43,329 nucleotides of DNA, taken from assembly GCA_017609915.1 (NCBI GenBank), contig JAFCDA010000006.1, forward strand, positions 1 through 43,329, in the 5' to 3' direction. The translations under genes and the position numbers were made by a program. This document shows, piece after piece, positions 1 to 43,329 of the stretch. Origin of the DNA: Candidatus Pacearchaeota archaeon (GTDB lineage Archaea > Nanobdellota > Nanobdellia > Pacearchaeales > GW2011-AR1). The notes under the pieces were generated by a model. It made no database searches, was not told the DNA's origin, and saw nothing but the letters and a program-made list of their open reading frames with translations. Positions within the stretch are counted from its first letter, which is position 1. Every line of letters begins with the position of its first letter.

Positions 1-9
1 GTTTCCATT

Positions 10-327
10 TTACACCTCTAATATAAATTGTTTATTAGCCTTAATAAATTTTCTTATATCTCTATTATCAATCAAACAAGAATCTTTATTACATGCTGGT
101 TTTGGTAAAGAATACCAATTCAAGAAAAGCCTTGGATTTACTCTCTTGCGCATTGCTTCATATTTTGCAATATCCCAATCTATTCTAAACCACCTATATT
201 GACAATCTTCACAGATCTTTATCTGCTCCTCTGAGGTTCCTCTAGGAATATAATCAAAATCGCTCATATTCTTATTAGAGCACATTTCAAATAGGTCTTC
301 ATATACATTTCTCATTTTTTCCTCCAA
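10..327 (-). CDS. hypothetical protein (105 aa)
   Basis: Complete ORF with ATG and stop; two Cys pairs (CEDC); no family recognised. Confidence 0.6.
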   Translation of the reverse strand: MEEKMRNVYEDLFEMCSNKNMSDFDYIPRGTSEEQIKICEDCQYRWFRIDWDIAKYEAMRKRVNPRLFLNWYSLPKPACNKDSCLIDNRDIRKFIKANKQFILEV

Positions 328-366
328 GAAAATTTAATTAAAATTCTAGAAACAATGGGGACAGAA

Positions 367-438
367 AGCGAAAGGGGAGAATCGAACTCCCGTCTCAAGC
401 GCCACAGGCTCGCATTCTGCCATTAAACTACAATCGCC
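367..438 (-). tRNA. tRNA-His (GTG)
   Basis: Anticodon arm CGAGC-CTGTGGC-GCTTG, T arm GGGAG-TTCGATT-CTCCC, acceptor GCGATTG/CTTTCGC with an encoded G-1 at 438; two T-T mismatches in the acceptor stem. Confidence 0.85.
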
Positions 439-579
439 ATATTTATATTTAGAAGCCGAGCTATAAAAATCTTTTCTAATTAAAGTGATGGGGATAACCC
501 CTAATTCTTATAGCTTTCATGCTATAGACAAATAAATAAGGTTTTTAAACCTTACTTTAGGTATTAAATTAGAACTTAA

Positions 580-660
580 ATCAGTATCTTAAAAAACTTA
601 AAGTTACACAGATGACAAGATTAAGCTACTCAGATAATCAAAATCTCATGAGCTTATAAA
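580..660 (-). repeat. copy of dispersed intergenic element family
   Basis: rc contains TTATCTGAGTAGCTTAATCTTGTCATCTGTG and ends TTTTTTAAGATACTGATTTAA; matches other copies. Confidence 0.6.
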
Positions 661-673
661 ATTCCAGATAAAA

Positions 674-2053
674 ATGAAAATACCAAAACTAGGAGAAATT
701 CGAAAACCAAGCAAAACCTTAGCAGGTGTTACACCAATTGCAGTTATGTGCAAGCCAAAAAAATGTAAACATGGAACATGCTTATATTGTCCAAGCTTAA
801 AAGTTCCTCAATCATATACTCCTAAATCTCCTCCAGTATTAAGAGCTATAAGACTAAAATATGATTCTTGTGAACAAATAAAATCACGACTTAAAGCATT
901 TAAATTAATGAATCATCCAACCCAAAAAATAGAATTAATAGTTATGGGTGGAAATTTCTTAGAATATCCATTAAAATACCAGTATAATTTTATAAAAAAA
1001 TGTTATGATGCTTTAAACAACAAAACATCTAAATCATTAGAACAAGCTAAAAAATTAAATGAAAAATCTAAACATCGTTGTGTTGCATTATGTATAGAAA
1101 CAAGACCTGATTCAATTAATGAAAAAACAATTAAAAGAATATTAGAATTTGGATGCACAAGAGTTGAACTTGGAGTTCAATGTTTAGATGATAAAATTTA
1201 CAAATTTGTAAATCGAGGGCATTTAGTAAAACAAGTTATTAAAGCAACTAAAACATTAAAAAATAATGGGTTCAAGGTTGGATATCATATGATGTTAGGT
1301 TTACCAAAATCAACACCTAAAAAAGATTTTGAAATGTTTAAAAAATTATTCAAAAATCAAGATTTTAAACCAGATCAATTAAAAATATATCCTTGTCAAG
1401 TTATTCAAGGAGCAAAATTAGTTAAATTACATGAAAAAGGAAAATACAACCCATATTCAAAAGAACAAGTCCAAAAACTAATAGTAAAAATTATGAAAAT
1501 AATTCCAAATTATTGTAGGGTTATGAGAATTATGAGAGAAATCCCTCCAGAACATTTAGTTAAAGGAATTCTTAGAATTGATTTAAGAAAAGATATTGAA
1601 TCAGAATTAAGAAAAAATAAGGCAAAAATAAAAGAGATTAGATTTAGGGAAATTGGTTTTGCTATTAGAGATTTAAAAAACAATGAAAAAATTAATAATA
1701 AATTAAAACTAAAAATAACGAAATACAAAGCAAGTGATGGAAATGATTCTTTTTTAGAAATAATCAATAAAGATAATATTTTATTTGGATTATGTAGGCT
1801 TAGGATATATAATAAAAAAGCAATTGTCCGAGAACTTCATGTTTATGGACAAGCATTAAAAATAGGAGAAAAAGCAAAACAATTAGGTCAACATTCTGGT
1901 TTAGGAAAACAACTTATTAAACAAGCAGAACAAATCACAAAAGAAAAGAAAATCCCTAATTTAAAGATTATATCTGGTGTAGGTGTAAGACCTTATTACA
2001 GAAAATTAGGATATAAATTAGATAAAAATGGATATATGATTAAAGAGCTATAA
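674..2053 (+). CDS. elp3: Elp3-family tRNA uridine-34 modification enzyme (radical SAM + GNAT)
   Basis: GVTPIAVMCKPKKCKHGTCLYCP radical SAM Cys motif; C-terminal acetyltransferase region with LHVYG and HSGLGKQLI. Confidence 0.93.
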   Translation: MKIPKLGEIRKPSKTLAGVTPIAVMCKPKKCKHGTCLYCPSLKVPQSYTPKSPPVLRAIRLKYDSCEQIKSRLKAFKLMNHPTQKIELIVMGGNFLEYPLKYQYNFIKKCYDALNNKTSKSLEQAKKLNEKSKHRCVALCIETRPDSINEKTIKRILEFGCTRVELGVQCLDDKIYKFVNRGHLVKQVIKATKTLKNNGFKVGYHMMLGLPKSTPKKDFEMFKKLFKNQDFKPDQLKIYPCQVIQGAKLVKLHEKGKYNPYSKEQVQKLIVKIMKIIPNYCRVMRIMREIPPEHLVKGILRIDLRKDIESELRKNKAKIKEIRFREIGFAIRDLKNNEKINNKLKLKITKYKASDGNDSFLEIINKDNILFGLCRLRIYNKKAIVRELHVYGQALKIGEKAKQLGQHSGLGKQLIKQAEQITKEKKIPNLKIISGVGVRPYYRKLGYKLDKNGYMIKEL

Positions 2054-2102
2054 TCCTATTTCAATAATATTTATAAAGAAAAATTTTGTCCTTTTTAGTA
2101 AG

Positions 2103-2459
2103 ATGGATAATAACAAGGGACCTATTGAAAGTTTTTTAGGAAAATCAAATTTCACATATCAAAATAGAGCGGATCCTAGTAAGAATGTAAAAGCACTAAT
2201 GTGTGATCATGAAGCAGAAGGCAAGATTGAACCTGGCTATTTTATTATCTCAAAACCAGTAAATCCTCAAGACCATGAAAATATGGAGGATGAGAAAATA
2301 GGTAGTGGGGAAGTAATGGTTCATATTCCTGAACAATGTTTAGAAAGAATGGCCAATCATTTGGATATTGTCAAAAGAAAAAGACACGAATTACAACAAC
2401 AAGAAGCTATTGAAGAAAGAAGGGCTCCTATAAGTTATAAACCAAATCTTAGACCATAA
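2103..2459 (+). CDS. hypothetical protein (118 aa)
   Basis: Complete ORF in a gene-sized gap. Confidence 0.6.
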   Translation: MDNNKGPIESFLGKSNFTYQNRADPSKNVKALMCDHEAEGKIEPGYFIISKPVNPQDHENMEDEKIGSGEVMVHIPEQCLERMANHLDIVKRKRHELQQQEAIEERRAPISYKPNLRP

Positions 2460-2543
2460 ATCCCCCTTAATAATTATGTTTCATACTAATAAAAGTTAAA
2501 ACAAACAGAATTCTTAATATTTTATAACTAATGAAAATAAAAA

Positions 2544-3524
2544 ATGATTGATAGAGAAAAAGATTTAATTGAAAAAGAAAAAAAATGGATTAAATATATA
2601 AGATTAATGAATGGGGTAACTTCTATTAAACAATTAGAAAAAACCCTTGATACTCACTCTGTTTTTGATTTAGCAAAAGTTTTTATTGGAGCACAACCAG
2701 GAGATTATATTTCTTTTGGAGAAAAACAAGCAGAAAATTTTGAATTTTTATTAAAAGATTTAGAAAGAGCAAATACAGAATTTTGTTATAAAAAACGTTT
2801 GGCTAGAGGGGAATCCAAAGAGCCTTACCTAGACTTCATCCATAAAAAAGAAATCAAAGAAAACAAAGAAAAAATATTAAAACATTTTTCTGATACAAAG
2901 TTTGGAAAAGAAGATGATGTCTTATTTATATATTTCAATAAAAAATTAATTCAACAACAAGAAAAAACTTACGAAATTAAAAATCTTATAGATAAAGTTT
3001 TCAATATAAAAGAATTTTTAGAAATTATTGGAAATGCCCCAATATTAACTCCTACAGAAAAAGTTATTGAGGCCCATTATTTATTTGGTTATTATTTTAG
3101 CTTTCCTCCTTGTTGTATAGAAAGATATCGAAGAACAATTAAAACATATAGACATTTTTTATCAGAAGATAATGAAATGTACATAGAACATGTACCTTGT
3201 TATCCTGAATGTGCATTATCTCTTCATAGTATAAAGTTAATGAAAAAAGCATTTGAAATTACTGGATTAAATACTGAAGAATTAAGAAAATCTACAAGAG
3301 AGCACTTTAAAGGATACCTTTTTTTCAGGAATACAGAAACTAACCCATTAATATTTAGAGATTTAGCAGAAGAATATCAAGTAGAAATGCATGGACAAGG
3401 GGGGAGATATGTATTAATTACTAAATCAAGAAAAATCTTAAGTAAATTAGCTTACAAAGTTAGTGATATGCCTAACGTTAAAAATTTACACACAAACACA
3501 GTAATTGATTCTATTGATATCTAA
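2544..3524 (+). CDS. uncharacterised Cys-rich protein, possibly DUF483-like
   Basis: 326-aa ORF; FSFPPCCIERYR...HVPCYPECALSLHS Cys cluster; family name uncertain. Confidence 0.65.
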   Translation: MIDREKDLIEKEKKWIKYIRLMNGVTSIKQLEKTLDTHSVFDLAKVFIGAQPGDYISFGEKQAENFEFLLKDLERANTEFCYKKRLARGESKEPYLDFIHKKEIKENKEKILKHFSDTKFGKEDDVLFIYFNKKLIQQQEKTYEIKNLIDKVFNIKEFLEIIGNAPILTPTEKVIEAHYLFGYYFSFPPCCIERYRRTIKTYRHFLSEDNEMYIEHVPCYPECALSLHSIKLMKKAFEITGLNTEELRKSTREHFKGYLFFRNTETNPLIFRDLAEEYQVEMHGQGGRYVLITKSRKILSKLAYKVSDMPNVKNLHTNTVIDSIDI

Positions 3525-3572
3525 ACATAAAATTGCAATTATGAATAAGAAATTATAATAAAAAAATAAAAA

Positions 3573-4007
3573 TTAGGCCTCAGCTAATGCATTATCCATT
3601 ACATTACAAATAGTTCCATCAGTATCACTTAAAATTGCTGCGACTTCTACTTTATCTCCAGTATCTAATGTAAATCCAGACCAAGTTTTTGTTTCTAAAG
3701 GTTCTAAATCACTTCCAGTTGCAGGAGCACTTGTTGGTGTAACAGCTGAACCAGCAACTAAAAATCTAATATCCCCTACTGAGTCTTTATCTCCTCCGCT
3801 TAATCTTGTAACTGTAACTTCGCCTGATGTAAAGTTTGCTAATACTATTTCTAAATCAATTCCAATACAAGCAGCAGTTCCTTCAATAGTTTCAGCACCG
3901 CTTTCTATTGTACTCTGAACAACTTGCCAAACTATAACAATAGCTGCAAGAACCAATAGGATAATTAAAACAGTTGTAATAATCTGTGCTTGTGCTTTTT
4001 TATTCAT
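3573..4007 (-). CDS. archaeal type IV pilin/archaellin-like protein
   Basis: N-terminus MNKKAQAQIITTVLIILLVLAAIVIVWQVVQ resembles a class III signal peptide plus hydrophobic helix; AAGGAGGAAA SD-like site upstream. Confidence 0.75.
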   Translation of the reverse strand: MNKKAQAQIITTVLIILLVLAAIVIVWQVVQSTIESGAETIEGTAACIGIDLEIVLANFTSGEVTVTRLSGGDKDSVGDIRFLVAGSAVTPTSAPATGSDLEPLETKTWSGFTLDTGDKVEVAAILSDTDGTICNVMDNALAEA

Positions 4008-4066
4008 GTTTTACTTTCCTCCTTTCATCTCTTTTTATATTATTGTTTTAATAAAAACAAGCTACT

Positions 4067-5293
4067 TTATAAATGTTTTTTATTTTTTGAAAAATTTTCT
4101 AGGGCCTCAAAAAAATCTTTTTTACTTATTATTTTATCTACTTCAGATATTCCTCTTTGTTCAACAAACTGATAAAAAGTTTCTGGTTTATAGTCTTGTT
4201 TTTTTAATGAAGCAACAGTTGGCAATCTTAAATCATCCCATCCTTTATATTTTTTAGATTCAATTCCTTTTCTCATTTTACTTGCAGACATTTCTAAATC
4301 TGTAAAGTGTAATCTTCCAATAAATGCAATCCAAGGATATTGTTTTTCTTTTCCTAATGCTTTATACATAAGTTTTTGTCTTTTTGCATTATCCATATGG
4401 TCTTTTCCTCTAATAATATGTGTCATTCCTTGTTCAATATCATCTACTGTAACAGCAAGATTCATCAAAGGCCAGACCTTGTATTTATTTTTTTGTAAAG
4501 GATGACTTGTTTCATTTATTCTAGCAAGAGGAAAATCTCTCATAGCAGGATTATTATCTTTCATATCTGATTTAAAACGAACAACAGCTTGTCCTGATTT
4601 ATAGCCTTCTTTACTTTTATCAAGCATTTTCTTCCATCTTTTTAATTGTTCTTTTTTATCTAATCCCCTACAAGGACAGTTTTTTTTATTAGAAATATAT
4701 TTTTTAAATTCTTCAACAGAACAAGTACAAACATAAGCAGCACTTTTATTAATCAACTTTTCAGCATATTTATAATAAAGATTCATTCTTTCAGACTGAA
4801 TTATAATTTTGACTTTATTTTTACATAACCATTTAGCTTCTTGCTCAATCATTTTATAGGCAGGTTTATAAATATTTTCAGGATTTGTATCTTCTATTCT
4901 AATAAAAAATTTACCACCATATTTTTGAACATAAAGAAAATTTGGAAGAATAGTTAAAATATGCCCTAGAGTAAGTGCACCACTAGGACTTGGAGACATC
5001 CTCATTATAACTTTACCTTTTTTTGCACCAGGTAAATCAGGTAATCCATCTCTCTCAGGTCTGTGTCCTATTAATTTTTTCAATCCTTCAAACTCTTTTT
5101 TCTGCTCATCAACACCTAACTTATTAACTTCTTTCAAAACCTTATTAATTTCTGGAATTGTTTTCTTAACCTGTTTTTTCTCTAATCCTTCTTGGAATAA
5201 TCCACTAATAACACTTCCAACAACTGCATTTCCATTATGCTCAATTGCATTTTTCAATGCATATGCTTTAATTGTTTTTTTGGATATTGTCAT
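4067..5293 (-). CDS. gltX: glutamyl-tRNA synthetase, archaeal type, C-terminally short
   Basis: SPSPSGALTLGHI (HIGH region), IRIEDTNP, EMSASKMRKGI (KMSKS region), archaeal N-terminal helical region. Confidence 0.93.
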   Translation of the reverse strand: MTISKKTIKAYALKNAIEHNGNAVVGSVISGLFQEGLEKKQVKKTIPEINKVLKEVNKLGVDEQKKEFEGLKKLIGHRPERDGLPDLPGAKKGKVIMRMSPSPSGALTLGHILTILPNFLYVQKYGGKFFIRIEDTNPENIYKPAYKMIEQEAKWLCKNKVKIIIQSERMNLYYKYAEKLINKSAAYVCTCSVEEFKKYISNKKNCPCRGLDKKEQLKRWKKMLDKSKEGYKSGQAVVRFKSDMKDNNPAMRDFPLARINETSHPLQKNKYKVWPLMNLAVTVDDIEQGMTHIIRGKDHMDNAKRQKLMYKALGKEKQYPWIAFIGRLHFTDLEMSASKMRKGIESKKYKGWDDLRLPTVASLKKQDYKPETFYQFVEQRGISEVDKIISKKDFFEALENFSKNKKHL

Positions 5294-5315
5294 TTTTTAT
5301 TTTTCTTATTTATAA

Positions 5316-6653
5316 TTAGGAACTTTGTTTTTTAAAAAATATTTGTCCGATTATTAAAAATACTGCTGCAGCAGGAAAAACAATTACTATATTTTCTGGA
5401 TTAAAATTTCCTGTAACAATTAAAATTACAACAGAAACCAAACCTCCAATCATACCTAAGAATGCTGCATTGTTTTTAATTTTCCAGAATAATGAGGCTA
5501 CTATTATCGGAGAAACACAGAGTACTAAACTAATAATTCCAAAAAGGATTAATAAAATTTCAGAAACAAATATAGCAATCATCATAGAAACAAGTGCTAA
5601 TCCAATAAGAGAAATTTTTATTATTCTTGCTATTTTATCTTCCATAATTCTATTTCTTCTATAAAAAAAGTCTTTAGCTATACTAGAGGACAAATAAAAC
5701 AATTCAGTATCTATGGTAGACATAAGTGCTGCAAGAATTGCTATAATTACGATTCCCACAAATGATGCAGGAACTAATTGTAATAATCCATAATAAAGTG
5801 CTTGACTTGAATCTATGTTTGGAAAATTATTTCTAGCTGCAATTCCAATAAGTGTTAAGGCTACTCCAAATATAATAATAAAAACTGCTGCAAGATACAA
5901 TCCTTTTTTTACAGTTTTGACATTTTTAGCTGAAAATATTCTTTGCCATACATCTCCTGCAGCAAAAAAAGCAAAGATCCCTAATACAAGATAAGCAACA
6001 ATTGTAAATCCTCCAATACTCATTAGGTCTGCTTGTTGTGTTGTAACTTCTCCAATATTAATAGTAAATAATATGAATATAAAAACAAAAAACATAATTA
6101 AAAACTGAAAAAAATCTGTTTTAATAACTGCTTTAAACCCACCAAGTAAAAGATAAATTAAGGTTCCAAAACCCATAATTAAAACCGCAGTTGGATAACT
6201 TATTCCTAAAAGTGGAGCAAATAAACTTCCTCCTGCAATAAATTGCCCTACTAACAATGCAAAAAAAGCAATAAAAAGAATTATTGCACCCAAAGTTCCT
6301 GTCTTATAATCAAATTTAGTAAAAAGATAATCAGATATTGTAAGAAAATTATGTTCATCTGCAAGTGTTTTTAATTTCTTAGCAGCTAATCCTAGACAAA
6401 CTAAACCTAGTGCAAATCCAACCCAAAACCAAACAGCGCCAAACCCTATATCATATGCAAAAGCAGCTTGTCCAACAAGAAGCATACCTCCAACAACTGC
6501 CAAAATAGAAGCTGCTGTTTGCCAAGTTCCTACTTTTCTTCCTGCAATTAAAAATTCTTTAGTTGTTTCTCTCTTTCTTACCCAAAAACCTATAAAGAAA
6601 ACTATCAAAAAATATAAAATAATTAGATTTATATTAAACAATGATAATACCAT
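5316..6653 (-). CDS. sodium:solute symporter (SSS) family transporter
   Basis: About 12 hydrophobic segments; EFLIAGRKVGTWQTAASILA and GGFKAVIKTDFFQ typical of the family. Confidence 0.85.
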   Translation of the reverse strand: MVLSLFNINLIILYFLIVFFIGFWVRKRETTKEFLIAGRKVGTWQTAASILAVVGGMLLVGQAAFAYDIGFGAVWFWVGFALGLVCLGLAAKKLKTLADEHNFLTISDYLFTKFDYKTGTLGAIILFIAFFALLVGQFIAGGSLFAPLLGISYPTAVLIMGFGTLIYLLLGGFKAVIKTDFFQFLIMFFVFIFILFTINIGEVTTQQADLMSIGGFTIVAYLVLGIFAFFAAGDVWQRIFSAKNVKTVKKGLYLAAVFIIIFGVALTLIGIAARNNFPNIDSSQALYYGLLQLVPASFVGIVIIAILAALMSTIDTELFYLSSSIAKDFFYRRNRIMEDKIARIIKISLIGLALVSMMIAIFVSEILLILFGIISLVLCVSPIIVASLFWKIKNNAAFLGMIGGLVSVVILIVTGNFNPENIVIVFPAAAVFLIIGQIFFKKQSS

Positions 6654-6698
6654 GGTTTTAATTATATTTCAAGATTTATAAATATTAACTTTTAATCT

Positions 6699-7649
6699 TC
6701 ACTCATCCTCAAAACCAGTAATCTTTTCAATCTTTTCTTCTTTTAAAACTTCTTCAAATAATTGAGCAACTTCTATTGCTATTTTCATAACTTCTTGTTT
6801 TCTTTTCTCACTCAAATCTGTTTGTTCTAATTCTTCACGCATTTCTTCAATATCTTCTTCAAGTTCTTCAATAAAGTTTCCCTTATTTTTCTTAAAATAA
6901 TCATATAAATAAATCCAAATCTCCTCTAAATGAGCCTCTTGGTCTAACCATATTTTTTTATTATTACTTAAGTGCAAAATTGGTAAAAAACAAGCTAATT
7001 TTTCTTCTCTACTTTGTCCAGCTAATTCAGCATATCCAATTTTATTCAAATGTTTATCAGATTTTATTGCTTTTTTCTTAATAGATGTTAAAACTCTTGC
7101 ATAAAACTCTCTAATCCTATCTTTTAAATCAATTCTTTTAAATGAAGGAAAATCAACTTCAGAAAGCTTTTTAGCTCTTTTAATATTTACTTCTCTTCTA
7201 ATTCTTCTTGATTCTGTATTAATTGCTTTATCCAAAGCACCCATTAATTCAGGCAATGTAACTCTTCTTAGTCTTGGTAAAGGTGTTTTTGGGATTAAAA
7301 GAGGTAATTCATCCTCATTTATTTCAATTTTTTCAGCAACATATTTTTCTTCTTGTTTTCTGCCAAACAAAATATCATCAATACTCTTAATATATTTATT
7401 AAGTAAAAACTCTGATTTAATCCTCAAAAGCAAAGCTGCTGCAAGAAGAACCTTACTTGAGATATAAAAGTCTGTTTCCTCAAGTTCATTAAGTTTTTCA
7501 AAATATTTACCAGTTAATACTACAATATCAATATTCCAAGGGTCTAATTGCTCAGTATGGATTAATTCATAAATAATAGCCTGCCAATCAGGTTTTCTAC
7601 TTGTTATTATGTCATAAAACTGATTTTGACCTATTTTTTCCTCTTCCAT
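6699..7649 (-). CDS. scpA: segregation and condensation protein A
   Basis: IHTEQLDPWNIDIVVLTGKYFE...ISSKVLLAAALLLRIKSEFLL. Confidence 0.88.
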   Translation of the reverse strand: MEEEKIGQNQFYDIITSRKPDWQAIIYELIHTEQLDPWNIDIVVLTGKYFEKLNELEETDFYISSKVLLAAALLLRIKSEFLLNKYIKSIDDILFGRKQEEKYVAEKIEINEDELPLLIPKTPLPRLRRVTLPELMGALDKAINTESRRIRREVNIKRAKKLSEVDFPSFKRIDLKDRIREFYARVLTSIKKKAIKSDKHLNKIGYAELAGQSREEKLACFLPILHLSNNKKIWLDQEAHLEEIWIYLYDYFKKNKGNFIEELEEDIEEMREELEQTDLSEKRKQEVMKIAIEVAQLFEEVLKEEKIEKITGFEDE

Positions 7650-7691
7650 ACCTAAGTCAATACCAAGAAGTTTTTAAATATTGGGTTGTTT

Positions 7692-7780
7692 TATTGATAA
7701 TATCTATAAATCTTAAGCCTTGAAAATGAGAAAAGCCCATCATAACATCTCTACGCTTATAAGATATCAGTTAATAATAT
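7692..7780 (+). repeat. copy of dispersed intergenic element family
   Basis: ACATCTCTACGCTTATAAGATATCAGTTAATAATATT. Confidence 0.65.
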
Positions 7781-7870
7781 TTTAACTCCAAAGTGATATC
7801 TCTATCTAAAATATATATTGTGGATAAATTTAAACTAAATCTACACAGTGTCATTACACAGTTACAACAT

Positions 7871-7890
7871 ACCGAAAGATTTATATACTA
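7871..7890 (+). promoter_or_regulatory. BRE/TATA promoter
   Basis: ACCGAAAGATTTATATACTA: BRE-like CGAAA followed by TTTATATA. Confidence 0.65.
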
Positions 7891-7908
7891 AATACACTTA
7901 TATTTATT

Positions 7909-8058
7909 ATCACCTCTTTTTCCCAGAGAAGAGTCAGGACATGCTTTTTTTGTGTGACACCGACCCTTCCTTGGGTTTATATTCCCCAAACTCTAATGAG
8001 TTTTAGTAAAGATCCTGTCTAAAATCAGGCACGGTTTATTAGAATTCAATCTTCTTTT
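7909..8058 (+). ncRNA. candidate standalone structured ncRNA
   Basis: About 25-30 nt downstream of the promoter, no ORF; hairpins TTGGG..CCCAA and AAACTC-TAAT-GAGTTT; long-range AGTCAGGA/TCCTGTCT pairing; T-rich run near 8050-8058. Confidence 0.45.
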
Positions 8059-8270
8059 TTCTCTTCATCCTCTTCTTTTTTCTCACTCTTTATAAATTCA
8101 GTATAATGACACTTTCCACAATATAACCTATTCTTAGCTTTCATTAAAAATATCCCTGGACCGCACCTAGGACATGTTTTTTCTCTTACAACTTTATCTC
8201 CTTCAATCTTATACTTTGTATATTTTTTTGAAGTTGGCTTGTTTTTATGTGGTTTTTTTCCTTCTGCCAT
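8046..8270 (-). CDS. rps27ae: 30S ribosomal protein eS31 (S27ae)
   Basis: KYTKYKIEGDKVVREKTCPRCGPGIFLMKAKNRLYCGKCHYTEF zinc ribbon. Confidence 0.93.
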   Translation of the reverse strand: MAEGKKPHKNKPTSKKYTKYKIEGDKVVREKTCPRCGPGIFLMKAKNRLYCGKCHYTEFIKSEKKEEDEEKKED

Positions 8271-8304
8271 TTTATATTACTTATCTATTAATTTAATGTA
8301 TTTT

Positions 8305-8356
8305 TAAATCTTATCTCAGTAGAGTGTCTCTTTCTATGCTTATAAGATACTGATAC
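8305..8356 (+). repeat. copy of dispersed intergenic element family
   Basis: TTATCTCAGTAGAGTGTCTCTTTCTATGCTTATAAGATACTGATACT. Confidence 0.65.
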
Positions 8357-8375
8357 TTTATCTTTATAAATCTTT

Positions 8376-8576
8376 TCAACCAAAACCCCTAACCCTCATA
8401 TAAAAATTAGAAGCAATTAATAAGACAGTGATGATTCCTAAAACCCAAGCTAATTTAACCAAGAACTTTTTTCTTTCATACATCCATTTCTCAGCATATT
8501 TAATCTCTCCTTTAATTCCTTTTTCTATTTTCTTAATATCTTTTTCAATATCTTTTATTTCTTTTTTAATACTCAT
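8376..8576 (-). CDS. hypothetical single-TM protein (66 aa)
   Basis: Charged N-terminus then one hydrophobic helix. Confidence 0.55.
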   Translation of the reverse strand: MSIKKEIKDIEKDIKKIEKGIKGEIKYAEKWMYERKKFLVKLAWVLGIITVLLIASNFYMRVRGFG

Positions 8577-8635
8577 AGTTTATTTAAGAATTCTTATTTT
8601 ATAAATGTTATTTAATAATTTAATATTAAAAAATC

Positions 8636-8797
8636 TCATTTGTATGAAACTCCACCATATTGTGAACAAAAAGAACCTCTATGAAAAGTAAACCCACTAT
8701 TTTCAGAATCTTCAGATTTTTTATCAGTATCTCCTTCTATTCTTGATCCCCTTCTTGTTGATTCTTGTTCAGGTTGTTTATTCATATAATCTTCCAT
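8636..8797 (-). CDS. hypothetical small protein (53 aa)
   Basis: Start at internal ATG (MEDYMNKQPEQES...) just after the eS24 stop. Confidence 0.5.
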   Translation of the reverse strand: MEDYMNKQPEQESTRRGSRIEGDTDKKSEDSENSGFTFHRGSFCSQYGGVSYK

Positions 8798-8798
8798 T

Positions 8799-9233
8799 TT
8801 ATTTCTCTTTAGTTTCTTCTTTGACTTGTTCTTCTTCTTTAACCGCTTTTGCTTCTTCTTCAGGTTTATCTTCTTGGGCAACTTGTTCAGGTTTATCTTC
8901 TGAAGGAGCTCTAGCATCAACAGGCTTTTCCTCCTCTACATCTTTAGCTGCTTCTCCATCAGCTTTTTTCTCTGCATCTCTTTGTTTTTTTGTCTTCATC
9001 TTACTCTTTTCTAAATCTTCTTTAGAATCATAGACCTTAGCATTAATTTTAAATTCTTTACTTCCAAAATTTCCTTTAATATTATAAACATCAATATTTT
9101 CTTCTGGTTTCCCAACTTGTTCAGAAACCTTCTTTTTCATTTCATCAAAACTTGGATTTTTTTCAGATTCTACTAAATAAGATATTTCATTTCTTTTCAA
9201 TAAATCATTTCTTGTATTATTTATTATTTGCAT
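8799..9233 (-). CDS. rps24e: 30S ribosomal protein eS24 with long acidic C-terminal extension
   Basis: NDLLKRNEISYLVESEKNPSFDEMKKKV...; position next to eS31 and Spt4. Confidence 0.85.
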   Translation of the reverse strand: MQIINNTRNDLLKRNEISYLVESEKNPSFDEMKKKVSEQVGKPEENIDVYNIKGNFGSKEFKINAKVYDSKEDLEKSKMKTKKQRDAEKKADGEAAKDVEEEKPVDARAPSEDKPEQVAQEDKPEEEAKAVKEEEQVKEETKEK

Positions 9234-9261
9234 TTTTATTATTATCTGGAATTTATGAATT

Positions 9262-9345
9262 ATTAAGCTTTAAAGATGATAAACTTAATCTCAGTAGAGC
9301 ATATCTCAGTAGAGTATATCTCCCTATGCTTAGAGAATACTATTT
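9262..9345 (+). repeat. copy of dispersed intergenic element family
   Basis: Tandem CTCAGTAGAGYATAT followed by ATCTCCCTATGCTTAGAGAATACTA. Confidence 0.6.
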
Positions 9346-9352
9346 TTTATTA

Positions 9353-9538
9353 TCAAACCCTAATAGCATAAGTTCCTTTCTTGTTAACTTTTAATTGTTT
9401 TGCTAATTCAGATTTTTCAGGATTAACAATTTCGACTTTTCCTTTAAAAGTTTCTGACGTATCTTTCTTATCACAACTAGGACAAGTATCTCCTTCATAT
9501 ATTAATTTACAATTTTTACATGCTTTTTCTTTTGCCAT
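9353..9538 (-). CDS. spt4: transcription elongation factor Spt4 (RpoE'')
   Basis: MAKEKACKNCKLIYEGDTCPSC zinc ribbon, 61 aa. Confidence 0.9.
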   Translation of the reverse strand: MAKEKACKNCKLIYEGDTCPSCDKKDTSETFKGKVEIVNPEKSELAKQLKVNKKGTYAIRV

Positions 9539-9551
9539 TTTTATCTTATCC

Positions 9552-9782
9552 TCATATCATATTCTTAAACTTATTGTCTATTTTTCCCATAGTTAAATAA
9601 TTATATCCTGCACTTCCCAAATTTAAAACAGATGATACTGCTTCCTTTCCAAGATACCAAGTAATTAAAACCAAAGAAGTTAATCCCCTCCATGTTTGTT
9701 CTGGAAGACCACAGGTTTCAAAACTATAATCTTTTTCCCAATTACTCCATGAAGTAACTGATTTATCCTCAAGTTGTTCCAT
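9552..9782 (-). CDS. hypothetical protein (76 aa)
   Basis: Compactly placed between rpo7 and spt4 on the same strand. Confidence 0.5.
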   Translation of the reverse strand: MEQLEDKSVTSWSNWEKDYSFETCGLPEQTWRGLTSLVLITWYLGKEAVSSVLNLGSAGYNYLTMGKIDNKFKNMI

Positions 9783-9783
9783 C

Positions 9784-10392
9784 TTACTTCTTCTCCTTTG
9801 ATTTTTCTTTTTTTGGCTTTTCTTCTGTTTTTATAGCTTTCTTAACACTTGCTTTAGATTTCTTTTTCTCTTCTTTAATCCAGTCTAATTTTCCTAATCC
9901 TGGTTGCCTCATTGTTAATCCAATCTTAGGGTCATCTCCTTTATAAGATAAAGCAACAACTCTTGCTAAACAAGCATCTCCTTTTTTCAAAACTTTTTTT
10001 GAATCTTTTCCTAATAATGTTCCAGTAGTTGAAAAAGTAACATAATCATCCATTGTTTGGCTTATGTGAATCATTCCCTTCATAATTCCTAAATTCATAA
10101 ACGCGCCAAAATTAGTTATTTCAGTAACAATTGCAAAAACTAATTCTTGTAATTCTGGTTTCCAAACAATTAATTTAAACTTAGAACTATAGTAGGCTGC
10201 ACCATCTCCAGGAATAATTATTCCATCTCCTACTTCTGAAACAGAGATTACACCAATAACTTCTCCTATTTCTTTATCATGGTAATTAGAATATGTCTCT
10301 TGAAGCTGTTTTGCAACAGCATCACTAGTTTTAAGTCCAAATAACTTTGGCTCAACCCTGACATAATCCTCAACTTCAACTATATAGAACAT
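9784..10392 (-). CDS. rpo7: DNA-directed RNA polymerase subunit Rpo7 (E')
   Basis: MFYIVEVEDYVRVEPKLFG..., S1-like domain; internal ATG preferred over the track start. Confidence 0.9.
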   Translation of the reverse strand: MFYIVEVEDYVRVEPKLFGLKTSDAVAKQLQETYSNYHDKEIGEVIGVISVSEVGDGIIIPGDGAAYYSSKFKLIVWKPELQELVFAIVTEITNFGAFMNLGIMKGMIHISQTMDDYVTFSTTGTLLGKDSKKVLKKGDACLARVVALSYKGDDPKIGLTMRQPGLGKLDWIKEEKKKSKASVKKAIKTEEKPKKEKSKEKK

Positions 10393-10463
10393 GTTAAAAA
10401 TATATAAAAATTTAGATTTATAAAGCTTGTTATTTCTATTTCTCTTACTTCCCAATCAAATTT

Positions 10464-10640
10464 TTAAAATAACCAAAAATAAATTCCAACTGCTATACCT
10501 AATACAACCAAAACTAAAATTAACCACAACCACCATCTTGATTTTTTCTTTGGTTGTCCTAAAGGTTTTGTTTGTGGTTGAGCAATTCCTGGCTTTTCTG
10601 TTTGCATTGGTTTTTTTTCTTGTTGCACTGCTTGTTCCAT
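10464..10640 (-). CDS. hypothetical single-TM protein (58 aa)
   Basis: My translation: MEQAVQQEKKPMQTEKPGIAQPQTKPLGQPKKKSRWWLWLILVLVVLGIAVGIYFWLF; too short for the track. Confidence 0.5.
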   Translation of the reverse strand: MEQAVQQEKKPMQTEKPGIAQPQTKPLGQPKKKSRWWLWLILVLVVLGIAVGIYFWLF

Positions 10641-10858
10641 TTTTAACTCCTTTTATTCAATCTTAAGTAAATTCTTACTTATAAATTTATTTGTTTTTAT
10701 TTATAAATTTATAAAATCTTTTTGTTCTTTAAAACTAATCTCATTTAAGTATATTTTCCAATCTAATACTTATGAAAAATAGGTTTTGGATATCTTTTTT
10801 TCCAATATAAAGATTAAATTACCTAAATCATTTAAAAAAGAAAAATCTATTCATAATC

Positions 10859-10905
10859 GAAAAAGAGGAAGGGGAGGAGTTCAGCTTCTCCCTCCTTTTT
10901 AATTT
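10859..10905. terminator. GC-rich hairpin flanked by T tracts on both strands
   Basis: GAGGAAGGGGAGGAG-TTCAGC-TTCTCCCTCCTTTTT. Confidence 0.45.
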
Positions 10906-10915
10906 TATTTCTTAG

Positions 10916-11003
10916 CATTTTATAAACTAAAGAGATTTTAATTATCTGAGTAGCTTAAACATCTCATCTACATATCTCTCTATGCTTAGAACTTATTGGT
11001 ATT
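10916..11003 (+). repeat. copy of dispersed intergenic element family
   Basis: TTATCTGAGTAGCTTAAACATCTCATCTACATATCTCTCTATGCTTAGAACTTATTGGTATTA. Confidence 0.7.
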
Positions 11004-11010
11004 AAAAAAT

Positions 11011-11775
11011 TTAAGGTTTCTCAATCAAAGAATAAGGAGTTACTTTATTAATTATAAATCTTGATCCAACAAATTCTGAAATAACTGCAGAGATAATTAA
11101 ATTTCCCACTATTGCTTTTAAGATTCCCCCAACAATTGGAATTTTTGCCTTTACTGAAAAACTATCAATGACGTCTGTTATTTCTGACTGATTTAAAACA
11201 ATCCTTGTTGTATTAAGCCTGTTATGTCTTCTTATCACAATACTTTTATTTGGCCCAGAACATTCAATTGATTGAATAGATGGATCTTTAATTAATTGCT
11301 CTAATTTTCCTAATGAAAAACCTTCTGGAATTGGCTGTGCTTGGGGCTTAATAGAAGTTAATGCTTGTACTCTTGGATGGATTTTAATTTGTATTTTTTG
11401 TGCCTTGGACATTCTTGATTTTTCTGGAAATCTCAATAGTTTTCTTAATTTATGAATTGCTCTTTTTTTAGGAATTTTCATTCTATGAATAATGGGTTCC
11501 CTATCTTCTTTCTTCAACTCTTTAATTTTTTGGGGTTTTGATAAAGACTTTTCTGGTTTTATTATATACTTTGAAGGTTGAAAAATTGGACCCTTAAATA
11601 TATCTTTATCTGTTTTTTCTTGAGGATAAATTGGTTCAACAAACTTTTGTTTTAATTTTTGTACTTCAATTTTCTTATTAATTTTCTCTTCTTTAACAGA
11701 ATTATCCATTAATTCTGTTGTAAAATGTTTAAGAAAAAAAATTCTATTTCGTGGTTCTATTTGTTTTAATCCCAT
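11011..11775 (-). CDS. hypothetical protein with GspE/FlaI-like N-terminal-domain resemblance and no ATPase domain
   Basis: C-terminal LGKLEQLIKDPSIQSIECSGPNKSIVIRRHNR...SEFVGSRFIINK; no Walker A. Confidence 0.55.
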   Translation of the reverse strand: MGLKQIEPRNRIFFLKHFTTELMDNSVKEEKINKKIEVQKLKQKFVEPIYPQEKTDKDIFKGPIFQPSKYIIKPEKSLSKPQKIKELKKEDREPIIHRMKIPKKRAIHKLRKLLRFPEKSRMSKAQKIQIKIHPRVQALTSIKPQAQPIPEGFSLGKLEQLIKDPSIQSIECSGPNKSIVIRRHNRLNTTRIVLNQSEITDVIDSFSVKAKIPIVGGILKAIVGNLIISAVISEFVGSRFIINKVTPYSLIEKP

Positions 11776-11789
11776 TTTTTTATTTCATC

Positions 11790-11884
11790 TCAATATCTTT
11801 TAAGCTCAATTTAGTTTTACAGATGAGATGTATAACTTAACCTCTTCTTCATCTCTCCTCATGCTTATAAGCTACTGATATTAT
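11790..11884 (+). repeat. copy of dispersed intergenic element family
   Basis: CAATATCTTTTAAGCTC...TTCATCTCTCCTCATGCTTATAAGCTACTGATATTA. Confidence 0.7.
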
Positions 11885-11925
11885 AATCAATATAATTATT
11901 TAAATCTTTAGAAATCTTTAAAAAA

Positions 11926-12303
11926 TTAAACTCTTGGAAGAGGTTTTGACATAATCATTTCACTAGGTCTTTGATTATTTAAAACAGTTCTGCTTCTCAT
12001 TTTCTCTTCCATTAACATAATTCCTTTTGCAATTATTTTGTTTTGTTCAAGTAAAGTGTCTAATTTATCAACAGATTCTCCATCTATATCTGTTTCTGAA
12101 CTTTTTTCTGCAAAACTTTTTGCTGAAATTTCAAATAATTGAAGAAGTTTTGATATTTGGTCTGATAATGTATCAAATTTAACAGCAAGATTTGTTAAAA
12201 CTTTTTGTAAATTAACAAAATTATCAAGAAGAGTTTGCTCAAAATCAGATTTACTTTCTGTCTTTTTAGGGGCACTAACTTTTACACTTTTTTTTATTAC
12301 CAT
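11926..12303 (-). CDS. hypothetical protein, probable coiled coil
   Basis: Start set to MVIKKSVKV because the track start overlaps tRNA-Trp. Confidence 0.5.
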   Translation of the reverse strand: MVIKKSVKVSAPKKTESKSDFEQTLLDNFVNLQKVLTNLAVKFDTLSDQISKLLQLFEISAKSFAEKSSETDIDGESVDKLDTLLEQNKIIAKGIMLMEEKMRSRTVLNNQRPSEMIMSKPLPRV

Positions 12304-12341
12304 ATTGATTATAAGAAATAAGAATTTATAAATATTTGGAA

Positions 12342-12412
12342 TGGGCACGGGGGGAATCGAACCCCCAATTCTCGGGCTGGAACCGAGTTGTATACCATTT
12401 ACATACGCACCC
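12342..12412 (-). tRNA. tRNA-Trp (CCA)
   Basis: Acceptor GGGTGCG/CGTGCCC, anticodon arm CTCGG-TTCCAGC-CCGAG, T arm GGGGG-TTCGATT-CCCCC. Confidence 0.95.
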
Positions 12413-13474
12413 TTAAATAATCTTATTAATCTTATCTAAATTTTGCTTCTCTAATATAAATATCTTATTTTTACCTATTAAAAACTTATCTTTTTTCGGT
12501 TTTTTATGACATATTAATAAACCTATATCAGTATTACAATCTTCTACATATTTATTTAATTGCTTTACTTGAGAAATTGAAATATCTTTCTTTTGATAAT
12601 CCTTAATTTCTACTATTATTTTTCTACTTTTTCTTTCTAAAATTATATCTGCAACCCCTCTTTTTGTCTTCACTAATTGATTAACTTTCCCATATCCAGA
12701 TAATATTACAGCAATTTTATCTTCAAAATCTTTAGCTCTTTTCTTTATTTCTTTTAAAGTAGTTCCATACAATTTTAATCTTTTAAAAGGATATTTAATG
12801 TTTGCCTTCTCATAAGCTCCAAATATTCCTTTTTTAAAAATTGTCTGCACATGAGTATTGCATGCTTTATTTATTTCTCTTTGCGTTGCTAAACAATTTT
12901 TCTTTATAAAATTGATTACATCTTTTCTTTTTCTATTCTTTATCTTTTCTCCTTCCCCTATTTTTTTAACTCCTGCCTTTTTATAAATCTCATCTAAACC
13001 CTTAAATAATCGATAAGGATGAGCTCTTGATTTTATTGTAATCTCTGGAACTGTTAGATATGGATTTTTCTTAATTAATTCAATTATCTTTTTTCTTTTT
13101 TCTTCAGGAGACCTATCATAAGATTTTTCTCTTGGATATTCAATTCCTGCCTCCCTATAGGCTTCCTTAATACTTTTAAAAACATTACTAATATTTATCT
13201 TAACTACTTTTGAGATAGTATGTCTTCCTGCCTTAGGATTTTTCTTTATAAAATTTATTATTATTTTTTGTCTTTCTTTCCTTGTTTTTCTTTTAAAAGT
13301 TCTTGGAGGTTTAATCCCTGCTTCATTAAAAGCTTGAGCCATTCCATTCTTAAATATTCTTTCTGGATGAACTTTAAGATGTTCCCTTATACTTTTATAA
13401 GTAGCTTTAGGATTTTTTCTTATATATCTTATTACCTTCTTTCTTACTTCTAAATTTTTAGAATTCATATCCAT
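12413..13474 (-). CDS. tandem HTH-repeat protein with C-terminal PD-(D/E)XK-like nuclease domain
   Basis: Four repeats of ~55 aa (FIKKNPxA...IFKxxxxAYxEAGIxYPR) then FEDKIAVILSGYG...GVADIILERKSRKIIVEIKDYQ. Confidence 0.75.
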   Translation of the reverse strand: MDMNSKNLEVRKKVIRYIRKNPKATYKSIREHLKVHPERIFKNGMAQAFNEAGIKPPRTFKRKTRKERQKIIINFIKKNPKAGRHTISKVVKINISNVFKSIKEAYREAGIEYPREKSYDRSPEEKRKKIIELIKKNPYLTVPEITIKSRAHPYRLFKGLDEIYKKAGVKKIGEGEKIKNRKRKDVINFIKKNCLATQREINKACNTHVQTIFKKGIFGAYEKANIKYPFKRLKLYGTTLKEIKKRAKDFEDKIAVILSGYGKVNQLVKTKRGVADIILERKSRKIIVEIKDYQKKDISISQVKQLNKYVEDCNTDIGLLICHKKPKKDKFLIGKNKIFILEKQNLDKINKII

Positions 13475-13536
13475 AACAAGATACGGCTATATTTAAGTTT
13501 TTCTATTAAACTATACACCCAAATCAAAATAGAATT

Positions 13537-14202
13537 TTACAACCTTGCCATTTGTTCAATTTCTTCTTTTGAAACAGAACATCCCTTATATTTCATAGCA
13601 TAAAGCATAGCTTTTAATGCTCTTGGATCTTTCAAGTCAAAAAGCTTTTTTTTATTAGCAATATAAACTAATTCAGTTGAACGAATTACCTTGAATTTTT
13701 TAAAAAAATCATAATTTTTTTTATTTGCACTTATCGGGGTTCTTAATTTCTTTTGTAAAAGCTTTCTTAAATTCTCAGGATTTTCACACATCATTCTTAT
13801 TGTTTTTTCATCAATCGCTATTACACTAGGTTCTTTTAAAATATGCGCAAGAGCTAATGTAGTTGCTTCTCCTTCATGTATTAAATGAAGATTTTTTCCT
13901 TTTGCAATAAAAGTAGAATTTGCAATAGTCATAATTTCTTCTGATTCTTTTCTTAATTGTTCTTTTTGTTTTTGATTAAATTTTGGCAATTCTATTACTC
14001 CTTGTTTAAATAAAAATCCCAACTGTAAAGCCCCTAATTCAAATCTTCTTATTCTTTCAGGATAATCCATTGTTTCTGTTTTTACTTTTTCTGTAATTAG
14101 AAATTTCCCATTAAATACTTTTTTAAGTTTTCTTAATAAATGCAAACTTCCATTCATTGAAAAATTAATTAAGGGTCCTGAATCAAATATTATGTATTTC
14201 AT
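13537..14202 (-). CDS. PIN-like domain protein
   Basis: MKYIIFDSGPLINFSM, HEGEATTLALA, IAIDEKT acidic motifs. Confidence 0.7.
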   Translation of the reverse strand: MKYIIFDSGPLINFSMNGSLHLLRKLKKVFNGKFLITEKVKTETMDYPERIRRFELGALQLGFLFKQGVIELPKFNQKQKEQLRKESEEIMTIANSTFIAKGKNLHLIHEGEATTLALAHILKEPSVIAIDEKTIRMMCENPENLRKLLQKKLRTPISANKKNYDFFKKFKVIRSTELVYIANKKKLFDLKDPRALKAMLYAMKYKGCSVSKEEIEQMARL

Positions 14203-14414
14203 TTTATCTTTTTTAATAATTTGTTAAGATATTTAATAAGAGGAGTTTCCCAATCTCTTTTTAGCTGAGTTCTGATTAACTTAACTATCCCTTTATCTTT
14301 CAAATTTAATTTATGTTTTTCTAATTCTTTTACATTAGTTAAGATTGTTTGAGATTTTTTGTTTACTAGTATATAATTCTTTTTCTCGTATTTTGTAAGT
14401 TTTAAATCTTTTAT
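14199..14414 (-). pseudogene. 71-codon open frame without a canonical start codon
   Basis: IKDLKLTKYEKKNYILVNKKSQTILTNVKELEKHKLNLKDKGIVKLIRTQLKRDWETPLIKYLNKLLKKIK; preceded in frame by TAG; its TGA overlaps the next ATG. Confidence 0.4.
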
Positions 14415-14971
14415 CTAAATATTTCCTCTACATATTTAATTCTCTGTTTTATTGGAAGAGTTACTGTAAGATTAACATCCGCAACCCTTGTTCTTCCTGC
14501 ATATTCTGCTAATTCCCATAAACTAATTCCAAGAATCTTAGCTGTTTTTTCCATAGAAATACCGTGCTCATAAATTCTTGATGCTTTGTTAACTTTTGCT
14601 CTTCTAAAAACATCAGCAATATGGACTTTCAAATTTCCAGAAAGATTTTGAATTAATTTCCTGTTTGCATCTACTTCATCCCTAAATTTATCAATATTAT
14701 TTGTTTTTAATGCCTTAATCATATCACTTATATTTTTCAAATAACCCTTATAAAAAACAGCCCAATTTTTCTCTTTTTTATAATCTTCTCTTTCAATTAA
14801 TTTACTTAAAGAATAAATTATAACTGCAACAGCAATAACATCTGGATCCTGATGAACAGAAGAATGATGCACAACCATATTACTTAAATTTTTAATCTTA
14901 ACATAGTTTTTTCTTTCTAATGCTATTTTAACTTCTTCTAAAACTTTTAAAATATGCCCCTTTTCTTCCAT
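14411..14971 (-). CDS. conserved-looking hypothetical protein (186 aa)
   Basis: Same strand and tightly spaced with the PIN-like gene; HTH-like C-terminus MEKTAKILGISLWELAEYAG. Confidence 0.65.
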   Translation of the reverse strand: MEEKGHILKVLEEVKIALERKNYVKIKNLSNMVVHHSSVHQDPDVIAVAVIIYSLSKLIEREDYKKEKNWAVFYKGYLKNISDMIKALKTNNIDKFRDEVDANRKLIQNLSGNLKVHIADVFRRAKVNKASRIYEHGISMEKTAKILGISLWELAEYAGRTRVADVNLTVTLPIKQRIKYVEEIFR

Positions 14972-15021
14972 GCCAAAAATAAGATGAAAGGTTATTTAAA
15001 TATTCCTTTATTAATAAATCT

Positions 15022-15408
15022 ATGAAAGTAATATTAGATACAAATTTTTTAATTTATTGTGCAAAAGAAAAATTAGACTATACTGAAGAATTAAAAAACT
15101 TACTTAATGAGAATTATGAATTAGTTGTTCCTGAACAAGTTATTAAAGAATTAAAAAGTTTAAAAGGAGATAAACTAAAAAAAGTTTCTGGAAAAGATAA
15201 ATTTGCTACAGATTTGGCTTTACAACTTCTTGATGTTAATAAAATCAAGAAAATCAAACCTGTTGGAAACAATGTTGATCAAGCTATTATTAACTTGGCT
15301 AAAGAAAATAGCAAAAATATTGTATGTACATTAGACAGAGAAATGAGGCAGACTCTTGGAAGAGTTATTTTAATTAATAAAAGAAAGAAGTTGATGTTGA
15401 CTAAATAA
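15022..15408 (+). CDS. PIN-domain protein
   Basis: MKVILDTNFLIYCAKEK, VVPEQVIKEL, ATDLALQLL, CTLDREMRQ. Confidence 0.8.
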   Translation: MKVILDTNFLIYCAKEKLDYTEELKNLLNENYELVVPEQVIKELKSLKGDKLKKVSGKDKFATDLALQLLDVNKIKKIKPVGNNVDQAIINLAKENSKNIVCTLDREMRQTLGRVILINKRKKLMLTK

Positions 15409-15414
15409 AACAAA

Positions 15415-15693
15415 ATGCAAGACAAAATCACAAAAACAAAAATAGAAAAATATTATAATTTGACAAGCAAAGCTTTAGCAATTGCAAAAAAATCAATTGC
15501 AAAAGGCAAAGAAAAACAAGCAAAAGAAATCATTAAAATGGTTGAATGCTATCTTGAAGACTCCCAACATTTTAAACAAAAAAAAGATTATGTAAATGCT
15601 TATGGTTGTTTAAACTATGCACATGGATGGTTAGATTCAGGAGCAAGATTAAAAATATTTAATGTTAAAGATAACAAATTGTTTACAGTTTAA
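15415..15693 (+). CDS. DUF357-like protein
   Basis: ECYLEDSQHFKQKKDYVNAYGCLNYAHGWLDSGARLKIF. Confidence 0.75.
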   Translation: MQDKITKTKIEKYYNLTSKALAIAKKSIAKGKEKQAKEIIKMVECYLEDSQHFKQKKDYVNAYGCLNYAHGWLDSGARLKIFNVKDNKLFTV

Positions 15694-15720
15694 GATAATC
15701 TTTAAATAAAGAGATAAATT

Positions 15721-15795
15721 AATAATATTAATATCTTATAAGCACAAGGAGCTTTAAAGATGAGTAACTTACGCTATTCATAACATAACTTAAGA
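15721..15795 (-). repeat. copy of dispersed intergenic element family
   Basis: rc: AGCGTAAGTTACTCATCTTTAAAGCTCCTTGTGCTTATAAGATATTAATATTATT. Confidence 0.65.
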
Positions 15796-15821
15796 TTTAT
15801 AAAGATTCCAGAAATAACAAA

Positions 15822-16517
15822 ATGAAAAAAAAGGTGATGATAATAAGTTTAGGTGGAAGTTTAATTATTCCTGATAAAATAAACATAGAATTTTTAAACA
15901 AACTTAAAAAAATTCTTCTTAAAAATAAAAGAAAATACAAATTTGTACTTGTTTGTGGAGGAGGAAAAACAGCAAGAACTTATATTGCAGGGCTTGGAGA
16001 ACAAAAATCAAAACAAAAACAATATTTTCAATCACTACTTGGAATCTCAACAACAAGATTAAATGCAAGATTCATGACTTATTTTTTTGGAGAAGACGCA
16101 CACCAAGGAATTCCTCATGATATGAATACAATAAAACATCTTTTAAGAAACCATAATATTGTATTTTGCGGGGCATTAAGATATGCAAAAAATCAAACTT
16201 CTGATTCAACTTCTGCAAAAGTTGCAAATTATTTCAAAAGCTCATTCATAAACTTAACAAATGTTAAAGGATTATATGATAAAAATCCAAAAAAATTCAG
16301 AACAGCAAAATTCATCCCAGAAATTTCTCATAAAGATTTTTTAAAAATGGCTAAAAAAATAGAATTTAAACCAGGACAGCATTTTGTCTTAGATCAAAAA
16401 GCAGCAAAAATAATCAAAAATTACAATATTAAAACATATATTCTCGGACCTGATTTAAAACAATTAAACAATGTTTTAAACAACAAACATTTTATTGGAA
16501 CCTTAATTTCTCAATGA
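15822..16517 (+). CDS. pyrH: uridylate kinase (UMP kinase), archaeal type
   Basis: MIISLGGSLIIPDKI, LVCGGGKTARTYI, SDSTSAKVANYF. Confidence 0.88.
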   Translation: MKKKVMIISLGGSLIIPDKINIEFLNKLKKILLKNKRKYKFVLVCGGGKTARTYIAGLGEQKSKQKQYFQSLLGISTTRLNARFMTYFFGEDAHQGIPHDMNTIKHLLRNHNIVFCGALRYAKNQTSDSTSAKVANYFKSSFINLTNVKGLYDKNPKKFRTAKFIPEISHKDFLKMAKKIEFKPGQHFVLDQKAAKIIKNYNIKTYILGPDLKQLNNVLNNKHFIGTLISQ

Positions 16518-16526
16518 ATTAAAAGA

Positions 16527-16994
16527 TTATCTTGAAAGACCCTTGCCCTTTTTAACAAAATCAATCATTCTCCCTTTTGGATTTCCCCTTCTTCCACGGC
16601 TAGGAGTTTGAAGGCCATTATCAGCTACAATTTCAAAATATTTTTCTTTTTCTAATAAACTCATATCTCCTTTTAAAAAATTAACAATAGAGTTATTCAC
16701 ATGTTCTTCTAAAATAGATAAAATATTTCTTTGTAGAGGTTTTCCAAAAAAAGAATAAAAACCTAATTTCTCATCAAAAACATTTTCAAAATTCAAAAAA
16801 TAGTCCTGTTCCCAACCAATTTCAAGAAAACTTTGTGGTGTTCTCATTACAATAGGAATATTTAATTCAAAAAATTTAATTGGATGCAAACTTATTGGGT
16901 TATTATTATATCTTTTAACAACTGGCTTTACCTTTAAAAGATAATTTTCATTATCTTTAATTATACTAACCTTAAATTTATAATTTTTCATCAT
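16527..16994 (-). CDS. hypothetical protein
   Basis: Complete 155-aa ORF, little overlap with others. Confidence 0.55.
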   Translation of the reverse strand: MMKNYKFKVSIIKDNENYLLKVKPVVKRYNNNPISLHPIKFFELNIPIVMRTPQSFLEIGWEQDYFLNFENVFDEKLGFYSFFGKPLQRNILSILEEHVNNSIVNFLKGDMSLLEKEKYFEIVADNGLQTPSRGRRGNPKGRMIDFVKKGKGLSR

Positions 16995-17042
16995 TTTCAG
17001 AACATTAACAATATTTTTAAGCTTTAAAAACCTTTAGAATAT

Positions 17043-17492
17043 ATGAAAATAATAAACACAACAGACTTAAATCAAGCAAGAAAAGAGATTCAAGAACTTA
17101 AAAAACAAAACAAAGAAATAGTCATAAAAGCACAAGATGATAAATTCAACAGAAAAATGCTTGAAAACAAAGATGTAAACATTCTCCTCTCCCCAGAATT
17201 ACATGATAGAAAAGAAACCTTAAAACAAAGAGATTCTGGATTAAATGAGTTTATGTGTAAATTAGCTAAGAAAAATAACATAAAAATAGGAATAAACATA
17301 AAAGAAATACAAAAACTTGAAAAAAAACAAAAATCAAAAGTAATCGCAAGAATAATCCAAAACATAAAATTATGTAATAGAACAAAAACATCAATTATAC
17401 TTTTTCCAAAAACAAAGCACAAAAAACAAGATATTCTTTCTTTTTTCTTAGCTCTAAAAGGTTCAACACAACAAGCTAAAAGCGCTTTCTAA
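17043..17492 (+). CDS. rnp3: RNase P protein component 3 (Rpp30-like), short form
   Basis: ILLSPELHDRKETLKQRDSGLNEFMCKLAKKNNIKIG...ARIIQNIKLC. Confidence 0.85.
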   Translation: MKIINTTDLNQARKEIQELKKQNKEIVIKAQDDKFNRKMLENKDVNILLSPELHDRKETLKQRDSGLNEFMCKLAKKNNIKIGINIKEIQKLEKKQKSKVIARIIQNIKLCNRTKTSIILFPKTKHKKQDILSFFLALKGSTQQAKSAF

Positions 17493-17509
17493 GCCTTTTT
17501 AAGGCTTTT
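17491..17509 (+). terminator. hairpin plus T tract
   Basis: AAGCCTT-TTT-AAGGCTTTT immediately at the rnp3 stop. Confidence 0.4.
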
Positions 17510-17570
17510 GTTATTACCCCTAAATTTATAAAACTTATAATCTCTAAATAAATATTAATAATAAATAAAA

Positions 17571-18029
17571 ATGGCAGAAATAAACTGGGGAAACAAATGT
17601 TGGGTAACAACAATATATTTAGTCCGAGAAGATAAAAAAGTATTGTTGACATTTAATAAAAATCTTAGCACATGGATCCCTGTTGGAGGGCACATAGAAA
17701 TTGGAGAAACTCCTGAAGAAGCAATATTAAGGGAAGTATTAGAAGAAACTGGATTTGATTTTGATTTCCTAAATGAACCAGAACAATTTGACGAAAATAG
17801 AGTAAAAATAATAAAACCCCATAGAATACAAATAGAAAAAGTTCCCCACCACAATCATCATATGAATTTCGTGTTTATAGGAAAATGTAAAAAATGGCAT
17901 GAAAGAGAAGAAAATGATGAAAATGAAAAATTAAGATGGTTTTCAGAGCAAGAATTATTAGAGGAAAAAAACCAATTTTTAGAAAGTGTATTAGATCTTG
18001 CACTAAAAGCAATAAAACTCAATAATTAA
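17571..18029 (+). CDS. Nudix hydrolase
   Basis: Nudix box GGHIEIGETPEEAILREVLEETGF. Confidence 0.92.
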   Translation: MAEINWGNKCWVTTIYLVREDKKVLLTFNKNLSTWIPVGGHIEIGETPEEAILREVLEETGFDFDFLNEPEQFDENRVKIIKPHRIQIEKVPHHNHHMNFVFIGKCKKWHEREENDENEKLRWFSEQELLEEKNQFLESVLDLALKAIKLNN

Positions 18030-18030
18030 A

Positions 18031-19563
18031 ATGCCAGAACAAAATATACAAAAAATAATAGAATCTCTTTCACCAAATGAAAGAAAAATCATCCCTTACC
18101 TAAATGAAAGAACATTAGATAAAATAAAAGAACAAATACAAAATTTAGATAAAACAGCAATATTAAGGGCTTTAGAATTCTTATCAAATAAAGAAATAGT
18201 TAAATTAGAATCAAAACAAGAAAAAACAATAGAACTTGGAATCAATGGATTATTATATGTTAAACAAGGACTTCCTGAAAGAAGATTAATCAATTTAATT
18301 GCTGAGAAAACCTCTCTTTCTATTAAACAAGCACAACAACAATCAGGATTAAGAGATAATGAGTTTAAAGCAGCCTTAGGGGCTTTAAAGAAAAAAGCCC
18401 TGATAAATCTTATAAATCAAAATATAGTCCTTACAGGAAAAAAACAAGAAATAATAGAAAAAACACTTGAAGAAAAATTTTTAGAAACATTACCTAAAAA
18501 CCTAAAGGACCTTCAACCTGAAGAGAAATTTGCTTTTGAAGCTTTAAAATCAAGAAAAAACATAATAGATATCCAAGATAAAAAACAAATAAGTTTCTCT
18601 ATTACAGATTTAGGAAAACAATTAATAGAAGAAGATTTAACTAAAACAGAAAACATGATTGAAACACTTAGTTCAAACATGATTAAAACAAGTTCTTGGA
18701 AAGGGAAAAAGTTTAGAAGATATGATATTACAAATCCATTGCCAAAAATTTCAGGAGGAAAAAGACATTTTGTTAATCAAGCAACAGATTATGCAAAAAA
18801 AATCTGGCTTGAAATGGGATTTAAAGAAATGACAGGAACACTTACTCAATCTGGATTTTGGAATTTTGATGCTCTTTTTACAGCTCAAGACCACCCTGTC
18901 AGAGAAATGCAAGATACTTTTTTTATAAAAAACAAACAAGCTAAGCTTCCAGATAAAGAATTAGTAAAACAAGTCAAGGCTGCCCATGAAGGAAAAATAA
19001 AAGAAAGTAAAGGTTGGCAATATGATTGGGATGAAGAACCTGCAAAAAAAGTTGTATTGAGAACACATACAACTTGCTTATCTGTTCAAACTCTTAAAAA
19101 AATAGCAGAAAACAAAGAATTTCCTGCAAAATATTTTGCATTAGGGAAAAACTTTAGAAATGAAACAGTAGATTGGTCACATGGATTTGAATTAACTCAA
19201 ACAGAAGGGATTGTCATAGATGAAAATGCAAATTTCCGTCAGCTTCTTGGTTATCTAATAGAATTTTATAAAAAAATGGGTTATGAAAAAGTAAGAATTA
19301 GGCCAGGATATTTTCCATATACAGAACCTTCTCTTGAAATTGATATTTTCCATCCAATTAAAAAACAATGGATGGAATTAGGGGGCGCAGGAATGTTTAG
19401 ACCTGAAGTCACAATTCCAATATTTGGAAAACATATCCCAGTATTAGCTTGGGGCCAAGGATTTGAAAGAAGTATTATGGATTTTTTCAATATACATGAT
19501 ATAAGAGAAATGTACAAAAATGATATAAATAAATTAAGAGAAATGAAGGTTTGGAGAAAATGA
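18031..19563 (+). CDS. pheS: phenylalanyl-tRNA synthetase alpha subunit
   Basis: 510 aa; GGKRHFVNQ, LRTHTTCLSVQTL, WMELGGAGMFRPEV, AWGQGFERS. Confidence 0.96.
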   Translation: MPEQNIQKIIESLSPNERKIIPYLNERTLDKIKEQIQNLDKTAILRALEFLSNKEIVKLESKQEKTIELGINGLLYVKQGLPERRLINLIAEKTSLSIKQAQQQSGLRDNEFKAALGALKKKALINLINQNIVLTGKKQEIIEKTLEEKFLETLPKNLKDLQPEEKFAFEALKSRKNIIDIQDKKQISFSITDLGKQLIEEDLTKTENMIETLSSNMIKTSSWKGKKFRRYDITNPLPKISGGKRHFVNQATDYAKKIWLEMGFKEMTGTLTQSGFWNFDALFTAQDHPVREMQDTFFIKNKQAKLPDKELVKQVKAAHEGKIKESKGWQYDWDEEPAKKVVLRTHTTCLSVQTLKKIAENKEFPAKYFALGKNFRNETVDWSHGFELTQTEGIVIDENANFRQLLGYLIEFYKKMGYEKVRIRPGYFPYTEPSLEIDIFHPIKKQWMELGGAGMFRPEVTIPIFGKHIPVLAWGQGFERSIMDFFNIHDIREMYKNDINKLREMKVWRK

Positions 19564-20528
19564 TGGAAAACAATAAAATTATTGAAGAACTAAAAGAAGA
19601 AATTGAAGGATTACACAAATATAAACCCAAAATAGTTTTCTTAACAGAAACTTCAGCGATACCTTTCGGTTATATGTTAAAAGAAGCATGGAAAAAAGCA
19701 TACCCTAATGAAAAGTCGCCAATTTTTTATAGAATTAATCCAAAATCGTTACTATTCACGATGGATTTAGGAAAAAAGGTATCAAAAAACGAAAAAGACC
19801 TCAAAGATTGGATTTCTAAATATCACAATCCTGAAAAGAGAAAGAAAATGAAAGAAGAGTTTCCAGAAATGCTAAGAGAAATTAGGAGTTTTAAAAGAGA
19901 TAAGAGAACATTTGATAACAAACATAAAAAAAGTGTTGAAAAATTTTTTAAATATAGAATTAAAAACAAAAAAAATCCTATCTTTGTTTATGATGAAGAT
20001 TCTACAACAGGAAAATCTCCGGGAGCAATTGTAAGATTACTTAAAAATCCAGAGAAATATGGTTTTAGTGAAGATATCAAATGCGATAATGTAAGGATGG
20101 TTTCGCCAACTCTTGAATCTGGGAAATATGAATGCAAAAAACATTTAGTTCCGGAAGTTCATGGAATTATGGAACCTTTTTCTTCCATCACAATTAAAGC
20201 CCATTCTAATCTTAGGGGATGGATTATAAGAAAAAGAGCTGGAAAAAGTACTAGAGATTTAATTAAAAAATATAAATCAATGGGGAAGGAAGCAGGAGAA
20301 GAATTATATGAAGAATTAGGAAGGAAGAAAAATCTTGAATCAAAACTTTCATCAATCATAGCAGTTAGTAGCATAGCAATAAGCTTAATCTTTCTCTCAA
20401 CTAACCTAACAGGATTCACAATCTCCAATTTAACTCAACAAACATCAAGCATAATAGGGATAATTTTATTTATAATTGGATTAATAAGCGCTCTTTATTA
20501 TTTTAAAAGGAGAAAACAAACAAAATGA
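19551..20528 (+). CDS. phosphoribosyltransferase-like protein with C-terminal membrane segments
   Basis: VFLTETSAIPFGYMLKEAWKKA and IFVYDEDSTTGKSPGAIVRLL PRPP-loop-like motif; two hydrophobic helices at the C-terminus. Confidence 0.55.
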   Translation: MEKMMENNKIIEELKEEIEGLHKYKPKIVFLTETSAIPFGYMLKEAWKKAYPNEKSPIFYRINPKSLLFTMDLGKKVSKNEKDLKDWISKYHNPEKRKKMKEEFPEMLREIRSFKRDKRTFDNKHKKSVEKFFKYRIKNKKNPIFVYDEDSTTGKSPGAIVRLLKNPEKYGFSEDIKCDNVRMVSPTLESGKYECKKHLVPEVHGIMEPFSSITIKAHSNLRGWIIRKRAGKSTRDLIKKYKSMGKEAGEELYEELGRKKNLESKLSSIIAVSSIAISLIFLSTNLTGFTISNLTQQTSSIIGIILFIIGLISALYYFKRRKQTK

Positions 20529-20582
20529 AATCAAAAACCTCAAATCACAAAATTTATAAAGGAAGCTATCTTAATAATATTA

Positions 20583-20628
20583 ACATGCTCCCCGGTGATC
20601 GGAATGGGTCGCCGGATGATTACTTTTT
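20583..20628 (+). ncRNA. candidate very small GC-rich hairpin RNA
   Basis: TTTATAAA at 20553-20560; stem CCGGTGA/TCGCCGG with loop TCGGAATGGG; ends in TTTTT; no ORF. Confidence 0.4.
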
Positions 20629-20655
20629 CATAAATTTACTTCTAGAGGACTTAAG

Positions 20656-21252
20656 ATGAAAGAAACATTAGTATTTCTTGATGCAGGACTTTTATCTAAG
20701 CTCTCAAGATATTTTGGAAAAGGGAAATATATTTCATACGATATAATTAAATTTGCTAAAAATTTAGCAAGAAAAGAAAATTTAAATTGCCAACAAATAT
20801 TTTATTATACTGCTCCCCCTTTTCAAAGTGAACCTCCTATAAAAGAAGAGATAAAAAGAAAGGAGAGGTATGATAGATTTATTAAGAAGTTATTAAAGAA
20901 TAAAGAAATAGTCATAAGAGAAGGCAGATGCCAAAGACTAAAAATTGATGGAAAATTTATATTCAAACAAAAAGCTGTTGATTCTTTAATGATAATGGAT
21001 CTAATGAGGATGCCTATAGATTATCCCAAAATAAAAAAAATTATTTTAATTGCTTCTGATAGCGATTTTGTTCCTATAATTAAGTATTTAAGAAAATTAA
21101 ATATAGATATAACTCTTTATACTCACTATTCTAAAAATAGAAAAAGTAATCTTTCAAGAAGTAATGAATTATTAAAAACTGTTTCAAGATATGTTAACTT
21201 AACAAAAAAAGACTTTGATGCTGCTAAATTAATTAATGAGATATTAAATTAA
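20656..21252 (+). CDS. NYN-domain (LabA/DUF88-like) putative RNase
   Basis: LVFLDAGLLSKL, KQKAVDSLMIMDLM, IILIASDSDFVPIIKYL. Confidence 0.8.
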   Translation: MKETLVFLDAGLLSKLSRYFGKGKYISYDIIKFAKNLARKENLNCQQIFYYTAPPFQSEPPIKEEIKRKERYDRFIKKLLKNKEIVIREGRCQRLKIDGKFIFKQKAVDSLMIMDLMRMPIDYPKIKKIILIASDSDFVPIIKYLRKLNIDITLYTHYSKNRKSNLSRSNELLKTVSRYVNLTKKDFDAAKLINEILN

Positions 21253-21253
21253 A

Positions 21254-21625
21254 ATGAACATAAAAGAACTACAAGACAAAATAAAAGAATTTGACAAGGC
21301 AAGAGGTTGGGAAGATAATTGGAATATTAAAGATTTATTATTAAACATAAATGAAGAAGGAGGAGAATTATGGGAATTAATTAAATGGATTGATGATAAA
21401 AAACAAAAACAAATTCTCAATGAAAATAAAGGAGAAGTTGAAAATTACATCGGAGACACTTTATTTTTATTATTAAAAATAGCAAACCAAACAAAAGTTG
21501 ATTCTGAAAAAGCTTTGCAAGATACATTAGAAGAATATGAAAAAAGAATGCCTCCTGAAATAATGAAAAAAGTCAAACATGCCAATAAATTAGCAGGAGG
21601 TGTTGATGATAAAAATGGAAATTAA
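21254..21625 (+). CDS. MazG-like nucleotide pyrophosphohydrolase
   Basis: NINEEGGELWELIKWIDD...EVENYIGDTLFLLLKIAN. Confidence 0.75.
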   Translation: MNIKELQDKIKEFDKARGWEDNWNIKDLLLNINEEGGELWELIKWIDDKKQKQILNENKGEVENYIGDTLFLLLKIANQTKVDSEKALQDTLEEYEKRMPPEIMKKVKHANKLAGGVDDKNGN

Positions 21626-21917
21626 AGAATTACAAGAAAAAGCAGAAGAAATTATTAACAAGATTGATAATAAATTAGAATTTAGGCATAATAATAAAAA
21701 TATAATTATTCATCTAACAGAAGAGTTTGGAGAGATATCAAGACAAATCTTAAATCCAGAACTTAAGAGACAGGAAATAGATATAGAAAACTTAAAAGAA
21801 GAAATAGCAGATATTATGTTGCTTTTATCTAAATTAGCTAATAACAATAATATAGATATTGAAAAATCTATAACAAGTAAAATTAAAAAATTAAAACAAA
21901 GACATGATTTAAAATGA
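21615..21917 (+). CDS. second MazG-like nucleotide pyrophosphohydrolase
   Basis: HLTEEFGEISRQIL...NLKEEIADIMLLLSKLAN; start set to MEIKEL. Confidence 0.7.
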   Translation: MEIKELQEKAEEIINKIDNKLEFRHNNKNIIIHLTEEFGEISRQILNPELKRQEIDIENLKEEIADIMLLLSKLANNNNIDIEKSITSKIKKLKQRHDLK

Positions 21918-23554
21918 CAATCCTAACCCTTAATAAACAACAACTTGAATCTAAAATAGGAAAAATAACTCCTGAACTAGAAGATAAAATTAGCATGTTT
22001 GGGACTCCTGTTGAAGAAGTTACAGATGATGAAGTAAGTGTTGAAATCTTTCCAAACAGGCCAGATTTACTTTCATTTCAAGGATTTACAAGAGCATTAA
22101 CATGTTTTCTTAAAAAACCAAGATTGTTAAAATATAATGTAGAAGATTCAAAAGAAAAATTAATTATTAAAAACTCATTACCAAAACAATGGCCATATGC
22201 TTTTGCTTGTATTGTAAAAGGATTAAAATTAGATGATGAAAAAATAAAAGAAATAATTGACATTCAAGAAAAAATAGGGGCTTCTTATCATAGAAAAAGG
22301 AAAAAAGGGGGAATAGGACTTTATCCCCTAGATAAAATAAAATTTCCAATAAAATTTATAGGTATGAAACCAGAAGAAATAAAATTTAGGCCATTAGAAT
22401 TTCCAAAAGAAATAAATGGAAGACAAATACTTTCTCAACATCCAACAGGAAGAGAATATGGAAACATATGCAAAGATTGGGATGTATTTCCTATATTTAT
22501 AGACGATGACAACACCATAATGTCAATGCCCCCAATAATCAATTCTCATGAAGTTGGAAAAATAAATGAGAATACAAAAGATGTTTTTATAGAAGCAACA
22601 GGAAATGATTATGAAGCATTAAGATTGGGAATAAATATGATTGTAACAGCATTAGCAGATATGGGTGGAAAAATATATTCAATAGATTGTGAATATCAAA
22701 GTGGGAAAAAAGTAAAAGTTCCGAATCTAGAACCAGAAAAAATGCCTTTCTCAATTGAAAACATAAACAAAACATTAGGATTAGAATTAAATGAAAAAGA
22801 AATCATAAACCTTTTTGAAAAAATGGGAATTGGATATGAAAAAGATAATGCTTTAATCCCTGCATATAGAACAGATATTCTTCATGAAATTGATTTATCA
22901 GAAGAAGTAGCTATAGCATACGGATACAAAAATTTCCAGCCAGAAATACCTGAAATCTCAACAATAGGTGAAGAAAACAACACAGAAAAACTCAAACGTA
23001 AAATTTCTGAAATATTAATAGGATTAGAATTATTAGAAATCTCAACCTATCACTTATCAACAAAAGAAAAACAATTTAAAAAAATAAATATTAAAGATTT
23101 TAAAAATCAAATGATTGAAGTTCTTGATTCTAAAACAGAAAACAACATCTTGCGTAATTCTTTACTTGCACAATCAATCAATATACTCTCAGAAAATAGT
23201 GATGCACAATATCCTCAAAAAATCTTTGAATTAGGGAAAACATTTAAACATGATGAAGACTCAGAAACTCAAGTAAAAGAAACTGAAAAACTCTGCATTT
23301 CGTTATGTTATGAAAAAGCTAATTTCACTGAAATAAAACAAATTCTTGATTATTTAACAAGAATGTTGGATATAAGTTATGAGATTAAAGAAACAGAAAA
23401 CCCGAGTTTTATTAATGGAAGATGTGGCGAAATTATCATTAATAATCAATCTATAGGTATAATCGGAGAAATCTCTCCAACAGTTCTAAAAAACAATAAG
23501 ATAAAGATGCCTACAGCATGTTTGGAGATTGAAATTTCCTCATTATCTCTATAA
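21914..23554 (+). CDS. pheT: phenylalanyl-tRNA synthetase beta subunit
   Basis: 546 aa; VEIFPNRPDLLSFQGFTRAL, YQSGKKVKVPNL, RCGEIIINNQSIGIIGEISP. Confidence 0.95.
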   Translation: MTILTLNKQQLESKIGKITPELEDKISMFGTPVEEVTDDEVSVEIFPNRPDLLSFQGFTRALTCFLKKPRLLKYNVEDSKEKLIIKNSLPKQWPYAFACIVKGLKLDDEKIKEIIDIQEKIGASYHRKRKKGGIGLYPLDKIKFPIKFIGMKPEEIKFRPLEFPKEINGRQILSQHPTGREYGNICKDWDVFPIFIDDDNTIMSMPPIINSHEVGKINENTKDVFIEATGNDYEALRLGINMIVTALADMGGKIYSIDCEYQSGKKVKVPNLEPEKMPFSIENINKTLGLELNEKEIINLFEKMGIGYEKDNALIPAYRTDILHEIDLSEEVAIAYGYKNFQPEIPEISTIGEENNTEKLKRKISEILIGLELLEISTYHLSTKEKQFKKINIKDFKNQMIEVLDSKTENNILRNSLLAQSINILSENSDAQYPQKIFELGKTFKHDEDSETQVKETEKLCISLCYEKANFTEIKQILDYLTRMLDISYEIKETENPSFINGRCGEIIINNQSIGIIGEISPTVLKNNKIKMPTACLEIEISSLSL

Positions 23555-23606
23555 GAATACAGTTACACAGAAGAAAGATTAAGCTACTCATCACAAAGCT
23601 TAACTA
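23547..23606 (-). repeat. copy of dispersed intergenic element family
   Basis: rc: GTTAAGCTTTGTGATGAGTAGCTTAATCTTTCTTCTGTGTAACTGTATTCTTATAG. Confidence 0.55.
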
Positions 23607-23618
23607 ATTCTTTGGATT

Positions 23619-23637
23619 AAACCTTTTTAAAAGGTTT
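23619..23637. other. AT-rich palindrome, hairpin-forming
   Basis: AAACCTTTTTAAAAGGTTT. Confidence 0.4.
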
Positions 23638-23676
23638 ATAAAGATATTAAGAATTTATTTAATAAAATCCAATCAT

Positions 23677-23751
23677 GCCCCAATAGCTCAGTTTTGGTAG
23701 AGCGTTACATTGGTAATGTAAAGGTCCTGAGTTCGAATCTCAGTTGGGGCT
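23677..23751 (+). tRNA. tRNA-Thr (GGT)
   Basis: Acceptor GCCCCAA/TTGGGGC, anticodon arm TTACA-TTGGTAA-TGTAA, T arm CTGAG-TTCGAAT-CTCAG. Confidence 0.95.
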
Positions 23752-23960
23752 TACAAAACTTCCTCATCAGGCAACCATTCCATTTTAACAACATAACCTA
23801 AAACAGTTCTTCCATTGTTAACTAAACTATCAATCCATCTCCCATATAATTGAAAAAACACCCCAACATTTTTCTGACTATCTAATTTAATCTCTTCATT
23901 AGAAATAATAAAAAAAGCTCCAATAAGTAAAAACATAATAATAAACATAAAAGTTTTCAT
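23751..23960 (-). CDS. hypothetical membrane/secreted protein (69 aa)
   Basis: N-terminal hydrophobic segment MKTFMFIIMFLLIGAFFIIS. Confidence 0.55.
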   Translation of the reverse strand: MKTFMFIIMFLLIGAFFIISNEEIKLDSQKNVGVFFQLYGRWIDSLVNNGRTVLGYVVKMEWLPDEEVL

Positions 23961-23987
23961 TTTCTCTTTTTTAATTTCCTTATTTAT

Positions 23988-24081
23988 CTATATCTTATAA
24001 GCTCATAAACGATTTGAAGAGGATAATTTAATTTACTCTTCTGATTGTATCACTTAATATTTTACAAGATATTAGTATTTT
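23988..24081 (+). repeat. divergent copy of dispersed intergenic element family
   Basis: TATCTTATAAGCTC at one end and ACAAGATATTAGTATT at the other. Confidence 0.5.
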
Positions 24082-24090
24082 TTAATTAAT

Positions 24091-24417
24091 TTACCTTTTA
24101 TCCTGTGGAACTTCTGTTTTATTAAAAAAAGTTCCATTTGTTGACTCCCAGTCCATCCCAATTGCATTTCCTGCTAAAGCTTTTAAATTTTGAAATCCAT
24201 TGCCTAACCAACCAAGATAAACTTTTCCAGCATCAATAAGCCCTTTAGTAGTAGTTAATTCTAATTTATTACTAGCATAAACAACTAATATAGTTCCAAA
24301 TAAAAATAATGCTAAAAGCACAACTAATACAAGTTTAATTTGATCTTTTGTACTACCTAATTTAATATATGCAAATCCACCTATAAGCACAACTGCAACA
24401 ATAATCCAAATTATCAT
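24091..24417 (-). CDS. hypothetical membrane protein (108 aa)
   Basis: Two hydrophobic segments. Confidence 0.6.
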   Translation of the reverse strand: MIIWIIVAVVLIGGFAYIKLGSTKDQIKLVLVVLLALFLFGTILVVYASNKLELTTTKGLIDAGKVYLGWLGNGFQNLKALAGNAIGMDWESTNGTFFNKTEVPQDKR

Positions 24418-24504
24418 TTTTCACCTTTTATACTTCTTTAAAAATCAATATAGTATAAAAATATTGTGGTTTCAATTATTTTATCTATCTCTTATCTAAC
24501 AATA

Positions 24505-27072
24505 TCATCCTTTACCCCTCATAAAAATAGCTTTAAAAATCTCAACAAGAATAAATCCCCCTAAAGCTAAACCAATTATCCAAAGCCAATCAAATAAGCC
24601 TAAAGCAACAAAACTAAACAAACCACTTAAAGGTGTATATAATGCAGCTATATGTAATCCAATTGAAAAAAGAACTGCAAAAACCAAATACTTATTCCAA
24701 GGAGATTCAAAAATTGATTTATTTGATTTACAATTAAACACTAAAAGCATTTCAAACATAATCGAAGCAGTTACAACCATTGTTCTTGCCTTATCAATAC
24801 TATTTATATGCCAATAAAAAAACAAAAAATCAATCAAAAGGGCAAGAAAACCAGCAACTAAAATAAACCCTACTATCCCTTTTAAAATCCCTTGCTTACT
24901 TGGTTTTCTTTTCATAATTCCTTTTCCTATAGGTTCTACACTTAATGCTAAAGCAGGAAAACTATCTGTAACAAGATTAATCCATAAAATCTGTAAGGGT
25001 AATATTGGTAATAATTCTGGATTTCTCCACAATAATATAACTAATAAAACTAAAAAAACCTCAGAAAAATTTGCAGCCAATAAAAACTTAATAAATTTTT
25101 TAACATTATCATAAATCCTTCTTCCTTCTTTAACCCCCTCAACAATTGAAGCAAAATTATCATCCATTAAAATAATATCAGAAGAATCTCTTGCAACATC
25201 TGTTCCTCTTTTACCCATTGCAATTCCAATATCTGCTCTTTTTAAAGCAAGGGCGTCATTTACCCCATCTCCAGTCATAGCAACAATTTCTTTTTTATGT
25301 TTTAAAATATTAACGATTCTTAATTTATCTTCTGGGGAAATCCTAGAAAAAACAGAAATTTTATTAATATTATCAAATAATTGTTGATCAGTCATTTCTT
25401 GCAATTGCCTTGAACTTATACTTTCTCCTGTTAATCCAATCTCTTTTGCAACAGCATCTGCAGTTAATTGAGAATCTCCAGTAATCATTAAAACTTTAAT
25501 TCCTGCTTCTTTACAAACTTGAATTGCTCCTTTAACTTCTGGTCTTGGAGGATCAATCATCCCCTGTAACCCAATAAATATTAACTTATTTTCAGCAGCA
25601 TCCACAGAAACTCTTTTCACCCATTTAGATGCAAAACCTAAAACACGTAAACCTTTTTTTGCCATATCTTCATAAGCTTTAATTATATTTTCTCTTCTAA
25701 CTTCAGTCAATCTAACTATTCTTCCATTATAAAGTTCAAAATCACATCTATTAATTATTTTTTCAGGAGCTCCTTTAACATAGGAAATAAGTTTTCCTTT
25801 AGATTTTCTTATTACAGACATCATTTTTCTCTTAGAATCAAATGGAAATTCTCTTACTTTAGGTTCTATCTCAGTCAACCTTTTTTTATCTAATAAATTC
25901 TCTTTAGCAGAAAGAACCAAAGCTTTTTCAGTTGGGTCTCCAATCAAATAGTCTTCCCCATTTTCACCTTCTTCAATTCTTGCATTATTACATAAAACTC
26001 CAACCTTGAACAACATACTTTTTCTTTTCTGGGGATTTAATCTTCCATTTGCATAAATTGAAACAACTTTCATTTCTTCTTCAGTTATGGTTCCAGTTTT
26101 ATCCACACAAATAATTGTTGCCCTTCCCAAAGTTTCAGAAGCAGGAAGTTTTCTTATTAAAACATTTCTTTTAATCATCCTTCTTGTTGCAAAAGCCAAC
26201 CCTAAAGAGATTACTGCAGGAAGCCCTTCAGGAATTGCAGAAACAGCTAAACTAACTGCAACTAAAAAAGACTGAAAAATCTCTGCACCCTCTAAAAGCA
26301 ATAATCCAATAACTAAACCAGATAGTATTAAAATAAAAATCCCAATTTTCTTAGCAAAAGAATCTAATTTCTCTTTAAAAGGATTTTTTTCAGCCTTAAC
26401 CTCTTGAACTAAACCAGAAATTTTTCCTAGTTCTGTAGTCATCCCAGTCCTAACAACAATTGCTTTTCCATTTCCAGAAACAACCTGGGTTCCTTGATAA
26501 AGCATATTTACTCTATCTGCTAAAGGAACAGAAGATTTCAAAAACTCAGAGATTTTTTCTTCAGAAACACTTTCCCCTGTCAAAGCAGCCTCATTAACTT
26601 TTAATCCATTTGATTCTAAGATTCTTGCATCAGCAACTATTTTGTCCCCTTCTCTTAATATTAAAATATCTCCAGGAACTACTCCACTAGAATTAACTTT
26701 TACTAGCTTCCCTTCCCTAAAAACCTTTGCTATAGGAACCATTAATTTTTTTAAAGATTGAATTGCTTTTTCAGCTTTATATTCTTGAGAAAATCCTAAT
26801 CCTGAATTTAAAATAATAATAGCAAGAATAACTATGGAATCAATAACAGATTCCATGAAATAAGAAAGAATTGCAGCAAAGATTAAAATAATAATTAAAA
26901 AAGACTTAAACTGACTAAGAAAAATTTTCAAAGCATTAAAATGCCTTGTCTTTTTTAATCTGTTTAAACCAAATTGCTTTAATCTTGCACTAACTTGTCC
27001 TTGGGTTAATCCATCTAAACTAGAATGTGTTTTTTCTATAACCTCTTTTTTAGGTAATGTATGCCAATCCAT
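24505..27072 (-). CDS. P-type cation-transporting ATPase, probable P2A (Ca2+) type
   Basis: ICVDKTGTITEEEM, GEAALTGES-type motif (EAALTGESVSEE), AIPEGLPAVISLGLA, NLVTDSFPALAL, MTGDGVNDALALKRADIGIAMG. Confidence 0.94.
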   Translation of the reverse strand: MDWHTLPKKEVIEKTHSSLDGLTQGQVSARLKQFGLNRLKKTRHFNALKIFLSQFKSFLIIILIFAAILSYFMESVIDSIVILAIIILNSGLGFSQEYKAEKAIQSLKKLMVPIAKVFREGKLVKVNSSGVVPGDILILREGDKIVADARILESNGLKVNEAALTGESVSEEKISEFLKSSVPLADRVNMLYQGTQVVSGNGKAIVVRTGMTTELGKISGLVQEVKAEKNPFKEKLDSFAKKIGIFILILSGLVIGLLLLEGAEIFQSFLVAVSLAVSAIPEGLPAVISLGLAFATRRMIKRNVLIRKLPASETLGRATIICVDKTGTITEEEMKVVSIYANGRLNPQKRKSMLFKVGVLCNNARIEEGENGEDYLIGDPTEKALVLSAKENLLDKKRLTEIEPKVREFPFDSKRKMMSVIRKSKGKLISYVKGAPEKIINRCDFELYNGRIVRLTEVRRENIIKAYEDMAKKGLRVLGFASKWVKRVSVDAAENKLIFIGLQGMIDPPRPEVKGAIQVCKEAGIKVLMITGDSQLTADAVAKEIGLTGESISSRQLQEMTDQQLFDNINKISVFSRISPEDKLRIVNILKHKKEIVAMTGDGVNDALALKRADIGIAMGKRGTDVARDSSDIILMDDNFASIVEGVKEGRRIYDNVKKFIKFLLAANFSEVFLVLLVILLWRNPELLPILPLQILWINLVTDSFPALALSVEPIGKGIMKRKPSKQGILKGIVGFILVAGFLALLIDFLFFYWHINSIDKARTMVVTASIMFEMLLVFNCKSNKSIFESPWNKYLVFAVLFSIGLHIAALYTPLSGLFSFVALGLFDWLWIIGLALGGFILVEIFKAIFMRGKG

Positions 27073-27171
27073 AAGATATAATAAACTATATACTTAAAAA
27101 ATGTTTAGTTCAAACAAAAACATTTTTAATACCCTTTTACCTTAATATTTTATCAAAAGGAGGTAAAAGAA

Positions 27172-27378
27172 ATGGCAAAAACAGGACATTTAGGAAATTT
27201 AATTAATTTAGCTGTTTGGATAACTGGGGTTTTAGTATCTTTAGCTGTTGGTTTTGGAATGGCTGATAAGATTTTAACTGTTAGATATATACCTGAAATA
27301 GTTACAATTATTGCTGGATGGGTAGTTATAGTTTTAACCATCGTAAGCATTATACTAGCAATCGCTAATAGAGTATAA
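27172..27378 (+). CDS. small two-TM protein (68 aa)
   Basis: Strong SD AAAAGGAGGT at 27155-27164 upstream of ATG. Confidence 0.7.
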   Translation: MAKTGHLGNLINLAVWITGVLVSLAVGFGMADKILTVRYIPEIVTIIAGWVVIVLTIVSIILAIANRV

Positions 27379-27485
27379 TTTATTTTTTATTATTTTTAAT
27401 TTTTTAAGAATTTACTTCAACTTAATAGAATTTTTAATATTAAATTCGCCAACCTTTATTTTAATTAAATAAAACCTAACTTAAA

Positions 27486-28040
27486 TCACTTCAAACTTCC
27501 TGCTATTGTTGCACCTAATGATGATGGAAAAGCAACAATTATTGTTCTTTTAAATGATAAAAGAATATTAGAACTCCAAGGAGCTTTTTGTATTATAAAT
27601 AATATTAAAGCTACAACAATAAAAGAAACAATATAAATTGAACTAACTCTTTTTACAAGATCATACCAATAAACCTTTTGAACTCTTTTCTTAAAATACC
27701 TATAAGCAAAAAGTGTAACAAAAAAGATAGACATAAAAAAGATAATAAATATATTCCATAAAGGTAATGTTTCCCCAAGTCTCCAAGTTTCTTCTGTAAA
27801 ACCAATAGGAATTGCAAGTATTGTTGCACCAACTATTGCCTGCAATACATTTCTTAATCCAAATTTAGTTTTTGCAGGTTCCATTAATTTGCCAAAAGGC
27901 TGAGCTTTTTGTAATCTATTTTCTGCTAATTTAATTTTAGAAATCTTATGTATTTGAGGTTTTTTATGAACTTGATGTTTTACAACAGGTTTTATAATAG
28001 GTTTCACCTTATGATTCACACTCTTTTTCTTATCTATCAT
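27486..28040 (-). CDS. hypothetical multi-TM protein
   Basis: Basic N-terminus then about four hydrophobic segments. Confidence 0.65.
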   Translation of the reverse strand: MIDKKKSVNHKVKPIIKPVVKHQVHKKPQIHKISKIKLAENRLQKAQPFGKLMEPAKTKFGLRNVLQAIVGATILAIPIGFTEETWRLGETLPLWNIFIIFFMSIFFVTLFAYRYFKKRVQKVYWYDLVKRVSSIYIVSFIVVALILFIIQKAPWSSNILLSFKRTIIVAFPSSLGATIAGSLK

Positions 28041-28070
28041 ATTTTATCCAAGAAAAACAGTTATTTAAAT

Positions 28071-28316
28071 TTAATCAAACCAGCTTAATTTCTTTTTTCT
28101 TGGTAATTGCTTTATTGCATATTCACATTTACATGCAGTAGATTTATCTTTACACTGCTTAGCTCGAACAAGTTTTTTAAAACCCTTTTTACAAACATAT
28201 TTACTTCCCTTTCCTGTCGCATGCACATTCATTCTAGAATCAATATCATTTGTAACTCCAGTATAAAATGAACCATCTTGACATTCAAGAATATATACAT
28301 ACCATTTTTTTGCCAT
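28071..28316 (-). CDS. GIY-YIG nuclease domain protein
   Basis: WYVYILECQDGSFYTGVTNDIDSRMNVHATGKGSKYV. Confidence 0.88.
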   Translation of the reverse strand: MAKKWYVYILECQDGSFYTGVTNDIDSRMNVHATGKGSKYVCKKGFKKLVRAKQCKDKSTACKCEYAIKQLPRKKKLSWFD

Positions 28317-28324
28317 GTCCAAAA

Positions 28325-28397
28325 TGCCCCTGCCGAGATTTGAACTCGGGTCGCCGGAATGAGAATCCGGAATGCTTGGCCACTACACTACAGGGGC
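28325..28397 (-). tRNA. tRNA-Glu (CTC)
   Basis: Acceptor GCCCCTG/CAGGGGC, anticodon arm CCGGA-TTCTCAT-TCCGG, T arm CCGAG-TTCAAAT-CTCGG. Confidence 0.95.
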
Positions 28398-28513
28398 TTA
28401 ACCAATCTAATTTCTTTTACTTATAAATACTTTCTTTTCTAAAGAAAAAATTTATTATTTATAAAATTAACTTAAAAATAAATTCCAACTAAACAAGGTT
28501 TTTAAAATCAATT

Positions 28514-28765
28514 TTACGCTTTAAAAACCTTATAACCTTTTCGAACTTTCTTTTTAACTTTTATTCCTATTTCATCGCCTTTCTTAGCCTTATCTACTTT
28601 TTCTCTTTGTATCTGCATACTTTTAACTGGTTGTTCAAAATCAACTTCTCCACCAGTAATTTTCACTGTATCTCCAACCTTTAATGGAGCTTTCAGCTTA
28701 ATTGCTGCAACCTTAACATGGTCAAAATAGTTCGAAACAGTTCCTATTTGTTTATTTTTTACCAT
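28514..28765 (-). CDS. translation elongation factor-like (EF-Tu domain 2-like) protein
   Basis: IGTVSNYFDHVKVAAIKLKAPLKVGDTVKITG...QIQREKVDKAKKGDEIGIKV. Confidence 0.8.
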   Translation of the reverse strand: MVKNKQIGTVSNYFDHVKVAAIKLKAPLKVGDTVKITGGEVDFEQPVKSMQIQREKVDKAKKGDEIGIKVKKKVRKGYKVFKA

Positions 28766-28806
28766 GTTTAATATAAGGAAGAAGCATATTTAAGGTTTAT
28801 GGAAAA

Positions 28807-28879
28807 TAGCCCCACCAGGATTCGAACCTGGGTCCTTTGGCCCAGAACCAAAAATACTTGACCACTATACTATGGGGCT
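28807..28879 (-). tRNA. tRNA-Gln (CTG)
   Basis: Acceptor AGCCCCA/TGGGGCT, anticodon arm TTTGG-TTCTGGG-CCAAA, T arm CCAGG-TTCGAAT-CCTGG. Confidence 0.93.
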
Positions 28880-28937
28880 ATAACCTAAATTTCCTTAGAA
28901 TTATTTACTTATAAATTTATTTAATTATAAAAACAAA

Positions 28938-29393
28938 TTAACCTCTTCCTTCATATCCTTCAAACATACATAAAACTTCTAAGGGCCCATTTCCATTATT
29001 AACTACCCTATGCCAAACATTAGCAGGGATTGTCATAACATCTCCTTCTTTCATTTCATATCTATCCTCATTTAAAAGTAAATCCCCTTCTCCTGTTACA
29101 AATATATAAATTTCTTCTTCAGGATGCTTATGTCCTGTTGTCATTTTATATTCTTCATTAACTTTTCCAGGAAAAAGCTCTGTTACAGAAAGAATACTTT
29201 TTTTCAATCCAGTAACTTTCTCACCTAAATCATAAAGAACATAATTCTCATCATTTTCATAACCAGAAATATTTAAGTAGATATTATCCCCTTCTTTATC
29301 AACCATATCCTTAACCAATTTAATTCTCTTATTGGCTTTCTTTTCAAATTCTCTCAAATCAAAAATATTAAATTTAAAGGGTCTTTGTTCCAT
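28938..29393 (-). CDS. cupin-fold protein, possibly glucose-6-phosphate isomerase-like
   Basis: TTGHKHPEEEIYIFVTGEGDLLLNEDRYEMKEGDVMTIPANVWHRVVN. Confidence 0.8.
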   Translation of the reverse strand: MEQRPFKFNIFDLREFEKKANKRIKLVKDMVDKEGDNIYLNISGYENDENYVLYDLGEKVTGLKKSILSVTELFPGKVNEEYKMTTGHKHPEEEIYIFVTGEGDLLLNEDRYEMKEGDVMTIPANVWHRVVNNGNGPLEVLCMFEGYEGRG

Positions 29394-29447
29394 TTAATAA
29401 TTTAAAACTCTATTTTATTTAAACATTCATTTAATCTAAAATATAAT

Positions 29448-30446
29448 TCAATACTCCATCTCAATCCTTAATTCCATTAAACAAAAAACAAACTTACTTA
29501 TCTGCATTAAATGTCCCCTTATACTATTAGAATCTTTATTTCCAGACTCTTTCCATTTAAAATGATCATTATAAATTTTAAAATCATTTTCTCCAAACTT
29601 AATTGCCATTTCTCGATTAAATTTATAAAACAAATGATAATACATTTCAAAATGTTCTTTAATTGTTTTAGCAAAGTCTAAAATTTCATCTACATTTTTT
29701 TTAGATTTTGCTAGATGATTCCCTATATACTTAAACTCGTCACTTAATAATTCTAATAAAAATAAAGTAGAAAACATAACTGGTTTATTTTTCTGAAAAC
29801 TTGAATCATTTATTTTACTATTAATTCTGCAGCAATAATCTATAAATCTATCTATATTAGTATCCATTGCATGTAAGGTTTTACAAATACTTATATCCCC
29901 AATCTTATTTTTCTCAATTAAACTAATAATTTTATCAAATAATTCTAAGATTAATAAAAAAATTCTTCTTAAAGAATTATCAAATTCTTTACTAGTTAAT
30001 TCTCCCATCTCCCTAATAGTACAATAGTTCTCACCATGATCTATTATTTCTAATCCTATAAATCTATTTACTAATCCTCCAATCATATCTAAAACAGGCT
30101 TTTTAATAGGTTTTTCTCCCATTCTTGAATATTCAAACTGAGAAGCATAATAATTATAAGCATCTTCATATCCTACTTTATTAGGATCGTATATTAATTT
30201 AATCTCATTATAACCTTCCCTATAAGCAGACTGAAAAAATCTCCATAACATAGGAACACTAAATCCTGTTATATCTATTACAGTACTTTTATGTTTTCCA
30301 TTTTGTTTTCCACCAATAATTAAACTACCAGAACTCTCATTAACTTCTAATTCATCTCCAGGTTTAATATTTAATTTTTTAACCCACTCTGAAGGTAAAG
30401 TCATTGTCAAGGTATTATGCCCTTGTTTAATGATTCTTCGTTTCAT
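29448..30446 (-). CDS. AbrB/SpoVT-like DNA-binding domain with PhoU-like C-terminal region
   Basis: MKRRIIKQGHNTLTMTLPSEWVKKLNIKPGDELEVNESSGSLII then helical PhoU-like region. Confidence 0.75.
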   Translation of the reverse strand: MKRRIIKQGHNTLTMTLPSEWVKKLNIKPGDELEVNESSGSLIIGGKQNGKHKSTVIDITGFSVPMLWRFFQSAYREGYNEIKLIYDPNKVGYEDAYNYYASQFEYSRMGEKPIKKPVLDMIGGLVNRFIGLEIIDHGENYCTIREMGELTSKEFDNSLRRIFLLILELFDKIISLIEKNKIGDISICKTLHAMDTNIDRFIDYCCRINSKINDSSFQKNKPVMFSTLFLLELLSDEFKYIGNHLAKSKKNVDEILDFAKTIKEHFEMYYHLFYKFNREMAIKFGENDFKIYNDHFKWKESGNKDSNSIRGHLMQISKFVFCLMELRIEMEY

Positions 30447-30541
30447 TTTCTTATAAATACCAAGATAAGATATATTTAAAGCTTTCTCAATATATACAAT
30501 AGTGAAAATATAGTAATATATATCCTATAGGGGAGAATATC

Positions 30542-30575
30542 TTATATAAGAAATATATTGACAATTAATAAATTT
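30542..30575 (+). promoter_or_regulatory. shared promoter motif, copy 1
   Basis: TTATATAAGAAATATATTGACAATTAATAAATT. Confidence 0.55.
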
Positions 30576-30595
30576 TAAGTTTCTTTTTTATAAAC

Positions 30596-31723
30596 ATGGT
30601 TATTTTATATAAAGAAAAAGCAGTTTTTTGCGAGGAGAATTCTGAGAGAATAAAAAATATAATAAAATCTAGAAGAGACCCTAAAAAATTAGCAATAATT
30701 TCTCCATCATTTATTTCAATGGACCTTACATGGGGATGTAATTACAATTGTCTTGGTTGTTTAGAAGAATGTGTAAATAAAGAGAATAATAACCTACCTT
30801 TAGAAATTATTGAGGATATATTCACTTATAGTAACAAGCATAAAATAAGGGGTATAATGGTAATTGGAGGGGAGCCTTTTTTATATGAAAAAGGCATTAA
30901 AAAAACTTTAGAAAAAAGTATAGAATATCAAATTCCTTTAAAAATAGTAACTAATGGAAGCCACTTAGGGAAAAATCTTGATTTAATAATTAATGCATTT
31001 CAAATACCTAGTTCTAGATTAAGAGTATCAATAAATTCTAATATAGAAAATTACAAGAAACAAATAGGAAATAAAAATAACTTAAAAAAGATATTAAAAG
31101 ATATTAAAAATATAACTTCAAAAGGGATCCCTTTAGTTATTTCAACAGTTGTCTTTCCTGAAGAATCAATAAAAGATAAAACAATTCCAAATGTAGATCA
31201 AATTAAAGAGATAATTAAATATTGTCAAAAATCAGGTGTTAAAGAATATATCCTTCTTCCTGCAAGAGACCCTAAAACTAAAAAAAGATATCATAGGAGT
31301 AAAAGAGATAAGGATAAATTATGGGAAATAAGAAGAAACAAATATGAAAATTTAAGAATAAAAATGGATGATATTTTATGTGTTGGAAAAACTCCAGTTA
31401 AAAATAAAAACTTTTTTTGTTGTCCTTCAAGTTTTTTAACAACACTAATAGGGCCGAATAAAAAAATATATAAATGTACTGATAGTAGGGGGAAAGAATC
31501 AATGGTTATAGGAAAAATAGAAAAACCAGGAGATTTTGAAAAATTCTGGCATTCTGAAGAAAGAGTAAAAAAACAACTAAAAACAAAGTGTCCTAATGGG
31601 GGGTGTGGAAGAGGTAAAATAAATTCAATCATGAATAGTTCTTGTGAAACTTTTATGAAGTACAATATAGATTTAAGTGATTATCTAATTCAGAAACAAG
31701 AAGAAAAAGCTATATTCATATAA
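30596..31723 (+). CDS. radical SAM protein with C-terminal Cys-rich (SPASM-like) region
   Basis: LTWGCNYNCLGCLEEC; CCPSS...YKCTDSRG...CPNGGCGRG...SSCETF. Confidence 0.85.
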   Translation: MVILYKEKAVFCEENSERIKNIIKSRRDPKKLAIISPSFISMDLTWGCNYNCLGCLEECVNKENNNLPLEIIEDIFTYSNKHKIRGIMVIGGEPFLYEKGIKKTLEKSIEYQIPLKIVTNGSHLGKNLDLIINAFQIPSSRLRVSINSNIENYKKQIGNKNNLKKILKDIKNITSKGIPLVISTVVFPEESIKDKTIPNVDQIKEIIKYCQKSGVKEYILLPARDPKTKKRYHRSKRDKDKLWEIRRNKYENLRIKMDDILCVGKTPVKNKNFFCCPSSFLTTLIGPNKKIYKCTDSRGKESMVIGKIEKPGDFEKFWHSEERVKKQLKTKCPNGGCGRGKINSIMNSSCETFMKYNIDLSDYLIQKQEEKAIFI

Positions 31724-31798
31724 TCTTCATATTATTCTAAAAATCACTATATTGTATATTCTAAGCGGTAACAAATATCCTCCCAATTCTCAAATATA

Positions 31799-31831
31799 TT
31801 ATATAAAAAAAATATTGACAATGAATATATT
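31799..31831 (+). promoter_or_regulatory. shared promoter motif, copy 2
   Basis: TTATATAAAAAAAATATTGACAATGAATATATT; 29/33 identical to copy 1. Confidence 0.55.
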
Positions 31832-31874
31832 CTCAGATGTATTTTATATGATAATTAAATAAATTGGAGGAAAA

Positions 31875-32066
31875 ATGGAAATTTACAAGACAATAAAAAG
31901 AATTGCTTCAAACACCCCAAAGATTGCGGCAATCGGTCTTTTTATGGCAATACCTTACGTCTGTGAAAGTTGTGGTTACTCTGGAAAAAAAGTAAGTGCT
32001 TCAGAAATAATACCAAGAACATCCCAAATACAAACAGAAACTCTTGAAGCAGTTTTAGAAAAATAA
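31875..32066 (+). CDS. small peptide (63 aa), candidate radical SAM substrate
   Basis: SD-like GGAGG at 31866-31870; MEIYKTIKRIASNTPKIAAIGLFMAIPYVCESCGYSGKKVSASEIIPRTSQIQTETLEAVLEK. Confidence 0.65.
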   Translation: MEIYKTIKRIASNTPKIAAIGLFMAIPYVCESCGYSGKKVSASEIIPRTSQIQTETLEAVLEK

Positions 32067-32081
32067 ATTTTTTTATAAAAA

Positions 32082-33173
32082 ATGAAACAAATAAACTCAG
32101 CAATAGCTTTAGAAAATCCTAAAATAAATTTAACAAAAAATCAAAAAAGATTTCAAAAATTCTTAAATAGAGGAACTCCTCCTTATGAAAAGATTCTTTT
32201 AAAATATCATGAAAAAAGAATTTTAGCAATTTTAAAAGGAGAAATCATCCCACCTCAAGAATTAGAAATACAACCTTCTTCTAAATGCAACCTAAAATGC
32301 ACTCATTGTTTTGGAAAAACTTTAACAAATAAAAATCTTGAAAATAAAATAGGAGAAAAAGAAATGGAAATTCTAGCAGAAAGAATAAATAACTATAAAG
32401 AAGGAGATTTTGAAATAGAATCTGTTAAATTTTGTGGAACCACTGGTGAACCTTTAATAAATCCTGCAATGATTCATGGAATAAATCTTTTCAAAGATCT
32501 TGGAAAAAATATTGTTGTTTTTACAAATGGATTATATTTAGATAAATTCTATCAAGGAAAAAAATACTCAGACATAAACCGGTTAAATGTAAGTTTAGAT
32601 GCAGGTTCAGAAAGAACTTTTATGAATTTAAAAGGAAGAGTTGGATTTAGCAGGACAGTAAAAAGCTTAGGAGAATTAATTGAAAAAAGAAATGGAAAAC
32701 TAAAAGTAAATGTAAGTTATGTTATTAGTGAAAAAAATACAAAAGAAATAGTTAAAACAACAAAATTAATGGATGATTTAGGAGTAGATGAAATTAGATT
32801 TAGAGTTGATATAACTAATCCAGAAAAAATACATGCTCTTTCAGGTTTAATAATTTCTGAACTAAATAAAGCAAAAGATTATTCAAAAAAACATATTAAA
32901 GTAGCTTCAGTATATTCTCCAAATGAAATAAAAGAAGATTCTATATTTCATTCTCATGGAAAAAGATGTTTTACCCAACATTTATGGGCTTGTGTTGGTC
33001 CGGATTGTAATCTATATGCTTGTGGGCATAGAACATATCATGGAATAGAATCTTATGGAAGTTTATTAGATAATTCTTTCAAAGAATTATGGACAAGTGA
33101 AAAAAGATTAGCAAACTTAAAAAATCTCCCAATGACTTTTCTTGATAGCATAAAAAATGGAAAAAACAATTAA
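32082..33173 (+). CDS. radical SAM protein with C-terminal Cys cluster
   Basis: IQPSSKCNLKCTHCFG; KRCFTQHLWACVGPDCNLYACGH. Confidence 0.87.
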   Translation: MKQINSAIALENPKINLTKNQKRFQKFLNRGTPPYEKILLKYHEKRILAILKGEIIPPQELEIQPSSKCNLKCTHCFGKTLTNKNLENKIGEKEMEILAERINNYKEGDFEIESVKFCGTTGEPLINPAMIHGINLFKDLGKNIVVFTNGLYLDKFYQGKKYSDINRLNVSLDAGSERTFMNLKGRVGFSRTVKSLGELIEKRNGKLKVNVSYVISEKNTKEIVKTTKLMDDLGVDEIRFRVDITNPEKIHALSGLIISELNKAKDYSKKHIKVASVYSPNEIKEDSIFHSHGKRCFTQHLWACVGPDCNLYACGHRTYHGIESYGSLLDNSFKELWTSEKRLANLKNLPMTFLDSIKNGKNN

Positions 33174-33704
33174 ATGGAAAAGCCAAAATTAAAACCAGGA
33201 CAAAAAGAATTTTCAATTTTATTAATACCAAAAGGAAAAACCTATAATGAACTTTCTTCATTAATAATAAGATTAAGTAATAAATATAATACTCCTATGT
33301 TTGAACCACACGTCACATTAATTGGTGGGTTTGATATAAGTAAAAAAGAGGCAATTTCTAAAACAAACAAGATAGCAGAAAATCTTAAACCATATTCAAT
33401 AAGAATCAATAATCCAATTTATCTTCATGAATATTACAAAAGCCTTTTTCTAAAAACAGAAAAAACAAAAGAAGTTCTAAAAGCCCATCTTTTAGCTAGG
33501 AAAATTTTTAATGATAAAAGAGATTATGAATATTTTCCACATTTAAGTTTAATGTATGGAAATTCTTCTGATCAAATAAAAGAGAAAATAATTTCAGAAA
33601 TAAAATCAATCAACTTAGAATTTAAAGCAGATCAACTTCATCTTTTCTCTACAGCAAATGGACCTAAAAATTGGTATAAGATTAAAACTTATGATTTAAA
33701 TTAA
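33174..33704 (+). CDS. 2H phosphoesterase (LigT/CPDase-like)
   Basis: Two HxT/S motifs: EPHVTLIGGF and FPHLSLMYG. Confidence 0.8.
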   Translation: MEKPKLKPGQKEFSILLIPKGKTYNELSSLIIRLSNKYNTPMFEPHVTLIGGFDISKKEAISKTNKIAENLKPYSIRINNPIYLHEYYKSLFLKTEKTKEVLKAHLLARKIFNDKRDYEYFPHLSLMYGNSSDQIKEKIISEIKSINLEFKADQLHLFSTANGPKNWYKIKTYDLN

Positions 33705-34045
33705 TCACCAATTAATCTCTCTATTTTAGGTTTATAAATAAGCTCTCTTAAACTCTCATAAATAAATTGTCTAGCAGAACTTTTTTTATGCTCCAAATCA
33801 CTTCCTTTAGGAAAAAATGAATAATGAGTTTTAAAACCTGATTCATTAAGTTGTCTATTTGATAAATCCCTAACACCTTCACAATATTCTCCCCCTCTTG
33901 CCATTTCATTCCAATTAACAGAAACCCCTACAGAAGTTTCAAGTTTTCCAGGCTCTGAATTATAAAAAATTATCTTATAAGGGATTTCAATTTCTCTTCC
34001 CCTTTCCCTAAATATCGCCTTTTTTTTAAACTCCCTAAACACCAT
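33701..34045 (-). CDS. hypothetical protein (114 aa)
   Basis: Complete ORF, convergent with preceding gene. Confidence 0.5.
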   Translation of the reverse strand: MVFREFKKKAIFRERGREIEIPYKIIFYNSEPGKLETSVGVSVNWNEMARGGEYCEGVRDLSNRQLNESGFKTHYSFFPKGSDLEHKKSSARQFIYESLRELIYKPKIERLIGD

Positions 34046-34093
34046 AGATAAACAATTAATTATTAATTTAAAAATATAATCCTAATAGAACTA

Positions 34094-34204
34094 TTATTTC
34101 CCTCTTCTCTGCTTTCTCTTTTTCTTAACACGTTTAAGTCTTTTTCTCTGCCATTTCCATCTCATCTGACGTTTCTTTTTCCATCTTCTACTTGAACGTT
34201 TCAT
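34094..34204 (-). CDS. very basic small protein, possible eL41-like ribosomal protein with N-terminal extension
   Basis: MKRSSRRWKKKRQMRWKWQRKRLKRVKKKRKQRRGK; C-terminal part resembles eL41; alternative start at 34165. Confidence 0.45.
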   Translation of the reverse strand: MKRSSRRWKKKRQMRWKWQRKRLKRVKKKRKQRRGK

Positions 34205-34312
34205 AAAACATGAAGAAAAATTTGCTTTATAAATGTTCTCAAAAAGATAAAATAACATCCAACCATAATAATCTTTATAAAACAAATTAGCCATAAATCA
34301 TATACTCTTAAA

Positions 34313-35335
34313 ATGGAAACCTCAAATCCCTTAAATCCAGAAAAACCATTTTCTCAAGAACCATTAAATAATAAAAATTCAGAGATTTGGACTGAAAGAT
34401 ATAGGCCTAAAAAATTTGAAGAACTTGTTGGACAAGACGATATTGTAAAAAAAGTTCAAAACCTGACAAAGGCATTAAACATTCCTCATTTACTGTTTGC
34501 CGGCCCTGCAGGAACAGGAAAATCAACTCTTGCCCTAATTATTGTAAAAGAATTATTTGGCTCTACTTGGAAAGAAAACTACTTAGAACTAAATGCCAGT
34601 GATGAAAGAGGAATTGATGTTGTAAGACAAAAAGTAAAAGATTTTGCAAGAACAAAAGCTCTTGGAAATGTCCCATTTAAAGTAATTTTTTTAGATGAAG
34701 CAGATGCTTTAACAAAAGAAGCTCAACAAGCATTAAGAAGAACAATGGAAAATTATACTTCTACTTGCAGATTTGTTATGTCTTGTAATTATTCTTCTAA
34801 AATAATTGACCCAATTCAATCAAGATGTGCTATTTTTAGATTTAAACTTTTAGAAAAAAAAGATATAGAAAAAAGATTAAGATTAATTGTAGAAAAAGAA
34901 AACCTTCAAATATCTGATCAAACAATAGAAGCCTTATATGAATCAAGTGAGGGAGATTTTAGAAGAGTTATAAATCTTCTTCAAGCATCAGCCTCAATTT
35001 CACCAACAATAACTGCAGAACTAATTAATACATTAACTTCAACAGCAAAACCTGCTGAAGTAAAAATCGTTTTAGAATATGCACTATCAGGAGATTTTCT
35101 AAAAGCAAAAGAAAAATTATTAGATGTTATGTTAAAAGAATCTGTTGCAGGAACAGATATAATTAAAGCAATTCAAAAAGAAATTTGGAACTTGCAAATA
35201 GATGATGAATTAAAAGTTAGACTTACAGAAAAAACAGGTGAAACAGAATTTAGAATGACAGAAGGCAGTGATGAATTTATCCAATTAGAATCCCTTTTAG
35301 CAAGTTTTGTGCTGGCAGGGAAAGGGTTGAGATGA
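34313..35335 (+). CDS. rfcS: replication factor C small subunit
   Basis: WTERYRPKKFEELVGQDDIV, FAGPAGTGKST, LNASDERGIDVVR, FLDEADALT. Confidence 0.96.
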   Translation: METSNPLNPEKPFSQEPLNNKNSEIWTERYRPKKFEELVGQDDIVKKVQNLTKALNIPHLLFAGPAGTGKSTLALIIVKELFGSTWKENYLELNASDERGIDVVRQKVKDFARTKALGNVPFKVIFLDEADALTKEAQQALRRTMENYTSTCRFVMSCNYSSKIIDPIQSRCAIFRFKLLEKKDIEKRLRLIVEKENLQISDQTIEALYESSEGDFRRVINLLQASASISPTITAELINTLTSTAKPAEVKIVLEYALSGDFLKAKEKLLDVMLKESVAGTDIIKAIQKEIWNLQIDDELKVRLTEKTGETEFRMTEGSDEFIQLESLLASFVLAGKGLR

Positions 35336-35667
35336 ATGACTCTTTTACTAAAAGATATTTTAAAGCAGAAGATCTTACAAGTGGAAAACCCTATAGCTTA
35401 TTAAAAAATCAGAATTTTAGACAATGGGAACAACAAACTGGATTTGGAAATTATCAAGATATTAATAAAAAGCATATGAGATTTGAACATTTAAAGTCAA
35501 AAATAAAAATTGAAGTAAAAAAAGATAATTTAGGAAATATTGAGGTAAGAATTCATAATCCATCACCTATAAATTGTAGACCCATTTTAAGGGAATTAGC
35601 AGAAGCATTAGAAATAAAAAATGGATTTTCAGTAAGAAGACGCTTTGTTCGCCCAAGTATAAAATAG
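35332..35667 (+). CDS. hypothetical protein between RFC genes (111 aa)
   Basis: Start overlaps rfcS stop; same strand as rfcL. Confidence 0.65.
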   Translation: MNDSFTKRYFKAEDLTSGKPYSLLKNQNFRQWEQQTGFGNYQDINKKHMRFEHLKSKIKIEVKKDNLGNIEVRIHNPSPINCRPILRELAEALEIKNGFSVRRRFVRPSIK

Positions 35668-35703
35668 AGTACAAAACCAATAAATTATTATAAATAATCT
35701 AAA

Positions 35704-36924
35704 ATGCCAACACTCCCACTAATAGAAAAATATCGTGCAACCTCTTTTGAAGAAATAAAAGGACAAAATACCGCTATTCAAGAAATAACTGCTTTTCTTA
35801 AAACATTTCCCATGAAAAAAGCCTTAATTCTAAATGGTCCAGTAGGAATAGGAAAAACTTGCATGGCTATTTCACTTGCAAAAGAATTTAATTTAGAATT
35901 ATTTGAATTAAACGCAAGCGACCTCAGAAACAGATCAAAACTTGATGAAGTTTTAAAACCAGCAACAGCTCAAAAATCTTTGTTTAAAAAAGGAAAATTA
36001 ATTTTAATGGATGAAGCAGACGGTATAACTAGTTCAGATAGGGGTGGTTTACCAGAACTTTTAGTATTAATTGAAAAAACAAAGCACCCTATAATAATAA
36101 CTGCAAATGATATTTGGCAAAGAAAATTTAATCTTTTAAGAAAAAAATGCCATTTAGTAAATTTAAAAGAATTAAGAAATGAAATAGTTTTAGAAATCTT
36201 AATTGAAGTTTTAGAAAAAGAAAAAATTCCTGATAGAGAAATTAATCTTCAAACAATTAATACAATAGCAAAAAAATCAAGAGGAGATATTAGAGCTGCT
36301 TTAAATGATTTACAAACAGTTTTAGAATTAGGACAAGAAGCCTATATATCTGAAAAAATAGAAAGAGAAAAACAAGACACTATTTTTAATGCTCTAAAAA
36401 TTATCTTTCAAAATCCAACAGATAAAGATACACTTTCTGCATACAACAACACTAAATTAGACTTAAATGAAATTCTTTTATGGGTTGAAGAAAACATTCC
36501 ATTAGAATATAAAGGAAAAGCACTTACAAAAGCTTATGATTCTCTAAGTAAAGCCGATTTATTTAAAGGACGAATTTACAGACAACAATACTGGAGATTT
36601 TTAGTTTATCAAAACTTTTTCCTTTCAGCAGGAATTTCTGCATCTACAAAATTAAAAAATAAAACATTTATTTCATATAAAAAACCCACAAGAATATTAA
36701 AAATCTGGTTATCTAATCAAAAAAATGCAAAAAAGAAATCTATTATTGCAAAATATGCTAAACTAACTCATATGTCAAAAAAGAAAGCTAATAAGGAAAG
36801 TTTTCTCTTTCCTTTAATTTTAAACCATAAGAATACACATGAAAAATTAGACTTAGATGAAAAAGAACAAAAATGGTTAAAAGATAAAAAAGAAGCCATG
36901 ATTGAAAAATATAATTTGGGCTAA
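35704..36924 (+). CDS. rfcL: replication factor C large subunit
   Basis: LIEKYRATSFEEIKGQ, LNGPVGIGKTCMA, LNASDLRN, LMDEADGI. Confidence 0.92.
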   Translation: MPTLPLIEKYRATSFEEIKGQNTAIQEITAFLKTFPMKKALILNGPVGIGKTCMAISLAKEFNLELFELNASDLRNRSKLDEVLKPATAQKSLFKKGKLILMDEADGITSSDRGGLPELLVLIEKTKHPIIITANDIWQRKFNLLRKKCHLVNLKELRNEIVLEILIEVLEKEKIPDREINLQTINTIAKKSRGDIRAALNDLQTVLELGQEAYISEKIEREKQDTIFNALKIIFQNPTDKDTLSAYNNTKLDLNEILLWVEENIPLEYKGKALTKAYDSLSKADLFKGRIYRQQYWRFLVYQNFFLSAGISASTKLKNKTFISYKKPTRILKIWLSNQKNAKKKSIIAKYAKLTHMSKKKANKESFLFPLILNHKNTHEKLDLDEKEQKWLKDKKEAMIEKYNLG

Positions 36925-37005
36925 TAAGTGATAGGCATAGGGAGATATGCAGATGAGAACATAAATTATACCACCCAGATAATTTCTCTTAAAATTCATA
37001 GAAAT
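36921..37005 (-). repeat. copy of dispersed intergenic element family
   Basis: rc: TTATCTGGGTGGTATAATTTATGTTCTCATCTGCATATCTCCCTATGCCTATCACTTATT. Confidence 0.65.
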
Positions 37006-37051
37006 ATAGGTAAATAAATTTAAATAAAAAAATAAAATCCCCTAACAGATT

Positions 37052-37573
37052 TTAAAAGTCTTCTTGATCTTCAGATGCTTCTTTTTTTTCTTCAGGTTCT
37101 TCAGCTGCTTCTTCAAGTTCTTCTGATGCTTCTTCAACTTGTTCTTCAGATGTTCCTTCTGGAGCTTCTTCTTTAACTGCTTCTTCTACAGCAGCATCTT
37201 CTGCTACATCTTCTGCCACAGTCTCTGCTGTATCATCAGATAATTTCGCTTGATCTCCTTCTTCAGCAGATTCAGAAGCTTCTCCTTCTCCAACTTTCTC
37301 CATTTTTCCAAACTTGCCTGCAGTTAATTGAGGTTCTCCTTGGAATTCATTAACATAACCATTAGTTATCTTAACAACATCTCCTTCCTTAAACTTAGTG
37401 ACATCTTCATTCCATAAAGTTAATTTAATATTTCCAGAATCATCTTTTAAAATCGCATTTGAAACTTTAAGTTCTCTTCCAAATTTACTAAATACTTTTG
37501 GTTCTCCAACCTCACTAAGAGTTCCCTCAACATCAACATTTCCTTGTCCTGTTGTTAATTCAGATATTTTCAT
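37052..37573 (-). CDS. OB-fold (RPA/SSB-like) protein with long acidic tail
   Basis: VDVEGTLSEVGEPKVFSKFGRELKVSNAILKDDSGNIKLTLWNEDVTKFKEGDVVKITNGYV. Confidence 0.8.
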   Translation of the reverse strand: MKISELTTGQGNVDVEGTLSEVGEPKVFSKFGRELKVSNAILKDDSGNIKLTLWNEDVTKFKEGDVVKITNGYVNEFQGEPQLTAGKFGKMEKVGEGEASESAEEGDQAKLSDDTAETVAEDVAEDAAVEEAVKEEAPEGTSEEQVEEASEELEEAAEEPEEKKEASEDQEDF

Positions 37574-37696
37574 TTTTACAATTAATACTTCTAAAATTTT
37601 ACCCTCCTTTCAATTCATTTTTAACTTCTATTCTAAAATTATGTTTCCTTTTTTATTTTTTTGAATCAACATTCTAATTATTTTTAGAGAACTTTA

Positions 37697-38494
37697 TCAA
37701 ACTGAAATATCAGGAGAATCGCACCCTTCAACTGCACTAGCTAATCCTTCAATAGTTCTAGCCCCTTTATAAAGCTCTCCATTGATTTTTATTGTAGGAA
37801 ATCCTGTAATCTGTTCTTGTTCACACAATTCTGAGTGTTCTGTAGGGGTTCTATCTGAGTTTTGACATTCAATATAAAATGGACTAACTTGTTCTTCTCC
37901 ACCAAAAGCCTCTTTTAATTTTTTACAATATCCACACCAACCAGCACCATAAGCTTTAACACCATTGTCAGCTAAACATTGAGAAAATTCTTTTATTTTC
38001 ACCAAATCTTCTTCAGAATATTCTGTGGTTATTTGAGGTTGAGTTCGAGCTATTAAAGGTGTAAGTTGAACCAAATTTTCTCCATCTTTAGTTAATGTAA
38101 CTTTAGACTCCCTACCCTCAGTAAATATAAGAACCTCATAAAAATCCCCATCACTATTTATTTCTAATATTTCTAAATCTATTCCTTGAGCATTTGCAAA
38201 AGCTATAAGATTATCCCCAGCATCTTGTCCACCAATAGCTCTTCCAGTAATTATATTTCCAGTAATCCCACCTCTTAACATCAAAACTAAAAGAATTAAT
38301 GCAATAATTCCCAAAACAATAGTAGCCATCACCCAAGGATTTTTTTTAACTGTTTTCTTGAATTCAGCAGGTTTAAATTTTTTATCAGGATTATTATCAA
38401 TACTTATTTGAGTTTTATCTTCAACAAGGCTTTGTATCTCACTATCATCTTTAGATTCACTATCATGACTATCTGGTTTTTTTTCTTCATCCAT
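37697..38494 (-). CDS. membrane-anchored thioredoxin-like protein
   Basis: One TM helix; GAGWCGYCKKLKEAFG and ITGFPTIKINGELYKG. Confidence 0.8.
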   Translation of the reverse strand: MDEEKKPDSHDSESKDDSEIQSLVEDKTQISIDNNPDKKFKPAEFKKTVKKNPWVMATIVLGIIALILLVLMLRGGITGNIITGRAIGGQDAGDNLIAFANAQGIDLEILEINSDGDFYEVLIFTEGRESKVTLTKDGENLVQLTPLIARTQPQITTEYSEEDLVKIKEFSQCLADNGVKAYGAGWCGYCKKLKEAFGGEEQVSPFYIECQNSDRTPTEHSELCEQEQITGFPTIKINGELYKGARTIEGLASAVEGCDSPDISV

Positions 38495-38583
38495 TTTTTT
38501 TAAAAAGAAAATTAGTTTAAAAACATTGTGGTTTAGGAATAGTATTAATTATAAAAACAATTAAAAACAACAATAGCTATTTA

Positions 38584-38680
38584 ATTAATATCAGTACTTA
38601 ACAAGCTCAATCAAGAGACATTATCTGAGTAACTTAAGCATATCATCTTCAAAACTCAAAAGTTCATAAAGATATTTAAA
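38584..38680 (+). repeat. copy of dispersed intergenic element family
   Basis: TAATATCAGTACTTAACAAGCTC...TTATCTGAGTAACTTAAGCATATCATCTTC...AGTTCATAAAGATATT. Confidence 0.65.
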
Positions 38681-38695
38681 CATAATATACAAAAA

Positions 38696-39997
38696 ATGCC
38701 ATACGACATAATAATTGGAAGAAACAAAGAAGATAAAGAAAAATTCAAAAACAGAGGTTTAATTTATGTTGGAAAAAGTTATGTTACTATGGGAAATTAT
38801 ACTTCTCTTTCTAATAAAATATGGTTAGATGTTGCAAAAAGTCATGTAATACTTATTGCTGGTAAAAGGGGAAGCGGTAAATCTTACACAATAGGAGCAA
38901 TAGCAGAAGAACTTTCAGATCTCCCAGAAGAAGTTAAAAAAAATATTGCGCCATTGATATTTGATACCATGGGAATTTTCTGGACAATGAAATTCAAAAA
39001 TGAAAGAGATATTTCATTATTAGAAAACTGGGATTTAAAATCAAGAAATCTTCCAGCAATTGTATGGGCTCCGTCAGGTTATTTTAATGAATATGAAAAA
39101 AGAGGGATTCCAGTAGATAAAAAATTCGCTTTAGCTGCTTCTGAACTAAATATTGAAGACTGGTTATCAATATTTGACTTACAAATGATAGAACCAATTT
39201 CTATTTTAATACAAAAAACAATTTCAAATCTAAAAGAATCAAAAGATTTTGAGTTAAACGATATAATAAACGAAATCATAAAAGATAAAGAAGCAGATGA
39301 CAAAACAAAAAATTCAGCCATAGCTTTATTTAAAGCAGCAAAGTCTTGGAAAGTATTTGCTCAAAAACATGAAAAAGCAACAAGAATAAATGATTTAATT
39401 AAAGCAGGAACAACAAGTATCTTAGACCTTTCTATTTATTCTTCAACATCTACTTTTAATGTTAGAGCAATGATAATTGGATTAGTTTCAAAAAAATTAT
39501 TTAATCAAAGAATATTAGCAAGAAAAAAAGAAGAAATAGAATCAATTCATCATGGAATTGATTCATCTTATAAAGAAAAAAAAGAAATGCCATTAGTTTG
39601 GTTATTTTTAGATGAAGCACATGAATTTCTTCCAATGAATGAAAAAACTCCTGCAACAAATTCTTTAATCCAATTACTTAGAGAAGGAAGACAACCAGGA
39701 ATTTCAATGGTGTTAGCAACTCAACAACCAGGAGTTATTCATAGAGATGTAATGACTCAATCAGATATTGTTTTATCTCATAGACTTACAAATAAAAAAG
39801 ACTTACAAGCATTAAATGAGATAATGCAAACATACCTCATAGAAAGTATAAACAAATCAATGAACAATCTTCCAGATCTAAAAGGAAGTGCAATTATCCT
39901 TGATGATAATTCAGAAAGACTTTATCCTATCAGGGTCAGACCAAGATTTACATGGCATGGTGGTGAAGCACCAAGAGCTATTAAAGAAGAAGATTGA
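38696..39997 (+). CDS. HerA/DUF87-like ATPase
   Basis: LIAGKRGSGKSYTIGAIAEEL Walker A; WLFLDEAHEFLP Walker B; LREGRQPGISMVLATQQPG. Confidence 0.88.
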   Translation: MPYDIIIGRNKEDKEKFKNRGLIYVGKSYVTMGNYTSLSNKIWLDVAKSHVILIAGKRGSGKSYTIGAIAEELSDLPEEVKKNIAPLIFDTMGIFWTMKFKNERDISLLENWDLKSRNLPAIVWAPSGYFNEYEKRGIPVDKKFALAASELNIEDWLSIFDLQMIEPISILIQKTISNLKESKDFELNDIINEIIKDKEADDKTKNSAIALFKAAKSWKVFAQKHEKATRINDLIKAGTTSILDLSIYSSTSTFNVRAMIIGLVSKKLFNQRILARKKEEIESIHHGIDSSYKEKKEMPLVWLFLDEAHEFLPMNEKTPATNSLIQLLREGRQPGISMVLATQQPGVIHRDVMTQSDIVLSHRLTNKKDLQALNEIMQTYLIESINKSMNNLPDLKGSAIILDDNSERLYPIRVRPRFTWHGGEAPRAIKEED

Positions 39998-40645
39998 TTA
40001 TTTTTTCTTATTATTTTTCATTTTTCCACCAGGAGATTTAACTTTTCCACCCTCTTTTAAAAATTTATTAACAATCGCATGAGCCCCAATAATACAATTT
40101 TCCCCTACATTAACATAAGGATAACAAGTTGATCTAGTATAAAAAATAGTCCTATCCCCAATCTTCGCGCCTTTCTGTAAACAGACATACGGGCTTAATA
40201 TAACTCCCTTCCCAATTTCTACATCTCCCTCAATAGTAGAATAAGGTCCAATAATTGAAAAATCTCCTATTTTCTGATTTCCAATTCCTAAAAAAGTTGC
40301 AGTGTCATGAACATAAACTCCTTTTCCAAGTTCCATTCCTGTATTAAATCTAAGTTTAGAAGAAGGAAACTTAAAACCCATCCTTTCTAATTCAAAACAA
40401 GTTTCTAATCTCTTCCTAGGATTTTCTAAAAGAAATACTATAATATTATCTATGCCTTCTTCTTTTAATCTAGGCAAATCATTTCTATTACCGATTACAT
40501 TTACATCTAAAAATCCTTTATTTGAAAAATCATCTATAAGCCCAACAAGATTATATCCTTTTTGTAATGCTTCATTCTTATATCTATAAATAAATTCTCT
40601 TGCATTATCTCCTGCACCATATACAACTAATTTAGGTTTTCCCAT
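39998..40645 (-). CDS. NeuD-like hexapeptide-repeat acyltransferase
   Basis: LVVYGAGDNAREFI then hexapeptide repeats IGDFSIIGPYSTIEGDVEIGKGVIL. Confidence 0.82.
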   Translation of the reverse strand: MGKPKLVVYGAGDNAREFIYRYKNEALQKGYNLVGLIDDFSNKGFLDVNVIGNRNDLPRLKEEGIDNIIVFLLENPRKRLETCFELERMGFKFPSSKLRFNTGMELGKGVYVHDTATFLGIGNQKIGDFSIIGPYSTIEGDVEIGKGVILSPYVCLQKGAKIGDRTIFYTRSTCYPYVNVGENCIIGAHAIVNKFLKEGGKVKSPGGKMKNNKKK

Positions 40646-40682
40646 TAAAAAAATATTCCAGAATACCTTTTAAATCTTTCCA

Positions 40683-41447
40683 TCACAAAACCCTAATCTC
40701 AACCCTATATCTAAATTTATAAGGTGCAATTTCTCCTGCTTTAACAACTCGAACAATTTTAATTCTCTTTCTCAATCCTTTGACTTCCTTTTTCAAGCCA
40801 TCAATAAGATTCTTTTTTTCACCAATATTACAAAAACCATAATAAAAAATTCTTCCACCTTTTTTACAAGCATTTAATCCTTGTTCTAAAAAACTATCTT
40901 TTAAATTAGGCCGAGCCATAACAACTACATCAAACTTACCTAATTTCTTACTAACTTTCTTTTTAACATCTCCTTGAATAATCTCAATCTTTCCTTTCAT
41001 TTTATTTAATTTTAAATTTTCTTTAAAATATTTACAACAATCTTTACCAATTTCAACTCCAACAATCTTAGCAGGTTTGCTTATTTTTTGAATAACAATT
41101 GGATAAATCCCAACTCCTGCAAACATAACTAAAACTCTATCTTTTTTCTTAATTTTTTTTGCAATTTCTTTTCTTTCATTGCTTAATCTACTAGAAAAAT
41201 AACAACTACTAACATTAAACTTAAACAAACAAGCATTTTCCACATGTAAAGCAATTAAATTCTTTTCTCCAGCAACATGTTTGACTTTAATAGTTCGCAA
41301 TCTTCCTTTAACATTTCCAACTTTTTCCACAACAGTTTTTACATTAGGAATTTTCAATAGTTTCTTAGCCTGAGCTAGTTTCTGCCTTTTATTCTTACCT
41401 TTTCCTTTAATTATTGCTATGTTTCCTAGTATATCATATGATGCCAT
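40683..41447 (-). CDS. Trm5/Tyw2-like class I SAM methyltransferase
   Basis: VLVMFAGVGIYPIVI, KIVGVEIGKDCCKYFKENLKLN, GRIFYYGFC. Confidence 0.82.
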   Translation of the reverse strand: MASYDILGNIAIIKGKGKNKRQKLAQAKKLLKIPNVKTVVEKVGNVKGRLRTIKVKHVAGEKNLIALHVENACLFKFNVSSCYFSSRLSNERKEIAKKIKKKDRVLVMFAGVGIYPIVIQKISKPAKIVGVEIGKDCCKYFKENLKLNKMKGKIEIIQGDVKKKVSKKLGKFDVVVMARPNLKDSFLEQGLNACKKGGRIFYYGFCNIGEKKNLIDGLKKEVKGLRKRIKIVRVVKAGEIAPYKFRYRVEIRVL

Positions 41448-41546
41448 TTTTTTATTAGTATCTTTTTCTATCTTTAAGGTGGGTTGATGAGTAGATTAAG
41501 TTCTCATCTTCATCTCTCCCTACGCTTATAAGATATTGATATAATA
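41448..41546 (+). repeat. copy of dispersed intergenic element family
   Basis: GATGAGTAGATTAAGTTCTCATCTTCATCTCTCCCTACGCTTATAAGATATTGATATAA. Confidence 0.7.
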
Positions 41547-41603
41547 TAATCAACAATATTTATAAACAATCCCCTCTTTAAGAGAAAATAAAAAAAGGTT
41601 AAA

Positions 41604-43329
41604 ATGAGGTCTAAATTAAGTTTAGTAATTATGTCTTTATTTGTAATTCCATTAATCTCAGCTTATAGTTGGGGAGGCTCTGGCACTCCTTTTGATTATT
41701 TTAATAATGAATGGATAAAATTCACAGCAGTTTTAGTTGTATTATTTGCAATAATATATTATTTTGTTAAAAAGAAAACAGACAATGCACCTGTTTCTAC
41801 AATAGTAGGATTAGGTATTGCATCACTTTTAACAATTGCCTTAATGAAAAGAGGCATACTAGACTCTTTCTTAGAAGAAACAATTGTTGACTGGATTTTA
41901 ATTATTGGAATATTAGCTGTTATTTTCTTTTTATTTTATAAAATTGCATTTAAAGAAGATATGTATGGATCTAGAAAATTTTCTTTAATAGGATTTATAG
42001 CTTTATTAATTACTATTGCAGCAATTCCTTTGCTTGTAAATTTTGAAGATATTTTACCAGACAGTATTATATATGGGCCTTTTGGAGACTTTATTGAATT
42101 ACTCCAGGGGTTTTCAAATATTATATTTATAGGAGTAATCTTAGTAATATTTTATTTGGTTCTTAGGAAAATCTTTAAGGGTGGAAAAAGAGTAGCAAAA
42201 GGAGCAATAGGTGCTGGAAAATGGATAGGAAGAAGAAGACAAGCTGGAAGAGAGAGAACACAAAGAAGAAGAGAAGAGAGACAAAGAAGAAGAGAAGAAA
42301 GACAAGCTAGAGGAAATAGATCTTCTTGGAGACAAAGAAGAAGGGATAGAAGAAATGCAAGAAATCAAGGAGGACGCAGAAGTTTTAGACAAACATATAG
42401 AGATGCAAAAAGAACTAATAGAGATGCAGAACAAAGAGCAAAAAAAGAAGCTTGGGCAAAAAGAGAACAAGATAAAAAAGAAGAAGCAACTAAAAGATGG
42501 AAAGGTAGGGTGTCATTATTACAGGGAAGAGATAAAGCTAAACAAATGAAACTGCAAGCAAGACAAGCAGCAAAACAAACCGCAATACAAGAAAGAGAAA
42601 GAGCAAGAATACAAGCAGAACAAGAAAGAACTCAGAAATTTCATGCAAAACAACAAGAAAAAGCAAGAGCAATAACTCAAAAACAAAATGCTAAAGAAAG
42701 GATAATACAAAAAAGACAGGCAGATAAACAAGCAGAAATAGAAAGAAGAAGACAAGCAGAAAAACAAGCAGAACAAGAAAGAACTCAGAAATTTCATGCA
42801 AAACAACAAAAAGCAAGCTTTTGGCAAAGAAGAAAAGAAAAAAAAGAACAAAAACTACAAGCTGAAGCAAACATTTTAAAAAATAGAGCCTCAGCAGAAC
42901 AACAAAATCAAGAAAATGAAAAAAGATGGGCAGAAGAAGAAAGAAAAGCAAACAGACAGAAAACTGCAGATAAAATGAGAAAATTGTTAGAAAATAGAAG
43001 AAAGGCAGAAGCTGAAGCTAAAGAAAGAATTAAACAAAAAAGATTAAAAGCAGAACAAGAAGCTAAAAGAAAAGCTCAGGAAAAAGAAAGAGCAGAAGAA
43101 CAAGCTATTCAAGAAGAAAAAAGAAGAAAAGCAGAAGCTGAAGCTAAAAGAAAAGCTCAGGAAAAAGAAAGAGCAGAACAAAAAGCAAAACAAGAAGCTG
43201 AAGCTAAACAAAGAGCAGAAGAAAAAGCTAGAAAAGAAGCTGAAGCTAAAGTAGCTGAACAAAAAAGATTAGCTAATATAAGAAAAGAAAGAGAAGAAAA
43301 AGCTAGAAGATTAAGAAGAGAAAAAGAAG
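41604..43329 (+). CDS. multi-TM membrane protein with very long charged coiled-coil tail (runs off the window)
   Basis: My translation: MRSKLSLVIMSLFVIPLISAYSWGG... several TM segments, then Arg/Lys/Glu/Ala/Gln-rich tail; no stop before the window end so absent from the ORF track. Confidence 0.8.
   Translation, partial: MRSKLSLVIMSLFVIPLISAYSWGGSGTPFDYFNNEWIKFTAVLVVLFAIIYYFVKKKTDNAPVSTIVGLGIASLLTIALMKRGILDSFLEETIVDWILIIGILAVIFFLFYKIAFKEDMYGSRKFSLIGFIALLITIAAIPLLVNFEDILPDSIIYGPFGDFIELLQGFSNIIFIGVILVIFYLVLRKIFKGGKRVAKGAIGAGKWIGRRRQAGRERTQRRREERQRRREERQARGNRSSWRQRRRDRRNARNQGGRRSFRQTYRDAKRTNRDAEQRAKKEAWAKREQDKKEEATKRWKGRVSLLQGRDKAKQMKLQARQAAKQTAIQERERARIQAEQERTQKFHAKQQEKARAITQKQNAKERIIQKRQADKQAEIERRRQAEKQAEQERTQKFHAKQQKASFWQRRKEKKEQKLQAEANILKNRASAEQQNQENEKRWAEEERKANRQKTADKMRKLLENRRKAEAEAKERIKQKRLKAEQEAKRKAQEKERAEEQAIQEEKRRKAEAEAKRKAQEKERAEQKAKQEAEAKQRAEEKARKEAEAKVAEQKRLANIRKEREEKARRLRREKE
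42611..42656 (+). repeat. 46-nt exact intragenic direct repeat, copy 1 (second copy 42764-42809)
   Basis: ACAAGCAGAACAAGAAAGAACTCAGAAATTTCATGCAAAACAACAA. Confidence 0.85.

Follow-up and report, generated by a model that had tools for sequence, protein, structure and literature searches.

A rare AbrB-PhoU-linked locus with a radical SAM enzyme and a short cysteine-containing peptide in a pacearchaeal genome

Few biosynthetic loci have been described in DPANN archaea, whose genomes are small. The stretch of Candidatus Pacearchaeota DNA analysed here (43,329 nucleotides, hereafter the window) carries a compact group of five genes: a regulator that is transcribed divergently from the rest, two radical SAM genes (rSAM1 and rSAM2), a 63-aa peptide ORF and a 2H phosphoesterase gene (Table 1). 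An earlier, sequence-only reading of the window had proposed these five genes, and their coordinates and strands were all borne out. Both radical SAM proteins carry the CX3CX2C motif (CNYNCLGC in rSAM1, CNLKCTHC in rSAM2) and match PF04055 above its cut-off. The Shine-Dalgarno-like site of the peptide ORF (GGAGG) and its 15-bp gap to rSAM2 were also found as described, and rSAM2 abuts the phosphoesterase gene at a TAA/ATG junction.

Table 1. Genes and sequence features of the locus, in positions of the window
Feature	Position	Strand	Basis
AbrB-PhoU regulator, 332 aa, divergent	29448..30446	-	AbrB/MazE 1e-10; adjoins rSAM2 in 11/12 rSAM2 loci
Palindrome-like operator candidate ATATATACAATAGTGAAAATA	30490..30510	.	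19/21 to consensus ATATATTCACTAGTGAAAATA
Promoter-side motif AATATATTGACAATTAATAAATTT before rSAM1	30552..30575	+	20/21 to consensus
rSAM1, radical SAM protein, 375 aa, lineage-specific	30596..31723	+	PF04055 2.9e-17
Promoter-side motif AAAATATTGACAATGAATATATTC before peptide	31809..31832	+	motif comparison and genome-wide motif count
63-aa peptide ORF	31875..32066	+	homologues in G019, G009; like-layout peptides in G127, G219, G145; dN/dS 0.3-0.4
rSAM2, predicted twitch-type radical SAM enzyme, 363 aa, without last CxxC	32082..33173	+	PF04055 4.8e-12; family alignment
Junction of 51-bp deletion within rSAM2	33131..33132	+	comparison with G009 and G019
2H phosphoesterase, CPDase-like, 176 aa	33174..33704	+	PF07823 1.6e-13

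The description of the divergent protein as AbrB-PhoU-like is supported at the level of its family, in which a domain search detected AbrB in all 18 members and PhoU in 8 of the 18 (best 3.4e-7); the window's regulator shows AbrB alone at that threshold, and its PhoU domain is assigned by homology to the family. With the exception of L171, the divergent neighbour of rSAM2 is an AbrB-PhoU gene at every rSAM2 locus (11 of 12). Other AbrB-PhoU loci contain genes for Gfo/Idh/MocA oxidoreductases, a phosphogluconolactonase-like protein, a methyltransferase and B12-type radical SAM proteins. We suggest that AbrB-PhoU proteins may be local switches for varied DPANN accessory loci, several of which include radical SAM genes.

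Two types of DNA element accompany these genes. Nearly all AbrB-PhoU relatives have the consensus palindrome ATATATTCACTAGTGAAAATA upstream, whether or not rSAM2 is present. The second element, AATATATTGACAA-N3-ATAAATTC, is found in the window before both rSAM1 and the peptide ORF, and most loci with rSAM2 or a peptide carry it before their first gene; it probably consists of a TATA box and an operator next to it. The 13-base core of the copy on the rSAM1 side is the only exact match in its genome; across eleven genomes there are six exact copies, five of them at this locus and one inside a gene. Judging from the conservation of these motifs, the AbrB-PhoU protein would bind both the palindrome and the promoter-side elements. 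A regulon extending beyond the locus was considered and rejected, the 13-base sites retrieved with one mismatch being nearly all inside genes.

rSAM1, previously counted as a core member of the locus, is not conserved with the other genes and is best described as a lineage-specific addition. Apart from its own genome, none of the 378 genomes of the class contains a homologue, and the single close homologue (54% identity, in G040) has no peptide beside it; rSAM1 was therefore rejected from the conserved gene set. Its best match among the NCBIfam radical SAM equivalogs reaches 53.2 bits, below the cut-off of 265. In G009, G019, G057 and G127, the place of rSAM1 between AbrB-PhoU and rSAM2 is taken by small proteins with a CxxC..YCxxxC pattern.

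The rSAM2 family comprises about twelve loci; to collect them, the 378 class genomes were searched with a profile and 85,462 species genomes were scanned. All of the hosts are DPANN-type archaeal MAGs, labelled as Pacearchaeota, Woesearchaeota, Nanoarchaeota or uncultured archaeon. Apart from the radical SAM motif, the family conserves only the Cys pattern C..GX4C..CX2C. A twitch domain binds one cluster and a SPASM domain two (PMC9012708). Read against this scheme, the family pattern is of the twitch type, with predicted ligands for one auxiliary cluster, the window's own copy being the exception. A complete, two-cluster SPASM domain was not found (PF13186 at 14.3 bits, cut-off 21.5), and no RRE (PqqD-like) domain was matched by Pfam or NCBIfam among the seven ORFs of the locus. 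rSAM2 has only about 50 residues N-terminal to the core, forming three helices in the predicted model. In contrast to the radical SAM/SPASM layout invoked in the earlier reading, rSAM2 has neither the SPASM Cys set nor a recognition domain; maturases without an RRE are known, and its absence is not decisive. The locus contains no exporter or protease gene.

The closest relatives of rSAM2 point in two directions. Among solved structures, its sequence neighbours are MoaA (the best PDB match, 8.6e-10), YydG and SkfB, and the best fold match of the family model (pLDDT 82) is DesII, followed by SuiB, SkfB, anSME and BlsE (TM 0.61/0.69 for BlsE). DesII is a nucleotide-sugar enzyme; YydG, SkfB, SuiB and anSME are peptide-modifying. 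The best of the NCBIfam radical SAM equivalogs, TIGR04317, scores 82.4 bits, below its cut-off of 380.

The window's copy of rSAM2 departs from its family by a deletion of 51 bp, which leaves the reading frame intact and removes 17 residues that include the last CxxC, retained in the full-length relatives. The C-terminal Cys cluster formerly ascribed to both radical SAM proteins is therefore incomplete in rSAM2, and the enzyme, deprived of a predicted auxiliary-cluster Cys pair, may be impaired. G009 possesses the CxxC segment, but its assembly breaks at the very base of the window's deletion with a 100-base contig overlap, which suggests that both rSAM2 alleles are present in that sample. The G009 gene also bears a frame-breaking deletion farther upstream, and rSAM2 of G395 is split; the G019 enzyme is intact.

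Divergence between the window and G009 is uneven along the locus, with dS values of about 0.97 for AbrB-PhoU, 0.79 for RFC, 1.19 for the peptide, 0.15 for rSAM2 (dN/dS 0.19) and 0.38 for the phosphoesterase. Since dS in rSAM2 is far below the values of about 0.8-1.0 in the flanking AbrB-PhoU and RFC genes, the rSAM2 stretch was exchanged recently, and the boundary of the exchange falls between peptide and enzyme. This exchange accounts for the 94% identity of rSAM2 between the two genomes, as opposed to 48% for the peptide. The AbrB-PhoU and rSAM2 trees, in a comparison that leaves the AbrB-PhoU row of G406 out of account, conflict with good support on the position of G057, which points to reshuffling of cargo and regulator.

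The 63-aa peptide consists of a basic start, a hydrophobic stretch, the segment PYVCESCGYSG and a polar tail. The Cys motif follows the hydrophobic stretch directly, and a possible AxA cleavage site occurs after VSA; the arrangement looks like an export-type start joined to a Cys segment. The ORF is a real gene rather than a chance reading frame, since homologues stand directly before rSAM2 in G019 (58% identical) and G009 (48%) and the dN/dS values of 0.30-0.41 indicate purifying selection. These values, being below 0.5, also led us to reject diversification of the peptide by positive selection. In the three close peptides 27 positions are invariant, among them PY.CESC.Y.G and an LE..LEK motif at the C-terminus, so that the conserved core anticipated by the sequence-only reading is found well beyond the start codon. 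The predicted structure of the peptide alone (pLDDT 56) was uninformative.

Beyond these three genomes the peptides are alike in layout more than in sequence. A 57-aa peptide in G127 (SLPYACNNGCATYG) and a 65-aa peptide in G219 (AAYCNPGCSILPYS), both situated directly before rSAM2, have the same layout as that of the window and share with it the basic start, the hydrophobic stretch and a Y..C..C pattern; in G145, a 68-aa peptide of like layout is encoded divergently from AbrB-PhoU at the end of a contig. The peptide profile retrieved only the three known members from 186 family genomes, together with weaker matches that were short and partial. We also searched the comparison loci (415 kb) for ORFs of 45-80 aa that combine a ribosome site, a basic start, a hydrophobic stretch and a subsequent Cys; the four ORFs retrieved are all directly before rSAM2, a measure of specificity and not an independent test, since the search had been modelled on these very peptides. 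The proposed pairing of short ORF and rSAM2 is recurrent, the peptide directly preceding the enzyme at 5 of the 12 rSAM2 loci; the gap measures 15, 26, 15 and 3 bp at four of them, and at the fifth the two genes overlap in TAATG. Relatives that have the radical SAM genes without the peptide had been named beforehand as evidence against the pairing, and in part these too occur: 7 of the 12 loci (G406, G473, G457, G395, G026, G057 and L171) have no short peptide.

The fifth gene product belongs to the 2H phosphoesterases (PF07823, 51.3 bits, cut-off 21), with both HxT/S motifs present as HVT and HLS; its closest solved structure is the cyclic phosphodiesterase 1FSI (1e-9). Only 4 of 184 family genomes contain this protein. 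In three of the four its gene is directly behind rSAM2, and the fourth copy has an unrelated setting. Together with the AbrB-PhoU gene at 11 of 12 loci, this bears out the earlier suggestion that regulator and phosphoesterase are linked to rSAM2.

The locus is real, rare and coherently regulated, and it is not a confirmed RiPP system. The reading we favour, with a probability of roughly 0.4, is that of an AbrB-PhoU-controlled accessory locus in which rSAM2 modifies the co-encoded exported peptide. The divergent regulator would control the locus by binding TTGACAA-type promoter elements as well as the palindrome; once the locus is switched on, the peptide, with its export-type hydrophobic start and Cys/Tyr segment, would be made together with rSAM2, which would modify that segment before export of the product. 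The cyclic-phosphodiesterase-like protein, by virtue of its linkage, would belong to the same pathway, and rSAM1, preceded by a promoter element of that type, would be a local addition in the window's lineage. Peptide modification is plausible yet unproven, since the peptide, although a real gene that accompanies the enzyme in some relatives, is absent from others. It is favoured by the five peptides tightly coupled upstream of rSAM2, and the occurrence of YydG, SkfB, SuiB and anSME among the sequence and fold neighbours counts in the same direction; a Cys segment beside an export-type stretch is unusual for a modified core and counts against it. We consider it rather unlikely that the locus represents a new kind of archaeal peptide, confined to DPANN: a short exported peptide in which a dedicated radical SAM enzyme of the twitch type, together with a cyclic phosphodiesterase, modifies the signal-adjacent Cys/Tyr segment, with AbrB-PhoU as the switch specific to the locus.

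Small-molecule chemistry ranks as a close rival behind peptide modification, and we regard it as a tentative possibility. Here the substrate of rSAM2 would be a small molecule such as a nucleotide-sugar or a sugar phosphate, in the manner of DesII, BlsE, MoaA and other twitch-type enzymes, the phosphoesterase would handle a cyclic phosphate by-product, the regulator would sense phosphate or sugar phosphate, and the peptide would be a separate exported (lipo)protein cargo. The fold matches (DesII at the top, BlsE further down), the single auxiliary-cluster Cys pattern, the CPDase-like neighbour, the rSAM2 loci that lack a peptide and the sugar-type and other genes of the remaining AbrB-PhoU loci, from Gfo/Idh/MocA to the B12-type radical SAM genes, are all consistent with such a role. 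However, it leaves the tight pairing of a short Cys peptide with rSAM2 in five genomes unexplained, and the rSAM2 loci themselves contain no sugar-nucleotide genes. Another reading is a broader specificity, by which rSAM2 would modify exported proteins in general before export, short peptides or larger secreted proteins depending on the genome, as do anaerobic sulfatase-maturing enzymes. Loci without the short peptide often include a signal-bearing protein (G026, 289 aa; G057, 278 aa; G406, 275 aa), those of G026 and G057 being mutual homologues, and anSME is among the fold matches; yet the secreted proteins have no common motif beyond the signal, and G473, G457, G395 and L171 have no signal-bearing protein beside rSAM2, which leaves this reading improbable. 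It is very improbable, finally, that the locus is decaying in the window's lineage, with rSAM2 broken in the window and in G009 and the cluster without present function there. The loss of the CxxC segment, the frame-breaking deletion and coincident contig break in G009 and the split gene of G395 would fit decay, but the window's frame is kept, dN/dS of rSAM2 is low, and such breaks can arise from short-read assembly of mixed strains.

As a unit, the locus is compact and testable: beside a dedicated AbrB-PhoU regulator it keeps, in DPANN archaea, the genes for a rare radical SAM enzyme, a short exported-looking Cys peptide and a cyclic phosphodiesterase. The literature searches brought up no description of a radical SAM peptide system in DPANN archaea, nor one that joins a radical SAM enzyme with a 2H phosphoesterase, which does not in itself establish the absence of either.

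Compared with known systems, the locus resembles those of the RiPP maturases YydG, SkfB and SuiB in its radical SAM core, auxiliary Cys domain and short peptide gene directly upstream, and in the sequence and fold similarity of rSAM2 to these enzymes. It differs from them in that rSAM2 has no RRE and no seven-Cys SPASM set, the locus has no exporter or protease, the peptide is absent from most rSAM2 loci and the start of the peptide is of the export type. The twitch-type enzymes DesII, BlsE, MoaA and BtrN share with the rSAM2 family the pattern for one auxiliary cluster, whereas identity is very low (13-19%), and none of their pathway genes occurs in the locus, rSAM2 being coupled to a peptide gene instead. 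The radical SAM maturase of the tungsten cofactor oxidoreductase (TIGR04317) is the best NCBIfam match of rSAM2, but at 82 bits rSAM2 remains far below the 380-bit cut-off, and no tungsten oxidoreductase is found beside it. Like the known CPDase and other 2H phosphoesterases, the phosphoesterase of the locus has both HxT/S motifs, a PF07823 domain and a match to 1FSI, whereas its gene, unlike theirs, is coupled to a radical SAM gene. The regulator has the AbrB N-terminus and PhoU domain of the archaeal AbrB-PhoU fusions and, in contrast to these, appears from the distribution of its motif to act solely on its own divergent locus.

A palindrome with the core CACTAGTG lies upstream of AbrB-PhoU regulator genes across these archaea (window 30447-30600 and the equivalent stretches, 20 loci) and is likely an autoregulatory operator. 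Recurrent neighbours of these genes are small, zinc-finger-like proteins of 65-78 aa with CxxC and YCxxxC motifs, for which no Pfam family scored above the cut-off. Relatives of AbrB-PhoU also head other, varied loci in which the twitch-type radical SAM gene rSAM2 is absent (L200, L195, L196 and L202); their gene content includes radical SAM genes (B12-type among them), Gfo/Idh/MocA oxidoreductases and a GH17-like secreted protein.

The sister-group genes of rSAM2 have, in every genome in which their surroundings were seen, an upstream neighbour that encodes a fusion of a ribbon-helix-helix protein with a nucleotidyltransferase, which makes a parallel regulator/radical SAM pairing. The secreted proteins of ~280 aa adjoining rSAM2 in G026 and G057 are homologues (33%), with no Pfam match.

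Features of the compared loci
Feature	Locus	Positions	Setting
Small CxxC/YCxxxC protein	L071	7039-7236	beside AbrB-PhoU
Small CxxC/YCxxxC proteins (two)	L072	1562-1786; 2127-2351	beside AbrB-PhoU
Small CxxC/YCxxxC protein	L075	7265-7501	beside AbrB-PhoU
Small CxxC/YCxxxC protein	L119	8185-8388	beside AbrB-PhoU
Small CxxC/YCxxxC protein	L195	5462-5665	beside AbrB-PhoU
Small CxxC/YCxxxC protein	L200	5359-5586	beside AbrB-PhoU
rSAM2 sister group	L076	2420-3571	
rSAM2 sister group	L077	7426-8580	
rSAM2 sister group	L122	2420-3547	
Secreted ~280-aa protein (G026)	L074	8887-9756	adjoining rSAM2
Secreted ~280-aa protein (G057)	L075	9927-10763	adjoining rSAM2

The rSAM2 of the window has lost its last CxxC through a 51-bp deletion (junction at 33131-33132). 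The related G009 assembly is split between contigs at the same base, and the two contigs share a 100-base overlap (L072 3595; L073 1-100), which suggests two alleles in the G009 population, with and without the 51-bp segment.

Convergent with the 2H phosphoesterase gene, and overlapping its end by 4 bases, is a 114-aa ORF (window 33701-34045) with no family match. A short, very basic ORF ending in MKRSSRRWKKKRQMRWKWQRKRLKRVKKKRKQRRGK occupies window 34094-34294; it is kept in G009 and G019, its real start is probably an internal ATG, and it resembles ribosomal protein eL41.
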